DNA of 64,000 nucleotides from Sphingomonas jinjuensis (GTDB lineage Bacteria; Pseudomonadota; Alphaproteobacteria; Sphingomonadales; Sphingomonadaceae): the NCBI RefSeq assembly GCF_014197105.1, contig NZ_JACIEV010000003.1, forward strand, positions 186,001 through 250,000. Direction: 5' to 3'. Positions 1 through 64,000 of this stretch are shown in pieces. Position 1 is the stretch's first letter. Each line of letters begins with the position of its first letter. A model generated the notes under the pieces. It saw only the letters and a program-made list of their open reading frames with translations. It did no database searches and was not told where the DNA came from. The position numbers were made by a program, and so were the translations under genes.

Positions 1-92
1 TCGCGCGCGAGGTGCTGCAGCAGCTGCCGATGGAGTTCGCGGTCGAGGCGCAGAAGCTGCTGGGGATCAGCCTTGAAGGCTCGGTCGGCTGA
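1..92 (+). CDS. sufB: Fe-S cluster assembly scaffold SufB, 3' end only
   Basis: Only the last 29 codons are in the window, read in the frame that begins at base 3 and ending with TGA at 90-92. The visible tail includes LPMEFAVEAQKLLGISLE and ends in SVG, which is the characteristic C-terminus of SufB, the scaffold of the SufBC2D complex that assembles Fe-S clusters in the cytoplasm. The gene directly downstream is sufC, separated by a palindromic repeat, which supports the call. Start and regulation lie outside the window. Confidence 0.9.
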   Translation, partial: AREVLQQLPMEFAVEAQKLLGISLEGSVG

Positions 93-100
93 TGAACGAA

Positions 101-201
101 GCCCCTCCCCTTCAGGGGAGGGGTTGGGGTGGGGGATGCGGGCGATGGTCTCGGTGAGACACGCCCCACCCCCGACCCCTCCTCTGAAAAGGAGGGGCTT
201 A
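101..201. repeat. Palindromic repeat family A, copy 1 (sufB-sufC gap)
   Basis: About 100 bp of interrupted palindrome. The left arm contains CCCCTCCCCTTCAGGGGAGG followed by TTGGGGTGGGG; the right arm has the complementary CCCCACCCC and ends in a GGAGGGGCTT-like arm. Two further copies are at 3812-3913 and 7969-8072. It fills almost the whole gap between sufB and sufC, so it is transcribed in the suf mRNA and should fold into strong GC hairpins. No ORF within it looks real. Confidence 0.88.
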
Positions 202-209
202 GAGGAAGA

Positions 210-952
<743 letters not shown>

Positions 953-956
<4 letters not shown>

Positions 957-2026
957 GCGTTCTCGACCTGCCGTCGAACCGCGCCGAGGCGTGGCGCTGG
1001 GCCGATCTGGGCGGCCTGGCCGCGGCGGCGGCGCTGGAACCGGTCGCGCGGGCGGATGCCGCGCCTTATTTTCTTGATTTGCCGGGCGCGCGGCTGCTGT
1101 TCGTCGACGGCGTGCTCGACGAGGGCGCGAGCGATCTCGGCTCGGTGACGCTCGCGCAGCTGGCAGCGGGGGACCATCCGCTCGGGCGCCGCGCGGGTGG
1201 GCTTGGCTGGTTGCTTCGGCTCGATGGGCAGGCGGTGACCGATCCGGTGCAGGTCGTCCATGTCGCGACGGGGCGGGAGAACCATCTCGCCGCCGAGATC
1301 GTGCTGGGTGAGGATGCGGCGGCGCAGGTCGTCGAGACCTATGTCGGTGCCGGCTGGTCGAACCGCGCGACGCGGGTCGAGCTGGCGCGATCGGCGCGGC
1401 TGATGCGCGCGGTGCGCTTCCTGCAGGGCGCCGGCTTCGTGTCGGTGCGGGACGAGGCAGCGGTCGGGCAGGGGGCGAGCCTGGTGACGACCTTCCTCGG
1501 CGCAGGGCATGCGGGATCGCGGATCGACGGGCAGATCGTGGTGGGTGAGGGCGGCTATGCCGAGGTCGGCGGCGCGCTGCTGACCGCGGGCGAGCAGAAG
1601 CAGGAATGCGCGGTGCGTGTCCGCCATGCCGAGCCCAATGGCCAGTCGCACCAGCTGTGGCGCGCGGTGGCGGCGGATCGATCGGTCGCGAGCCTGGCGG
1701 CGGCGGTCGAGGTGGCGCGGCATGCGCAGAAGACCGATGGCGAGCAGTCGCTTCGTGGCCTGCTGTTGCAGCGGACCGCGACGGTCAATCTGAAGCCCGA
1801 GCTGGAGATCTTCGCCGACGACGTGAAGTGCGCCCACGGTGCGACGGTCGGCGAGCTGGATGCGCGGGCGCTGTTCTACATGCAGAGCCGGGGCATTCCG
1901 AAGCCGCGTGCGCAGGCGATGCTGACGCGGGCGTTCGTCGCGGACTCGATCGAGCGGATCGGTAATGAGGCGGTGCGCGAAGCGTTTGCGGCGGATGCGG
2001 ACGCGTGGCTGGAGGCGGTGTTGTGA
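953..2026 (+). CDS. sufD: Fe-S cluster assembly protein SufD
   Basis: A 357-residue SufD, the SufB paralogue that completes the SufBC2D scaffold. It starts with GTG at 953 inside the sufC stop (GTGA overlap). The conserved C-terminal beta-helix and helical tail are seen as the motif AHGATVGELDARALFYMQ followed by a region rich in conserved R and A residues. SufD is the least conserved Suf subunit and the N-terminal half is recognisable mainly by position. The stop is followed by 14 bases and then a family C repeat. Confidence 0.93.
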
Positions 2027-2040
2027 GTGAGCCGACATGC

Positions 2041-2122
2041 CGTCATGCTCAACTTGTTGCAGCATCTCTTACCGCGAGCGTGCGCCTGGGGGAAAAGATC
2101 CTGAAACAAGTTCAGGATGACG
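2041..2122. repeat. Palindromic repeat family C, copy 1 (sufD-sufS gap)
   Basis: An approximately 82 bp element bounded by CGTCATGCT and the complementary AGGATGACG. Each arm is itself a short hairpin: GCTCAACTTGTTGCAGC on the left and CCTGAAACAAGTTCAGG on the right. Related full copies are at 17122-17202, 25128-25211 and 63161-63241, and a single-arm version is at 47660-47688. It separates sufD from sufS within one transcription unit. Confidence 0.85.
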
Positions 2123-2141
2123 TGGTTGTTGGGGCGGCGGC

Positions 2142-3356
2142 ATGAGCACCGTCATCGCAGAGGCCCCCCTCGACGTCCTGGCCGATTTCCCCGCGATTCC
2201 CGCCGGCTGGGCCTATCTCGATACCGCCGCCACCTCGCAGAAGCCGCAGGCCGTGGTCGATGCGATCACGCGTGGCTATGGCGAGACCTATGCCACCGTC
2301 CACCGCGGGGTGTACCAGCGCTCGGCGGACATGACGCTTGCCTATGAGGCGGCGCGGCGGCGGGTCGCGGGGTTCATCGGTGCGGCGACGCCCGACGAGA
2401 TCGTGTTCGTGCGCGGCGCGACCGAGGCGATCAACCTGGTCGCGGAATGCTGGGCCGCCCAGCAGCTGAAGCCGGGCGACCGGATCATGCTGTCGATGCT
2501 GGAGCATCACAGCAACATCGTGCCGTGGCAGATGGCGGCGGAGAAGTCGGGGGCGGCGATCGACGTCTGCCCGCTGACCAGCGACGGCCGGATCGATCTC
2601 GACGCGCTCGAAAGCCTGCTGACCGAGCGGCACAAGCTGGTCGCGCTGGCGCATGTGTCGAACGTGCTGGGATCGGTGCTCGACGCCAGCCGGGCGAGCG
2701 AGCTGGCGCATCGCGTCGGGGCCAAGATCCTGATCGACGGGTGCCAGGCGGTGCCGCGGCTGGCGGTCGACGTCGCCGCGATCGGTTGCGACTTCTACGT
2801 GTTCTCCGCGCACAAGCTGTACGGGCCGACGGGCATCGGCGTGTTGTGGGGGCGGGGCGACCTGCTCAGCCGGATGCCGCCGTACCAGGGCGGCGGCTCG
2901 ATGATCGACAAGGTGTCGTTCGAACGCACCACCTATGCGCCGCCGCCGGGCCGGTTTGAGGCGGGAACGCCGCATATCGTTGGGGCGCTAGGGCTGCACG
3001 CGGCGATCGATTACGTCGAGGGGATCGGCCTCGACCGCATCCACGTGCATGAGGCGGCGCTGGTGCGCGATGCGCGCGAACGGCTGGGCGCGCTCAACAG
3101 CGTGCGGCTGCTGGGACCGGAGGATTCCGCCGGGATCGTCAGTTTCGTGGTCGAGGGGGTGCATCCGCACGACGTTGCCACCATCTTGGACGAAGGCCAG
3201 GTGGCGATCCGTGCGGGGCATCATTGCGCACAGCCGCTGATGGCGGCGCTGGGGGTCGAGGCCACGGCGCGGGCGAGTTTCGGCGTCTATAACGGCGCGG
3301 CGGATGTCGAGGCGCTGGTGAAGGGCATCGAGCGAGTAACGAGGATATTCGGATGA
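2142..3356 (+). CDS. sufS: Cysteine desulfurase SufS
   Basis: A 404-residue group II cysteine desulfurase (PLP-dependent, aminotransferase class V). It mobilises sulfur from cysteine as a persulfide for the Suf scaffold. The PLP lysine is K225 in FSAHKLYGPTGIG and the persulfide cysteine is C362 in RAGHHCAQPLM; both lie close to the E. coli SufS positions. The N-terminal YLDTAATSQKP motif and TVHRGVYQRS are also typical. The start is ATG at 2142, shortly after a family C repeat. The stop overlaps the next start (ATGA). No sufE gene is in view, so the sulfur acceptor must be encoded elsewhere. Confidence 0.96.
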   Translation: MSTVIAEAPLDVLADFPAIPAGWAYLDTAATSQKPQAVVDAITRGYGETYATVHRGVYQRSADMTLAYEAARRRVAGFIGAATPDEIVFVRGATEAINLVAECWAAQQLKPGDRIMLSMLEHHSNIVPWQMAAEKSGAAIDVCPLTSDGRIDLDALESLLTERHKLVALAHVSNVLGSVLDASRASELAHRVGAKILIDGCQAVPRLAVDVAAIGCDFYVFSAHKLYGPTGIGVLWGRGDLLSRMPPYQGGGSMIDKVSFERTTYAPPPGRFEAGTPHIVGALGLHAAIDYVEGIGLDRIHVHEAALVRDARERLGALNSVRLLGPEDSAGIVSFVVEGVHPHDVATILDEGQVAIRAGHHCAQPLMAALGVEATARASFGVYNGAADVEALVKGIERVTRIFG

Positions 3357-3808
3357 GCGGGTTCAAGGTGGAAGAGGTCGAGAGCGTCGCGACGCCGCCG
3401 CGCGCGCGCGTTGAGAGCGCCGGCGAGACGTCTGACCGCAAGCGCGACTATCTCGACGGGTTCCTGGCGCAGAAGCCGCGCGAGGAGTCGGCGAACGAGC
3501 CAGGCGGTGCGCTGTACGAAGCGGTGATCGACGCGCTCAAGGAAATCTACGACCCCGAGATCCCGGTGAACATCTACGAGCTGGGGCTGATCTATGGCGT
3601 CGAGGTGACCGACGACGGCCATGCCGCGGTGACGATGACGCTGACGACGCCGCATTGCCCGGTGGCGGAATCGATGCCGGCCGAGGTCGAGCTGCGGGTG
3701 TCGGCGGTACCGGGGATCGCGGTGGCGGACGTCAACCTGGTCTGGGATCCGCCCTGGGACCCGGCGAAGATGTCGGACGAGGCGCGGCTGGAACTTGGGA
3801 TGCTGTAA
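3353..3808 (+). CDS. sufT: SUF-associated MIP18/PaaD-family protein (SufT-like)
   Basis: A 151-residue protein of the MIP18 (DUF59) family, which assists Fe-S protein maturation. The first ~45 residues are a charged extension; the domain follows, with DPEIPVNIYELGLIYGVEV and TTPHCPVAESMPAEVE, the latter carrying the family cysteine. It overlaps sufS by four bases, so it belongs to the operon. The family is known to be linked to Fe-S carriers; its exact biochemical step is not settled. The symbol follows common usage for this operon position. Confidence 0.88.
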   Translation: MSGFKVEEVESVATPPRARVESAGETSDRKRDYLDGFLAQKPREESANEPGGALYEAVIDALKEIYDPEIPVNIYELGLIYGVEVTDDGHAAVTMTLTTPHCPVAESMPAEVELRVSAVPGIAVADVNLVWDPPWDPAKMSDEARLELGML

Positions 3809-3811
3809 ATG

Positions 3812-3913
3812 TGAGCCCCTCCCCTTCAGGGGAGGGGTTGGGGTGGGGGACCCGGGCGATGTGCCGTGCGAGGCTCTGCCCCACCCCCATCCCCTCCCCT
3901 GAAGGGGAGGGGC
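3812..3913. repeat. Palindromic repeat family A, copy 2 (sufT-sufA gap)
   Basis: The left arm carries CCCCTCCCCTTCAGGGGAGG and the right arm ends CCCCTCCCCTGAAGGGGAGG, so the ends are near-perfect inverted copies of each other. Same family as 101-201 and 7969-8072. It lies between two suf genes read in the same direction. The right end runs into the GGCGAGGAGA that acts as ribosome-binding site for sufA. Confidence 0.88.
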
Positions 3914-3922
3914 GAGGAGAAT

Positions 3923-4282
3923 ATGATGACCGACGTGAAGACCCGCCAGCGCCCTGCCGCGCTTCACCTGACGCCGTCCGCCGAGGCGCGGATCGCCGAC
4001 TTGATGTCGCGCGCGCCGGCCGACGCGCTGGGCGTGAAGCTGTCGACGCCGCGGCGGGGGTGCTCGGGGCTCGCCTATTCGGTCGATTACGTCACCGAGG
4101 CGAAGCCCTTCGACGAGAGGATCGAGACGGCCGGCGGCACGCTGTTCGTCGATGGTGGATCGATCCTGTACCTGATCGGATCGACGATGGACTGGGTCGA
4201 GGACGATTTCACCGCCGGGTTCGTATTCCAGAATCCCAACGCCAAGGGTGCGTGCGGATGTGGGGAGAGCTTCACGGTTTGA
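3923..4282 (+). CDS. sufA: A-type Fe-S carrier SufA/ErpA-like
   Basis: A 119-residue A-type carrier that receives clusters from SufBCD and passes them to apoproteins. The three conserved cysteines are visible: C47 in RRGCSGLAY and the pair C111 and C113 in GACGCGESF. The start at 3923 is the first of two consecutive ATG codons, behind GGCGAGGAGA. It ends the visible suf operon. SufA, IscA and ErpA cannot be told apart by motif alone; the name rests on the operon. Confidence 0.9.
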   Translation: MMTDVKTRQRPAALHLTPSAEARIADLMSRAPADALGVKLSTPRRGCSGLAYSVDYVTEAKPFDERIETAGGTLFVDGGSILYLIGSTMDWVEDDFTAGFVFQNPNAKGACGCGESFTV

Positions 4283-4303
4283 ATCGCCTCAATTCCCCAC
4301 ACC

Positions 4304-4455
4304 GTTCGTGCTGAGGAGGCACTGAGCGAAGACGAAGTGCCGTCTCGAAGCACGGGTGGCTTGGCCTGTCCCCTTCGACTGCCTGCAAGGCAGGCGCTCA
4401 GGACAGGCTTCGAGACGAGCCTTCGCTTTCGCTCAGCCTCTCCTCTGGACGAACG
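4304..4455. repeat. Composite palindromic repeat family E between sufA and the M13 peptidase
   Basis: The gap holds a long imperfect inverted repeat. The left side contains CGTTCGTGCTGAGG, CACTGAGCGAAG and GTCTCGAAGCACG; the right side contains GCTTCGAGACGAG, CGCTTTCGCTCAG and ends GGACGAACG. The middle has CTGCCTGCAAGGCAGG, a tight hairpin. It would fold into a large structure in RNA and may separate the suf operon from the next gene. I saw no second full copy in this window. Confidence 0.7.
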
Positions 4456-4545
4456 GCAGTGAAACAGAACGACGGGGCGGCCATCTGGCGCCCCACTCCC
4501 CTCCCGTGTAACGCTGCGGCGAAACACAGGGAGAGACGTGTTTCC

Positions 4546-6567
4546 ATGAAGCGAATCATTCTGCTCGGCCTGCTGATGGCAGGCACGGCGGTGGCGCAGA
4601 CCAAGCCTGCGGGGGTCGAAACTCAGTGGATCGACCGGTCGACCAAGCCGGGTGACGATTTCGAGCAATATGCCAATGGCGCCTGGCGGGCGAAGACCGA
4701 GATCCCGGCGGATCGATCGTCGGTCGGTGCGTTCCTGACGCTGGGTCTGCTCGCCGAGAAGCGTAACGCGGAGATCGTGGCGTCGGCGGCGCAGGCGGGG
4801 CCGGACGGGCGCAAGATCGCGGATTATTATGCGGCGTACATGGACACGGCCGGGATCGAGCAGCGTGGTCTGGCGCCGCTCAAGGGCGAGCTTGCCGCGA
4901 TCGATGCGCTGAAGGACAAGCGCGCGCTGTCGGCGATGCTGGGCGCGAACGTTCGCGCCGACCTGGACCCACTCAACGCCACCAATTTCTCGACGCCCAA
5001 CATCGTCGGCCTGTTCGTCAGCCAGGCGTTCGACCGGCCGACTGAAACGGTGCCCTATGTGCTGCAGGGCGGGCTGGGGCTTGCCGATCGCGACTATTAT
5101 CTCAGCGACAAGCCCGAGATGGCGGAGATCCGCCAGGCGTATCAGGCCTATATCGCCAAGGTGTTCACGCTTGCCGGGATGAGCGATCCCGCAGGCCGCG
5201 CCGCGCGGGTGATGGCGCTGGAGACGAAGATTGCGCGCGTCCACCTCGACATCGAGGCGAGCCAGGACGCGCACAAGGCGAACAACCCGTGGAAGCGCGC
5301 CGACTTCGCGGTCAAGGCGCCGGGCATCGACTGGGCGGCGTTCTGGCCGGCGGCGCGGTTGCCGCGGCAGCAGGACTTCATCGTCTGGCAGCCGACGGCG
5401 ATCACCGGCATCTCGGCGCTGGTGGCGAGCGAGCCGCTGGCGAGCTGGCAGGACTGGCTGCGCTTTCATCGGATTTCTGATGTCGCGGCGGTACTGCCCA
5501 GGGCGTTCGACGATGCCAGTTTCGATTTCTATGGCAAGACGCTGACCGGCACGACGCAGTCGCGGCCGCGCGACAAGCGTGCGCTCGCCGCGACGAACGG
5601 CGCGCTCGGCGATGCGATCGGGCGGATCTACGTCCAGCGCTATTTCCCCGCCTCGTCGAAGGCGGACATCCAGGCGATGGTGAAGAACATCCTCGCCGCG
5701 TTCGACGCACGCGTCGCGGCGCTCGACTGGATGAAGCCGTCGACCAAGGCCGAGGCACGCCGCAAGATCGACGGCACGATCGTCGGCATCGGCTATCCCG
5801 AGCAATGGGCGGACTATGCGACGCTGGTGGTCAAGGCGGACGATCCGGTCGGCAACCTGCGCCGCGCGCAGATCGCGCGGACCGAGCGGCAGCTGGCGAA
5901 GATCGGCAAGCCGGTCGATCATCGCGAATGGTGGATGACGCCGCAGACGGTGAATGCGGTCAACCTGCCGCTGCAGAATGCGCTGAACTTCCCGGCGGCG
6001 ATCCTGGAAGCGCCATTCTACGACCCGAAGCGCGATGCGGCGGCGAACTACGGCTCGATCGGTGCGATCATCGGGCATGAGATCAGCCACGGTTTCGACA
6101 ATCTGGGCGCCGATTTCGATCACGAAGGCCGGCTGCGCAACTGGTGGACGCCCGAAGATCTGGCGCGGTTCGAAGCGCAGGGTGCGGCGCTGGCGGCGCA
6201 GTACGACGCCTATGAGCCGCTGCCCGGCCTCCACATCAAGGGTAAGCAGACGCTGGGCGAGAATATCGCCGACGTCGCCGGGCTGACTGCGGCGCTCGAC
6301 GCCTATCACGCCTCGCTCGGCGGCAAGCCGGCGCCGGTGATCGACGGCATGACGGGCGACCAGCGGCTGTTCCTCGCCTTTGCGCAGAGCTGGGCGAGCA
6401 AGGTCCGTGACCGGGCGCTGCGGGCGCAGGTGGCGACCGATGCGCATGCGCCGGCCCGCTATCGCGCGCAGACGGTGCGCAACCTCGACGGCTGGTATGC
6501 GGCGTTCGGGGTGAAGCCGGGCGATGCGCTCTACCTGGCCCCCGACAAGCGTGTGAAGGTGTGGTGA
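4546..6567 (+). CDS. Exported M13-family zinc metallopeptidase (neprilysin/PepO-like)
   Basis: A 673-residue M13 endopeptidase. The N-terminal MKRIILLGLLMAGTAVAQ looks like a Sec signal peptide, so it probably acts in the periplasm. The zinc site is H511-E-I-S-H515 with the third ligand E572 in ENIADVAG; NAxY-type substrate binding is suggested by VNAVNLPLQNALNFPAAI. The C-terminus ends KRVKVW, in the region where the family has a conserved C-terminal tryptophan. The frame is open upstream to 4459, but the ATG at 4546 starts the signal peptide. The stop shares one base with the start of the permease downstream. Confidence 0.93.
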   Translation: MKRIILLGLLMAGTAVAQTKPAGVETQWIDRSTKPGDDFEQYANGAWRAKTEIPADRSSVGAFLTLGLLAEKRNAEIVASAAQAGPDGRKIADYYAAYMDTAGIEQRGLAPLKGELAAIDALKDKRALSAMLGANVRADLDPLNATNFSTPNIVGLFVSQAFDRPTETVPYVLQGGLGLADRDYYLSDKPEMAEIRQAYQAYIAKVFTLAGMSDPAGRAARVMALETKIARVHLDIEASQDAHKANNPWKRADFAVKAPGIDWAAFWPAARLPRQQDFIVWQPTAITGISALVASEPLASWQDWLRFHRISDVAAVLPRAFDDASFDFYGKTLTGTTQSRPRDKRALAATNGALGDAIGRIYVQRYFPASSKADIQAMVKNILAAFDARVAALDWMKPSTKAEARRKIDGTIVGIGYPEQWADYATLVVKADDPVGNLRRAQIARTERQLAKIGKPVDHREWWMTPQTVNAVNLPLQNALNFPAAILEAPFYDPKRDAAANYGSIGAIIGHEISHGFDNLGADFDHEGRLRNWWTPEDLARFEAQGAALAAQYDAYEPLPGLHIKGKQTLGENIADVAGLTAALDAYHASLGGKPAPVIDGMTGDQRLFLAFAQSWASKVRDRALRAQVATDAHAPARYRAQTVRNLDGWYAAFGVKPGDALYLAPDKRVKVW

Positions 6568-7958
6568 TGGATCTTCTTCGACGCAAGACTTCTACCGAAC
6601 AGCCCGAGGGGCAGCAGCTGGCGCGAACGCTGACGTGGGTCCATCTGACCGCGCTGGGCGTCGGCGCGATCGTCGGCACCGGCATCCTGACGCTGATCGG
6701 CGTCGGCGCCGATCGCGCCGGGCCGGCGGTAATGCTGTCGTTCGTCGTCGCGGGCGCGATCTGTGCCTGCGCGGCGCTCTGCTATGCGGAGATGGCGACG
6801 CTGATCCCGGCGTCGGGGTCGGCCTATACCTATAGCTATGCGGTGCTGGGCGAGATCATCGCCTGGGTCGTCGGCTGGTCGCTGATCCTGGAATATTCGC
6901 TGGTGGTGTCGACCGTGGCGGTCGGCTGGTCAGGCTATGCGGTCGGTTTCCTGAAGGGGCTTGGCATCGTGGTGCCGCCGGCGCTGGCGAACGGGCCGTC
7001 GCTGGGCGGGGTCGTCAACTTGCCGGCGGTCGGAATCATCGCCGTCGTCGCCGGCCTGCTGATGCTGGGCACGCGCGAGAGTGCGCGGATCAATCTGGTG
7101 CTGGTCATCGTGAAGATGGTGACGCTGGCGCTGTTCGTTTTGATTGCCCTGCCGCATTTCGATTCGGCGAACCTGCACCCGTTCGCACCGTTCGGCTATG
7201 GCGGAACACCGGGGCCGGGCGGCGTGAAGTACGGCGTGATGGGCGCGGCGGCGATCATCTTCTTCGCCTTCTACGGCTTCGACGCGATCTCGACCGCGGC
7301 GGAGGAGGCGAAGGACCCGAAGCGCGACCTGGCGATCGGAATCGTCGGATCGATGGTGTTGTGCACCATCATCTACATGCTCGTGGCGGCGGCGGCGGTG
7401 GGGGCGGTGTCGTTCAGCCGCTTCGGCAACAGCCCCGAGCCGCTGGCGCTGATCCTGCGCGAGCTGGGTAGTCCCGGCGTCGCCACCGTGATCGCGGCGG
7501 CGGCGGCGATCGCGCTGCCGACGGTGCTGCTGGCTATGCTCTATGGCCAGACCCGCATCTTCCTCGTCATGGCGCGCGACGGCTTCCTGCCCCAGCGGCT
7601 GGCGGCGGTGTCGGCACGGGGCACGCCGGTGCGGATCACCGGCGTGACCGCGGTGTTCGTCGCGATCATCGCCGGCGTCATGCCGCTCGACGTGATCGCG
7701 AGCCTAGCCAACGCGGGCACGCTGGTGGCGTTCGTCGCGGTGGCGGCGTGCGTCCTGGTGTCGCGGCGGCGTGATCCGCATGTGGAGCGCCCGTTCCGGG
7801 TGCCGCTGGCGAATGTGGTGGCGCCGCTGGCGATCATCGGGTGCTGCTATCTGTTCAACAGCCTGCAGCGGGTGACGCACGAATATTTCCTGCTGTGGAA
7901 CGTAGCGGGACTGGTGCTGTACTTCGCCTATGCCCGGCGGCGGGCAGTGCTGGGGTAA
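6567..7958 (+). CDS. APC-family amino acid permease
   Basis: A 463-residue inner-membrane transporter with about 12 hydrophobic segments. The first helix has the APC signature GVGAIVGTGILTLIG; FYGFDAISTAAEEAKDP in the middle is typical of the cationic amino acid transporter (CAT/YhdG) branch. The start ATG at 6567 shares its first base with the stop of the M13 peptidase; GTG codons at 6561 and 6564 are alternatives. Pairing with an exported peptidase suggests use of peptide-derived amino acids (inference). The substrate cannot be read from sequence. Confidence 0.9.
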   Translation: MDLLRRKTSTEQPEGQQLARTLTWVHLTALGVGAIVGTGILTLIGVGADRAGPAVMLSFVVAGAICACAALCYAEMATLIPASGSAYTYSYAVLGEIIAWVVGWSLILEYSLVVSTVAVGWSGYAVGFLKGLGIVVPPALANGPSLGGVVNLPAVGIIAVVAGLLMLGTRESARINLVLVIVKMVTLALFVLIALPHFDSANLHPFAPFGYGGTPGPGGVKYGVMGAAAIIFFAFYGFDAISTAAEEAKDPKRDLAIGIVGSMVLCTIIYMLVAAAAVGAVSFSRFGNSPEPLALILRELGSPGVATVIAAAAAIALPTVLLAMLYGQTRIFLVMARDGFLPQRLAAVSARGTPVRITGVTAVFVAIIAGVMPLDVIASLANAGTLVAFVAVAACVLVSRRRDPHVERPFRVPLANVVAPLAIIGCCYLFNSLQRVTHEYFLLWNVAGLVLYFAYARRRAVLG

Positions 7959-7968
7959 ATGTGCTCTA

Positions 7969-8072
7969 GCCCCTCCCCTTCAGGGGAGGGGTTGGGGGTG
8001 GGGTGTGTCTCCCCGAGACGAGCGCAGGCTGAAAGGCCCCACCCCAACCCCTCCCCTGAAAGGGAGGGGCTT
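7969..8072. repeat. Palindromic repeat family A, copy 3 (between convergent genes)
   Basis: Same family as 101-201 and 3812-3913: CCCCTCCCCTTCAGGGGAGG at the left, CCCCTCCCCTGAAAGGGAGG at the right. Here it lies between the 3' ends of two converging genes, where the strong hairpins might act as a bidirectional terminator, although no run of T follows either arm. Confidence 0.87.
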
Positions 8073-8082
8073 TGGATGCGCT

Positions 8083-8499
8083 TTACCGCGCCGCGGCCCA
8101 CTCCTGGGTGCGGCAGAACGGGCCGATGCAGCCGCGGACCTTGAGCGTCTCACCGTCGCGGATGAGCTCCGACCGATAGGTCTTGCCACTTTGCGGGTCG
8201 TAGATGCGGCCGCGCCAGCGATCGTCGTCGGGGGTGAAGCCGGTCAGGAAGACCATGCCGACGATCGGCCGGGTGCGCAGCGCCGCGTTGGGATTGAGCA
8301 CGTCGGTGGTCGGCTTGCTGGGGTCGACCTTCAGGATGCGGACGATGCGGCCGCAGATCTGTTGGCCGCAGGGGCCGACCTCGACCAGCGCCTTGCCCTC
8401 TTCGGTGATCCAGCGCCCGCTGACGGGGGTCGGGGAGGCGGCGGCGTCGGCCGCGACGGCGGGCAGGAAGAGGGCGGCGGCAAGCAGGGCGGTACGCAT
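8083..8499 (-). CDS. Exported DUF2147-family protein
   Basis: A 138-residue exported protein starting at MRTALLAAALFLPAVAADAAA, a likely signal peptide. The rest matches the DUF2147 pattern: SGRWITEEGKALVEVGPCG, ICGRIV, a DVLNPNAALRTRPIVG segment, then GRIYDPQSGKTYRSEL and LKVRGCIG. Family members form small periplasmic beta-barrels of unknown function. The start was moved inward from the longest frame to the signal peptide. It is four bases downstream of the HIT gene, so it is probably the third gene of the acnA transcript. Confidence 0.85.
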   Translation of the reverse strand: MRTALLAAALFLPAVAADAAASPTPVSGRWITEEGKALVEVGPCGQQICGRIVRILKVDPSKPTTDVLNPNAALRTRPIVGMVFLTGFTPDDDRWRGRIYDPQSGKTYRSELIRDGETLKVRGCIGPFCRTQEWAAAR

Positions 8500-8503
8500 T
8501 ACA

Positions 8504-9018
8504 TCAATCCTTAGGCCAGGCGGCACGCAAGCGTGCGGCCATCGCATCGAGTTCCGCCCGTGTGTTGTGCTCTGCGTCCGGGCGCAAGACCTTGTCGGGT
8601 CCGACGAAGGGGATCACGTGGAAATGCGGGTGGAACACCGCCTGGGCGGCGTCGCTGCCGTTATTCTGGCGGACCTGGAAGCCGGTCGCGCCCAGCGCCG
8701 CCATCTGGGCGCGCCCCGCCTTCTGCACGGCGATCATGCAGGCGGTGAGTTCGGCGGGCGTCAGGTCGAGCAGGGTGCGAGCGCCGAGCCGCCTGGGAAT
8801 GACGATGACATGGCCCGGTTTCGCCATCGTCAGCGGCATTAGGACGAGGACGGTCGCGTCCTCGTAGACCATCGACGCCGGCGCTTCGCCGCGGATGATC
8901 CGGGCGAAGGGATTTTGCGGGTCGTAGACGCCGGTCAGACCGCGCGCGGGGCTCGCCGGCTGCTGCGCCGCCGCGACGGGCGCCGCGAGCAGCAGGGCGA
9001 GCCCCGTGACGGATCGCA

Positions 9019-9019
<1 letters not shown>
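8504..9019 (-). CDS. Exported HIT-family (histidine triad) protein
   Basis: A 171-residue HIT protein. The triad is H130-P-H132-F-H134 in QAVFHPHFHVIPF, preceded by the expected N and G residues (QNNGSDAAQ); the N-terminal fold motif NPFARIIRGEAPASMVYED is also present. HIT enzymes hydrolyse or transfer nucleotide phosphates and are normally cytoplasmic, but this one begins MRSVTGLALLLAAPVAAAQQ, which looks like a cleavable signal peptide. Its ATG overlaps the TAA of acnA by one base, so the two are coupled. The substrate is unknown. Confidence 0.88.
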
Positions 9020-11703
<2,684 letters not shown>

Positions 11704-12238
11704 GAGGCGTGTGGTCCTTGCCTGTTGACGCCCGGCGCACGCGGGGAGGCGGCAGGTGCCGCGCGGGCGCGCCAGGCAGAGTGGTCGCGAGCGGCCTTAG
11801 CAAGAGGTAGGCGCAGGGGAAAGGGCATCGCGGCCGCAATCGCGCACGACGAGCGCTCCCGCTTTGTTCCATCGGCTGATGCCCCTGCCCGATGCCGCCG
11901 AAGCGGACCGGATCGCGCTGGCCCAACGCCATGCCGGGCGCCACTGTCGCGGCGCGGTCGATGATGACATCTGTCACCAGCTCTAGGGCGAAACCCGAGC
12001 CACGTCAGTGACTTGGCGCTGACCCGACAAAATAGGGGGTGATTCAGCACGGCTAGCGGACGGCGGCGTCGCCCCGGCAGGGATGACGGCGCTGGCAGGT
12101 GCTTTCGCGCCTGTGTCCCGGGCGCAGCGGCGGCGGCTTGACGCTGCACGCCGCCTGCCCGGGGCGGACAGCCGTCAGCGTCATTGCGGCGAGGGAGGGA
12201 TCGTTGCGGTCGAGGGTGTCGAGCCGGGTTTTCAACGC

Positions 12239-12260
12239 GCGGTGCGGGGTATCGCACCGC
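12239..12260. other. Perfect 8-bp hairpin in the 11704-12615 gap
   Basis: GCGGTGCG (12239-12246), loop GGGTAT, CGCACCGC (12253-12260). There is no T tract on either side, so it is not a typical intrinsic terminator. It may be part of a larger structured transcript with the inverted repeats at 12117-12183 and 12318-12335. Confidence 0.5.
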
Positions 12261-12501
12261 CGCGTGCGGCGGGATCAGAACAGGGGCGCAGGCGCCGGCA
12301 CGGCGCCGCCCCGCCGGGTCGCCTGAAAAGGCGGCGAGGGCGGCGTCGTCTCGCCACATAGGGGTATCGCGTGCTGCTGACCGTCGTTTTCGGCTCCATG
12401 AGGAAGGCGGGCGGTGGTTGCGCGTTGTGGCGGGGCGGCGCTCCCGAGCATCGGACGACAAGACTGGCGACGCCGCGGCGGCGCCGGATGGCGAACGGAT
12501 T

Positions 12502-12512
12502 GATAACTTATC
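12502..12512. promoter_or_regulatory. Palindromic operator candidate upstream of the winged-helix gene
   Basis: GATAACTTATC is a perfect palindrome around a central C, in the only AT-rich patch of the gap and about 100 bases upstream of the gene at 12616. A TTGATA overlaps it at 12500-12505. I could not place a well-spaced -10 box, so this is only a candidate regulatory site, perhaps autoregulatory. Confidence 0.3.
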
Positions 12513-12615
12513 CCACGATAACATCATGGGCGACGGCTACGGCGTGCGGGGGCATGGCTGACCGTCGCTTCGAACGCGATCGAACGGGATCGCCGTTGCA
12601 TCCGGACTTTCGATC

Positions 12616-13059
12616 ATGACCGCCGACATACAACTTCTGCGCTGGCCCGATCGCGACCGAGCCGACTTCGCGCGGCTGGCCGACGCCCTCGGCCGGGTCC
12701 GTGCGATCGCGGCGACGCGGGGCGAGTTCACGCTCCCGGCGGGGCCGGCGAAGGTCAGCGATCACGAGCGTGCGCAGCTGCTGCGCCGCCATCGCGCGAC
12801 ACGGCGCGCGGCGGCGGGCGCCAACGCCGACCTGTTCGCCGATCCGGCGTGGGATATGCTGCTGGCGCTCTATGTCGCGGCGGGTGAGGGGCGGACGCTG
12901 ACGCGCAGCGAGGCGGTGGCGGAAGCGGGCGTGACGGCGGCGGCGGGGGAGCGCTGGATCGACGTGCTGGTCGGCCGCGGCCTGATCGAGGACGGTAGCC
13001 GGCCGACGCTGACCGAAGCGGCGGCGGCGCTGGTCGCGGCGAGCCTGAGCGACTTCTGA
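12616..13059 (+). CDS. Winged-helix DNA-binding protein (MarR-like wHTH)
   Basis: A 147-residue protein. The first 60 residues are charged; ADLFADPAWDMLLALYVAA (about residues 72-90) followed by a helix-turn-helix-like segment SEAVAEAGVTAAAGERWIDVLV and RGLIEDG matches the winged-helix pattern in a group of sphingomonad DNA-binding proteins, where FxxPAWDMLL precedes the recognition helix. It probably binds DNA as a small regulator; the target is unknown. It converges with a small minus-strand ORF five bases away, and the P450 gene follows. Confidence 0.68.
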   Translation: MTADIQLLRWPDRDRADFARLADALGRVRAIAATRGEFTLPAGPAKVSDHERAQLLRRHRATRRAAAGANADLFADPAWDMLLALYVAAGEGRTLTRSEAVAEAGVTAAAGERWIDVLVGRGLIEDGSRPTLTEAAAALVAASLSDF

Positions 13060-13063
13060 CCAG

Positions 13064-13246
13064 TCAGCGCGGCGTTGCGATGGAAAGCCGCATCATCTCA
13101 ATGCCCTGGCAAATATGATTGCCGGCGACCGGTTCGCCGAGATCGTCGGCCAGGCGCACCAGTTCCTCGCCCAGCGCGATGGCGCGATGGAGCAGCTCGC
13201 GGCGGATATCCTCGGCCGACAGGGGGGCGTCGCTGTGCGGAGCCAT
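13064..13246 (-). CDS. Small hypothetical protein, 60 residues
   Basis: The predicted protein is acidic and helical, with LSAEDIRRELLHRAIALGEE in its first half and LADDLGEPVAGNHICQGIEM in its second. Unlike the surrounding shadow frames it has balanced composition, amphipathic helices and a sensible start. It sits back to back with the P450 gene and tail to tail with the winged-helix gene. No family recognised. Confidence 0.5.
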   Translation of the reverse strand: MAPHSDAPLSAEDIRRELLHRAIALGEELVRLADDLGEPVAGNHICQGIEMMRLSIATPR

Positions 13247-13375
13247 GGCGGTGCGCTTAGCAAAGCCGCCCGGCTTGGCAATCGGGCGGATCGCCCTTCT
13301 GATCCGTTATGGTACAAGGTAGCGCGGCCAGGCACTTCCATGGCACGCTGCGTGTAAACGAGGCGAGGGATCGGA

Positions 13376-16300
13376 ATGACGAGCGTGCCGAAGACGGTGA
13401 GCGTGCCACTCGCGGCGGGGGCCCTGCCGGTGATCGGCCATCTCCACCAGATCGCGCGCACCGGGCTGGTCGGGCAGCTGCTCGAGGTATCGCGGCGGTC
13501 GCCCGAGGGGATCTTCAAGCTGCGCTTCGGCAGCCGCGTGTCGCTGTTCGTGACCGATCCCGATCTGGTCGCCGAGCTGTGCGACGAGACGCGGTTCCGC
13601 AAGATGCCGGGGCCGGGGCTGCGGGTGGTGCGCAAGTTCGCCGGCGACGGGCTGTTCACCGCGTTCGGCGACGAACCCAACTGGGGCAAGGCGCACCGCA
13701 TCCTGCTGCCCGCGTTCAGCCAGCGCGCGATGCGCGGCTATTTCGAGATGATCGTCGAGGTGTGCGACCAGCTGGTCGCCAAATGGTCGCGCAAGAGCGG
13801 CACCGACGTGCTGGTCGCCGACGACATGACCCGGCTGACGCTCGATTCGATCGCGATCGCCGGTTTCGGCCACCGCTTCGACAGTTTCGAGCGCGAGGAA
13901 CTCGACAGCTTCCTCCAGGCGCTCGGCCGCGCGCTGGGCGAGGCGCTGTCGACGATCACCCGGCTGCCCGTGCAGAACCGCTTCGCGACCAAGGCGAAGG
14001 CGCAGTATGAGGCGGACATCGCCGAGATGAACGCGCTGGTCGACGGCATCATCGCCGACCGCCGGGTGAACCCGACCGACGGGCGCGACCTGCTCAACCT
14101 GATGCTGACCGCCGCCGATCCCGAGACGGGCGAGCGGCTCGACGACGTCAACATCCGCTATCAGGTGCTGACCTTCCTGATCGCGGGGCATGAGACGACC
14201 AGCGGGATGCTGACCTTCGCCTTCGCTTATCTGCTGCGCAATCCCGCGGTGCTGGCGCAAGCTTACGCCGAGGTCGATCGCGTCCTGCCCGGCGACACCC
14301 GCCCCGACTTCGCGCATGTCGCGCGGCTCGAGGTGTGCGAACGGGTGCTGAAGGAAGCGCTGCGGCTGTGGCCGACCGCGCCCGCGTTCAGCCTGGCACC
14401 GTTCGAGGACGAGGTGATCGGCGGCCGGTGGCTGATGAAGAAGGACCGGCCGATCAACGTCTTCACGCCGGGTCTTCATCGCAGCTCGAAGGCATGGGAC
14501 GACCCCGAGGAGTTCGACATCGACCGCTGGCTGCCCGATGCTGAAGCCGCGCGGTATCCCCATGCCTACAAGCCGTTCGGCAACGGCGAGCGCGCCTGCA
14601 TCGGGCGGCAGTTCGCGATGGTCGAGGCGAAGATCGCGCTGGCGATGATGCTACGCGCCTTTGCCATCAGCGATCCCCATGCCTATCGGCTGCGGATCAA
14701 GGAGACGCTGTCGATCAAGCCCGACGAATTCTACATGCGCGTCCGCCTGCGCCAGCCGCACGAGCGGCTTTTGGTGAGCGAGGCGCCGGTGGTCGAGGAC
14801 GCGGTAACGGTCGGACCGGTGGCCGGGGCGGGGCAGCGGTTCTCGGTGCTGTACGGCTCGTCGCTCGGCACGGCGCGTGACATCGCCGAGGAGATCGCCG
14901 AGCGAGCGCGGCTCGACGGGTTCGACGTCGCGGTACGATCGATGGACGAAAGCCTGCGTGCCGGCAGCATGCCCGAGGACCGGGTGATCGTGATCGTCAC
15001 CGCGACCTACAATGGCCGCGCCCCCGACAGCGCGGTGGCCGTGGAGCAGGCGCTCGACGATGGCGCGTTCGAGGGCGTCGACTGGAGCGGCGCGCGGTTT
15101 GCGGTGCTGGGCATCGGCAATTCGCAATGGCCCAACTTCCAGGCGTTTCCGCGCCGCGTCGATGCCGCGATCGAGGCGACCGGCGCGACGCGGCTGATGC
15201 CGCGTGCCGAGGCCGATGGTCAGGGCGACTTCGACGGCGCTGTCGCCGGATTCGTCCGCGACCTCTGGCGCGCGCTCGGTAGCGAGTCGGCGCCGAGCGA
15301 GACGGCGTCGTCGCTGGCGGTGACGATGATCGATACGGGCGAGGCGCGGCAGCGGGTGCTGCCCGATCACGCCCAGCCACTCGAGATCGTCGCCAATGAC
15401 GAGCTGGTCAGGCCCGCCGACGGACTGTGGGACTTCACCGTCGAGCCGCCCCGGCCGTCGACGCGGCTGATCCGGGTGCGGCTGCCGGCGGGGCAGCAGT
15501 ATCATACCGGCGACCATATCGCGGTCTATGCGCGCAACCGGCCCGAACAGGTCGAGCGCGCGCTGGCGCGGCTCGGGATCGACGGCGCGGCACAGGTGCG
15601 GCTCGACGGACAGGGCGGGCGATTCCGGCACCTGCCGCTCGGCCAGACGATGACGGTCGCGCAGCTGCTGGGCGATTTCGTCGAGCTGTCCGACCCAGCG
15701 CCGCGGCGGGCGCTAACGGTGCTGGCGACGTCCACCGCTTGCCCGCACACGCGCGGGCGGCTCGAGGCGCTGGAGGCGGACTATGACGCCGCCGTCGCCG
15801 ACAAGCGGCTGACGCTGCTCGACCTGCTCGATGCGCATCCGGCGGTCGAGCCGACGCTCGAGCAATTGCTCGACCTGTCGGCGGCGATTGCGCCGCGCTT
15901 CTATTCGATCGCCTCGTCGCCGCTCGTCAGCCCCGACGTTGCCGACCTGATCGTCGGCACGATGGCGGCGCCGGCGTGGTCGGGGCTCGGCGAGCACCGT
16001 GGCTTCGCTTCGAGCCACATGCAGGGACTTGGCGCGGGCGACCGGGTCTTCGGCTATGTCCGCCGGCCCAACCCGCCCTTCGCCCCGCCCGCCGATCCGA
16101 GCGTGCCGATGGTGCTGATCGGCCCCGGCACCGGTTTTGCGCCGCTGCGCGGCTTCCTGCAGGAACGCAGCGCGCAGCGGGCGGCGGGCGAGGCGGTGGG
16201 ACGCAGCCTGTTGTTCTTCGGCTGTCGCCACCCCGACCACGATTGGTTCTGCCGCGACAAGATGGAGCGGTGGCAGGCGGACGGCGTCGTCGAGCTGTTC

Positions 16301-16570
16301 ACCGCCTTTTCCGCGGTGCCGAGCCACCCGTGGCGCTTCGTCCAGGACGCGCTGTGGGCCGAGCAGACGCGGGTCTGGGCGGCGATCGCAGCGGGGGCCA
16401 GCGTCTATCTGTGCGGCGACGGCCGTTTCATGGCGCCGGCCGTTCGCGACACGCTGATCCGAATCGAGATGCAGCAGCGCGGCAACGAGCATGCGCAAGG
16501 GTCGGCGTGGCTCGAGGACATGATGTCGACCGGCCGCTTCCACCAGGACGTGTTCGGTTTCGGCAAGTGA
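13376..16570 (+). CDS. Self-sufficient cytochrome P450:NADPH-P450 reductase fusion (CYP102/BM3-like)
   Basis: A 1064-residue fusion of a P450 monooxygenase with a diflavin reductase, as in Bacillus P450 BM3, whose known substrates are fatty acids. The haem domain has the I-helix AGHETT (270-275), an EALR K-helix motif and the haem loop FGNGERACIG with ligand C408. After a linker near 470-485, an FMN domain begins at SVLYGSSLGTARDIAEE. Then come the FAD domain (PRFYSIASSPL) and the NADPH domain (GPGTGFAPLRGFLQER, FFGCRHPDHD). No membrane anchor is seen, so it is probably cytosolic. The start ATG is preceded by GAGGGA. The phasin gene follows 71 bases downstream. Confidence 0.95.
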   Translation: MTSVPKTVSVPLAAGALPVIGHLHQIARTGLVGQLLEVSRRSPEGIFKLRFGSRVSLFVTDPDLVAELCDETRFRKMPGPGLRVVRKFAGDGLFTAFGDEPNWGKAHRILLPAFSQRAMRGYFEMIVEVCDQLVAKWSRKSGTDVLVADDMTRLTLDSIAIAGFGHRFDSFEREELDSFLQALGRALGEALSTITRLPVQNRFATKAKAQYEADIAEMNALVDGIIADRRVNPTDGRDLLNLMLTAADPETGERLDDVNIRYQVLTFLIAGHETTSGMLTFAFAYLLRNPAVLAQAYAEVDRVLPGDTRPDFAHVARLEVCERVLKEALRLWPTAPAFSLAPFEDEVIGGRWLMKKDRPINVFTPGLHRSSKAWDDPEEFDIDRWLPDAEAARYPHAYKPFGNGERACIGRQFAMVEAKIALAMMLRAFAISDPHAYRLRIKETLSIKPDEFYMRVRLRQPHERLLVSEAPVVEDAVTVGPVAGAGQRFSVLYGSSLGTARDIAEEIAERARLDGFDVAVRSMDESLRAGSMPEDRVIVIVTATYNGRAPDSAVAVEQALDDGAFEGVDWSGARFAVLGIGNSQWPNFQAFPRRVDAAIEATGATRLMPRAEADGQGDFDGAVAGFVRDLWRALGSESAPSETASSLAVTMIDTGEARQRVLPDHAQPLEIVANDELVRPADGLWDFTVEPPRPSTRLIRVRLPAGQQYHTGDHIAVYARNRPEQVERALARLGIDGAAQVRLDGQGGRFRHLPLGQTMTVAQLLGDFVELSDPAPRRALTVLATSTACPHTRGRLEALEADYDAAVADKRLTLLDLLDAHPAVEPTLEQLLDLSAAIAPRFYSIASSPLVSPDVADLIVGTMAAPAWSGLGEHRGFASSHMQGLGAGDRVFGYVRRPNPPFAPPADPSVPMVLIGPGTGFAPLRGFLQERSAQRAAGEAVGRSLLFFGCRHPDHDWFCRDKMERWQADGVVELFTAFSAVPSHPWRFVQDALWAEQTRVWAAIAAGASVYLCGDGRFMAPAVRDTLIRIEMQQRGNEHAQGSAWLEDMMSTGRFHQDVFGFGK

Positions 16571-16641
16571 TCGCGTGACTTGCGCTGCACCGGACGCGGG
16601 TGCAGCATCGATCAAGGTGGGGCGCCCCAGAGGAGCAAGAT

Positions 16642-17082
16642 ATGGCTGATGAGATCAAGGCTGGTGCCGACAAGGCCGCAGGCGCGGCGAAGGCGGCGAC
16701 CGATCGTGCCGCGACGGCTGCGAAGAATACCGCCGACAAGATGCGCGCGGGTGCCGAGCAGGCGCGCGAGACGTTTCAGGACAAGGTCGTCGACCCCGCC
16801 AAGCGCGCCGGCGAGAAGATGAAGGCGTCCGGCCAGAAGATGGCCGAGGGCGGCTCGACGATCGGCGTGAAGATGATCGACCAGGCCGAGACGAATGCGC
16901 AGGAAGCCTTTGCCGCCATGCGCCGGGCCGCGCAGGCGAAGGATCTGTCCGAGGTGATGAAGATCCAGGGCGACTATCTGCGCGACCAGGGCCAGCGATC
17001 GATGACGCAGGCGCGCGAGATCGGCGAGCTGATCATGCAGTTCGGCCGCGATGCGGTGGCGCCGCTGAAGGGCGGGAAGTAG
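16642..17082 (+). CDS. Phasin family protein
   Basis: A 146-residue, alanine- and lysine-rich helical protein. The N-terminal half is made of AADKA/AAKNTADKM-type amphipathic repeats; the second half, ETNAQEAFAAMRRAAQAKDL followed by SEVMKIQGDYLRDQGQRSM, matches the phasin domain, which coats polyhydroxyalkanoate granules. The start ATG follows AGGAGCAAGA. No PHA synthase is near, so a general phasin-like stress role is also possible. It is followed by a family C repeat. Confidence 0.85.
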   Translation: MADEIKAGADKAAGAAKAATDRAATAAKNTADKMRAGAEQARETFQDKVVDPAKRAGEKMKASGQKMAEGGSTIGVKMIDQAETNAQEAFAAMRRAAQAKDLSEVMKIQGDYLRDQGQRSMTQAREIGELIMQFGRDAVAPLKGGK

Positions 17083-17121
17083 GTCCAGGCTATCGGCTGG
17101 GCGACGCGCACAGCCATCCCC

Positions 17122-17202
17122 CGTCATGCTGAACTTGTTTCAGCATCTCTTGGAGAGGATGGGCTCCCTCTCCCGAGACGCTGAAACGAGTTCAGCATGA
17201 CG
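17122..17202. repeat. Palindromic repeat family C, copy 2
   Basis: About 81 bp, starting CGTCATGCTGAACTTGTTTC and ending ACGAGTTCAGCATGACG. The two arms are inverted copies of each other and each is also a small hairpin. It lies between the convergent phasin and trehalase genes, where it could terminate both transcripts. Confidence 0.88.
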
Positions 17203-17221
17203 GCGAGTGGTCGGCGTGTCC

Positions 17222-18747
17222 CTACCGCCCCTCCGCCAGCAGCGCGCGCGTGACGCCGTTGGTCCAGCCGAAGCCGTCCTGATTGGGATATTCGCCGCCG
17301 CCGCCGGGTCGGCGCTCGGCGACGTCGTATTTCTCGAGCAGTTTGCCGGTTTCGGCATAGGCGCGGGTGACCGAACCGAGCCAGCCGGCCTTGATCCGGT
17401 CGGCGGCCATCGTCTCACCGTAGCGACGCAGGCCCGTGATCGCGATCCATTGGAGCGGCGCCCAGCCGTTGGGGTTGTCCCACTGCTGGCCGGTCTTGAG
17501 CAAGGTGGTGCGCAGGCCGCCCTCGCCGATCAGCGGCGACAACGCGGCGGCGGTGGCACGGGCCTGATCGCGGGTCGCGATGCCGGCAAACAGCGGGAAG
17601 GCCATGGCGGCGGTGCGCTGGTCGGAGACGCGGGCCGTGTCGAGATCGTAATCGGCCCAATAACCCGCCGGGTTCCACAGGTGGCGGATGATCGCGGTGG
17701 CGCGAGCGCTTGCCAGGGCCGCGTATCGGGTGGTGCAGGCGCTGTCGGCAAGGCGGCGGCAGTTCTCGGCAATCGAATTCTCAAGGCCGTAGAGCAGGCT
17801 GTTGAGATCGACCGGGACCAGCCGCGTGGTGCGGATCGTCGCCAGGCTCTTGCCGTCGCCCAGCCAGCGCGACGAGAAGTCCCAGCCGCTTTCCGCCGCG
17901 GCGCGCAGGTCGCGGTAGAGCTGGGCGCGATCGCGGCCGGGCGTCGCGTCGGCCAACTCGACATCCTCGCGATAGCTTTCGTCGCGCGGGTCGGCGCGGT
18001 CGTCATAGTAACGGTTAAGCAGCGCGCCGTCGGCGAGGCGGACGACGCGGCGATATTGCTGGCCAGGCTTCAGCGTATCGGCGCCGGCCATCCAGAAATC
18101 ATGCTCGGCGCGAAGCTGGCGCGTGCGGGCGGCGAGCGTGCGTTCGTCCTTCGACATGCCGGCGATCAGGTAAAAGAACGGCGGCTGCGAGCGACTGAGG
18201 TAATAGCTGCGGGTGCCGTTGGGGATATGGCCGTAGCGATCGATCAGGCTGCCGAAGTTGACCACCATGTCCTCGACCAGATCCTGCCGCCCGGCGATCG
18301 GCAGGCCGAGCATCGAGAACCAGCTGTCCCAATAGTACATCTCGCGGAACCGGCCGCCGGGAACGACGAATCGGCGCGGCAGCGTCAGGGCGGAGGAGCC
18401 GGCGGGGACGGTTGGCAGGGTGCGGGTCAGCTGCGGCCACAGCGCATCGATATGCTGGGCGAGCGGGAGCTGCCGGGCGGGCGGCGGGGCGGCGGGCGTG
18501 ACCGGGAGCTGGAAATTCGCCTCGACGAACGCCTTGAGCTTCGCCTTGTCGTCGGCGCAGGCGCAGGCCTGGTAGGCGGCGAGGATGGCGGCATCGGGGC
18601 GGCGGGGCTGGGCGTCAGCGAAGGTCTTCGAGTCGGGATAGAGCCGGGCCATCTCGACGTCGTGATAGAAGCGGCCGAAGCGCTGCGCCGGCGACAGCGG
18701 GGTGGCGGCGACGAGCAAAGTCGCGGCGGCGGCGAGGATCGGGCGGA

Positions 18748-18751
<4 letters not shown>
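17222..18751 (-). CDS. treA: Periplasmic alpha,alpha-trehalase (GH37)
   Basis: A 509-residue GH37 trehalase, splitting trehalose into two glucose molecules. It begins with a likely signal peptide (MIRPILAAAATLLVAATPLS). The family signatures are PGGRFREMYYWDSW (131-144) and QWDNPNGWAPLQW. Catalytic acids can be placed by analogy with E. coli TreA: Asp in SGWDFSSRW near residue 288 and Glu in GGGGEYPNQDGFGW near the C-terminus. The first signature has W where Tyr/Phe is usual (WDSW). The ATG overlaps the glgX stop (ATGA), making it the last gene of the glycogen operon. Confidence 0.93.
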
Positions 18752-23704
<4,953 letters not shown>

Positions 23705-23833
23705 TCCTCCCCGGCACGGGGTGGGGGACCAGCCGCAGGCTGGTGGAGGGGCAGCCAAGCAGCGCTGGCCCTCGTGACTGCCCCTCCACCACTCGGCTGA
23801 CGCCGAGCGGTCCCCCTCCCCGTGCCGGGGAGG
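23705..23833. repeat. Palindromic repeat family B, copy 2 (glgC-glgA gap)
   Basis: About 129 bp, inverted ends TCCTCCCCGGCACGGGG and CCCCGTGCCGGGGAGG. It fills nearly all of the 148-base gap between glgC and glgA. On the minus strand its final GGGGAGGA touches the glgA ATG and looks like the actual Shine-Dalgarno sequence. Confidence 0.9.
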
Positions 23834-23852
23834 TTTGGGAGACCCATCCCCC

Positions 23853-25109
23853 TCACAGCCGATCGATCATCGGCTGGGTTATCAGGCACACCCCCTTGTC
23901 CGTCCGGCGGAAACGGGTGGCGTCGAGCGTCGGATCGTCGCCGACGACCAGGCCATCGGGGATCACCACGCCGCGGTCGATGACCACGCGGCGCAGGCGG
24001 GCGCCGCGGCCGATGTGGCAGAAGGGCAGGACCACCGCCTCGTCGAGCATCGCGAAGCTGTGGGTGCGCACGCCCGTCGACAACAGGCTGCGGTGGATCG
24101 ACGATCCCGACACGATCGTGTCGCCGGCGACGAGGCTGGCGACCGCCGAACCGCGACGGCCGTCGACGTCGTGGACGAACTTGGCCGGCGGCGTGATCTC
24201 CGAATAGGTCCACAGCGGCCAGCTGCGGTCGTAGAGGTCCAGCTCGGGAACGACGTCGGTCAGGTCGATGTTCGCTTCCCAATAGGCGTCGATCGTGCCG
24301 ACGTCGCGCCAGTAGGAGCCCGCCTCGGTCGCCGAACGGACGCAGCTCGACGAGAAGCGGTGCGCCTGCGCTTTGCCGTGCTCGACGAGATAGGGGATCA
24401 GGTCCTTGCCGAAATCGCGATCGGAGCCGGGGGTCGCGGCGTCGCGCTTCAGCTGTTCGATCAGGAACTTCGTGTTGAAGACATAGATGCCGAGGCTCGC
24501 CAGCGCGACGTCGGGGTTGCCGGGGATGGCAGGCGGATCGGCGGGCTTCTCGACGAAATCGATGATCCGGTCGGTCTCGTCGACGTGCATCACGCCGAAG
24601 CCGACCGCCTCCATCCGCGGCACTTCCATGCAGGCGACGGTCACGTCCGCACCGCTGTCGCAGTGCTGCTGGAGCATGATCTCATAGTCCATCTTGTAGA
24701 TATGGTCGCCGGCCAGGATGACCATGAACTCGACGCCGTAACTCTCGATGATATCGATGTTCTGGTACACGGCGTCGGCCGTGCCCTCGTACCATTGCGT
24801 TTCCGAGACGCGCTGCGACGCGGGGAGGATGTCGAAGCTTTCGTTGCGCTCGGGGCGCAGGAAGTTCCAGCCGCGCTGGAGGTGGCGGATCAGCGAGTGC
24901 GCCTTGTATTGCGTCGCTACGCCGATGCGGCGGATGCCCGAGTTGAGCGCGTTCGACAGCGCGAAGTCGATGATCCGGCTCTTGCCGCCGAAATAGACCG
25001 CAGGCTTCGCGCGGGTATCGGTGAGTTCGTGGAGCCGGCTGCCGCGACCGCCCGCCAGCACATAGGCCATGGCATCGCGTGCGAGTGGTTGTCCCTTCCG
25101 ATGATCCAT
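23853..25109 (-). CDS. glgC: Glucose-1-phosphate adenylyltransferase GlgC
   Basis: A 418-residue ADP-glucose pyrophosphorylase, the committed step of bacterial glycogen synthesis. Visible are the nucleotide-binding [17 protein letters not shown], then [17 protein letters not shown], and GTADAVYQN, and a C-terminal left-handed beta-helix region with hexapeptide-like repeats. The N-terminal region before the fold is short (about 20 residues). The ATG at 25109 is preceded by GGGGAGAGGC; an ATG eight codons upstream lacks such a site. Confidence 0.95.
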
Positions 25110-25127
25110 TGCCTCTCCCCGGTAAAA

Positions 25128-25211
25128 CGTCACCCTGAACGTGTTTCAGGGTCTCTTTCTTTTGAGTGTTGTAAGCGAGACTGGAGATGCTGAAACGAGT
25201 TCAGCATGACG
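25128..25211. repeat. Palindromic repeat family C, copy 3 (glgB-glgC gap)
   Basis: Starts CGTCACCCTGAACGTGTTTC and ends ACGAGTTCAGCATGACG, about 84 bp. The left arm (ACCCTGAAC...TTTCAGGGT) has diverged from the right arm (ATGCTGAAAC...GTTCAGCAT), but each arm still forms its own hairpin. It occupies most of the 119-base gap between glgB and glgC. Confidence 0.85.
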
Positions 25212-25228
25212 GGGGTGCGGGGCTGCCG

Positions 25229-27382
25229 TCATCCCTCATATTCCAGCATGATCGTCGCCAGCGGCGGTAGCGTGACGAGCGCAGCGCCGTCCTTCGCCAC
25301 GAGCCCGCCGAGATTGCCGAGGTTCGATCCCCAATAGGCGGCGGCGTCGCTGTTGAAGATTTCCGCCCAGCGCCCGTCGTGGGGCAGGGGGATCCGGAAC
25401 GGCGCGCGCGCGATCGGGGTCATGTTGGCGATCACGGCGACCGGCTTCGCGCCCGGCGCCTTGCGCAGCCAGGCGAAGACGGAAGCATCGGCATCGTCGG
25501 CGATCAGCCATTCGAAGCCCTCGCCCTCGCAATCGCGGGCATGGAGCGCAGGCTTGGCGGCGTAGAGGCGGTTCAAGTCACGCACCAGATTGCGGACGCC
25601 CTCGTGCGCGGCGGACCCGCGCAGGTCCCAGTCGAGGGCGCGGCCCTCGTCCCATTCGCGGCGCTGGGCGAATTCCTGGCCCATGAACAGCAGCTTCTTG
25701 CCCGGATAGCCCCACATGAAGCCGTAATAGGCGCGAAGGTTGGCGAACTGCTGCCAGTCGTCGCCGGCCATCTTGGTCAGCAGCGAGCCCTTGCCGTGGA
25801 CGACCTCGTCATGGCTGATCGGCAGGACGAAGTTCTCGCTGAAGGCGTAGACCAGGCCGAAGGTGATCTCGTTGTGGTGATAGCGGCGATAGACCGGCTC
25901 GCGCGCCATGTACTGAAGCGTGTCGTGCATCCAGCCCATGTTCCACTTGAAGCCGAAGCCCAGCCCGCCCTCGTGCGCCGGCTGCGACACGCCGGGCCAG
26001 CTGGTCGATTCCTCGGCGATGGTCATGATGCCGGGGTGGTGGCCGTAGACCGCCTTGTTCATCGACCGCAGGAACTCGACCGCCTCCCAATTCTCGCGCC
26101 CGCCCTGGTCGTTGGGGATCCATTCGCCCTCTTCGCGCGAATAGTCGCGATAAAGCATCGAGGCGACGGCATCGACGCGCAGGCCATCGACATGGTAGCG
26201 ATCGGCCCAGAACAGCGCGTTGTTGACGAGGAACGACGACACCTCGCGCCGCCCGAAATTATAGATCGCGGTGTTCCAGTCGGGGTGATAGCCGAGGCGC
26301 GGATCTTCATGCTCGTAGAGCGCGGTGCCGTCGAAGCGGACGAGGCCGTGGGCGTCGATCGGGAAGTGGGCGGGCACCCAGTCGATCAGCACGCCGATGC
26401 CGGCGCGATGGGCGCCGTCGACGAAGCGGGCGAAACCTTCGTGATCGCCGAAGCGCGACGTCGGGGCATACAGGCCGGTCGTCTGGTAACCCCATGACGG
26501 ATCATAGGGATATTCGCTGACCGGCATGAATTCAATATGGGTGAAGCCCATGTCGACGACATAGGGGATCAGCCGGTCGGCCAACTGGTCCCACGACAGA
26601 TACCAGCCGTTGGCGTCGCGATCCCACGATCCGGCATGGACCTCGTAGATCGAGATGGGCACGCGGCGGGGATCGACGCTGGCCCAGTGCGCGCGGTGGT
26701 CGTCGTCGCCCCAGACATGCGCCATTGGTGCGGTCGTGCGCGAGGCGGTCGCGGGGCGCAGTTCGGAGGCGAAGGCATAAGGGTCGGCCTTTTGCGGCAA
26801 TACGACGCCGTCGGGGCCGACGATCTCGAACTTGTAGCCGCGGCCCTCGGCGATGTCGGGCAGGAAGATTTCCCACACCCCAACGTCGGCGCGGCGGCGC
26901 ATGACGTGGCGGCGGCCGTCCCAGTCGTTGAAGTCGCCGACGACCGACACGCGCCGGGCATTGGGCGCCCAGACCGCGAAGTGCATACCGCTTGCGCCCT
27001 CATGCCCGATCAGGTGCGCGCCCATCTTGTCGTAGAGGCGGTGGTGGGTGCCCTCCGCCATGAGGAAGTCGTCGGTGGGGCCGAGCACGGGGCCGAAGCT
27101 GTAGGGGTCGGTGAGCCACCATTCGGCGCCGCCGCCGTTCGCCTTGTACTTCACCTGTTGCGGCGGACCGGCGACCGGACCTTCGAACAGCCCCTCGTCG
27201 TCGATCCGGGTCAGCGTGCCGAGGCTGGTGCCGGCGAGGTCGTGCGCCTCGGCAGTGTCGGCGCCCGGCAGCCAGACGCGGGCGAAGCTGCCGTCAGGGC
27301 CGGCGTGGACGCCGAGCAGCGAGAAGGGATCGTCGTGGCGCCCCTCTAGGAGAGCGGCAAGGGCGCCACGCGGCGGCTTCAC
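25229..27382 (-). CDS. glgB: 1,4-alpha-glucan branching enzyme GlgB
   Basis: A 717-residue GH13 branching enzyme forming the alpha-1,6 branches of glycogen. It has an N1 domain, a CBM48 domain (GMHFAVWAPNARRVSVVGDF) and the catalytic barrel with DGLRVDAVASMLYRDYSR and MTIAEESTSWPGV, carrying nucleophile Asp and acid Glu. The start is GTG at 27382, overlapping the glgP stop (GTGA). Confidence 0.96.
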   Translation of the reverse strand: MKPPRGALAALLEGRHDDPFSLLGVHAGPDGSFARVWLPGADTAEAHDLAGTSLGTLTRIDDEGLFEGPVAGPPQQVKYKANGGGAEWWLTDPYSFGPVLGPTDDFLMAEGTHHRLYDKMGAHLIGHEGASGMHFAVWAPNARRVSVVGDFNDWDGRRHVMRRRADVGVWEIFLPDIAEGRGYKFEIVGPDGVVLPQKADPYAFASELRPATASRTTAPMAHVWGDDDHRAHWASVDPRRVPISIYEVHAGSWDRDANGWYLSWDQLADRLIPYVVDMGFTHIEFMPVSEYPYDPSWGYQTTGLYAPTSRFGDHEGFARFVDGAHRAGIGVLIDWVPAHFPIDAHGLVRFDGTALYEHEDPRLGYHPDWNTAIYNFGRREVSSFLVNNALFWADRYHVDGLRVDAVASMLYRDYSREEGEWIPNDQGGRENWEAVEFLRSMNKAVYGHHPGIMTIAEESTSWPGVSQPAHEGGLGFGFKWNMGWMHDTLQYMAREPVYRRYHHNEITFGLVYAFSENFVLPISHDEVVHGKGSLLTKMAGDDWQQFANLRAYYGFMWGYPGKKLLFMGQEFAQRREWDEGRALDWDLRGSAAHEGVRNLVRDLNRLYAAKPALHARDCEGEGFEWLIADDADASVFAWLRKAPGAKPVAVIANMTPIARAPFRIPLPHDGRWAEIFNSDAAAYWGSNLGNLGGLVAKDGAALVTLPPLATIMLEYEG

Positions 27383-29877
27383 ATCACGCCCCAGATATCG
27401 CGGGCGTATTCACGAATGGTGCGGTCGGACGAGAACCAGCCGACCTGCGCGACGTTGCGGATCGCCGCCGCCTGCCACGCAGGCTGATCGCGCCAGCGGT
27501 CGTCGACGCGGCGCTGGCAAGCGGCATAGCCGTCGAAATCGGCGGCGACGAGGAACCAGTCATGGTCGTACAGCCCGCCCATCAGATCTTTGTAACGCCC
27601 CGGATCGTCGGGGGAAAACACCCCCGATGCAATAGCGTTCACCGCCTGCGACAGTTCCGCCGATCCGTCGATCGTGGCGCGGCGGTCCCATCCGGCGGCG
27701 CGGTGCTGCTCGACCTCGTCAGCGGTCAGGCCGAAGATGAAGATATTGTCGTCGCCGACGCGGTCCTTGATCTCGATATTGGCGCCGTCGAGCGTGCCGA
27801 TCGTCAGCGCGCCGTTGATCGCGAACTTCATGTTGCCGGTGCCCGACGCCTCCATGCCCGCGGTCGAAATCTGTTCGGACAGGTTGGCGGCGGGGATGAT
27901 CTTCTCCGCCAGGCTGACGTTGTAGTTGGGGACGAACACGACCTTCAGCAGGTCGCCGATCGCCGGGTCCGCGTTGACCCGCTTGGCGACGTCGTTCGCC
28001 AGTTTGATGATCAGCTTGGCATTGTGATAGCTCGACGCCGCCTTGCCGGCGAACAGCTTCACGCGCGGCACCCAGTCGCGTTCGGGATGGCTGCGGATCT
28101 GGTCGTAGAGCGCGACCGTCTCGATGATGTTGAGCAGCTGGCGCTTATATTCGTGGATGCGCTTGATCTGGACGTCGAACATCGCGTCGGGATCGAGGCG
28201 CAGGCGCATCGTGTCCTTCAGATATTGGGCCAGCGCGACCTTGTTCTCGCGCTTCACCGCGGCGAAGCGGTCGCGGAAGGCGGCATCCTCGGCATGCGGG
28301 GCCAGCGCGGTCAGCGCCTCGGCATCGTCCAGGAAGGCGTCGCCGATCGTCTCGCGCAGCAGCGACGTCAGCCCCGGATTGCATTGCTGCAGCCAGCGGC
28401 GCGGGGTGATCCCGTTGGTCTTGTTGTTGATCCGGTCGGGAAAGACGCGGTGGAGGTCGGCGAAGACGGTCGACTTCATCAGTTCGGTATGGAGCGCGGC
28501 GACGCCATTCACAGAATGGCTGCCGGCGAAGGCGAGGTTCGCCATCCGCACGCGCCGCTCGCCGCCCTCGTCGATCAAACTGATCGCGGAGATGGCGTGG
28601 TCGTCGACGCCCTGCGCCCGCGCGCCGCGCAGCAGCTTCGCGTTGATCGCATAGACCAGCTGCATGTGCCGCGGCAGCAAGCGTTCGAACAAGGGCAGCG
28701 GCCAGCTTTCCAGCGCCTCGGGCAACAACGTGTGGTTGGTGTAGCCGAAGGTCGCTCGGGTGACGTCCCACGCCTCGTCGAACGTCAGATCGTGATGGTC
28801 GACCAGCAAGCGCATCAGTTCGGCGACTGATACCGCGGGATGCGTGTCGTTGAGCTGGATCGCGGCCTTTTCGGGCAGCGTGCGGATGTCGCCGAAATAC
28901 TGGACGTGGCGGCGGACGATGTCCTGGATCGACGCGGACGAGAAGAAATACTCCTGCCGCAGCCGAAGCTCCTGGCCGGCGGGGGTGGAATCGTTGGGAT
29001 AGAGCACGCGGGTCAGCGTCTCGGCGCGGAGCTGGCCTGCGAGCGCGCCCTGGAAATCGCCCGCGTTGAAGCGGTCGAGGCGGATCGGATCGAACGCACG
29101 CGCGGTCCACAGCCGCAGCGTGTTGACGCGCTTTCCCCGCCAGCCAACCACCGGCGTGTCGACCGCGACGGCCTCCACCGCCTCGGCCGGCGACCAATGC
29201 GAGGTGCCTTCCTCGGTCGCCGTCACCTCGCCCCCGAAGCCGACGAAATAGGCGCTCTCGCGGCGCTCGAATTCCCAGGGGTTGCCGTGGGCCAGCCAGT
29301 TTTCGGGCAGTTCCAGCTGGAAGCCGTCGTCGATCCGCTGGCGGAACATGCCGTTCACGTAGCGGATGCCATAGCCGTAGGCGGGCAGATCGAGGCTCGC
29401 CAGGCTTTCCATGAAGCAGGCGGCGAGGCGGCCGAGGCCACCGTTGCCGAGCGCGGCGTCGGGCTCGATCTCCTCGATCTCGGCCAGGTCGACGCCCAGG
29501 CTGGCGAGCGCCTCGCGCACCGCGTCGTTCGCGCCGAGGTTGCTGATCGCATCGCGCAGCAGGCGGCCGATCAGGAATTCGAGGCTGAGGTAATAGACCC
29601 GCTTGGCGCCCGCCTGATGCGCGGCTTTGGTCGAGGCCATCCACCGGTCGATGATCTCGTCGCGAACCGTCAGGATCGTCGCGGCGAGCCAGTCGTGCGG
29701 GCGCGCCGCCTTTTCGTCCTTGCCGATGCGATGGGCCAGCGTGTCGACGATGCGGGCGGCGAGGGGGATGGAGCCTTGGTCGGCGGCGGGTTCGGCGAGA
29801 AGCTGGCTCACGAGCGGTTCGAAACTCCAGGAGGTGACTGACGGTACGCTGGCGAAACGATGTCTGTCACGCGCCAT
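27379..29877 (-). CDS. glgP: Glycogen phosphorylase GlgP
   Basis: An 832-residue phosphorylase releasing glucose 1-phosphate from glycogen. The N-terminal VYYLSLEFLIGRLLRDA and the PLP-lysine motif EASGTGNMKFAINGALTIGT are diagnostic. The start ATG at 29877 (MARDRHRF) was chosen because the frame upstream is the shadow of mntH. It lies only 20 bases after the mntH stop, so read-through from mntH is possible; no separate promoter is obvious in that gap. Confidence 0.95.
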   Translation of the reverse strand: MARDRHRFASVPSVTSWSFEPLVSQLLAEPAADQGSIPLAARIVDTLAHRIGKDEKAARPHDWLAATILTVRDEIIDRWMASTKAAHQAGAKRVYYLSLEFLIGRLLRDAISNLGANDAVREALASLGVDLAEIEEIEPDAALGNGGLGRLAACFMESLASLDLPAYGYGIRYVNGMFRQRIDDGFQLELPENWLAHGNPWEFERRESAYFVGFGGEVTATEEGTSHWSPAEAVEAVAVDTPVVGWRGKRVNTLRLWTARAFDPIRLDRFNAGDFQGALAGQLRAETLTRVLYPNDSTPAGQELRLRQEYFFSSASIQDIVRRHVQYFGDIRTLPEKAAIQLNDTHPAVSVAELMRLLVDHHDLTFDEAWDVTRATFGYTNHTLLPEALESWPLPLFERLLPRHMQLVYAINAKLLRGARAQGVDDHAISAISLIDEGGERRVRMANLAFAGSHSVNGVAALHTELMKSTVFADLHRVFPDRINNKTNGITPRRWLQQCNPGLTSLLRETIGDAFLDDAEALTALAPHAEDAAFRDRFAAVKRENKVALAQYLKDTMRLRLDPDAMFDVQIKRIHEYKRQLLNIIETVALYDQIRSHPERDWVPRVKLFAGKAASSYHNAKLIIKLANDVAKRVNADPAIGDLLKVVFVPNYNVSLAEKIIPAANLSEQISTAGMEASGTGNMKFAINGALTIGTLDGANIEIKDRVGDDNIFIFGLTADEVEQHRAAGWDRRATIDGSAELSQAVNAIASGVFSPDDPGRYKDLMGGLYDHDWFLVAADFDGYAACQRRVDDRWRDQPAWQAAAIRNVAQVGWFSSDRTIREYARDIWGVM

Positions 29878-29897
29878 CGTCGGCGCGCGTCGTAGGA

Positions 29898-31205
29898 TCA
29901 AAGCATGCCGTAGAGAAGCGTCGCGTTGAGCGCGATGATGATCGCGGCGATCGCCCAGGCGGTCGTGCGTAGCCACAAGGGCGTGACGAAGGCCCCCATC
30001 ACGTCGCGGCGCCCGGTGAAGCCGACCAGCGGCACGACCGCGAAGGGCAGCTGGAGGCTGAGGATCACCTGGCTCAGGACGAGCAAGCGGGTCGCCCCGC
30101 TGTCGCCGCTGGCGCCGACGACGAACACCGCCGGGATGATCGCCAGCAGGCGGGTGACGAGGCGGCGCAGCCACAGCGGCAGGCGGATGTGGAGGAAGCC
30201 CTCCATCACGATCTGGCCGGCGAGCGTGCCGGTGACGGTCGAGTTCTGGCCCGAGGCGAGCAGCGCGACCGCGAAGACGACGCTCGCCGCGCCGACGCCC
30301 ATCATCGGCGCGAGCAGTTGGTGGGCGTCGCCGATCTCGGCGACGTCGGTACGTCCGGCGGTGTGGAAGACTGCGGCGGCGAGGATCAGGATCGCGGCAT
30401 TGATGAAGAAGGCGAGCGCGAGCGCGATGGTGCTGTCGACCGTCGCGAGGCCGATCGCCTCTCGCCTGCCGGCATCGTCGACGACGAAGGCGCGGGTCTG
30501 GACGATCGAGGAATGCAGGTAGAGATTGTGCGGCATCACCGTCGCACCCAGGATGCCGATCGCAAGGTAGAGCTTGCCGGGATCGGTGACGATACCCGGC
30601 GTCGGGATGAGCCCCTGCGCGATCGCACCGAAATCGGGCGCGGCGTGGAACAGCTCATAGGCGAAGCAGCCGGCGATGATCGCCAGCAGCCCGACGATGA
30701 ACGCCTCCAGCTTGCGAAAGCCGAAGCGCTGCAGCGCGAGGATCAGGAAGGCGTCGAGCGCAGTGACGCAGACGCCGTAGACCAGCGGCAGGTCGAACAG
30801 GAGCTGCAATGCGATCGCGGTGCCCAGCACCTCGGCAAGGTCGCAGGCGATGATCGCGATTTCGGCGAGCGCCCACAGGACGATGGCGACAGGCCGCCGA
30901 TAATGCTGGCGGCAGGCTTGGGCGAGGTCGAGCCCGGCGGCGATGCCGAGCCGGGCGGCGAGTGCCTGGAGGACGATCGCCATCAGGTTCGACAAGAGGA
31001 TGACCGACAGCAGCGTATAGCCGAACGCCGAGCCACCGGCGATGTCGGTCGCCCAGTTGCCCGGGTCCATATAACCGACCGCGACGAGGAAGCCCGGGCC
31101 CATGAACGCGCCCAGCTTGCGCAGCCATCCGGCGCCCTGCGGCACCTGGACGCTGCGATGGCTCTCGCCGAGCGAGCGGCCGATCGGGGTTTCCAGTGCT
31201 GGCAT
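29898..31205 (-). CDS. mntH: Nramp-family divalent metal transporter MntH
   Basis: A 435-residue proton-coupled Mn2+/Fe2+ importer with about 11 membrane segments. The metal-site motifs are [16 protein letters not shown] in helix 1 and [16 protein letters not shown] in helix 6. The ATG at 31205 gives a normal 45-residue cytosolic N-terminus. I found no clear MntR or Fur box in the 155 bases shared with the divergent map gene. It is the first gene of a same-strand run that continues into the glycogen operon. Confidence 0.93.
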
Positions 31206-31360
31206 CACCCCATGCTCTGGCGGAGCGGGGCGGACGCGGCAAGGTGCTTTGCGGGCTGTCGGCCGGCGGAAATGTCGATATTGCCGCGCGAAAGCGGTGG
31301 CCGGGCGTCGGCGCGGCGCGAGGATGCGAAGGTGATGCAGCAATGCCGGAAGGCCGGGTA

Positions 31361-32125
31361 ATGGTGAAGACGGCCGACGAGCGGGCGCTGATGCGCGAAT
31401 CGGGGCGGCTGCTCGCGTCGGTGTTCACGATGCTCGACGGCGTGGCGATGGCGGGGATGTCGACGCTGGCGATCAACGATCTGGTCGAGCGGTTCATCAC
31501 CGTCGATTGCGCCGCGCGGCCGGCGAGCAAAGGGCAATATGGCTTCGCCTATGTGCTCAACTCGTCGATCAACGAGGTTGTCTGCCATGGCGTGCCCGAC
31601 GCCGAGGTGATCGTCCGCGACGGCAATATCGTCAATCTCGACATCACGCTGGAGAAGAACGGCTTCATCGCCGATTCCAGCAAGACCTATCTGGTCGGCG
31701 AGGTCGCCCCGGCGGCGCGGCGGCTGGTGCAGGTGACCGAGACGGCGATGTGGAAGGGGATCGGCGCGGTCCGGCCGGGCGCGCGGCTCGGCGACATCGG
31801 CTTCGCGATCGAGCGCCACGCCAAGAAGCACGGCTATTCGGTCGTCCGCGAATATTGCGGCCATGGCATCGGGCGCGAGATGCACGAGGCGCCCGACGTA
31901 ATGCACTATGGCCGGGCCGGCACCGGGCCGGAATTACGCGAGGGCATGACCTTCACGATCGAACCGATGATCAACCAGGGCACGCGCAGGATCGTCGAGA
32001 GCGACGACGGCTGGACGATCAGGACGGCGGACGGGAAGCTGTCGGCACAGTGCGAACACACCGTCGCGGTGACCGCGACCGGCGTCGAGGTGCTGACGCT
32101 GCGACCGGGCGAGCGGGCGGCATAG
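31361..32125 (+). CDS. map: Type I methionine aminopeptidase
   Basis: A 254-residue enzyme that removes the initiator methionine from new proteins. The metal-binding residues are in [16 protein letters not shown] (two Asp), [10 protein letters not shown] (His), FTIEPM (Glu) and the C-terminal EHTVAV (Glu); the substrate loop CHGVPD is present. The start at 31361 has GGAAGG seven bases upstream; an in-frame ATG at 31343 is an alternative. Divergent from mntH. Confidence 0.94.
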
Positions 32126-32310
32126 ATCCGCCTGGGCGGGGGATGGAGAAGGGGCTGTCCTACAACGCTGGTTGCTGTCATCACCAGCCGATGCCCGCAC
32201 GGCCGGCCTTCCCAAGCCTTACTCTGTCGACGTTCGGGAACCGGCCAGCTCGCGCACGCACGAGAGGGTGCGACTTTTGTGACGTTCGGGTATTCTGCCA
32301 CCCGACGTCA

Positions 32311-32940
32311 TCACACCGGCGCGGCGTCGGCACCGGCGCCGTAATGGTGCCAGGTAAAGATCGCGAGCGCGCCGCGATGCGGGCTGTAGCCTGCGGCGAG
32401 CTCGCGAGTCAGCTTCTCGCTCGGCCGCGTGGCGTGGCCGAGGATCCGGCCCATCTCGATCTGCACCGCCAGGTCGCCCGCCGGCCAGATATCGGCGCGA
32501 CCCTCGGCGAACAGGAGATAGACCTCGGCCGACCAGCGACCGATCCCCTTGACGCGGGTGAGCGCGGCGATCGCTTCCTCGTCGTCGGCGGGCAAATTGT
32601 CGAGGTCGAGCCGGCCGCTGGCGATCTCGTCGACCAGGCTGCGCGCATAGCCGGCCTTCTGGCGCGAGAAGCCGGCCGATCGCAGCGTCTCGTCGCTGGC
32701 GTCGCGGATCGTGGCGGGGTCGGTCGGGTCGCCCGCGACCTCGGCCAGCTTGCGCCACACCGCATCGGCCGCCTTGACGCTGACCTGCTGGCCCAGGATC
32801 GTCCGCAGCAGCGTCGCATAGCCGCGTTCGCGGATGCGGGGCGGGGGATAGCCGATGCGGTCGAGCGCGGCGGCAATCGCGGGCTCGGCTGCGGCAAGCG
32901 CATCGAGCGACGCTTTCAGCTGTTGTTCGCTCAGCCCCAT
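32311..32940 (-). CDS. DNA-3-methyladenine glycosylase II (AlkA-like, HhH-GPD)
   Basis: A 209-residue base-excision repair glycosylase that removes alkylated purines. The helix-hairpin-helix VKGIGRWSAEVYLLFA is followed by the catalytic Asp in WPAGDLAVQ, the HhH-GPD signature; ILGQQVSVKAAD precedes it. It is shorter than E. coli AlkA because the N-terminal domain is missing, as in the single-domain Mag-like forms. The start ATG at 32940 was preferred over a frame that runs on through the ferredoxin gene. Confidence 0.9.
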   Translation of the reverse strand: MGLSEQQLKASLDALAAAEPAIAAALDRIGYPPPRIRERGYATLLRTILGQQVSVKAADAVWRKLAEVAGDPTDPATIRDASDETLRSAGFSRQKAGYARSLVDEIASGRLDLDNLPADDEEAIAALTRVKGIGRWSAEVYLLFAEGRADIWPAGDLAVQIEMGRILGHATRPSEKLTRELAAGYSPHRGALAIFTWHHYGAGADAAPV

Positions 32941-32997
32941 GGTTGATCGCCGCGACGCGGCACGGCATGGGCGCCTGAAACATTGGAAGGATTGGTC

Positions 32998-33315
32998 ATG
33001 CCCAAGCTTATCGTCGAGACCCGCGAGGGGGAAGAACGCGAGATCGAGGGCGAGGCTGGCCTGTCGGTGATGGAAGTGATCCGCGATGCGGGGATCGACG
33101 AGGTGCTGGCGCTGTGCGGTGGCTGCTGCAGCTGTGCGACCTGCCACGTCCATGTCGATCCCGCCTTCGCCAATGCGCTGCCCAAGATGAGCCCCGACGA
33201 GGACGACCTGCTCGATTCGGCAAGCGACCGCGATGCGACCAGCCGGCTGTCGTGCCAGCTGCCCTTCACCGACGCGCTCGACGGCCTGCGCGTCCGCATC
33301 GCCGCGGAGGATTGA
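32998..33315 (+). CDS. [2Fe-2S] ferredoxin
   Basis: A 105-residue adrenodoxin/Fdx-type ferredoxin, a cytosolic one-electron carrier. The cluster cysteines are in [19 protein letters not shown] and LSCQLPF, following the C-x5-C-x2-C-xn-C pattern with an extra Cys inside the first motif. ATG at 32998 follows GGAAGG. In sphingomonads such ferredoxins often serve P450s or Fe-S assembly; the partner cannot be named. Its stop is seven bases before the fumarase start. Confidence 0.92.
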
Positions 33316-33322
33316 GTCGACC

Positions 33323-34843
33323 ATGACGATCGTGATCCGTGAAGCCGACCTGATCGAGAGCGTCGCCGACGCGCTACAGTTCATCAGCTACTATCACCCG
33401 ATGGATTACATCCGCGCGCTGGGCGAGGCCTATGAAGCCGAGCAGAGCCCGGCGGCGAAGGATGCCATCGCCCAGATCCTGACCAACAGCCGGATGTGCG
33501 CCGAGGGGCATCGGCCGATCTGCCAGGACACGGGCATCGTCACGGTCTTCGTCAAATGGGGCCAGGACTGCCGGCTGGAGAGCGATCTCAGCCTGCAGGA
33601 GGTGGTCGACGAGGGCGTGCGCCGGGCTTACCTCCACCCCGACAACAAGCTGCGCGCGTCGATCCTGGCCGATCCGGCCTTCACCCGCCGCAACACCCGC
33701 GACAACACGCCGAGCGTGCTTCACGTCGAGATGGTGCCGGGCAGCACGGTGTCGGTCGACGTCGCGGCCAAGGGCGGCGGGTCGGAGAACAAGTCCAAGT
33801 TCAAGATGATGAACCCCAGCGACTCGATCGTCGACTGGGTGCTCGAGATGCTGCCGCAGATGGGCGCGGGCTGGTGCCCGCCCGGCATGCTCGGCATCGG
33901 CATCGGCGGCACCGCCGAAAAGGCGATGCTGCTCGCCAAGGAAAGCCTGATGGGCGCGATCGACATGGGCCAGCTGAAGGCGCGCGGGCCCCGGAACGAC
34001 GTCGAGGCGCTGCGCATCGAACTGTTCGACAAGGTCAACGCGCTGGGGATCGGCGCGCAGGGGCTGGGCGGGCTGTCGACAATCCTCGACGTCAAGATCC
34101 TCGATTGGCCGACCCATGCGGCATCCAAGCCGGTGGCGATGATCCCCAATTGCGCGGCGACTCGCCACGCCCACTTCACGCTCGACGGCAGCGGGCCGGC
34201 GTATCTGGAGGCGCCCAAGCTCGACGAGTGGCCCAAGGTCGATTGGCAGCCCGACAGCGCGGCGAAGCGTGTCGATCTCGACACGCTGACGCCCGAGGTG
34301 GTGCAGGGCTGGAAGCATGGCGACCGGCTGCTGCTGAACGGCAAGATGCTGACGGGCCGCGACGCCGCGCACAAGCGCATCGCCGACATGCTGGCCAAGG
34401 GCGAGGAACTGCCGGTCAGCTTCCGCGGCCGCGTGATCTACTACGTCGGCCCGGTCGACCCGGTCGGCGAGGAAGTGGTCGGGCCGGCGGGTCCGACGAC
34501 GGCGACGCGGATGGACAAGTTCACCCGCATGATGCTCGACCAGGGCCTGCTCGCGATGGTCGGCAAGGCCGAGCGCGGCCCGGCGGCAACCGAGGCGATC
34601 CGCGAGGCGAAGAGCGCCTATCTGATGGCGGTCGGCGGCGCTGCCTATTTGGTTGCGCGGGCGATCAAGGGATCGAAGGTCGTCGGCTTCGAAGATCTGG
34701 GCATGGAAGCGATCTACGAATTCGAGGTGAAGGACTTCCCGGTCACCGTCGCGGTCGATGCCGAAGGGCAGAACGTCCACCAATTGGCGCCGCTGGTCTG
34801 GCGCGAGAAAATCGCGCGGGAGGGGTTGCTGGCGCCGGCGTGA
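33323..34843 (+). CDS. Fumarate hydratase, class I (Fe-S dependent)
   Basis: A 506-residue class I fumarase, converting fumarate to malate with a [4Fe-4S] cluster. Conserved pieces are RPICQDTGIVTVFVKWG (Cys ligand), GIGIGGTAEKAMLLAKESLM, IPNCAATRHAHF (Cys) and the C-terminal GPTTATRMDKFT with GKAERGP. The start ATG at 33323 lies right after the ferredoxin, suggesting an operon. Confidence 0.93.
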   Translation: MTIVIREADLIESVADALQFISYYHPMDYIRALGEAYEAEQSPAAKDAIAQILTNSRMCAEGHRPICQDTGIVTVFVKWGQDCRLESDLSLQEVVDEGVRRAYLHPDNKLRASILADPAFTRRNTRDNTPSVLHVEMVPGSTVSVDVAAKGGGSENKSKFKMMNPSDSIVDWVLEMLPQMGAGWCPPGMLGIGIGGTAEKAMLLAKESLMGAIDMGQLKARGPRNDVEALRIELFDKVNALGIGAQGLGGLSTILDVKILDWPTHAASKPVAMIPNCAATRHAHFTLDGSGPAYLEAPKLDEWPKVDWQPDSAAKRVDLDTLTPEVVQGWKHGDRLLLNGKMLTGRDAAHKRIADMLAKGEELPVSFRGRVIYYVGPVDPVGEEVVGPAGPTTATRMDKFTRMMLDQGLLAMVGKAERGPAATEAIREAKSAYLMAVGGAAYLVARAIKGSKVVGFEDLGMEAIYEFEVKDFPVTVAVDAEGQNVHQLAPLVWREKIAREGLLAPA

Positions 34844-34960
34844 TTTGACGGTTCGGCGGGCGGCAATTCGCGAGGATATTGCTCTCGCCGATCAAGCGTT
34901 ACTTGACATCGGTTGGAATACACCGAACGTTGCTGGTGTCGTGATCGCGAGAGTTCTGTG

Positions 34961-36094
34961 ATGCTGGCGTTGCTGTTGCTGCTGCAGGCGATTTCTCCCG
35001 ACGTCATCGTCACCGGCAAGCGACTGGAAGAGGCGCAGAGCCTTTGCGCCAGGGGGGCCTGCGACCCGTTGCGCGATGCCCAGGCGAGCATCGCACTGGC
35101 GGAGGCGCGCTTTCGCAGCGGCGGGTATCGCGAGGCCAAGGATATCCTATGGGCGGCGATCTTGCGTAACCGCCGCCATGCTGCGACCGATCCGAAGCCG
35201 GTGGCCGCGATCTACGAGGCCTATGCCACCGTCGCGCTCCACGACGGTGACCTCAAGGCCTATCGAATAGGTGTTGCCGGTCGTGTGCGGACGTTGCGTG
35301 ATCATCTGCCGGGCGACGATACGTCGGTCATCGCGGCGTCGAGCGCGCTCGGTGACATGTGGATCAATCTCGAGAACTTCCGCCAGGCCGACGCTGCCTT
35401 CGACGCGGTCGAACGCGATGCGTCGCGAGCGGGGCTGGCACGCACGGCGATGATCGCTGGCATGAAGCGCGTCTGGCTGGCGGCAGCGATGGGCAATGGC
35501 GCGACCGCCCGCTTGATGCTTGCGCAGCTATACCGCCGGCCGATCGCCCGGGAGCAGGCCATGCGGACCGCGCTCGACGTGTTGGCGCTGCGCATTGCGA
35601 CGCGTCAGGCCAGCGAGCAGGACATCGACCGGCTGGTGCAGCAGGTAAAGCGGACGCAAGGCGAGCCATCGGCGCTGATCTACGCACCGCGATGGGAGGA
35701 GCGGGTGAGCAGAACCGCTACCCGCAACGCCTCGGTCGCCTTTCGGGAGCGCGACATCTTCCAACCCGTCGCTGCGGAGGTCGAAAACCTCAGCTGGATC
35801 GACGTCGGCTTCTGGATACGGCCAGACGGCACCACCGGCGACATCGCGATGCTGCGCTCGACCTACAAACCGTGGTGGACCGGCATTGCGCTGCGACAGA
35901 TCGCCGGTCGTCGCTACACGGCCTTGGCGAACGCCGATGGCGCCGATCAGGGGTTGGGCATTTACCGGATCGAGCGCATCACCAAGCGCACGCGATATGT
36001 TAAGCCTGTGAACAGCCTCATCGAGCGGCATGTCGCCGCCGACGGCTACGAGGTGCTGGACCTGACCGGCCCGCCGAGCGGCAAGGCCGGCTGA
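34961..36094 (+). CDS. Exported TPR-like protein with TonB-C-like C-terminus
   Basis: A 377-residue protein. A short hydrophobic start (MLALLLLLQAISP) looks like a signal or anchor, followed by DVIVTGKRLEEAQSLC, a motif common in exported sphingomonad proteins. Residues about 40-260 are helical pairs with A-rich spacing as in tetratricopeptide repeats. The last ~100 residues, with IDVGFWIRPDGTTGDI and GRRYTALAN, resemble the TonB C-terminal fold. It may act as a periplasmic adaptor; no specific function is known to me. Confidence 0.75.
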   Translation: MLALLLLLQAISPDVIVTGKRLEEAQSLCARGACDPLRDAQASIALAEARFRSGGYREAKDILWAAILRNRRHAATDPKPVAAIYEAYATVALHDGDLKAYRIGVAGRVRTLRDHLPGDDTSVIAASSALGDMWINLENFRQADAAFDAVERDASRAGLARTAMIAGMKRVWLAAAMGNGATARLMLAQLYRRPIAREQAMRTALDVLALRIATRQASEQDIDRLVQQVKRTQGEPSALIYAPRWEERVSRTATRNASVAFRERDIFQPVAAEVENLSWIDVGFWIRPDGTTGDIAMLRSTYKPWWTGIALRQIAGRRYTALANADGADQGLGIYRIERITKRTRYVKPVNSLIERHVAADGYEVLDLTGPPSGKAG

Positions 36095-36103
36095 CCACGA
36101 ACG

Positions 36104-38377
36104 TTACCGCAGCCGATCGATCGCCTGCGCCAGCGCCACGTACAGCTTGCCCATATCCGACGACAGCAAGGTCACGCCCAGCGGCGAGCCGTCGCGTTGC
36201 GCGAGGATCGTGCGCAGCAGGCCTTCGAAGTCGTGGATGTAGCGGTTGACCATCTCGCGGAACGGCCCTTCCTCGTCGTAGAGGCGAGCGATCTCGCGAG
36301 CCTCGACCGGCTCGAGGATGCGAACGGCGCGGCGGGTGAAGACGCCGCGGTCGCCCTTCAGATAGGCCGCCCAGGCGCTGTCCGAGACTTCGGGCGAGAA
36401 GCTCTTGGCGATGTCGATCGAGGCGGAGTTGAGCGCCTCGATCAGCAGCGAGGCGCGGCGGGCGAAATTGTCCTGCACCGCTTCCTCGCGCTCGGCGCGG
36501 GCGTCCTCGATACGGCTCTCGACGAGCGCTGACTGCTCGACGATCGCCTGGACCTGGATCGCCAGCTTCTCGGTGGCGCGGGTTGCGGCGTCGGCGGCGG
36601 CGTCGGCGGCATCGCCGATTGCGCGGATCTGGCGCTCGACGGTGTCGCTGGTGGCGCGGCGCATCGCCTCGGCACTGGCATTGCCGAGCTGGTCCGCGGC
36701 CTCGGGAATGACACTGGTCAGCGTCTCGCGGGCCTTGTCGGCGGCGACCGAGGCGGTCTCGCGGACACGCAGCAGTGCCTCGACGAGGCGCGGCGCGGCC
36801 TCTTCGGCGAACAGGTGCGTCCGCCCGATCGTCTCATCGACCATCGAACCGAGCGCATCGGCCTTTTCGCGGCCGTCGGTCAGCGTCTGGAGCAGCGTCG
36901 ACGACAGATGGTCGAGCGTGCGGCGCTGTTCGGATATGACGCCGGCGATCGCCTCGATCGCGTCATGCGTGCTTTCCGCGGCGGTGACGAGCGCGAGTAG
37001 CTCCGGACGCGCCTGGACGACGACCGCCTTGCTCGCCGCGATCTTCTCGTCGAGCCGGCCGAGCGCTTCGGGCAGCGTCTCGTCGATCTCCCGCGCGGCG
37101 GCGTCGAGCGCGATCAGCAGCGACTCGGTCGTCGCAATGGTGCGCGAGGCCATGTCGTCGCCGGCCTGGAGCGATACCGTCATCGCATCGGCCGAGCCGC
37201 CGAGCGCGCTGATCGAGGCGGCAAGCAGCTGCGAGCGTTCGACGCCCTGGCTATGAAGCGCGTTCAGTCGCTGCTCGACGCGGGCAATGCCCGATTCGAG
37301 GGCGGCGACCAGATCGTCGCCATCGCGCCGCTGCGTGTCGAGCCGGGCGGAGAGGCGATCGATCACGCTTTCGACCGCCGCGATGCGCTCGGCCAGCGCC
37401 TCAGCACTGTCGCGCGCGGCGCTATCCAGTGCGGCCTGATTGGCGCCGACCATGGCGAGCATCGCGTCGCCCTGAGCGGCGATACCCTTGCGCGCCTCGT
37501 CGACGGCGTCGGCGGTGCGGCCGAGCAGGGCGTCGACGGCGGTCGACATTTCGCCGGTGACCGCTTCCAGCCGGGCGCCGGCGGTCTCGCTAGTCGCCTC
37601 CATCCGCTGGATATGCGCGGCGAGACGCTGGGCGGCACCGCCGGCGACGGTGTCGGCCTCGCGGCCCCGCTCGACCAGCGCATTGAGGCGCGCGTCGAGC
37701 GCGGCGGCGTGCTCGCTGGCGGCGAGGCCGGTTTCGTCGAGCAGCTTGCCGATATGCATCGTCTCGGCCTGCGCGCGGGGCAGCGACGCCAGCAGGACGC
37801 CGAGCGACGATTGGGTGTCGGCGGTGACCGACGACAGGCTGCGCGCATGCGCCTCCGCCTGGCCGATCTCCAGCGCGAGGCCGCGGCCGACGGCGGCGAG
37901 CCGTTCGCCGGCGGTGTCGCCGAGCGCGGCGAGTTCGGCGGCCTGCTCGGCGAGTGAGCGGCGGTTGGCCTCGAGCACGCGCGACATCGCTGACACGGTA
38001 CGCTCCAGCACCGCCGCCTCGGCCCGCATGGCGCGGGCGGTGGCGCCGAAGCGGCGTGCCTCGGCACGGCTGGTACGCATCGCGAGCAGCCAGACGATCC
38101 CTACCAGCGCCGGGACGACGGCGAGCGCAGCGACGAACTGGGCGATCTCGACCGGCGCCAGGCCTGGTAGCCAGCGCCAGGACAGAGCGAGCATGCCGGC
38201 AATCCAGGCGACGCAGACGACCGCGGCGAGCGTCGGCGCGATCCAGAGCCGGCCGCCGGCCTGATCCAGCGACTCCTCCAGTTCGAAGATGTCGTCGACC
38301 GGCCCGATCTCAGCGGCGTCGGGGCCGGGAGCGGCGATGGGCTCCCCGCGAATGTCGACGATCATGCTGTCCCCCAT
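36104..38377 (-). CDS. Membrane-anchored coiled-coil protein of unknown function
   Basis: A 757-residue protein. An acidic N-terminus (about 40 residues) is followed by two membrane segments (APTLAAVVCVAWIAGMLAL and FVAALAVVPALVGIVWLLAM). About 600 residues of alanine-rich heptad sequence come next, interrupted by regular A-x-x-A repeats, and a more globular C-terminus of about 120 residues with RRAVRILEPVEAREIARLYD. It resembles the cytoplasmic helical part of chemoreceptors in composition but lacks the hairpin-tip signature. The alternative start ATG at 38365 (MIVDIRGEP) has GGGGGAC before it. It is divergent from the Hpt-like gene and may belong to the same signalling cluster. Confidence 0.8.
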   Translation of the reverse strand: MGDSMIVDIRGEPIAAPGPDAAEIGPVDDIFELEESLDQAGGRLWIAPTLAAVVCVAWIAGMLALSWRWLPGLAPVEIAQFVAALAVVPALVGIVWLLAMRTSRAEARRFGATARAMRAEAAVLERTVSAMSRVLEANRRSLAEQAAELAALGDTAGERLAAVGRGLALEIGQAEAHARSLSSVTADTQSSLGVLLASLPRAQAETMHIGKLLDETGLAASEHAAALDARLNALVERGREADTVAGGAAQRLAAHIQRMEATSETAGARLEAVTGEMSTAVDALLGRTADAVDEARKGIAAQGDAMLAMVGANQAALDSAARDSAEALAERIAAVESVIDRLSARLDTQRRDGDDLVAALESGIARVEQRLNALHSQGVERSQLLAASISALGGSADAMTVSLQAGDDMASRTIATTESLLIALDAAAREIDETLPEALGRLDEKIAASKAVVVQARPELLALVTAAESTHDAIEAIAGVISEQRRTLDHLSSTLLQTLTDGREKADALGSMVDETIGRTHLFAEEAAPRLVEALLRVRETASVAADKARETLTSVIPEAADQLGNASAEAMRRATSDTVERQIRAIGDAADAAADAATRATEKLAIQVQAIVEQSALVESRIEDARAEREEAVQDNFARRASLLIEALNSASIDIAKSFSPEVSDSAWAAYLKGDRGVFTRRAVRILEPVEAREIARLYDEEGPFREMVNRYIHDFEGLLRTILAQRDGSPLGVTLLSSDMGKLYVALAQAIDRLR

Positions 38378-38490
38378 AACTCAACCCTACGCGTAACACG
38401 TTCTCCGGCGGCGTGGAACGCGTGGCGGAACGCCCGCGCGACGGATCGAGGTAACCATTGCTTAATCATGCGATCGGTAGAGCCGGTGGC

Positions 38491-38781
38491 ATGGCATATG
38501 ATCCCGGGGCAATAGATTCGGCGCTTGCGGCCGCCGTCGGCGACGAGCCCGGCCTGATCGCCGAGCTGCGCGTGGCGTTCGTCGAGAGCGCCGAGCGCAC
38601 CGCGCTCTCGCTGGAGCGTGCCGCGACGCCCGAGGACTGGCGGAATGCCGCCGCCCGCCTGAAGGGGCTGGCGGCGAGCTTCGGTGCGGTTCGCCTGATG
38701 GCGCTGGCCACCGAAGCGTCGGATCGCGCGGGGGATGCCGAGCTGTTGACGAAGATCAAGCGCGCCATCGCTCGCCTGTAA
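38491..38781 (+). CDS. Hpt-like protein lacking the phospho-acceptor histidine
   Basis: A 96-residue helical protein. RNAAARLKGLAASFGAVRLM (residues 51-70) aligns with the Hpt motif AHxLKGxAxxxGA, but the histidine position is A55. The hydrophobic and glycine positions are kept, so the four-helix fold is probably intact while phosphotransfer is not possible at the usual site. The start ATG at 38491 was chosen over an upstream in-frame ATG at 38458. It is the first of four co-directional genes. Confidence 0.72.
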   Translation: MAYDPGAIDSALAAAVGDEPGLIAELRVAFVESAERTALSLERAATPEDWRNAAARLKGLAASFGAVRLMALATEASDRAGDAELLTKIKRAIARL

Positions 38782-38865
38782 GGCAGCGGTCGTTTCGGCA
38801 AACGCGCGTCGCTTTGCCGCCGGTTGCGGGTTGCATCCCCGCCGTGGTCCCGTAACAGCCCTGCC

Positions 38866-40047
38866 ATGCTCGCCGGGCTCCTCATCGCCGTTCACGAGGC
38901 CGACGATCGGCCGGGCATGCTCACCGCCACGCTGCCGTTCGGCGGCACGACGCTGATCGAGTATCAGGCGCGGCTGCTGATCGGTGCCGGCGTCGCGCAG
39001 ATCGTCGTGCTGGTGTCGCGACTGACGCCGGAACTGCTCGGCGCGCTGGGACGGATCGGGCGTCGCGGCGTCGCCGTCGATGCCGTGCGGACCGCGCCCG
39101 AGGCGGCACAGAAATTCCACCCCCTCGCGCGCATCGTCATGCTCGCTGATGGGCTGACCACCACCGACGACGTCATGGAGGTCATCGCGCGCGACGGTCG
39201 AGACGCACTGCTCGTCGTGCCCGACGACGCGATGCGGCCGGGATACGAGCGCGTCGGCGGCGGTATGGCTTGGGCCGGCGCGGCACGACTCGATGCGCGG
39301 CGTTTCGGCGAGGCGGCGGAGATGCCGCGCGACTATGACCTTCAGGCGACGCTGCTGATGCTCGCGTCGCAGGCGGGCGCGATCCATGTGCTGCTGCCGA
39401 GCGATGCCGAGCGCCACGGCCATGCGATTGGGCATAGCGGCGCGGCGCTGGAAGCGCGCGGGCGCACCGTGCTGGCGGCGATGGTGTCGACGCGGCGCGG
39501 CTGGTTCGATCGGCTGGTCGTCGCCCCGATCGCGCGGGCGCTGGTGCCGGTGCTGGTGCCGCGCGCGGTGCCGCCGGTCGCGATCGCCGGGGGCGGGGCG
39601 GTCGTCGGTGTCGTCGGCTTGGCGACGTTGGCGTTCGACCATCCTCTCATCGGGTTGATCCTGGCGCTGGGCGCGACGGTGGCGCTGTCACTGGCGGCGG
39701 TGTTCGCTGAACTGCGCGACGAGGGCGAATCGGCGCGGCCGTTCCGCCATGCCGCGGCGATCCTGCCCGGGTTGGCGGCGCTGGTGTATGGCCATGCCGC
39801 GGCGCGGGTCAGCAGCGAGGGCGGGCCGCTGCTCGCCGCGGTGGCGCTGATCGTCATCGCGGTGCTCGGCGAGCGGGCGATCGGCAAGGTGCCGCGGCGT
39901 CGCTGGTGGGGAAGCCCACCCGCCTATCTGCTGCCGTTGCTGCTCGGTGCCGCGGCCGCGATGCCCATCGCGGGACTGGTGCTGGCGGGCGGCTATGCTA
40001 CCGCAACCGCCTCGGCCGCAATCGAGCGGCTGCGGCGACAAGCTTAA
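38866..40047 (+). CDS. Membrane protein resembling a degenerate nucleotidyltransferase/CDP-alcohol phosphotransferase fusion
   Basis: A 393-residue protein. The N-terminal ~190 residues look like a sugar-nucleotidyltransferase fold (GLLIAVHEADDRPGMLTATL then LIEYQARLLIGAGVAQIVVL) but lack the GxGxR...KP catalytic loop. The second half has about six membrane helices, and PIARALVPVLVPRAVPPVAI resembles the entry to a CDP-alcohol phosphotransferase domain, without the DGxxAR...D motif. Together this is like a catalytically dead relative of the archaeal/bacterial inositol-phosphate synthesising fusions. Assignment is tentative. The start ATG at 38866 was chosen over an upstream TTG. Confidence 0.65.
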   Translation: MLAGLLIAVHEADDRPGMLTATLPFGGTTLIEYQARLLIGAGVAQIVVLVSRLTPELLGALGRIGRRGVAVDAVRTAPEAAQKFHPLARIVMLADGLTTTDDVMEVIARDGRDALLVVPDDAMRPGYERVGGGMAWAGAARLDARRFGEAAEMPRDYDLQATLLMLASQAGAIHVLLPSDAERHGHAIGHSGAALEARGRTVLAAMVSTRRGWFDRLVVAPIARALVPVLVPRAVPPVAIAGGGAVVGVVGLATLAFDHPLIGLILALGATVALSLAAVFAELRDEGESARPFRHAAAILPGLAALVYGHAAARVSSEGGPLLAAVALIVIAVLGERAIGKVPRRRWWGSPPAYLLPLLLGAAAAMPIAGLVLAGGYATATASAAIERLRRQA

Positions 40048-40077
40048 TCTCGTCGTAACCGAGACTTGGCTATCGCT

Positions 40078-41184
40078 ATGGTGATGACCGACGTGTCGAC
40101 TTCAGAAGAGCGGGCGCAGCTGACGGCGCGGCTTGCCGCGGCACGCGCGGCGCGAGGCCGTGCCGACGCCCGCCTGACCGGTGCGATCGACGATTTTTTC
40201 ATTCCCCGCGACGCGCGACTCGACGATCGGTTGCGGTCCGCGGTGAGCCGACTGCTCGCCGGACTGGTCGGGGCGATCGAGACCGAGCTTCGCCGCCACG
40301 CCTCTCGCGTTCTGCAGGGCAAGGGAGAGCATCAGCGGGCCGATATGCTGCTGGGCGGCCACGCGGAGGTCGAGACGCGGCTGTCGCGTGCCGGTCTGCT
40401 GCGCGACCGGCGGTTGATGGACGAACTGATCGCGCGGGCCCGCGGCGACCTGATGGCGCAGGGGTTGGGGGCGACGGCGACCACGGGCGATCGCGCGAGC
40501 CTGCTGGTGCGATTGGCCGACGATGCCGATGGCGTGGTCGCCTCGGCCGCCGGCGCGCTGCTGGTGGCGGAGACGCGGCGGCGCAGCGGCAACGAGACGG
40601 GACAGCCACTGGGCAGCGATCTGCCGGCGGAGCTTCACCATCAGCTGGTCTGGTGGGTGGCCGCGACGATCCGCGAGACGATTACCGCGCGCAGCGGCGA
40701 CGATGCGCAGATCGACCGGGCGATCGTCGAGGCGGCGCAGCGCAACCTTGCAGCGCATGACGAGAGCGCGCGGCCCGAGGCGGTCGCTGGCCGACTCGCG
40801 TTCGCGCTCGATCCGCGGCCCCACGAGCTTGCGCCTCTACTGGTCGAGGCGCTGGGCGACCGGCAGCTGACGCTGTTCGTGGCGCTGCTGGGACGTGCGC
40901 TCGACATCGATTTCGATGCGGTACGCGCGATCGTGCTCGAGCCCGAAGGCGACCGGCTGTGGTTGGCGCTGCGAGCCGCGAACCTCGATCGCACGACGAT
41001 TGCAACGGTGGCGCTGGCGCTGGCGGAGGCCGATCCCCGCCGCGATCTGGAAGCCTTCGCCGACGAGCTCGACGCCATCATGGCGGTGCCGCCCGAGGCG
41101 GCTCGCTCGGCGCTGGCGCCGTTGACGCTCCACCACGACCTGCGCCTCGCGATCGACGCCCTGGCGCGCGAGGCGCGGCGATGA
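40078..41184 (+). CDS. DUF2336-like protein
   Basis: A 368-residue soluble helical protein. The repeated helical units in the middle and C-terminal part (VRAIVLEPEGDRLWLALRAA followed by LDRTTIATVALAL) match the DUF2336 pattern, often found near sensor kinases in alphaproteobacteria. Its function is unknown. The start is uncertain: ATG at 40078 is used, with ATG at 40084 as an alternative. The stop overlaps the start of the kinase-like gene (ATGA), so the two are translationally coupled. Confidence 0.72.
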   Translation: MVMTDVSTSEERAQLTARLAAARAARGRADARLTGAIDDFFIPRDARLDDRLRSAVSRLLAGLVGAIETELRRHASRVLQGKGEHQRADMLLGGHAEVETRLSRAGLLRDRRLMDELIARARGDLMAQGLGATATTGDRASLLVRLADDADGVVASAAGALLVAETRRRSGNETGQPLGSDLPAELHHQLVWWVAATIRETITARSGDDAQIDRAIVEAAQRNLAAHDESARPEAVAGRLAFALDPRPHELAPLLVEALGDRQLTLFVALLGRALDIDFDAVRAIVLEPEGDRLWLALRAANLDRTTIATVALALAEADPRRDLEAFADELDAIMAVPPEAARSALAPLTLHHDLRLAIDALAREARR

Positions 41185-42563
41185 ATGCGATCCCGATGAT
41201 CGACGACGTCATCAGCTATGCGACGATCGATCGCGAGGGTCGGCTGGTCACCGCCGATCCGGTCTTCTCGACGCTCAACGATCATGCCGGTGGCGGTATC
41301 GGCCAGCCGATCGCGGTGCCGGCGCTGGCGACGATCGCGCGGCTGGCGCATCGACTGGGCATCCTCGTCTCGCGCGGGGTAGTGGTCGGCGACACCGATG
41401 CGCCGGTCGAGCTGTGGGTGAAGGCGGAGCCGATCGGCAACCTCGTCCGGTTGGCGATCAGCGGCTGGCGCGAGGGGCGGCGGATCGCACCGGCACCGAT
41501 CGACGAGGCGGCGGCGGCGGCGATCGGCACCGACCTGGGCTGGGACGTGGATGCGGCGCTGCGCTTCACCTACATCGCGCTCGACGGGGCGCGGCAGCTG
41601 GGGATCGATGCGATTGCCTTGCTTGGCAAGCCGATCACCGCGCTGTTCCAGTTCGAGGAAGATCGCGACGGATCGATGCCGCTGCTGGAGGCGGTCGCAC
41701 AGCGTAAGCCGTTTGAGCAGCAGCGCGCCCTGCTGCGCGCGCCTAATGCGCGGCAGGTGATGCTGTCGGCGTTCGTGCGGCGCGATCCCGATGGCGGCTT
41801 CGCGGGCTTTTCGGGGGCGGCCAACCTGATCGTCGAGCCGGGTAGCGAGACGCCGGCACCGCCGCCGTCGATGGCGGCGATTGCCGGCGATGGACTGAAC
41901 CAGGCGCTGCGCACGCCGCTCGCGCGGATCATCGACACCGCGGAGACGATCAGCACCTCCGCCGAAGGGCCGATCCAGCAGGAATATGTCGATTATGCCG
42001 CGCACATCGCGCACGCCGGCCGGCACCTGCTGGGGCTGGTCGACGACCTGATCGACGTCCATGCGATCGAGCGCGAGGATTTCCACCCGACGCTGAGCGC
42101 GATAGACCTGGCCGATGTCGCGCGCCGCGCCGCCGGGCTGATGTCGGTGAAGGCGAGCGAGGTCGGGGTGGCAATAGCGCGGCCGCTGCCGGCGCTACAC
42201 GTTACCGCGATGGCTGATTTCCGCCGGACGCTTCAGATCCTGGTCAACCTGATCGGCAATGCCGTGCGCTATTCGCCCGAGGGCGGGGTGGTGACGGTAA
42301 GCGTGACGGCGACGCCCGATGGCTTCGCCAATGCGATCGTCGCCGACAAGGGGCGTGGGATCGATCCCGCCGATCATGACCGGGTCTTCGCGAAGTTCGA
42401 GCGCCTCGACCCGCTGGAGGCGACGGGCAACGGGCTGGGCCTCTACATCGCCCGGCGGCTGGCGCGGGCGATGGGCGGGGAGCTGACGGTTGAGAGCGAG
42501 CCGGGCGAGGGCGCGCGGTTTACCCTGTCGCTACCGACGCAGCCGGCGCGCCACGAGGATTAG
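41181..42563 (+). CDS. Histidine-kinase-like protein with a lost H-box histidine
   Basis: A 460-residue soluble protein with PAS-like N-terminal half and a kinase core. The dimerisation helix reads GLNQALRTPLARII (residues 238-251): by alignment to SHELRTPL, Q241 replaces the phospho-histidine and A242 the catalytic acid. The ATP-binding domain is complete, with N box (LVNLIGNAVRYSP), G1 (DKGRGI), F box (VFAKFERL) and G2 (GNGLGLYIARRLA). No membrane segment is seen. It may bind ATP and signal by conformation, like DivL of Caulobacter, or serve as a scaffold. The 3' end overlaps the antisense small gene by 33 bases. Confidence 0.85.
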   Translation: MNAIPMIDDVISYATIDREGRLVTADPVFSTLNDHAGGGIGQPIAVPALATIARLAHRLGILVSRGVVVGDTDAPVELWVKAEPIGNLVRLAISGWREGRRIAPAPIDEAAAAAIGTDLGWDVDAALRFTYIALDGARQLGIDAIALLGKPITALFQFEEDRDGSMPLLEAVAQRKPFEQQRALLRAPNARQVMLSAFVRRDPDGGFAGFSGAANLIVEPGSETPAPPPSMAAIAGDGLNQALRTPLARIIDTAETISTSAEGPIQQEYVDYAAHIAHAGRHLLGLVDDLIDVHAIEREDFHPTLSAIDLADVARRAAGLMSVKASEVGVAIARPLPALHVTAMADFRRTLQILVNLIGNAVRYSPEGGVVTVSVTATPDGFANAIVADKGRGIDPADHDRVFAKFERLDPLEATGNGLGLYIARRLARAMGGELTVESEPGEGARFTLSLPTQPARHED

Positions 42564-42731
42564 GCCGAGGCCGAACACCGCGACGACCGCGCCGCGATCG
42601 GCCCAGGCGCCCTGGCCCAGCATGAAGCTGGACGAGGGCCACATGATGTATCCCAGCCCCTGCCCAATCCAGAGCAGACCGACGAGCGTGACGATCACGC
42701 CCGTCGCGATCAGGATCGGCCGAAGGCGCAT
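42531..42731 (-). CDS. Small membrane protein, 66 residues
   Basis: A protein with two membrane segments: RPILIATGVIVTLVGLLWIG at the N-terminus and DRGAVVAVFGLGLILVARRL at the end, joined by a loop with MWPSSSFMLGQ. Composition and charge distribution (positive ends inside) look real. It starts three bases after the gltA stop, so it is probably the last gene of the gltX-gltA transcript. Its 3' end overlaps the kinase-like gene on the other strand. Function unknown. Confidence 0.75.
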   Translation of the reverse strand: MRLRPILIATGVIVTLVGLLWIGQGLGYIMWPSSSFMLGQGAWADRGAVVAVFGLGLILVARRLRR

Positions 42732-42734
42732 CGG

Positions 42735-44018
42735 TTAGCGCTGGCCGACGGGGATATAGTCGCGCTCGGTCGGGCCGGTGTACAGCTGGCGCGGACGACC
42801 GATCTTCTGGTCGGGATCCGTGATCATCTCGTTCCACTGCGCGACCCAGCCGACGGTACGGGCGAGCGCGAAGAGCACGGTGAACATCGACGTCGGGAAG
42901 CCGATCGCCGACAGGATCACGCCCGAATAGAAGTCGACGTTCGGGAACAGCTTCTTCTCGACGAAATAATCGTCGTTGAGCGCCAGCTCTTCGAGCCGCA
43001 GCGCGGTTTCGAACAGCGGATCATTGACCTTCAGCGCGTCGAACACCTCGCGCACCGTCTTCTGCATGACGGTCGCGCGCGGATCGTAGTTCTTGTAGAC
43101 GCGGTGGCCGAAGCCCATCAGGCGGAACGGATCGTTCTTGTCCTTGGCGCGGGCGATGAACTCGGGGATGCGCTCGGGCGTGCCGATCTCGCGCAACATG
43201 TTGAGCGCAGCCTCGTTGGCGCCACCGTGCGCCGGACCCCACAGGCACGCGATGCCCGCCGCGATGCAGGCGAAGGGATTGGCGCCCGACGAACCGGCGA
43301 GACGAACGGTCGAGGTCGATGCGTTCTGCTCGTGGTCGGCGTGGAGGATGAAGATGCGGTCCATCGCGCGCTCGACGGCCGGGTTCACCTCATAGGGCTC
43401 AGCCGGCACGCCGAAGGTCATGCGCAGGAAGTTGCCCGTGTAGCTGAGCGAATTGTCGGGATACAGGAACGGCTGGCCGACGCTGTACTTGTACGCCATT
43501 GCCGCGATCGTCGGCATCTTGGCGATCAAGCGGTGCGACGCAATGGTGCGCTGCTGCGGATCGTGGATGTCGGTCGAGTCATGATAGAAGGCGCTGAGCG
43601 CGCCGACGACGCCGCACAGGATCGCCATCGGGTGCGCGTCGCGACGGAAGCCGCGGAAGAAGGTCGCCAGCTGCTCGTGGACCATGGTGTGGCGGCTGAT
43701 CGTGCGGCTGAACTTCTCCAGCTCGTCGGCGCTCGGCAGCTCGCCGTTAAGCAGCAGGTACGACACCTCCATGAAGCTTGACTGCTCGGCCAGCTGGCCG
43801 ATTGGGTAGCCGCGGTGGAGCAGCACGCCCTCGTCGCCGTCGATGAAGGTGATTTCCGAACGGCAGCTCGCGGTCGAGGTGAAGCCGGGATCATAGGTGA
43901 AGTCGCCGGTCTGGGCATAGAGCTTGCGGATGTCGACCACGTCGGGCCCGATCGTGCCCGACAGGACCGGATATTCGAAGTCACCACCGTTGACGGCAAG
44001 TTTGGCGGAATCGGTCAT
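42735..44018 (-). CDS. gltA: Citrate synthase
   Basis: A 427-residue type II citrate synthase condensing acetyl-CoA and oxaloacetate. Active-site residues lie in [34 protein letters not shown] and [13 protein letters not shown]. The start ATG lies 20 bases after the gltX stop, so the two are probably cotranscribed. Confidence 0.97.
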
Positions 44019-44038
44019 GCGAAAAGGCGTCCTTCCTG

Positions 44039-45475
44039 TCAGGCGGCCATATGATCGGCGATGCGACCAAGGCTCTCCTCGCGCCCGAGCAGCACGAGGA
44101 CGTCATAGATCCCGGGCGACGTCTTGCGCCCAGTGAGAGCGGCACGGAGCGGTTGCGCTGCCTGGCCGAGCTTCACGCCACGTGCCTCGGCAACCTGCCG
44201 TACCGCCGCTTCGAGTTCTTCCGTATCCCAGTTGTGCACTGCGTCAAGCGCGCTGTGCAGCGCAGACAGTATCGCGGGTGCATGACCCTCGAGCAGCGGC
44301 GCGGCGGCGGGATCGATCGGCAGCGGCCGGGCGACGAACAGGAAAGCGGCGCCTTCGGTCAATTCGTTGAGGTTGGCGGCGCGGACCTTGAGCACCGGCA
44401 TCGCCCGCTCGACCAGCGGCAGCGCGTCGTGCCCCCAGCCGCCACGCTCGACGACCAGCGCCGCGAGCCGCGCATCGTCGGCCTCGCGGATGTAATGGCC
44501 GTTGAGATTCTCGAGCTTCTTCAGGTCGAAGCGCGAGGGGCTCTTGCCGACGGCGGCGAGGTCGAACCATCCGGTCGCCTGCTCTCGGCTAATGATCTCG
44601 TCGTCGCCATGGCCCCAGCCGAGGCGGAGGAGGTAATTGTCGAACGCTTCGGGCAGGATGCCCATCGTGTCGCGATACGCCTCGATCCCGACGGCGCCGT
44701 GGCGCTTCGACAGCTTGGCGCCGTCGGGGCCGTGGATCAGCGGGATATGCGCATAGACCGGCTCGGCCCAACCCATCGCGCGGATGATCGGCAACTGGCG
44801 GAAGGCGTTGTTGAGGTGGTCGTCACCGCGGATGACATGGGTCACGCCCATGTCGTGGTCGTCGACCACCACCGCGAGCATGTACGTCGGCGTGCCGTCG
44901 GAACGCAGCAGGATCAGGTCGTCGAGCTCGGCATTCTGGACGGTGACCGGACCCTGCACCTGATCGTCGATCGTCGTCGCGCCCTCCTGCGGCGCACGTA
45001 GGCGAACGACGAAGGGCTGGCCGGCGGGTGCTTCCGAGGGATCGCGGTCGCGCCAGGGGCTGCGGATCCGCAAGGGGCGCTTGGCGGCCTGCGCCTCGGC
45101 GCGTTGCTGCGCGATCTCGTCCTGCGTCATCCAGCAGCGATAGGCGTGGCCGCGCTCAAGCAGCTCGGCGGCGACGGCGGCGTGACGATCCGCGCGGGCG
45201 AACTGCATGACGGCGTCGCCATCCCAGTCGAGCCCGAGCCAGCGCATGCCCTCCAGAATCGCGTCGATCGCCGGCTGCGTAGAGCGGGCGCGGTCGGTGT
45301 CCTCGATGCGGAGCAGGAAGCGGCCGCCATGATGGCGCGCGAACAACCAGTTGAACAGCGCGGTGCGCGCGCCGCCCAGGTGGAGGTAGCCGGTCGGCGA
45401 CGGTGCGAAGCGGGTGACGACGGTGCCGTTCTGCTTCGCTTCCGTGGCGGTGTCGTGATCGATCGTTGCGCTCAA
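44039..45475 (-). CDS. gltX: Glutamate-tRNA ligase
   Basis: A 478-residue class I synthetase. The HIGH-like motif is [18 protein letters not shown] and the KMSKS-like motif is [10 protein letters not shown]. The full-length C-terminal anticodon-binding domain separates it from the short GluQRS forms. Alphaproteobacteria often carry two GltX; whether this one is discriminating cannot be judged here. Divergent from comEC. Confidence 0.95.
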
Positions 45476-45531
45476 GCGCGCGTGCTCCCAAGCTCGAATG
45501 GATGGCCTCTTCAGCCGCCGCGCCCCCTAGC

Positions 45532-47670
45532 ATGCCGTTCCGGCGTAACCCAAGCCTCGATTGGCCGGGAACGGGCGCCGTCGAGCGCTGGCTGGAAGCG
45601 GAGCGCGACCAGCTGGTGCTGTGGCTGCCGGTGACGTTCGGCGTCGGGGTCGCAGCGTGGTTCGTGCTCGGCGATCTATGGGCGTGGCAGGTGCTGGCCT
45701 TGGCGGCGCTGGCGGGCGGGCTCGGGTGCCTGGCGGTGGGGCGCGCCGGGCGATTGGCGCGGGCGTCGGGGATCGGGCTGCTCATGGTGGCGCTGGGCGT
45801 CGGTTGCGCCTGGTGGCGGGCGGAGCGCGTCGCGGCGCCCGTTCTGGCGCGGCCGGTGGTGGCGATGGTGACGGGGCGGGTCGAGGCGATCGACCGGCTG
45901 GCGGCGCGTGGGGTGATGCGCCTGACGATCGCGACGACGGGCGGCGGATTGCCGAAGCGGGTGCGGGTCAATCTGGCGGAAGCGGACGCACCCGCGGCGC
46001 TGACGGTCGGCGCCGGCGTGTCGTTGCGCGCGCGGCTGATGCCGCCGCCGGGGCCGGCGGTGCCCGGCGCCTACGACTTCGCAAGGGTGGCGTGGTTCGG
46101 TGGGCTGGGGGCGACCGGGCGGGGGTTTGCGCCGGTGGCGGTGACCGCGCCGGGAGAAGCGTCGGCCGGACTGCGCGAGCGGCTGACGCGGCACATCAAC
46201 GATAGGCTCGAGGGTAGCCGCGGCGGCATCGCGGCCGCGCTGGTGACGGGCGACGAGGGCGCGATCGAGGAGGCGGACGCCGAGGCCATGCGGCGGGCGG
46301 GGCTGGCGCATCTGCTCTCGGTCAGCGGGCTGCACATCACCGCGGTGGTCGCCGCGACGATGGTGATCGTGCTGCGGCTGCTGGCGCTGAGCCCGTGGCT
46401 GGCGCTGCGCGTGCGGTTGCCGCTGGTCGCGGCAGTGGCGGGGGCGGTCGCGGCGATCGGCTATACCTGGCTGACGGGCGCTCAGGTGCCGACGATCCGC
46501 AGCTGCGTCGCGGCATTGCTGGTGCTGGCGGCGCTGGCGGTGGGACGCGAGGCGATGACTCTGCGGCTGGTGGCGACGGGTGCGCTGGTGGTGCTGGTAT
46601 TCCGGCCGGAGGCGCTGGTCGGGCCAAGTTTCCAGCTGTCGTTCGCCGCGATCACCGCAATCGTGGCGTTGCACGAGCAACCGCGCATACGGGCATTCTT
46701 CGAGCCGCATGATGAGGGGCGGATACGGGGCGTGGGGCGATCGCTGGCGTCGCTGCTGGTGACCGGCGTCGTCGTCGAACTGGCGCTGATGCCGATCGCG
46801 ATGTTTCACTTTCACAAGGCCGGTGTCTATGGCGCACTCGCGAATATCGTCGCCATCCCGCTGACGACGTTCGTCATCATGCCGATCGAGGCACTGGCGC
46901 TGGTGTTCGACTTGGTCGGAGCCGGCGCGCCCTTCTGGTGGCTGGCGGGGCAGGCGGTGACGGCGTTGCTGTGGATCGCCCGGACGGTGGCGGCGGCGCC
47001 GGGATCGGTCGTGGCGCTGCCGTCGATGCCGGTCGGGGCGTTCGCGATCATGGTCGGCGGCGGGCTGTGGCTGGCGCTGTGGCGGACGTGGTGGCGGGCG
47101 CTGGGGGTGGTGCCGCTGGCGGCGGGCGCGGTCTGGGCGCTGGTCACGCCGCCGCCCGACCTGCTGGTGACGGGGGACGGACGGCATGTCGCGGTGCGAA
47201 CCGGTGACGGACTGGCGCTGCTGCGCGAGCGGACGGGGGACTATACGCGCTCGACGCTGGCGGAGAATGGCGGGACCGACGGTGAGCCGCTGCTGCTCGA
47301 CGGCCGGCGCGAGGCGCGGTGCAGCCGCGACCTGTGCATCGTCGACCTGATGCGCGAGGGGCGGCGATGGCGGGTGATGGCGACGCGGTCGGGCTATCTG
47401 GTGCCCGCGGGTCAGCTGATCGCGGCGTGCGGGCAGGCGGACGTCGCGGTGAGCGAGCGCGGGCTGCCACGGCGGTGCCGGCCGCGCTGGCTGCGGCTCG
47501 ATCGGCAGACCCTGGCGCACACCGGCGGCGTGGCGGTGAGGTTTGCCGGTGGGTGGGTCGTGACGGTCAGGCAGCCGGGCGATCAACACCCCTGGATGGT
47601 GGCGGAGACCGTCATGCCGCCGCGCCTACGCACGGCGGAGGGCGGGCGCTGCCCACCTACGTCATGCTGA
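45532..47670 (+). CDS. comEC: ComEC/Rec2-family DNA-uptake channel protein
   Basis: A 712-residue inner-membrane protein with about ten helices. The Competence domain shows GLAHLLSVSGLHITAVVA and the N-terminal DUF4131-type region VNLAEADAPAALTVGAGV. Known ComEC proteins carry single-stranded DNA into the cytoplasm. The C-terminal soluble part (about residues 540-700) resembles the metallo-beta-lactamase region only weakly. ATG at 45532 leaves room for promoters between it and gltX; ATG at 45502 is an alternative. The last codons and the TGA lie inside a repeat hairpin. Confidence 0.85.
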   Translation: MPFRRNPSLDWPGTGAVERWLEAERDQLVLWLPVTFGVGVAAWFVLGDLWAWQVLALAALAGGLGCLAVGRAGRLARASGIGLLMVALGVGCAWWRAERVAAPVLARPVVAMVTGRVEAIDRLAARGVMRLTIATTGGGLPKRVRVNLAEADAPAALTVGAGVSLRARLMPPPGPAVPGAYDFARVAWFGGLGATGRGFAPVAVTAPGEASAGLRERLTRHINDRLEGSRGGIAAALVTGDEGAIEEADAEAMRRAGLAHLLSVSGLHITAVVAATMVIVLRLLALSPWLALRVRLPLVAAVAGAVAAIGYTWLTGAQVPTIRSCVAALLVLAALAVGREAMTLRLVATGALVVLVFRPEALVGPSFQLSFAAITAIVALHEQPRIRAFFEPHDEGRIRGVGRSLASLLVTGVVVELALMPIAMFHFHKAGVYGALANIVAIPLTTFVIMPIEALALVFDLVGAGAPFWWLAGQAVTALLWIARTVAAAPGSVVALPSMPVGAFAIMVGGGLWLALWRTWWRALGVVPLAAGAVWALVTPPPDLLVTGDGRHVAVRTGDGLALLRERTGDYTRSTLAENGGTDGEPLLLDGRREARCSRDLCIVDLMREGRRWRVMATRSGYLVPAGQLIAACGQADVAVSERGLPRRCRPRWLRLDRQTLAHTGGVAVRFAGGWVVTVRQPGDQHPWMVAETVMPPRLRTAEGGRCPPTSC

Positions 47671-47688
47671 AACGGGTTCAGCATGACG
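47660..47688. repeat. Single-arm family C hairpin overlapping the comEC stop
   Basis: CGTCATGCTGAA (47660-47671), loop ACGGG, TTCAGCATGACG (47677-47688): a perfect 12-bp stem. It is one arm of the family C element. The TGA of comEC (47668-47670) is within the left half. It lies between the converging comEC and lexA genes and could act on both transcripts, although no T tract follows. Confidence 0.85.
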
Positions 47689-47713
47689 GTAACGTGGCGG
47701 GCGGAACCTGGCC

Positions 47714-48403
47714 TCAGTCGTAGCGGCGGAGCAAGCCGGCGAGCTTGCCCTGTACGCGGACGTGGCTCGGCGGATAGCGCTGGGGATCGTAAGAGCGGTT
47801 TGCCGGGTCGAGGCGGACCATCGCGCCTTCGCGGCGAAAATATTTCAGCGTCGCCTCGCATTCCTCGATCAGCGCGACCACGATCTCGCCGTCGCGGGCG
47901 GTCTCGGTGCGGCGGATCAGGGCGTAGTCGCCGTCGAGGATACCCGCTTCGACCATCGAGTCGCCCGACACCTCGAGCGCGTAATGCTCGCCCGAGCCGA
48001 GCAGCGCGGCGGGGACGGCGAGCATCGAGCTGCCCTCGAACGCCTCGATCGGCACGCCGGCGGCGATGCGGCCATGGAGCGGGATCTCGACCACGTCGTT
48101 GGCGGGGGTCGGCGCAGGCTTGAAGTTCTCGAAGGTAACGGCCCGTTCGGTCGGCGCCGTGGCAGGCGCCGCAGGCTTCTTCTCGCCACGCTCGGGCATG
48201 CGCAGCACCTCCAGCGCGCGGGCGCGGTTGGGGAGGCGGCGGATGAACTGGCGTTCCTCGAGCGCGGAAATCAGGCGATGGACGCCCGACTTCGACTTCA
48301 GCGCCAGCGCCTCCTTCATTTCCTCAAACGACGGCGATACGCCGGTCTCTTCGAGCCGGTCGTTGATGAAGCAGACGAGCTCGTGCTGCTTGCGCGTGAG
48401 CAT
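47714..48403 (-). CDS. lexA: SOS repressor LexA
   Basis: A 229-residue LexA. The N-terminal winged helix ([20 protein letters not shown], then [20 protein letters not shown]) binds the SOS box. Self-cleavage should occur at A115-G116 in [10 protein letters not shown]; the serine is S149 in SGDSMVEAG and the lysine K187 in EATLKYF. The ATG at 48403 was selected from a longer frame; the codons upstream cover the operator region. A triple GTTC operator lies 18 bases upstream, indicating autoregulation. Confidence 0.96.
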
Positions 48404-48420
48404 GGCGACCCTTTCGTCGG

Positions 48421-48446
48421 GAACAGACGCGGAACTTCTAGTGAAC
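48421..48446 (-). promoter_or_regulatory. LexA operator with three GTTC half-sites
   Basis: On the minus strand the sequence is GTTC-N7-GTTC-N7-GTTC (plus strand GAAC at 48421, 48432 and 48443). The known alphaproteobacterial SOS box is GTTC-N7-GTTC, so two overlapping boxes are present. It lies 18 bases upstream of the lexA start and just after the moeA stop, fitting LexA autoregulation. Confidence 0.9.
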
Positions 48447-48459
48447 GCCTGCGCCCCCG

Positions 48460-49641
48460 TCAAGCGATGACGAGGATTTCCGCCGAGTCGCCTTCCGCGG
48501 CCGCCGAAGCGTGCGGCGGCCGGACGATCAGGCATGTCGATCGTGCGAGCGTCAGCAGCATCGAACTGTCCTGGATGGTCGAGGCATAGGCCCGGCCATC
48601 GCGCACTTCCGCCCGCAGATAATCGGTGCGCGGGCCATTGGCGGGCAGCGCTTCGCCGAGGATGGCGACGGTCGACAGCGGCAGCGGATCGGCCGCCCCG
48701 GCGAGGTGGGCGACGAGCGGGCGGACGAACAGCAGCGCGGTGACGAAGGCCGAGACGGGATTGCCCGGCAGGCCGAGCACGACCGCGTCGCCGAGGCGGC
48801 CGGCCATCATCGGCTTGCCCGGCCGGAGGGCGATCCGCCAGAAGTCGAGGCTGCCGCCGGCCGCCTCCAGCGCTGGCCGGACGAGATCATGGTCGCCGAC
48901 CGAGGCGCCGCCGGTGGTGACGAGCAGGTCGGCATCGACCGCAGCGAAGGCGGTGGCGAGCGCGTCGAGGTCATCGGGCAGGATGCCGAGCGGCACCAGA
49001 TCGACGGGCAGGTCGGCCAGCATCGCGGCGAGCATCGGCGAGTTGGATTCGGGGAGCGACAGCGGATCGGCGAGGGTGCCGGCGGGGACCAGTTCGTTGC
49101 CCGTCGCGGCGATCGCGACCCGGACGCGGCGACGCACGGTCGCTTCGGCGACGCCGCCGGTGATCGCGACGGCGAGCCGGGCGGGCGTCAGCCGCTGGCC
49201 GGCCGCGACCAGCGTGTCGCCGGCCGAGAAGTCGAGCCCGCGGCGGCGGACATTGGCGGTGAGGCGGGGCGGGCCTTCGCCCATCAGGGTGAGCGTCGCG
49301 CCATCGCGACCCGCCTCTTCCTGCACGAGCACGGTGTCGGCGCCCGCCGGCATCACGGCGCCGGTGAAGATGCGGGTGGCCTCGCCCGTCTCGACCCGAC
49401 CGGCAAAGGGGGCGCCCGCCGCGCTTTCGCCGATCACCTGCCAGGGGCCGGGGAGGTCGGCGTAGCGGATCGCATAGCCGTCCATCGCCGACAGGTCGGC
49501 GGCGGGCTGGGTGCGGCGGGCATGGAGATCGGTGGCGGCCCAGCGGCCGGCGACGGCGGTGATCGGCAGCGTCTCGGTGGCGACCGGGCTGACGAGCGCG
49601 AAGAGGCGTGCCTGCGCCTCGGCGACGGGGACGAGGCTCAT
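48460..49641 (-). CDS. moeA: Molybdopterin molybdenumtransferase MoeA
   Basis: A 393-residue MoeA that inserts molybdate into adenylylated molybdopterin. Motifs are [34 protein letters not shown] and [11 protein letters not shown]. The ATG overlaps the cyclophilin stop (ATGA). Its stop is 14 bases before the lexA operator, so lexA has its own promoter. Confidence 0.94.
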
Positions 49642-50309
49642 CGAGCGGGCTTCGCCGACACGGGCTTCTTGACCTCGAGCCAGGGTTTGACGCGGCCGGT
49701 GGGGTGCGGGGTGCCGTTCAGCCGCTTGGCGCTGATGAGCCGGATCGGGCGCAGCAAAAGCTGGCCCCCCATGCCGCCGCCGGTGGGGAGGGCGAGGATG
49801 CGCTTGACCGTGTCCATCCCGGCGATGACGCGGCCGAACGCGGCATAGCCGGGCGACTGCGGGCCGGCGTCCATCGCCGGCATCGGACCGACGGTGATGA
49901 AGAAGTTGCCGCCCGCCGACCCGGCCTCGGCACGCCGCGCCATCGAGATGGTGCCGTCGAGGTGGCGCAGGCCGGTCTTCGCCGTGGTTTCGAGCGGGAA
50001 GGCGGGGAGGATGCGCTGCGCATCGGTGCGGATCCCGCCCTGGACGAAGCCGAACTTCGGCGCGAGGCGGCTGCGCGCGGCGCGATAGAACCAGACGCCG
50101 TCGAAGCGACCGTCGTCGACATAGGCGAGAAAGTTGGCGGTGGTCGCTGGCGCCCGCCGGGTGTCCAGCGCCAGCGTGATCGCGCCGACGCCGGTCGTCA
50201 GCCGGACGCGCACGACCGCGGGTTCGCGCGGGCGGGCAGCGGGAGCGCCGGTCGACACGGCGGTGAGGATCAGCGCCAGAACGGCGCGGGCGATCGAGCG
50301 AAACGTCAT
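49638..50309 (-). CDS. Exported cyclophilin-type peptidyl-prolyl isomerase
   Basis: A 223-residue periplasmic cyclophilin. The signal peptide is MTFRSIARAVLALILTAVST-like; the domain follows with VRLTTGVGAITLALDTRRAP, FVQGGIRTDAQ and SAGGNFFITVG (usual FFI core), then GRVIAGMDTVKRI. An internal extension after LALPTGGGMGGQ and a long basic tail are atypical. It overlaps the moeA start, so it belongs to the moeA transcript. Confidence 0.9.
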   Translation of the reverse strand: MTFRSIARAVLALILTAVSTGAPAARPREPAVVRVRLTTGVGAITLALDTRRAPATTANFLAYVDDGRFDGVWFYRAARSRLAPKFGFVQGGIRTDAQRILPAFPLETTAKTGLRHLDGTISMARRAEAGSAGGNFFITVGPMPAMDAGPQSPGYAAFGRVIAGMDTVKRILALPTGGGMGGQLLLRPIRLISAKRLNGTPHPTGRVKPWLEVKKPVSAKPAR

Positions 50310-50424
50310 GGCGTGGGCGGTAGGCCGCTTGCCGTCGGTCGGCAACGACAGTGCGCTATCGTACTATCAATACATATCATGGGATAAATATCGCGGCAGC
50401 GCCCCTGCACTTAACGTTGTGTTT

Positions 50425-50444
50425 TCCCCTGGCGTGTCAGGGGA
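50425..50444 (+). other. Hairpin in the leader of the PilZ gene
   Basis: TCCCCTG (50425-50431), loop GCGTGT, CAGGGGA (50438-50444). It follows the AT-rich patch at about 50358-50395 that should hold the promoter. There is no T run after it, so attenuation by a protein or ion is only a possibility. Confidence 0.35.
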
Positions 50445-50484
50445 GGCTCCTTCGTCGACCACCAGAGGGGGCGTGACAGTGTTG

Positions 50485-51003
50485 ATGACCGCCCTGCAAT
50501 CGGGCTTGCGACCACGCGAGCCGCGCGTGAAGGTCGTCGTGCCCTGTCGGATGAACGTCAACGGCGCGTGGAGCGACGCGTGTATCCACAATGTTTCGTC
50601 GCGCGGACTGCTGGTCGCCGGGGCGAAAGGCGCGCCGGCGGTCGGCAGCTATGTCGACATTCGCCGCGGGTCGCTGGTCATGATCGGCCGCGTCATGTGG
50701 CAGAAGGACCGGTTCTTCGGCGTTCGCGTCCAGGACAAGGTCAACGCCCGGGCGCTCGTGGCCGAACCGCGCGGGCGGCGCAAGGCGAGCCGCGACGGGA
50801 GCGAGGTATCGCGGAGCGCACGCGCCCTCGCGCACGAAGGCAATGTCGCGCGGCGGGTGGAGCGGAGCCGCGCCATTGCGGCGGCGTTCCAGTCGTCGCT
50901 GCTGGTCCTGGGCGGCGGCGGTGCGGCGGTGTTCGTCGCGCTCGAAGTCTATGAGGCGCTGGCCGCGCCGATGGAGACGGTGAGGCAGGCAATGGGGGGC
51001 TGA
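50485..51003 (+). CDS. PilZ-domain protein with C-terminal membrane segment
   Basis: A 172-residue protein. LRPREPRVKVVVPCRMNVNG and ACIHNVSSRGLLVAGA give the PilZ barrel with the NxSxxG motif, but the arginine motif is spaced as RPREPR rather than RxxxR, so c-di-GMP binding is uncertain. After a basic linker the protein ends in a hydrophobic stretch (SSLLVLGGGGAAVFVALEVY). The start is ambiguous: GTG at 50473 or 50479 sits nearer the GAGGGGG ribosome site than ATG at 50485. Confidence 0.75.
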   Translation: MTALQSGLRPREPRVKVVVPCRMNVNGAWSDACIHNVSSRGLLVAGAKGAPAVGSYVDIRRGSLVMIGRVMWQKDRFFGVRVQDKVNARALVAEPRGRRKASRDGSEVSRSARALAHEGNVARRVERSRAIAAAFQSSLLVLGGGGAAVFVALEVYEALAAPMETVRQAMGG

Positions 51004-51010
51004 GCGGGCA

Positions 51011-51472
51011 TCAGCCGAGCCGATAGACCTTCTGCACGATGCCAGGAGGTTTGTGATAGGTCGTGAAGCCCATCGCTGCGTAATAGGCGAGGCCGGTCGC
51101 ATTGTCGGCGCCGATATAGGCATCGATCGCCTCGATCCCTGCTGCCGTTGCGGCCGCCAGGCTGGCGGCGAACAGCGCCTTGCCGACGCCCTGGCGGTGG
51201 GCGTCCGGACCGATGTGGGTGCCGATGATGCCCCACCCGTCGGGAACGTGGTAGCGATTGCCGGGCGTCGCCCGAACGAGCGACTGGAAGCCGAGCAGCC
51301 TATTGGAGTCGCTGACCGCGACGCTGCAACGGATGCCGGTGAAATTGTCGATATATTGCGCGAGAACGAACGCGATGTCGCCGGGTCGTTCGCGGCCGCT
51401 CGCCGCGATGATGGCGCGAAGGACACGGCTCATCTCGGCAGCATCGGCCGATGTCGCAGCACGAATCAACAT
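51011..51472 (-). CDS. GNAT-family N-acetyltransferase
   Basis: A 153-residue acetyltransferase with acetyl-CoA loop IGPDAHRQGVGKALF and a C-terminal motif NATGLAYYAAMGFTTYH. The start ATG at 51472 (MLIRAATSADA) is the usual GNAT beginning; a longer frame would run into moaC. The substrate is unknown. It sits between moaC and the PilZ gene, breaking the moaC-moeA pairing common in relatives. Confidence 0.85.
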   Translation of the reverse strand: MLIRAATSADAAEMSRVLRAIIAASGRERPGDIAFVLAQYIDNFTGIRCSVAVSDSNRLLGFQSLVRATPGNRYHVPDGWGIIGTHIGPDAHRQGVGKALFAASLAAATAAGIEAIDAYIGADNATGLAYYAAMGFTTYHKPPGIVQKVYRLG

Positions 51473-51512
51473 CCTGAGCGATCCCCATCCCCAGTCTGCG
51501 TAAGTACGGGGC

Positions 51513-51980
51513 CTAGCCGCGTACCCAATCACCAGACTTTCCACCGCTTTTCGCAAGCAGCTGAACCGCATCGATGACCATCGTCCGGTCGACCGCCTTG
51601 GCCATGTCGTAGATCGTCAGCAGCGCGACCGAGACGGCGGTCATCGCCTCCATCTCGACCCCGGTCTTGCCCTCGGTGGCGGCGGTCGCCGTCGCTTCGA
51701 TGCCGTCGTCGGTGAAGGCGAGGTCGAGGCTGACGCGGCTAAGCGGCAACGGATGGCAGAGGGGGATCAGGTCGCCGGTGCGCTTCGCCGCCATGATGCC
51801 GGCGACGCGGGCGACGGCGATGACGTCGCCCTTCGCGGCGGCGCCGGTGCGGATCGCGTCGAGCGCCTCGGCGCTCATGCGGATGTGGCCCCGGGCGGTC
51901 GCCTCGCGCCGGGTCACCGACTTGCCGCCGACGTCGACCATATGCGCGGCGCCAGCCGCGTCGAGGTGGGTCAGGCTCAT
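51513..51980 (-). CDS. moaC: Cyclic pyranopterin monophosphate synthase MoaC
   Basis: A 155-residue MoaC, the second step of molybdopterin synthesis. Motifs include [20 protein letters not shown] (conserved HPLPLS follows) and [22 protein letters not shown]. The ATG overlaps the trpC stop (ATGA), coupling it to the trp genes. Confidence 0.95.
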
Positions 51981-52759
51981 CCCTGGAGCAGTGTTCGGGT
52001 GGCGGCGGCGACGTCGTCCTGGCGCATCAGCGCCTCGCCGACGAGGAAGCAGTGGACGCCGCGCGCCATCATGTCGGCGACGTCGGTGTGGGTCATGATC
52101 CCACTCTCGGTGACGAGCGTCGTGCCCTCGGGCGCGCGGCCCATCAGTTCTACGGTGCGGGCGAGATCGACCGAGAAATCGCGCAGGTCACGGTTGTTGA
52201 TGCCGATCAGCCGCGACTTCAGCCGCGCGGCGCGCTCCATCTCCGCCGCGTCGTGGACCTCGACGAGCACGTCCATGCCGCAGTCGTTCGCCGTAGCCTC
52301 TATCTCGGCCATCTGGCCATCGTCCAGCGCCGCGACGATGATGAGGATCGCATCGGCGCCGATGCTGCGCGCCTCGTGTACCTGCCACGGATCGACCATG
52401 AAGTCCTTGCGCAGGACGGGCAGCGAACAGGCGGCGCGGGCGGCCTTCAGATAATCGTCGCAGCCCTCGAACCACTTCTCGTCGGTCAGGACCGAAAGGC
52501 AGGCGGCGCCGCCTTCCTCATAGGCGCGGGCGAGGGCGGGGGGATCGAAGTCGGCCCGGATCAGCCCTTTCGAAGGGCTGGCCTTCTTGATTTCGGCGAT
52601 CAGCGCCGGCTGGCCAACGCGGGCGTCGAGCGCGGCGCAAAAGCCGCGCGGGGCGGTGGCGGCGTCGATCCCGGCGTCGAGATCGGCGAGGCTGGTCGTA
52701 CACTTGCGTGCCGCGACCTCCGCCTTTTTGGTTTCGATGATTCGGGTCAGGACGTTCAT
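51977..52759 (-). CDS. trpC: Indole-3-glycerol phosphate synthase
   Basis: A 260-residue TIM-barrel enzyme of tryptophan synthesis. [50 protein letters not shown] and [11 protein letters not shown] carry the catalytic Lys, Glu and Asn residues. No TrpF domain is fused. Start overlaps the trpD stop (ATGA). Confidence 0.96.
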
Positions 52760-53751
52760 GCGTAGGCGATCCAGGCGTCGAGCAGGCGCGCGGCGGCACC
52801 GGTGTCGATGGCAGTGGCGGCGCGGCTCGCCGCGTCGGCAAGATGGGTATCGGTGCCCGCCAGCACCAGCGCGGCGGCGGCGTTGAGCAGCACCGCGTCG
52901 CGATAGGCGTCATGCTCGCCATCGAGCAGCGTGCGCAGGCGCCGGGCGTTGTACACCGGATCGCCGCCACGGATCGCGGCGAGCGGATGGCGGGGGAGGG
53001 CGGCGTCGTCGGGTGTGACGTGGCGAGGCAGCGCGGCGCTGCCGATCGAGACGACGATGCTGGGGCCCGCGCCCGACAATTCGTCGAGCCCCTCTTCGCC
53101 CGACACGACGAACGCCGCTTCGGTGCCGAGCTGTTCCAGCGCCTTGCCATAGAGCGGGGCATAGTCGGGCCGGGCGATGCCGATCAGCTGGCGGGTGACG
53201 CGCGCTGGGTTGGCGAGTGGGCCCATCAGGTTGAAGATCGTCCGGCGACCGATGCGGCGGCGGATCGGGGTGATGCGGCGCATGACCGGGTGGTGGTTGG
53301 CGGCGAAGAGAAAGCAGATGCCGAGATCGCGCAGCGTCGCCTCGGCGAGCGCCCCGGCGCGCTCCATGTCGAGGCCCAGCGCCTCAAGCGTGTCGGCGGC
53401 ACCGGCCTTCGACGAGGCGGCGCGGTTGCCGTGCTTGGCCACCGGCACGCCGGCGGCAGCGACGACGAGCGACACCGCGGTCGAGACGTTGAGCGTGTGA
53501 TGGCCGTCGCCGCCGGTGCCGCACACGTCGATCGCGCCCGCGGGGGCATCGATCGGCACCATCCGCTCGCGCAGCGCGCGGGCCGCCTCGGCAATCTCGA
53601 TCGAGGTCTCGCCGCGGTCGGCGAGCGCGATCAGGAAGTCGGCAACGGCGTCTTCCGAGGTGCGGGCATCGAGCAGGTCGGCGAACGCCTGACGCGCCGA
53701 TTCGCGCGCCAGCGGCGTCGACGGGTCGGGCAACAACGCGACGGTGGTCAC
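52756..53751 (-). CDS. trpD: Anthranilate phosphoribosyltransferase
   Basis: A 331-residue enzyme transferring phosphoribose to anthranilate. The PRPP-binding loop is [37 protein letters not shown] is also typical. The start is GTG at 53751 inside the trpG stop (GTGA overlap). Confidence 0.96.
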
Positions 53752-54332
53752 GCCAGTGCCTTCACGGGAAGGCCGGCAATACGGAGGAAATTGGCGAGCA
53801 TCGCATGACCATGCTCGGTCGCGATGCTTTCGGGATGGAACTGGACGCCGTGGATCGGCAGCGTGGTATGGCGGAAGCCCATGGTCACGCCATCGTCGCT
53901 GCGCGCGTTGACGACGAGCGTCTCTGGCACGTCATTGACGATCAGCGAATGGTAACGCGTCGCGGTGAAGGGGGAGGGCAGGTCGGCGAACAGCCCGGTG
54001 CCGTCATGCTCGATCGGCGAGGTCTTGCCGTGCATCAGCCCGCCGCGTTCGACCCGGCCGCCGAAATACTGGCCGATCGCCTGATGCCCCAGGCAGACGC
54101 CGAGCAAGGGCCGCCCCGCATCGGCGGCGGCAGCGACCAGATCAAGGCTGACGCCCGCCTCGCTTGGCGTGCAGGGGCCGGGCGAGATCAGGAACGCTTC
54201 GGCACCGGACGACAGCGCCTGCCCCGCGGACATCGCGTCATTGCGCACGACCTCGACCGCCGCGCCCAGCTCCTTGAGGTAGTGGACGAGGTTCCAGGTA
54301 AAGCTATCGTAATTGTCGATCACCAGGATCAT
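53748..54332 (-). CDS. trpG: Anthranilate synthase glutamine amidotransferase subunit
   Basis: A 194-residue class I amidotransferase supplying ammonia to TrpE. The triad Cys is in [13 protein letters not shown], with the downstream HPES His/Glu in [27 protein letters not shown] opens the protein. The start at 54332 was placed at [11 protein letters not shown]. The exported-protein gene on the other strand separates it from trpE. Confidence 0.95.
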
Positions 54333-54478
54333 CGCGCCGCCATAGCCGATGGCAGCGACTTCGCAACGATTGTTGCCGCGCTGCAATGCCGTGGTGACAC
54401 GACGGGTGTGAGACCGCGTTCAGCGCGGAGCCAGCGGCGCCGTGGAACGTTATGTCGAAGGACCAAGGAGATGCCCCC

Positions 54479-54889
54479 ATGTTACGCGTCGTGATCGCTG
54501 CCGCCCTGCTCGCCTCGCCGGCGATCGCCGCGGCGCAGGATACCCAGGCGGAGAGCGGCCAGCCGCCGCAGCGCGTGCGCAGCGTCACGCTGTCGGCGGG
54601 GCAGAAGTGCCCGCCGTCGACCTCGACCGAGGTCGTGGTGTGCTCGACGCTCGACCAGCCCTATCGCATTCCCAAGCAGTTCCGCGACGATGGCCCGATT
54701 GCAGCGAACAACCAGAGCTGGGTCAATCGGACGGCAACGATGGACCAGGTGAGCCGGGTCAACGGCGGTCTGCCGAACACCTGTTCTGTGGTGGGCACGG
54801 GCGGGCAGACTGGCTGTTCGCTGGTTGCCGGGCGGCAGTGGATCGCCGAGCGGCAGGCGCAGCAGCGCACCGAGTCGACGGTTCCTTAA
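54479..54889 (+). CDS. Small exported protein of unknown function
   Basis: A 136-residue protein with a signal peptide (MLRVVIAAALLASPAIAAAQ). The mature part has four cysteines (KCPPSTSTEVVVC, NTCSVVGTGGQTGC), suggesting two disulfides. The ATG at 54479 follows AAGGAG by eight bases; the ATG at 54452 is an alternative. It is oriented against and inserted between trpE and trpG. No family recognised. Confidence 0.75.
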   Translation: MLRVVIAAALLASPAIAAAQDTQAESGQPPQRVRSVTLSAGQKCPPSTSTEVVVCSTLDQPYRIPKQFRDDGPIAANNQSWVNRTATMDQVSRVNGGLPNTCSVVGTGGQTGCSLVAGRQWIAERQAQQRTESTVP

Positions 54890-54900
54890 ACCGGAATCTT

Positions 54901-54985
54901 CGTCACCCCGGCCTTGAGTCGGGGCCCCGCTGTCTTCTCCTTACTCGTTGGATAAAAGCGGGACCCCGGCTCGAGGCCGGGGTGA
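54901..54985. repeat. Palindromic repeat family D
   Basis: About 85 bp between the exported-protein gene and trpE. CGTCACCCCGGCCTTGAGTC and CGGGGCCCCGC on the left face GCGGGACCCCGGCTCGAGGC and CGGGGTGA on the right, with an AT-richer spacer of about 25 bases. It lies between convergent 3' ends and could terminate both transcripts. Confidence 0.8.
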
Positions 54986-55010
54986 AGGGGATTTGAATCG
55001 GGCGTCAGGA

Positions 55011-56504
55011 TTACTGACCGTATGCGGGGGCGCCAGCCCGCTCCACAGCCTCGCGCGCCGCGGCCAGAATGGCGCCCGCCTTGGCCTCGCACTCACGCTG
55101 TTCATAGGCGGGAATGCTGTCGGCGACGATGCCAGCGCCGGCCTGGGCGTGGATCGTGCCGTCCTTCACGACCGCGGTCCTGAGCACGATGCACGAATCC
55201 ATCGAGCCGTCCGGCGAGAAATAGCCGACGCCGCCGGCATAGGCACCGCGGCGCTCGGGCTCTAGCTCGGCGATGATCTGGCAGGCGCGGACCTTGGGTG
55301 CACCCGAGACGGTGCCGGCGGGAAAGCCGGCGAACAGCGCGTCGAGCGAATCGCGGTCGCTGGCGAGCGCCCCGGTGACGTTGGAAACGATATGCATGAC
55401 GTGGCTGTAGAATTCGACGCCGTAGCTGGCGGTAACGCGGACGCTGCCCGGCTCGGCGGCGCGGCCGACGTCGTTGCGGCCGAGGTCGAGCAGCATCAGA
55501 TGCTCGGCCCGCTCTTTGGGGTCGGCGAGCAGGCTGGCACGGTTCGCCTCGTCCTCCGCTGCGGTCGCGCCGCGCGGGCGGGTGCCGGCGATTGGGCGGA
55601 TCGTCACCGCGCCGTCGCGGACGCGGACGAGGATTTCGGGGCTCGACCCGATCAGTGCGAAGCCGGGCAGGTCGAGGTGATAGAGATAGGGCGACGGGTT
55701 GATCCGGCGCAGCGAGCGGTACAGCTCGAACGCCGGCAGCGGGAAAGGCGCCGAGAAGCGCTGTGCGAGGACCACCTGGAAGATGTCGCCGGCGCGGATG
55801 TATTCGCGCGCGGTTTCCACCATCTCGGCGTAGCGTTCAGGCGGGATCGCCGGAGTGTAGGCCGGCGGCGTCAGCTCGGCACGGACCGGCGGCGGCAGCG
55901 AGGCCGAGGCGAGCGCTGCGGCGACCAAGTCGAGGCGCTCCTCGGCGGCGGCCATCAGCGCATCGGGTTCGCCCTCAACTGGCCAGACCGGGGCGACGAG
56001 GTACAGCGCATCGGCGAGGCGATCGAACACCAGTACCACCGTCGGGCGCACGAACAGCATGTCGGGCAAGCCGAGCGGATCGGCATCGGGCTGCGGCAGG
56101 GTTTCGACGAGACCGACGGTTTCATAGCCGAAATAGCCGACGAGGCAGGCGAGCGCGCGGGGCAGTTCGGGCGGCACCTCGCCGCGGCATTCCTCGACCA
56201 GGCTGCGCAGCGCGGCGAGCGTCGGGGCGCCGGCGGGGGCGAAGGCGTCGCGGTTCGTCGACCAGTGGCGGTTGATCTCGGCGACGTCGCCGTGGGCGCG
56301 GAAGACGAGGTCGGGGGCGAGGCCGATCAGGCTGTGGCGGCCACGCGTCGCACCGCCCTCGACCGATTCGAGCAGGAAGTCGCCGCGGCCGGGCTCGATC
56401 AGCTTGAGCGCGGCGGCAACGGGAGTGTCGGTGTCGGCAACCTGCCGGCGCCACAAGAACGCAGGGCGGCCGGCGGCGAGCTGGGCGCGGGGGTCGGGCG
56501 GCAT
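55011..56504 (-). CDS. trpE: Anthranilate synthase component I
   Basis: A 497-residue chorismate-utilising enzyme. The N-terminal LLESVEGGATRGRHSLIGL region is the Trp-binding site; the catalytic part shows PIAGTRPRGATAAEDEANR, LMLLDLGRNDVGRA and GTVSGAPKVRA. The start ATG at 56504 is preceded by GGGGAGGA-TTTA, and that ribosome-binding site is the end of a family B repeat. Confidence 0.96.
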   Translation of the reverse strand: MPPDPRAQLAAGRPAFLWRRQVADTDTPVAAALKLIEPGRGDFLLESVEGGATRGRHSLIGLAPDLVFRAHGDVAEINRHWSTNRDAFAPAGAPTLAALRSLVEECRGEVPPELPRALACLVGYFGYETVGLVETLPQPDADPLGLPDMLFVRPTVVLVFDRLADALYLVAPVWPVEGEPDALMAAAEERLDLVAAALASASLPPPVRAELTPPAYTPAIPPERYAEMVETAREYIRAGDIFQVVLAQRFSAPFPLPAFELYRSLRRINPSPYLYHLDLPGFALIGSSPEILVRVRDGAVTIRPIAGTRPRGATAAEDEANRASLLADPKERAEHLMLLDLGRNDVGRAAEPGSVRVTASYGVEFYSHVMHIVSNVTGALASDRDSLDALFAGFPAGTVSGAPKVRACQIIAELEPERRGAYAGGVGYFSPDGSMDSCIVLRTAVVKDGTIHAQAGAGIVADSIPAYEQRECEAKAGAILAAAREAVERAGAPAYGQ

Positions 56505-56508
56505 TAAA

Positions 56509-56628
56509 TCCTCCCCGGCACGGGGAGGGGGACCAGCCGCACACCGGCGAGTGGCGGGCGAGTCGCCTGTGGGGAACCCCCTCCACCATCGGCTGGCGCC
56601 GATGGTCCCCCTCCCCGTGCCGGGGTGG
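56509..56628. repeat. Palindromic repeat family B, copy 3 (ppiD-trpE gap)
   Basis: About 120 bp with ends TCCTCCCCGGCACGGGGAGG and CCCTCCCCGTGCCGGGG; the outermost bases of the right end have diverged (GGGGTGGA instead of GGGGAGGA). It fills most of the 139-base gap and supplies the apparent Shine-Dalgarno sequence of trpE. Confidence 0.88.
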
Positions 56629-56643
56629 ACTTGCGCGGCATCA

Positions 56644-58590
56644 TCAGTTCGGGCCGCCGGCGCCGGTTAGGTCGGCGCGGGTGCGGGCGACGGCACCCTT
56701 GTCGATCTTGACGCCAACGCTGTCGCGAACGGCGCGGACGAACTGTGCGGCATATTCGCGGCCGATCCCGCCGGCGAGCGAGCGGCGCGCGTCGGCGACG
56801 AAGGCGGGGTTGGCGGCGGCGTTGGCGGCGTCGATCCGATCGAGGCGGACGACGTACCAGCCGCTGCCGTCGGGCGCTTCGATTAGCTTGGCCTGGCCGC
56901 GGTCCATGCTGAACATCAGGACGAGCGGGCCGGCCGCGGCACGCGGGTTGGAGGCCAGTTCCGCACGCGATGCCGCCAGCGGCTGCGGCGCGGGCAGCGA
57001 GCGGCCGGTGCCCGACAGCGCCTGCGCGAGCGGCGTGCCCTTGTTGACCTTGGCCACCACGTCGGCGGCGATCCGGCGCGCCTCGGCACGGGCGCGGTCC
57101 TGGCGGAAATCGCGGTCGACCTGGGCGCGGACGTCGGCGAGCGCGCGGGGCGTCGGCTGAGTCAGCGACCCGATGCCGACCAGCGCGAAGCTGCCGTCGG
57201 GGCCGGTCTGCACCATCTGCGGCGAATCGCCCTCTTGAAGCTGGAAGCCGGCGCTGACCACGGGGGCGAGCGCGGGATCGGGCTTGGCGTCGGGCTTCAG
57301 CGGATCGATGCCCTGCGCGGTGATCGCGGGGGTCGACTGCGCGGTCAGCTTCTGGTCGGCGACCGCTTCGTCGAAGGTGGCGTTGTTCGAGAGCGAATCG
57401 TCGATCGCGTTGCGCACCGCGGTGAGCGCGTCGAGCGTCTTCTGCTTCGTCAGCTCGGCGACGAGCTCGGGCTTCGCCTGGTCGAGCGACTTGCCGGCGA
57501 CCGCCTCGATCGAATCGACCTTGGCGACGATCCAGCCGATGCCGCCGCGTATCGGCCCGACAACTGCGCCGCGCTGGGCGGCGAACACCGCGTCGGCGAC
57601 CTGGGCCGAGGTGGTGCCGGCATAGGCGGCCTTGTCGACGCCCGCCTGGGTCGACGGCTCGAGCCCGGCAGCGCGGGCGGCGTCGCCGATCGGTGTGCCC
57701 GCCTTCACCTTCGCGGCGAGCGCATTGGCACCGGCCTGGTCGAGGACGGTGACCTGCGTGATCGTGCGCTTCTCGCTGGCGGCGAAGCGCGCGCGATTGT
57801 CGTTATAGGCCTTGGCGATCTCGGCGTCGGTCGGCGCGACGCGGCCGGCGACCGCGGCGGGGCCGACGAGCGCGTATTTCAGCACGCGCCGTTCCGGCAG
57901 GGTGTAGCGCGCAATGTTGCGGCGATAGAAAGTCTGAAGCTCGGCGTCGGTCGGCGCCGCGCCGTTCGCGACCGCGGCGGCGGGGATCAACGCTGCCTGG
58001 CCACTACGCTTTTCGAGCAGCAGCGCGGCATAGGGCAGCGCGATGCCTTCGGGCAGGTAGCGGGCCGACAGGGCGGGGCGGAGCAGCTGCTGCCCGATCA
58101 TGTCGCGCGCGATGTCGGCACGGACCTGGCGGTCGCTGAGCCGGCGTTGCGCCAGGAGCTGCTCGTAGATGCGCTGGTCGAACTGGCCGGTGGGACCCTG
58201 GAGACCCGGCAGACTGGCGATCTGGCCGTCGACGAGGCGCTTGCTGATCTGCATCCCGGCGGCGTGGCCGAACTGGTCGAGCGCGAGGCCGTTGATCACC
58301 TGGTCGAGCGTAGCGTCGAGCCCGCCCTGCGCGGCGAAGTCGGCGACGGTGACGCTCGGCTGCTGCTGGCGGATCGCGTCGATGCGGGCGCCCACGGCGG
58401 TCTTGAAGTCGGCGACCGACACCGCGCCCTTGCCCACCGTCGCGACATTGCTGCCCGTCAGGCTGCCGCCGGACGGCCGAAGCCCGGTGACGTCGCCCGC
58501 CGCGAAGGCAAGGGCGATGACGCCGAGGACGACGAAGGTCACGACGATGCCGGCCTTTGAATTGATGATCCGGCGGAAAAAGCTGAGCAT
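56644..58590 (-). CDS. PpiD-like periplasmic chaperone/peptidyl-prolyl isomerase
   Basis: A 648-residue membrane-anchored protein. One N-terminal membrane helix (GIVVTFVVLGVIALAFAAG) precedes a SurA-N-like chaperone domain (about residues 35-250) and a parvulin-like rotamase domain (about 255-370), then a second helical domain. The layout matches PpiD, which assists outer-membrane protein folding. The parvulin part lacks the strong catalytic signature, so it may be mainly a chaperone. Divergent from tpiA; the next gene downstream is trpE. Confidence 0.88.
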   Translation of the reverse strand: MLSFFRRIINSKAGIVVTFVVLGVIALAFAAGDVTGLRPSGGSLTGSNVATVGKGAVSVADFKTAVGARIDAIRQQQPSVTVADFAAQGGLDATLDQVINGLALDQFGHAAGMQISKRLVDGQIASLPGLQGPTGQFDQRIYEQLLAQRRLSDRQVRADIARDMIGQQLLRPALSARYLPEGIALPYAALLLEKRSGQAALIPAAAVANGAAPTDAELQTFYRRNIARYTLPERRVLKYALVGPAAVAGRVAPTDAEIAKAYNDNRARFAASEKRTITQVTVLDQAGANALAAKVKAGTPIGDAARAAGLEPSTQAGVDKAAYAGTTSAQVADAVFAAQRGAVVGPIRGGIGWIVAKVDSIEAVAGKSLDQAKPELVAELTKQKTLDALTAVRNAIDDSLSNNATFDEAVADQKLTAQSTPAITAQGIDPLKPDAKPDPALAPVVSAGFQLQEGDSPQMVQTGPDGSFALVGIGSLTQPTPRALADVRAQVDRDFRQDRARAEARRIAADVVAKVNKGTPLAQALSGTGRSLPAPQPLAASRAELASNPRAAAGPLVLMFSMDRGQAKLIEAPDGSGWYVVRLDRIDAANAAANPAFVADARRSLAGGIGREYAAQFVRAVRDSVGVKIDKGAVARTRADLTGAGGPN

Positions 58591-58639
58591 GGGCGTCCGT
58601 TGCGGCCGACAGGGAGGAGCGACGCTTTACGGGCCACCT

Positions 58640-58655
58640 CGCTTGCCATCAAGCG
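58640..58655. promoter_or_regulatory. Inverted repeat between ppiD-like gene and tpiA
   Basis: CGCTTG-CCAT-CAAGCG in the 114-base divergent spacer, in the position expected for an operator or a short hairpin near a transcription start. No regulator can be named. Confidence 0.3.
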
Positions 58656-58704
58656 CCCGCCGCGCCATCGCCCTTCGTAACGAGAGTCGAGACAGGGGAA
58701 CGGG

Positions 58705-59454
58705 ATGACGAGGCGCACGCTGATTGCGGGCAATTGGAAGATGAACGGGTCGCTGGCGGCGCTCGGCGAGCTCGAGGCGATCGCCGCCGCAGCGGCGGCG
58801 GCGCCGGGCATCGATGTCGAGGTGGCGGTGCCCGCCACGCTGATCGCGGCGGCGGCACAGCGCGTACCCGCGCTCAAGATCGGTGCCGAGGATATCCACG
58901 AGGAGGACAGCGGCGCGCATACCGGCTGCGTGTCGGCACCGATGGTGAAAGAGGTCGGCGCGCAGTTCACGATCGTCGGCCATTCGGAGCGTCGGTCGGA
59001 CCAGCACGAGACGAGCCACGACGCCTATATGAAGGCGGCGGCGGCTCACCGGCACGGGCTGTCGGTCATCATCTGCGTCGGCGAGACCGAGGCGGAGCGG
59101 CTGGCAGGACGGGCCGAGCGGGTCGTGCAGGCGCAGCTCGAGAAATCCGTCCCCGACGATGGCGACGCATCGTGGCTGAGCATCGCCTATGAACCGCGCT
59201 GGGCGATCGGGACGGGGCGGACGCCGAGCCATGAGGAGATCGAGGCGATGCACGCGATCGCGCGCGCCAAGGTGCGCCAGATGATCGGCGACACCGCGCT
59301 CGACATGCGCATCCTGTACGGCGGGTCGGTGACGGGGGACAATGCGGGGTCGATCCTGGCGCTGGACAATGTCGACGGTGCGCTGGTCGGCGGCGCGAGC
59401 CTGACCGCCGCCAAGTTCGTGCCGATCATCGAAGCGGGGGCCAAGGGACGCTGA
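58705..59454 (+). CDS. tpiA: Triosephosphate isomerase
   Basis: A 249-residue TIM-barrel enzyme interconverting DHAP and glyceraldehyde 3-phosphate. Catalytic residues are K12 in AGNWKMNG, His in FTIVGHSERR and Glu in AYEPRWAIGTG. Position AYEPRW has R where V is common. The start ATG follows GGGGAACGGG. Confidence 0.96.
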   Translation: MTRRTLIAGNWKMNGSLAALGELEAIAAAAAAAPGIDVEVAVPATLIAAAAQRVPALKIGAEDIHEEDSGAHTGCVSAPMVKEVGAQFTIVGHSERRSDQHETSHDAYMKAAAAHRHGLSVIICVGETEAERLAGRAERVVQAQLEKSVPDDGDASWLSIAYEPRWAIGTGRTPSHEEIEAMHAIARAKVRQMIGDTALDMRILYGGSVTGDNAGSILALDNVDGALVGGASLTAAKFVPIIEAGAKGR

Positions 59455-59577
59455 AATACTGCGGTCCGGCGGGTGGATATGGCCGCTGCGTGACAAATGA
59501 TGGCTGTCGCGCCGTCGCCCCTTGGCGGCGCGGCTCTGCATCCCGACTAGAGCCTGCATGTCCGACAGGAGTGATCG

Positions 59578-60084
59578 ATGCAGATGAAGCTATTGACGGC
59601 GGCGGCGATGTTGGCGGCGGTCGGCCTCGGCACGCTGGTGTCGTGCGGCGAGGCGCCGAGCACGCACATGGGACCCGACGGCAATGGCGTGTCGCTGCGC
59701 AACCTGGCCGACACGCCAGTCGCGATCGACAAGGACGAGCAGCCGCGCCGGCTGATCCAGGGAACGCTGGTGCCGACGCCGTCGGACACCAGGTCGCGCC
59801 ACTACCTGCTGCGCGAGCGCAAGGCGTTGAACGGCACGATCATCGCGGTGCTGCGCGAGGAACGGGGCGAGCGGGTCGCCTATTCGCGGGTCGAGGTCGA
59901 TTGCCAGCGACGGCTGTTCCATGTGCTGGGCGTCGGATCGTCGCGCGCCAAGGTCGAGGTAACGCGCGCCTATGACGGGCCGCTTCGCTCGATCGAGGGG
60001 TTGCCGCTTCGCCAGGAGCTGGCGGCGTTCGTCTGCGAGCGATCGAAAACACCGCTGGCGCCGGCGCCCTCTTCGCGGATTTGA
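59578..60084 (+). CDS. Putative lipoprotein of unknown function
   Basis: A 168-residue protein. MQMKLLTAAAMLAAVGLGTL is followed by VSC, forming a lipobox (LVSC), so it is probably an outer- or inner-membrane lipoprotein. The mature part is polar, with RHYLLRERKALNGTIIAVLR and DCQRRLFHVLGVG; two later cysteines may pair. ATG at 59578 or 59584. No family recognised. Confidence 0.75.
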   Translation: MQMKLLTAAAMLAAVGLGTLVSCGEAPSTHMGPDGNGVSLRNLADTPVAIDKDEQPRRLIQGTLVPTPSDTRSRHYLLRERKALNGTIIAVLREERGERVAYSRVEVDCQRRLFHVLGVGSSRAKVEVTRAYDGPLRSIEGLPLRQELAAFVCERSKTPLAPAPSSRI

Positions 60085-60111
60085 TCCCGCAGCGTCCAGC
60101 GTGAGAGCCCG

Positions 60112-61500
60112 CTATGGTCGGGCGTAGCGCTTCTGGAGGACGGCGAAGGCGGCACGTAGAGCGTAGGCGTCGCCGCCCTTCGGCCGGCCCGCCTTGGCGG
60201 TGGGCCGCCAGGCGAAGACGTCGAGGTGCGCCCAGGCGGTGTCCTTCGGCACGAAGCGGCGGAGGAAGAGCGCGGCGGTGATCGCGCCAGCGAAGCCGCC
60301 CTCGGGCGCGTTGACCATGTCGGCGATGTCGGACTTCAGCAGCTCGTCGTACGCATTCCAGAGCGGCAGCCGCCACATCGGATCGTGGAGCTGCTCGCCA
60401 GCGCCTAGCAGATCGGCGGCGAGGGCGTCGTCGTCGGTGAACAACGGCGGCAGGTCGGGGCCGAGCGCGACTCGGGCGGCGCCGGTAAGCGTCGCGAAGT
60501 CGAGGATCAGCTCGGGCTGGTCCTCGCCCGCCTTGGTCAGCGCATCGCCGAGGATCAGGCGGCCTTCGGCGTCGGTATTGGTGTTCTCGACGGTCAAGCC
60601 CTTGCGGGTCCTGAGCACGTCGCCGGGACGGAAGGCGTTGCCCGCGATGCTGTTCTCGACCGCGGGAATGAGGAGGTGGAGGCGGACCGGCAGACGCGCC
60701 TCCATGACGAGGCCGGCGAGCGCGAGCACATGCGCAGCGCCGCCCATGTCCTTCTTCATCAGCCGCATGCCCGCCGAGGGCTTGATATCGAGGCCGCCGG
60801 TGTCGAAGCACACGCCCTTGCCGACCAACGCGATGCGCGGGTGCGAGGGATTACCCCATTCCACCTCGATCAGCCGCGGCTGGCGGTCGCGCGCAGCGGC
60901 CTGGCCGACCGCGTGGATCATCGGATAGCCCGTCGCCAGCGCGTCGCCGCGAGTGACGGTAAGGGTTGCGCCGTGGCGCTTGGCGAGTGCGTCGGCCTCC
61001 GCCTCGAGCTGTTCGGGGCCGAGGTCGCCGGCACCGGTGTTGACGAGGTCGCGGACCCAGGCGGTCGCCTTGGCGAGGCGAACGGTCTCGTCGATATGGG
61101 CAGGATCGTCGGTCAGCAGCACGCGCGGGCCGACGTCGCCGCCCGCGGCGTAGCGGGTGAAGCGGTGCTGGGCGAGCAGCCAGCCGAGCCCGGCGGCCCC
61201 GACCGGGCCCTCGGCGAGGCGATAGTGACCCTCGGGCAACCCAGCGCCGAGTGACGCGATCCGCCAGGGAGATGTCACCGCTTCGTTGCAGACGAGCAGC
61301 ATCGACCAGTCGTCTGGGGATTCGCCTGGCAGGACGGCACGGTCGCCGGGCTTGCCGGTCAGGCGGTGCGCGGCGACGGTGGTGCGGATACGCTGGGGCT
61401 GGTGCGCGAGCCAATCCGCCCAGCGATCTGGATGGACGACGTGGATGAGATGCGCGGGCTGGCCGCGATCGGGCTGGAGCAGGGTGGCGAAGTCGGTCAT
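60112..61500 (-). CDS. Leucyl aminopeptidase family protein (M17)
   Basis: A 462-residue M17 aminopeptidase. The metal and catalytic residues lie in GKGVCFDTGGLDIKPSAGM, MKKDMGGAAHVLALA and NTDAEGRLILGDAL. The N-terminal part is divergent from PepA, closer to the PepB-like group. The ATG overlaps the stop of the serine hydrolase (ATGA), so both are on one transcript. Confidence 0.93.
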   Translation of the reverse strand: MTDFATLLQPDRGQPAHLIHVVHPDRWADWLAHQPQRIRTTVAAHRLTGKPGDRAVLPGESPDDWSMLLVCNEAVTSPWRIASLGAGLPEGHYRLAEGPVGAAGLGWLLAQHRFTRYAAGGDVGPRVLLTDDPAHIDETVRLAKATAWVRDLVNTGAGDLGPEQLEAEADALAKRHGATLTVTRGDALATGYPMIHAVGQAAARDRQPRLIEVEWGNPSHPRIALVGKGVCFDTGGLDIKPSAGMRLMKKDMGGAAHVLALAGLVMEARLPVRLHLLIPAVENSIAGNAFRPGDVLRTRKGLTVENTNTDAEGRLILGDALTKAGEDQPELILDFATLTGAARVALGPDLPPLFTDDDALAADLLGAGEQLHDPMWRLPLWNAYDELLKSDIADMVNAPEGGFAGAITAALFLRRFVPKDTAWAHLDVFAWRPTAKAGRPKGGDAYALRAAFAVLQKRYARP

Positions 61501-62888
61501 TGGACGGGCGCCACCAGGAACTGCTCGAAGCGGCCGTTCTCGCCCGGCTCGCTAAAGGTGCTGAGCGACAGGGTGCGATCGGGATAGGTGATGCGATAGC
61601 TGCGCAGGACGAAGCCGCCGCGCAATCTCATCGTGCCGCGTTGGGTGAAGCCGGTGGGCTCGCCAAGCGCCGACAGGCTGGAACGGTAATCCGCCTGTGC
61701 CGCCGGCGTGAAGTAATAATTGGCGTTGTCGGTCAGGCGGCTGCGGTCGAGCGTGCCGGTGCGCAGCTGGTCGTAGACGGCGCGGGCGCGGGTGAGCGCG
61801 GCGGTGTCGGCGGCGCTGGCGGGGGCGGCGGGTAGCACCGCCTTGACGATGCCGTCGGTGATGCGGCCGGTGGCGTCGCCGAACCAGCTGTTGGTCAGGA
61901 CGACAACGGCGGCTTTCTGGTCGGGGAAGACGATGTTTTCGGAGAGGAAGCCGACCGCCTCGCCGCTATGCTCGACATAGCGGCGGCCGTCGCGCGTGCC
62001 GGTCTGCACGCCGAGGCCATAGCCGTTGGTGGTGCCGTCGACGAGCTTCACCGGCGTTTCCTGCGCCTGCCAGTCGTCGGTGGGCAGCAGCGCACGGTCG
62101 ATCCGCGCGACGTCCCATTTGGCGAGATCCTCGGCACTCATCGACAGCTCGCCGGCGGCGTAGAGCCAGCCGCGCGCCGCGGGCTTCTCGACGCGGACGG
62201 GGCCGAGCGCGTAGCGGCCATAGCCCTGGGGAAAGCCGGGGCCGACCGCGAGATCCTGGTCGAGCGCGCGGATGTCGAGTGGCTTGAAGACGCGCTGCTG
62301 GAGGAAGGCGAGCAGCGGCATGCCAGCGACCTTCTCGACGATCAGGCCGGCGACGACATAGCCGGTGTTGGAATATTGCCACTGGGTGCCGGGCTCGAAA
62401 TCGAGCGGCTTCTTCGCCCAGCGATCGACGATGTTCTGCGGCGTGGTGGGGGTCGCCATCGCCTTGAAGCTATAGTCCTGCGGCCAATAGTCCTGCAGGC
62501 CCGAGGTGTGGGCGAGCAGCTGGCGCAGCGTGATGCGGTCACCGCCGGTAATGCCGGGGAGATATTGGCCGACCTTATCGTCGAGGCTGAGCTTGCCGTC
62601 GTCTTCGAGCAGTTGCAGCGCGGTAGCGGTGAACTGCTTGGAGATCGAGGCGATCTGATAGGGCGCCTTCGCATCGGCGGTGCCGCCGCGCTCGGATTGC
62701 TTGCCATAGGCCTTGGCGAACACGGTCCGGCCGCCGCGCACCACCGCGACCGAGGCGGAAGGCGTGCCCGACGCCTTCAGCGCATCGGCGACGACGGTGT
62801 CGATCTGGGCCGTTTCCTGTGGGGTGAGCGACTGGGCGGCGAGCGAGGCGGGCGCGAGGAGCGCCGCCGCGAAGAGGATTGGCTTCAT
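61497..62888 (-). CDS. Exported serine hydrolase, class C beta-lactamase-like
   Basis: A 463-residue protein with a signal peptide (MKPILFAAALLAPASLAAQ). The beta-lactamase/PBP fold shows S-x-x-K in IASISKQFTATAL, LLAHTSGLQDYW and the Y-x-N motif in QYSNTGYVVAGL. It is probably a periplasmic D-peptidase or esterase rather than a resistance enzyme. A C-terminal extension of about 100 residues resembles DUF3471-type domains. Alternative start at 62912. Confidence 0.9.
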   Translation of the reverse strand: MKPILFAAALLAPASLAAQSLTPQETAQIDTVVADALKASGTPSASVAVVRGGRTVFAKAYGKQSERGGTADAKAPYQIASISKQFTATALQLLEDDGKLSLDDKVGQYLPGITGGDRITLRQLLAHTSGLQDYWPQDYSFKAMATPTTPQNIVDRWAKKPLDFEPGTQWQYSNTGYVVAGLIVEKVAGMPLLAFLQQRVFKPLDIRALDQDLAVGPGFPQGYGRYALGPVRVEKPAARGWLYAAGELSMSAEDLAKWDVARIDRALLPTDDWQAQETPVKLVDGTTNGYGLGVQTGTRDGRRYVEHSGEAVGFLSENIVFPDQKAAVVVLTNSWFGDATGRITDGIVKAVLPAAPASAADTAALTRARAVYDQLRTGTLDRSRLTDNANYYFTPAAQADYRSSLSALGEPTGFTQRGTMRLRGGFVLRSYRITYPDRTLSLSTFSEPGENGRFEQFLVAPVQ

Positions 62889-62995
62889 CGCCGGCGGTTC
62901 AAGCAGAAGCATTGACCTAGTGCAACCGGGGGAACGAACGCTGGCGGACCAAGTTTGTTACAGCCGAGCAATGTTCTGTTACGAGGAGGACCGTC

Positions 62996-63139
62996 ATGCT
63001 GTGGACCATCGTCGTTATCCTGCTGATCCTATGGGCGCTTGGCTTCACGCTGCACGTCGGCGCGGGCCTGATCCACATCCTGCTGGTCGTCGCGTTGATC
63101 GTCGGGCTGGTACAACTTTTCAGCGGACGGCGGGTCTGA
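62996..63139 (+). CDS. Lmo0937-family small membrane protein, 47 residues
   Basis: Reading frame: ATG at 62996, TGA at 63137-63139, with a strong ribosome site (GAGGAGGA, five bases before the ATG). The protein has two short membrane helices, MLWTIVVILLILWALGF and IHILLVVALIVGLVQLF, separated by THVGAGL-like residues. The pattern matches the Lmo0937 (DUF5670) family of tiny membrane proteins, whose function is unknown and which are often stress-induced. Confidence 0.82.
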   Translation: MLWTIVVILLILWALGFTLHVGAGLIHILLVVALIVGLVQLFSGRRV

Positions 63140-63160
63140 CGGCCCTGCAGCATGTGAAGC

Positions 63161-63241
63161 CGTCATCCTGAACTTGATTCAGGATCTCAGGCGGGGGAGC
63201 CCGCTCGTGGCCTGAGATGCTGAAACGAATTCAGCATGACG
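63161..63241. repeat. Palindromic repeat family C, copy 4
   Basis: Starts CGTCATCCTGAACTTGATTC and ends ACGAATTCAGCATGACG, about 81 bp, between the convergent small membrane gene and rimO. The left arm has CC where the right arm has GC, so the two arms come from slightly different variants. Confidence 0.85.
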
Positions 63242-63260
63242 GGGGGATGAGTTGAAAGAT

Positions 63261-64000
63261 TCAGTGGACGGGCACGCCGTAGAGGTCGTGCTCGTCGGCG
63301 TCTTCGATCACCACCGGGGCGATGTCGCCGACGGCCAGGTGGCCGGCATCGCGCAGGAAGACCTCGCCGTCGATTTCGGGTGCGTCGGCCTTGGAGCGGG
63401 CGGTGGCGCCGCCTTCCTCGTCGACGGCATCGACGATGACGTCGAGGGTGCGGCCGACCTTGGCCTGGAGCTTAGCGGCGGAGATCGCCGCCGTCTTTTC
63501 CATGATCCGCGCGTAGCGTTCTTCCTTGAGCGCGTCGGGGACATGGTCGGGCAGCACGTTGGCGCTGGCGCCCTCGACGGGTTCGAAGCGGAAGGCGCCG
63601 ACGCGGTCGAGCTGCGCCTCGTCGAGCCAGTCGAGGAGGTACTGGAAATCCTCCTCGGTTTCGCCGGGAAAGCCGACGACGAAGGTCGATCGGATCGCGA
63701 TGTCGGGGCAGATGCTGCGCCACTGATGGATACGCTCGAGCACGCGGGCGTCGTTGCCGGGGCGCTTCATGCGGCGCAACACCGACGGCGCGGCATGCTG
63801 GAACGGTATGTCGAGATAGGGGAGCACCAGCCCCTCCGCCATCAGCGGGATGACCTGGTCGACGTGGGGATAGGGGTAGACATAATGTAGCCGTACCCAA
63901 GGCGCGATCTGGCCGAGTTCGCGGGCAAGATCGGTCATGTGGGGCACGACCTCTCGTCCCTTCCAGGCGCGCAGTTCCTTGCGGATATCAAGGCCGTAGG
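63261..64000 (-). CDS. rimO: Ribosomal protein S12 methylthiotransferase RimO, 3' part
   Basis: The C-terminal ~246 residues of RimO, a radical-SAM enzyme that thiomethylates a conserved Asp of ribosomal protein S12. The frame continues to the window edge ([16 protein letters not shown]... just before MTDLARELG), so the radical-SAM CxxxCxxC is outside. Seen are [34 protein letters not shown] and [19 protein letters not shown], then the TRAM domain. [11 protein letters not shown] and the TRAM layout separate it from MiaB. Confidence 0.93.

Follow-up and report, generated by a model that had tools for sequence, protein, structure and literature searches.

The window analysed here, a stretch of 64,000 nucleotides of Sphingomonas jinjuensis, carries a gene for a histidine kinase-like protein in which the phospho-accepting histidine is missing, directly behind a DUF2336 gene and in one row with two further genes. 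The features that we recognized are the following (positions are those of the window).

36104..38377, minus strand: long coiled-coil-like protein (COIL; coiled-coil-like by eye), encoded divergently beside the HPt gene; given as context and not counted with the switch
38491..38781, plus strand: HPt-like protein without phospho-His (AAARLKG; PF01627), Ala at the His site (38653-38655)
38866..40047, plus strand: probable membrane protein, a CDP-alcohol phosphotransferase derivative that has lost the catalytic motif (PF01066 in positional orthologs)
40066..41184, plus strand: DUF2336 protein (PF10098, 54.7 bits, cut-off 34.6, E 1.3e-14)
41181..42563, plus strand: pseudo-histidine kinase, PAS-PAS-DHp-CA, 460 aa (Pfam, AF2, Foldseek)
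41214..41474, plus strand: putative first PAS-like domain, residues 12-98 (AF2 secondary structure; no Pfam match there)
41535..41828, plus strand: second PAS domain, residues 119-216 (AF2; Pfam PAS_4 E 1.9e-4 and PAS 0.0074, both below cut-off)
41871..42071, plus strand: DHp helical hairpin without phospho-His, residues 231-297 (AF2 helices 231-259 and 264-297)
41901..41906, plus strand: Q241-A242, sites of the phospho-His and its acid (alignment with solved kinases)
42096..42536, plus strand: CA (ATP-binding) domain, residues 306-452, N, G1, F and G2 boxes intact (Pfam, AF2, ortholog alignment)

Residues 238-251 of the kinase read GLNQALRTPLARII, and its H box is GLNQALRTPL, as against SHELRTPL in histidine kinases. 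In a HMMER alignment with the solved kinases HK853 and ShkA, N240-Q241-A242 pairs with S-H-E; Q241 (codon CAG, 41901-41903) therefore stands at the His position and A242 at that of the acid, which confirms the replacement proposed in a preliminary description of this DNA. The same description had the ATPase boxes complete, and so they are: HATPase_c scores 94.2 bits in Pfam (cut-off 26.4), and the residues of the N (N356, N360), G1 (D389, G391, G393), F and G2 (G416, G418, G420) boxes are all in place, HisKA reaching only 22.6 bits, under its cut-off of 26.9. The DHp hairpin and CA fold of HisKA-type kinases (PF00512 plus PF02518) are both present in the AF2 model (mean pLDDT 85.7), which Foldseek matches to HK853, ZraS, ShkA, RetS and DivL; what is missing from that type is the phospho-His followed by an acid. 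The host genome has 47 HATPase matches; among the 30 that we read, 26 have a His in the DHp region, two are CheA-like in appearance, and only the pseudokinase and a DivL-like gene lack a DHp-region His. Judged by its residues, the protein should still bind ATP and should perform neither autophosphorylation nor classical DHp phosphatase action.

A drifting acceptor site and an invariant ATP site

We compared 100 orthologous rows from the host's family (L133, which is canonical, was dropped before counting). A His occupies the H-box site in a single row, an acid follows in none, and the T of HExxT is retained in six, which makes a classical phosphatase-only kinase unlikely. At the His site itself we read P 48 times, R 22, Q 6 and A 6, among other letters, and Tyr never; the non-His state of the preliminary description thus holds among family homologues, while Q as such is not conserved. 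H-box columns 240, 241 and 245 lie at the 82nd, 79th and 84th variability percentile of the kinase core. The ATP boxes are kept throughout: N356, N360, D389, G391, G393, G416, G418 and G420 are identical in 100/100 rows. Only 24 of the 230 core columns are invariant, and the chance that all eight ATP columns fall among them is 4e-9 (hypergeometric, columns treated as independent).

Origin of the loss and the linked genes

In a tree computed without the H-box columns, the 50 pseudo rows form one side of a single branch with a support of 99/93, and this branch is present in all 200 bootstrap trees checked (this tree has 71 rows, without the long L158, the partial L293 and L294 and roughly half the pseudo rows); the same split appears in a quick tree with 118 rows (SH-aLRT 98). 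The H-box loss maps to one branch, as one change on the tree. A recent single mutation is rejected, given a His in only 1/100 rows of the host's family and the canonical His in other families. Indeed, the His is present in 16/16 readable DUF2336-linked kinase loci from other families of the order, and class-wide in 15/16 loci that have a flanking kinase, the remaining one being unreadable; a canonical His kinase also occurs in six genera of the host's own family. At the class-wide locus L339, there is a kinase-like ORF whose H box could not be placed. A peptide-pattern search of named genomes returned 17 distant matches with 26-46% identity. Across a family sample of 199 genomes, 152 have the pseudokinase and seven the canonical kinase, and no ortholog was found in 40. 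Other alphaproteobacteria carry canonical PAS histidine kinases linked to DUF2336, which are orthologous to the pseudokinase by gene pair and tree and, unlike it, keep SHELRTPL; from these sequences, the ancestor of the pseudokinase is read as a kinase of precisely that type.

The stop of DUF2336 and the start of the kinase share 4 nt (ATGA, 41181-41184). The coupling of the two genes, already pointed out in the preliminary description, is real, and the pairing is older than the His loss, as the loci from other families show. The DUF2336 protein diverges fast in sequence; its AF2 model is all-helical (pLDDT 87.4), and a fold search against the PDB gave no match at E<=0.001. Within the fetched stretch, no DUF2336 was found in 21/81 loci and no HPt in 21/81, at least seven of the latter genomes carrying an HPt elsewhere; neither is therefore always near the kinase. 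Of the two-protein module suggested at first, the pairing stands and the count of two does not: there are perhaps four members, with the HPt and the CDP-alcohol-derived gene in the same row, each of which has likewise lost its catalytic residues.

The HPt matches PF01627 with 27.7 bits (cut-off 24.6; frame 38476-38778); among its pseudo-lineage orthologs, we scanned two, of which L061 gave 22.1 and L112 no match. Its phospho-His (HxxKG) is kept in 3/73 of the pseudo lineage, the three being scattered, versus 14/14 in genomes whose kinase was read as canonical. The latter count leaves out L308, L310, L311 and L312 (His, but no COIL match nearby), L313 (an unread second match of G202) and L248 (from G072 at E 5e-4, lacking a His where the alignment would place it and without a COIL test); the HPt of L083 ends before the His site, so that 60 rows give 59 letters. 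The pseudo-type HPt is found in 121/152 pseudokinase genomes, 4/40 genomes without a kinase ortholog found and 0/7 canonical ones (kinship uncorrected). HPt and kinase lie at separate places in the sister-family genomes that we read; COIL adjoins the HPt in outgroup families too and has no Pfam family above cut-off.

The catalytic motif of CDP-alcohol phosphotransferases (PF01066) is DGxxAR...G...D. In two early genera, positional orthologs of the 38866-40047 gene do match PF01066 and retain the string DGVDGKLAR, which is present in G017, G085 and G150; the full motif is absent from the gene itself and from all 74 derived orthologs, with a loose DGxxAR string in three of them (L055, L075, L092). 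Hydrophobic segments of the product span residues 217-279, 322-340 and 355-373. G017 (g18) combines an already pseudo kinase with an intact CDP-alcohol motif, and no COIL-linked HPt was found in it, so the losses in kinase, HPt and CDP-alcohol gene were not all simultaneous. An Rfam scan of 36000-45500 and promoter and terminator scans of 38300-42800 returned nothing.

In several sister families, flgL lies upstream of the canonical DUF2336-linked kinase (12/20 fetched loci). Despite this ancestral linkage, we reject flagellar control in the present lineage: 60/152 pseudokinase genomes have no flagellin match, so that flagella are not required for what the module does today. Flagellin is commoner in genomes without the kinase (34/40, kinship uncorrected).

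Competing readings of the intact ATP site

We favour, with a probability of roughly 0.55, the reading that the locus encodes an ATP-gated, non-phosphorylating pseudokinase module. As a counter-point to such a switch, the identity of the ATP site could serve folding or the trans phosphorylation of a partner.

The latter is the core of its main rival, to which we give a distinctly smaller though still appreciable chance: the protein would be the trans-kinase half of a heterodimer, its intact CA domain phosphorylating the His of a canonical partner whose DHp provides both His and acid, in which case the acceptor alone, and not the kinase activity, would have been lost. The lost residues are exactly those of the acceptor side, with the ATP side retained, and the host genome offers many His-bearing kinases. 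A precedent of a dead kinase working via a partner comes from Corynebacterium: according to PMC9491836, the native paralogs ChrS and HrrS form two-hybrid heterodimers and the stimulation of HrrS by a ChrS pseudokinase is discussed, although the same discussion also notes a failure to observe some interaction. That pseudokinase is, moreover, the reverse case, as described there: laboratory-evolved, with a frameshifted and truncated CA domain and the His kept. Against a trans-kinase also speak the absence of a partner kinase gene from the gene row and the upstream HPt, whose own lack of His would be unexpected in a working phosphorelay.

Somewhat less probable again is a reader of the DivL type, whose DHp surface would bind a phosphorylated response regulator and signal on to another kinase, ATP binding being incidental. 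The DivL parallel drawn in the preliminary description is sound as to the PAS domains, the DHp-CA core, the absent phospho-His, the expected dead kinase and the lineage-wide retention, and DivL (4q20) is matched in both sequence and fold. According to PMC4211667, DivL is inactive as kinase and phosphatase and reads DivK~P; the same paper gives a TNP-ATP binding of 57 uM and names one DivL with Ala at the His site. The parallel fails in the conserved Tyr and weak ATP binding of DivL, against a drifting site and invariant ATP residues here; the pseudokinase differs further in its link to DUF2336 and a dead HPt, and no response regulator gene was seen in our gene row. The host genome also holds a separate gene, L206 (G000 C3:275100), with SYELRTPL and a degenerate N box that has lost its Asn residues; we call it DivL-like on motif and length, and with that gene present, and Q instead of Tyr at the site, we reject the identity of the pseudokinase with DivL. 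DivL itself has an essential part in the cell cycle, exerted via DivK and CckA.

A working kinase that uses another His of the DHp domain is highly improbable. H282 in the second helix is present in 100/100 rows, but it is also found in 16/18 canonical relatives and so did not replace the lost His; a His occurs in the first helix (residues 236-262) in only 16/100 rows, at scattered positions, and the acid is missing from all. A relocated acceptor is rejected accordingly.

Ordinary decay of an unneeded gene is least probable and largely refuted: the variable H-box columns, the 40/199 genomes in which no ortholog was found and one row (L083) whose frame starts only at residue 69 would fit it, but purifying selection acts on the gene (dN/dS 0.105-0.182 in five close ortholog pairs, on stop-to-stop frames with some upstream DUF2336-overlapping bases included), the whole-length frame is open in 99/100 rows, the ATP site is invariant and the gene order is retained in many genera. 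A single internal stop was flagged in at least 11 matches; in seven of the eight that we checked, the frame reaches the normal C-terminal end, the eighth being L083.

A proposed change from phosphate relay to ATP-gated switch

Over a very long period the kinase has kept its ATP site, although both phosphate carriers are lost, which points to an old phosphate relay turned into an ATP-binding switch; for this switch we infer ATP binding, conformational readout, partners and output alike. The starting point is a canonical PAS histidine kinase beside DUF2336, behind flgL in several sister families, whose His, acid and T of HExxT were lost once in the host lineage, the ATP site staying invariant. 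The PAS domains would then control the occupation of the CA domain by ATP or ADP, and this would alter the DHp dimer; DUF2336 would read the resulting shape, the His-less HPt and the membrane protein encoded in that row would probably do so as well, and the output would pass through conformation and binding in place of phosphate. More tentatively, and in our view rather doubtful, a whole limb of the phosphorelay may have turned phosphate-free, giving a membrane-tethered, ATP-gated switch of three dead enzymes plus DUF2336, with the CDP-alcohol remnant as membrane anchor and the ATP pocket as the sole moving part.

Partial likenesses exist elsewhere. The plant AHP6 is likewise an HPt without His (Asn there) that, according to PMC7402358, inhibits a phosphorelay, perhaps through competition; it comes from an unrelated lineage, whereas the HPt gene here shares a row with the pseudokinase gene. 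For motile-sessile control in Caulobacter, the main text of PMC11481889 reports CCNA_03265, a kinase without the conserved His that differs in being a hybrid with a receiver, and HmrB, a putative HPt without HxxKG that differs in being a predicted dimerizing helical hairpin; the paper confines the hmr cluster to Caulobacteraceae, and DUF2336 does not appear in its main text. Our literature searches found no paper on DUF2336, COG5330 or PF10098 (most subscription journals lay outside their scope), none on 'pseudo-histidine kinase' with Sphingomonas, and none on this locus in titles and abstracts.

DivL is the model pseudo-histidine kinase; the family of S. jinjuensis provides a second, widely kept case with the opposite pattern, a drifting acceptor and an invariant ATP pocket, and canonical relatives within the same family are available for comparison. 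For DUF2336, the locus supplies a specific candidate partner, and sister families place it near a flagellar gene. Since the linked HPt lost its phospho-His in parallel, the question arises whether a phosphorelay can go on signalling without either of its phosphate carriers, and whether ATP occupancy itself may be the signal.

The H box and the ATP site across the family

The protein under study is a histidine-kinase-like pseudokinase, the last gene of a row of four on the forward strand:

38491-38781 (+), HPt gene (Pfam 27.7 bits, cut-off 24.6)
38866-40047 (+), third gene, a probable membrane protein by its hydrophobic segments and a CDP-alcohol phosphotransferase (CDP-OH) ortholog by position
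40066-41184 (+), DUF2336 gene
41181-42563 (+), pseudokinase ORF, 460 residues

Residues 238-251 of the pseudokinase read GLNQALRTPLARII; alignment to solved kinases places Q241 at the phospho-His position and A242 at the acid position, just as the preliminary description had read them. Pfam recognises HATPase_c (94.2 bits), with HisKA (22.6 bits) below its 26.9 cut-off. The AlphaFold2 model, built from a 28-sequence alignment (mean pLDDT 85.7, pTM 0.51), predicts two PAS-like domains (12-98 and 119-216), a DHp hairpin (231-297) and the ATP-binding CA domain (306-452), with residues 407-414 ill-defined and a domain arrangement made unsure by the low pTM. Its Foldseek matches include HK853, ZraS, ShkA, RetS and DivL. 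A hydropathy scan found no transmembrane-like segment in the pseudokinase, DUF2336 or HPt.

Matches to the pseudokinase occur in 156 of 199 same-family genomes (E<=1e-40), from which we took 80 loci, about one per genus (81 with the window); adding 20 same-genus loci and removing one row with a canonical, SHELRTPL-type H box (L133) gave a set of 100 rows. The His site is occupied by P (48), R (22), Q (6), A (6), K (5), T (5), E (2) and N, V, G, H, D and S (1 each); the acid site by A (46), V (44), S (5), I (3), K (1) and G (1); the T-of-HExxT site by Q (45), G (13), A (12), T (6) and others. The eight ligand residues of the ATP site are identical in all 100 rows. Alignment of homologues thus bears out the loss (non-His in 99 of 100 rows) and the intact ATP site, but not the Gln itself, and among these rows His occurs at the site once, in L123, where the adjacent acid is missing. 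Nine additional genomes also have no His at this site; the kinase sequence was inspected in 94 of the 152 genomes counted below as pseudokinase genomes. The frame is open across the entire protein in 99 rows, that of L083 beginning at residue 69. In the lid region, R408 is Arg in 100/100 pseudokinase rows, Gln occupying this position in 16 of 18 canonical ones, which makes it a candidate mark of a new function.

A gene row with further lost catalytic sites

The order COIL<, HPT>, CDP-OH-like>, DUF2336>, kinase>, citrate synthase<, gltX<, comEC> (arrowheads giving the strand) is complete in 36 of 81 loci; profiles find DUF2336 and HPT in 60 each, the CDP-OH-like gene in 76 and citrate synthase in 75, absent genes lying partly past contig ends or elsewhere. 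HPT stands beside COIL at a separate place in G075, G186 and G091, and is also far from the kinase in G011, G081, G042 and G044. Pfam backs the names of the three downstream genes in the window. Judging by order and strand, the row is probably transcribed as one unit. COIL (36104-38377, −) is a long protein that looks coiled-coil-like to the eye; it has a single hydrophobic stretch, at the N-terminal end, and no Pfam family above cut-off. Its divergent pairing with HPt is retained in several families of the order. Two loci of genus g25 (L097, L123) retain the module, with no detectable HPt, although their genomes measure just 2.1 Mb, an argument for a role that small genomes keep.

The HPt of the window has AAARLKG in place of the expected HxxKG. 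Among 59 letters read at this site in pseudokinase-lineage orthologs, we found M (16), L (12), Q (12), W (7), H (3), A (2), S (2) and five singles; His is present in 0/10 same-genus copies, 0/4 copies of further genomes and 3/73 in total. Orthology to HPts of other families is based on the shared neighbour COIL, a link that is strong in G085, G150, G040, G204, G208, G234, G209, G247, G215 and G005, and weak (partial, biased-composition matches) in G202, G219, G056, G007, G199, G206 and G201. In 14 of these 17 genomes the kinase reads as canonical and HPt His is kept in 14/14; it is also kept in G202 and G219 (kinase unread) and G005 (no kinase ortholog found). Four changes account for the HPt state when it is mapped on the kinase tree: one loss that is shared, and three isolated His in L061, L065 and L126, the pattern that a free site would give. 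The pseudo-type HPt profile, whose threshold favours that type, matches 121/152 pseudokinase genomes, 4/40 genomes lacking a kinase ortholog and 0/7 canonical ones, kinship being uncorrected. G017 carries the pseudokinase and no COIL-linked HPt was found there, so that either loss may have come first.

The third-gene product has no Pfam family above cut-off; its hydrophobic segments (217-279, 322-340, 355-373) suggest a membrane location. In two early genera, g18 and g86, its positional orthologs match CDP-alcohol phosphotransferase and carry DGVDGKLAR, and the intact motif was seen only there. It is found in 0/74 derived orthologs; the alignment being poor at the motif, we added a pattern search of whole proteins (also 0/74), and three derived orthologs contain a loose DGxxAR string. 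By its motif, the third gene would be the third degenerate enzyme of the row. In L259 (G017, 8560-12720), inositol-1-phosphate synthase, an NTP transferase and a second CDP-alcohol phosphotransferase with intact motif adjoin the module, which may once have stood among genes for inositol lipid synthesis.

Close-pair dN/dS, computed on stop-to-stop frames with synonymous distances of about 1 or above in some pairs, is 0.105-0.182 for the kinase (5 pairs), 0.166-0.244 for HPt (3), 0.107-0.273 for DUF2336 (5) and 0.073-0.389 for the third gene (5); all four look like working genes.

Origin of the loss

In other families of the order, DUF2336 directly precedes a kinase gene. Of 20 loci taken for ancestry (19 from families f2-f8, plus G040 of this family), 17 have a readable kinase, 16 of these in other families, and SHEL(R/K)TPL is present in 17/17. 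Within this family, the canonical H box occurs in six genera: g86 (G085, G150), g41 (G040), g53, g57, g8 (G007, a genome with 7% contamination) and g13. Class-wide, DUF2336 is found in 73/190 genomes (E<=1e-20); 16 of 28 inspected loci have a kinase in the 1.5-kb flank, with His in 15. The first DHp helix of the kinase-like ORF in the remaining one, L339, is unplaceable, possibly through broken sequence or a further loss.

Trees of the kinase core, H-box columns excluded, place all pseudokinase rows on one side of a single branch, with SH-aLRT 98 for 118 rows, and with 99/93 and 100% of 200 bootstrap trees for 71 rows, a tree whose bootstrap is not fully settled and which contains some long rows, two of which (L285, L287) join. 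With the root in other families, this amounts to one loss.

In 12/20 ancestry loci (f1, f2, f3, f5, f6, f7), flgL is found 0.9-5.7 kb upstream, in the same orientation; the three scanned were confirmed by Pfam through their FlgK and flagellin-type domains. The pseudokinase lineage mostly has its kinase elsewhere, at the citrate synthase locus, and a flagellin match is absent from 60/152 genomes. The canonical g86 kinase is already at that locus: L249, L258 and L133 have the order COIL, HPT, CDP-OH, DUF2336, kinase, citrate synthase, gltX of the pseudokinase lineage, except that roughly 3.5 kb of additional sequence separates CDP-OH from DUF2336, and retain the kinase His, the HPt His and DGVDGKLAR together. 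Genus g86 is a living intermediate.

Known counterparts and a proposed function

The preliminary description drew a parallel with DivL. DivL is the nearest known kind, yet the pseudokinase is not DivL: SYELRTPL stands in a separate DHp gene of this genome, the DivL-like L206 (G000 C3:275100), whose N box, EVVEHLLRHAIAAT, has lost both Asn, the DxGxG motif being kept. Caulobacter DivL is described as binding TNP-ATP weakly, with no kinase or phosphatase activity (PMC4211667). Also reported from Caulobacter are CCNA_03265, a hybrid kinase without the His, and HmrB, a putative HPt without HxxKG (PMC11481889); the plant pseudo-HPt AHP6 is described as a dead HPt able to inhibit a relay (PMC7402358). 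Our literature searches found no publication on a DUF2336-linked pseudokinase.

An acceptor side freed from selection beside a frozen nucleotide side most plausibly means either that nucleotide binding is itself used or that catalysis acts on another molecule. The latter would make the protein a trans-kinase in a heterodimer, the main rival, which we consider less likely: the HPt of the same row has also lost its phosphate site. For this reason we prefer the use of nucleotide binding itself, at a probability of roughly 0.55. Under this preferred reading, the PAS domains would take the input, ATP would occupy the CA domain, as its residues suggest, and the DHp would alter its shape; DUF2336, by its linkage and overlapping stop/start, would read the pseudokinase, and HPt and the membrane protein may serve for binding or anchoring. 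The DUF2336-linked pseudokinase is a well-supported evolutionary fact of this family, and the function given here is a proposal.
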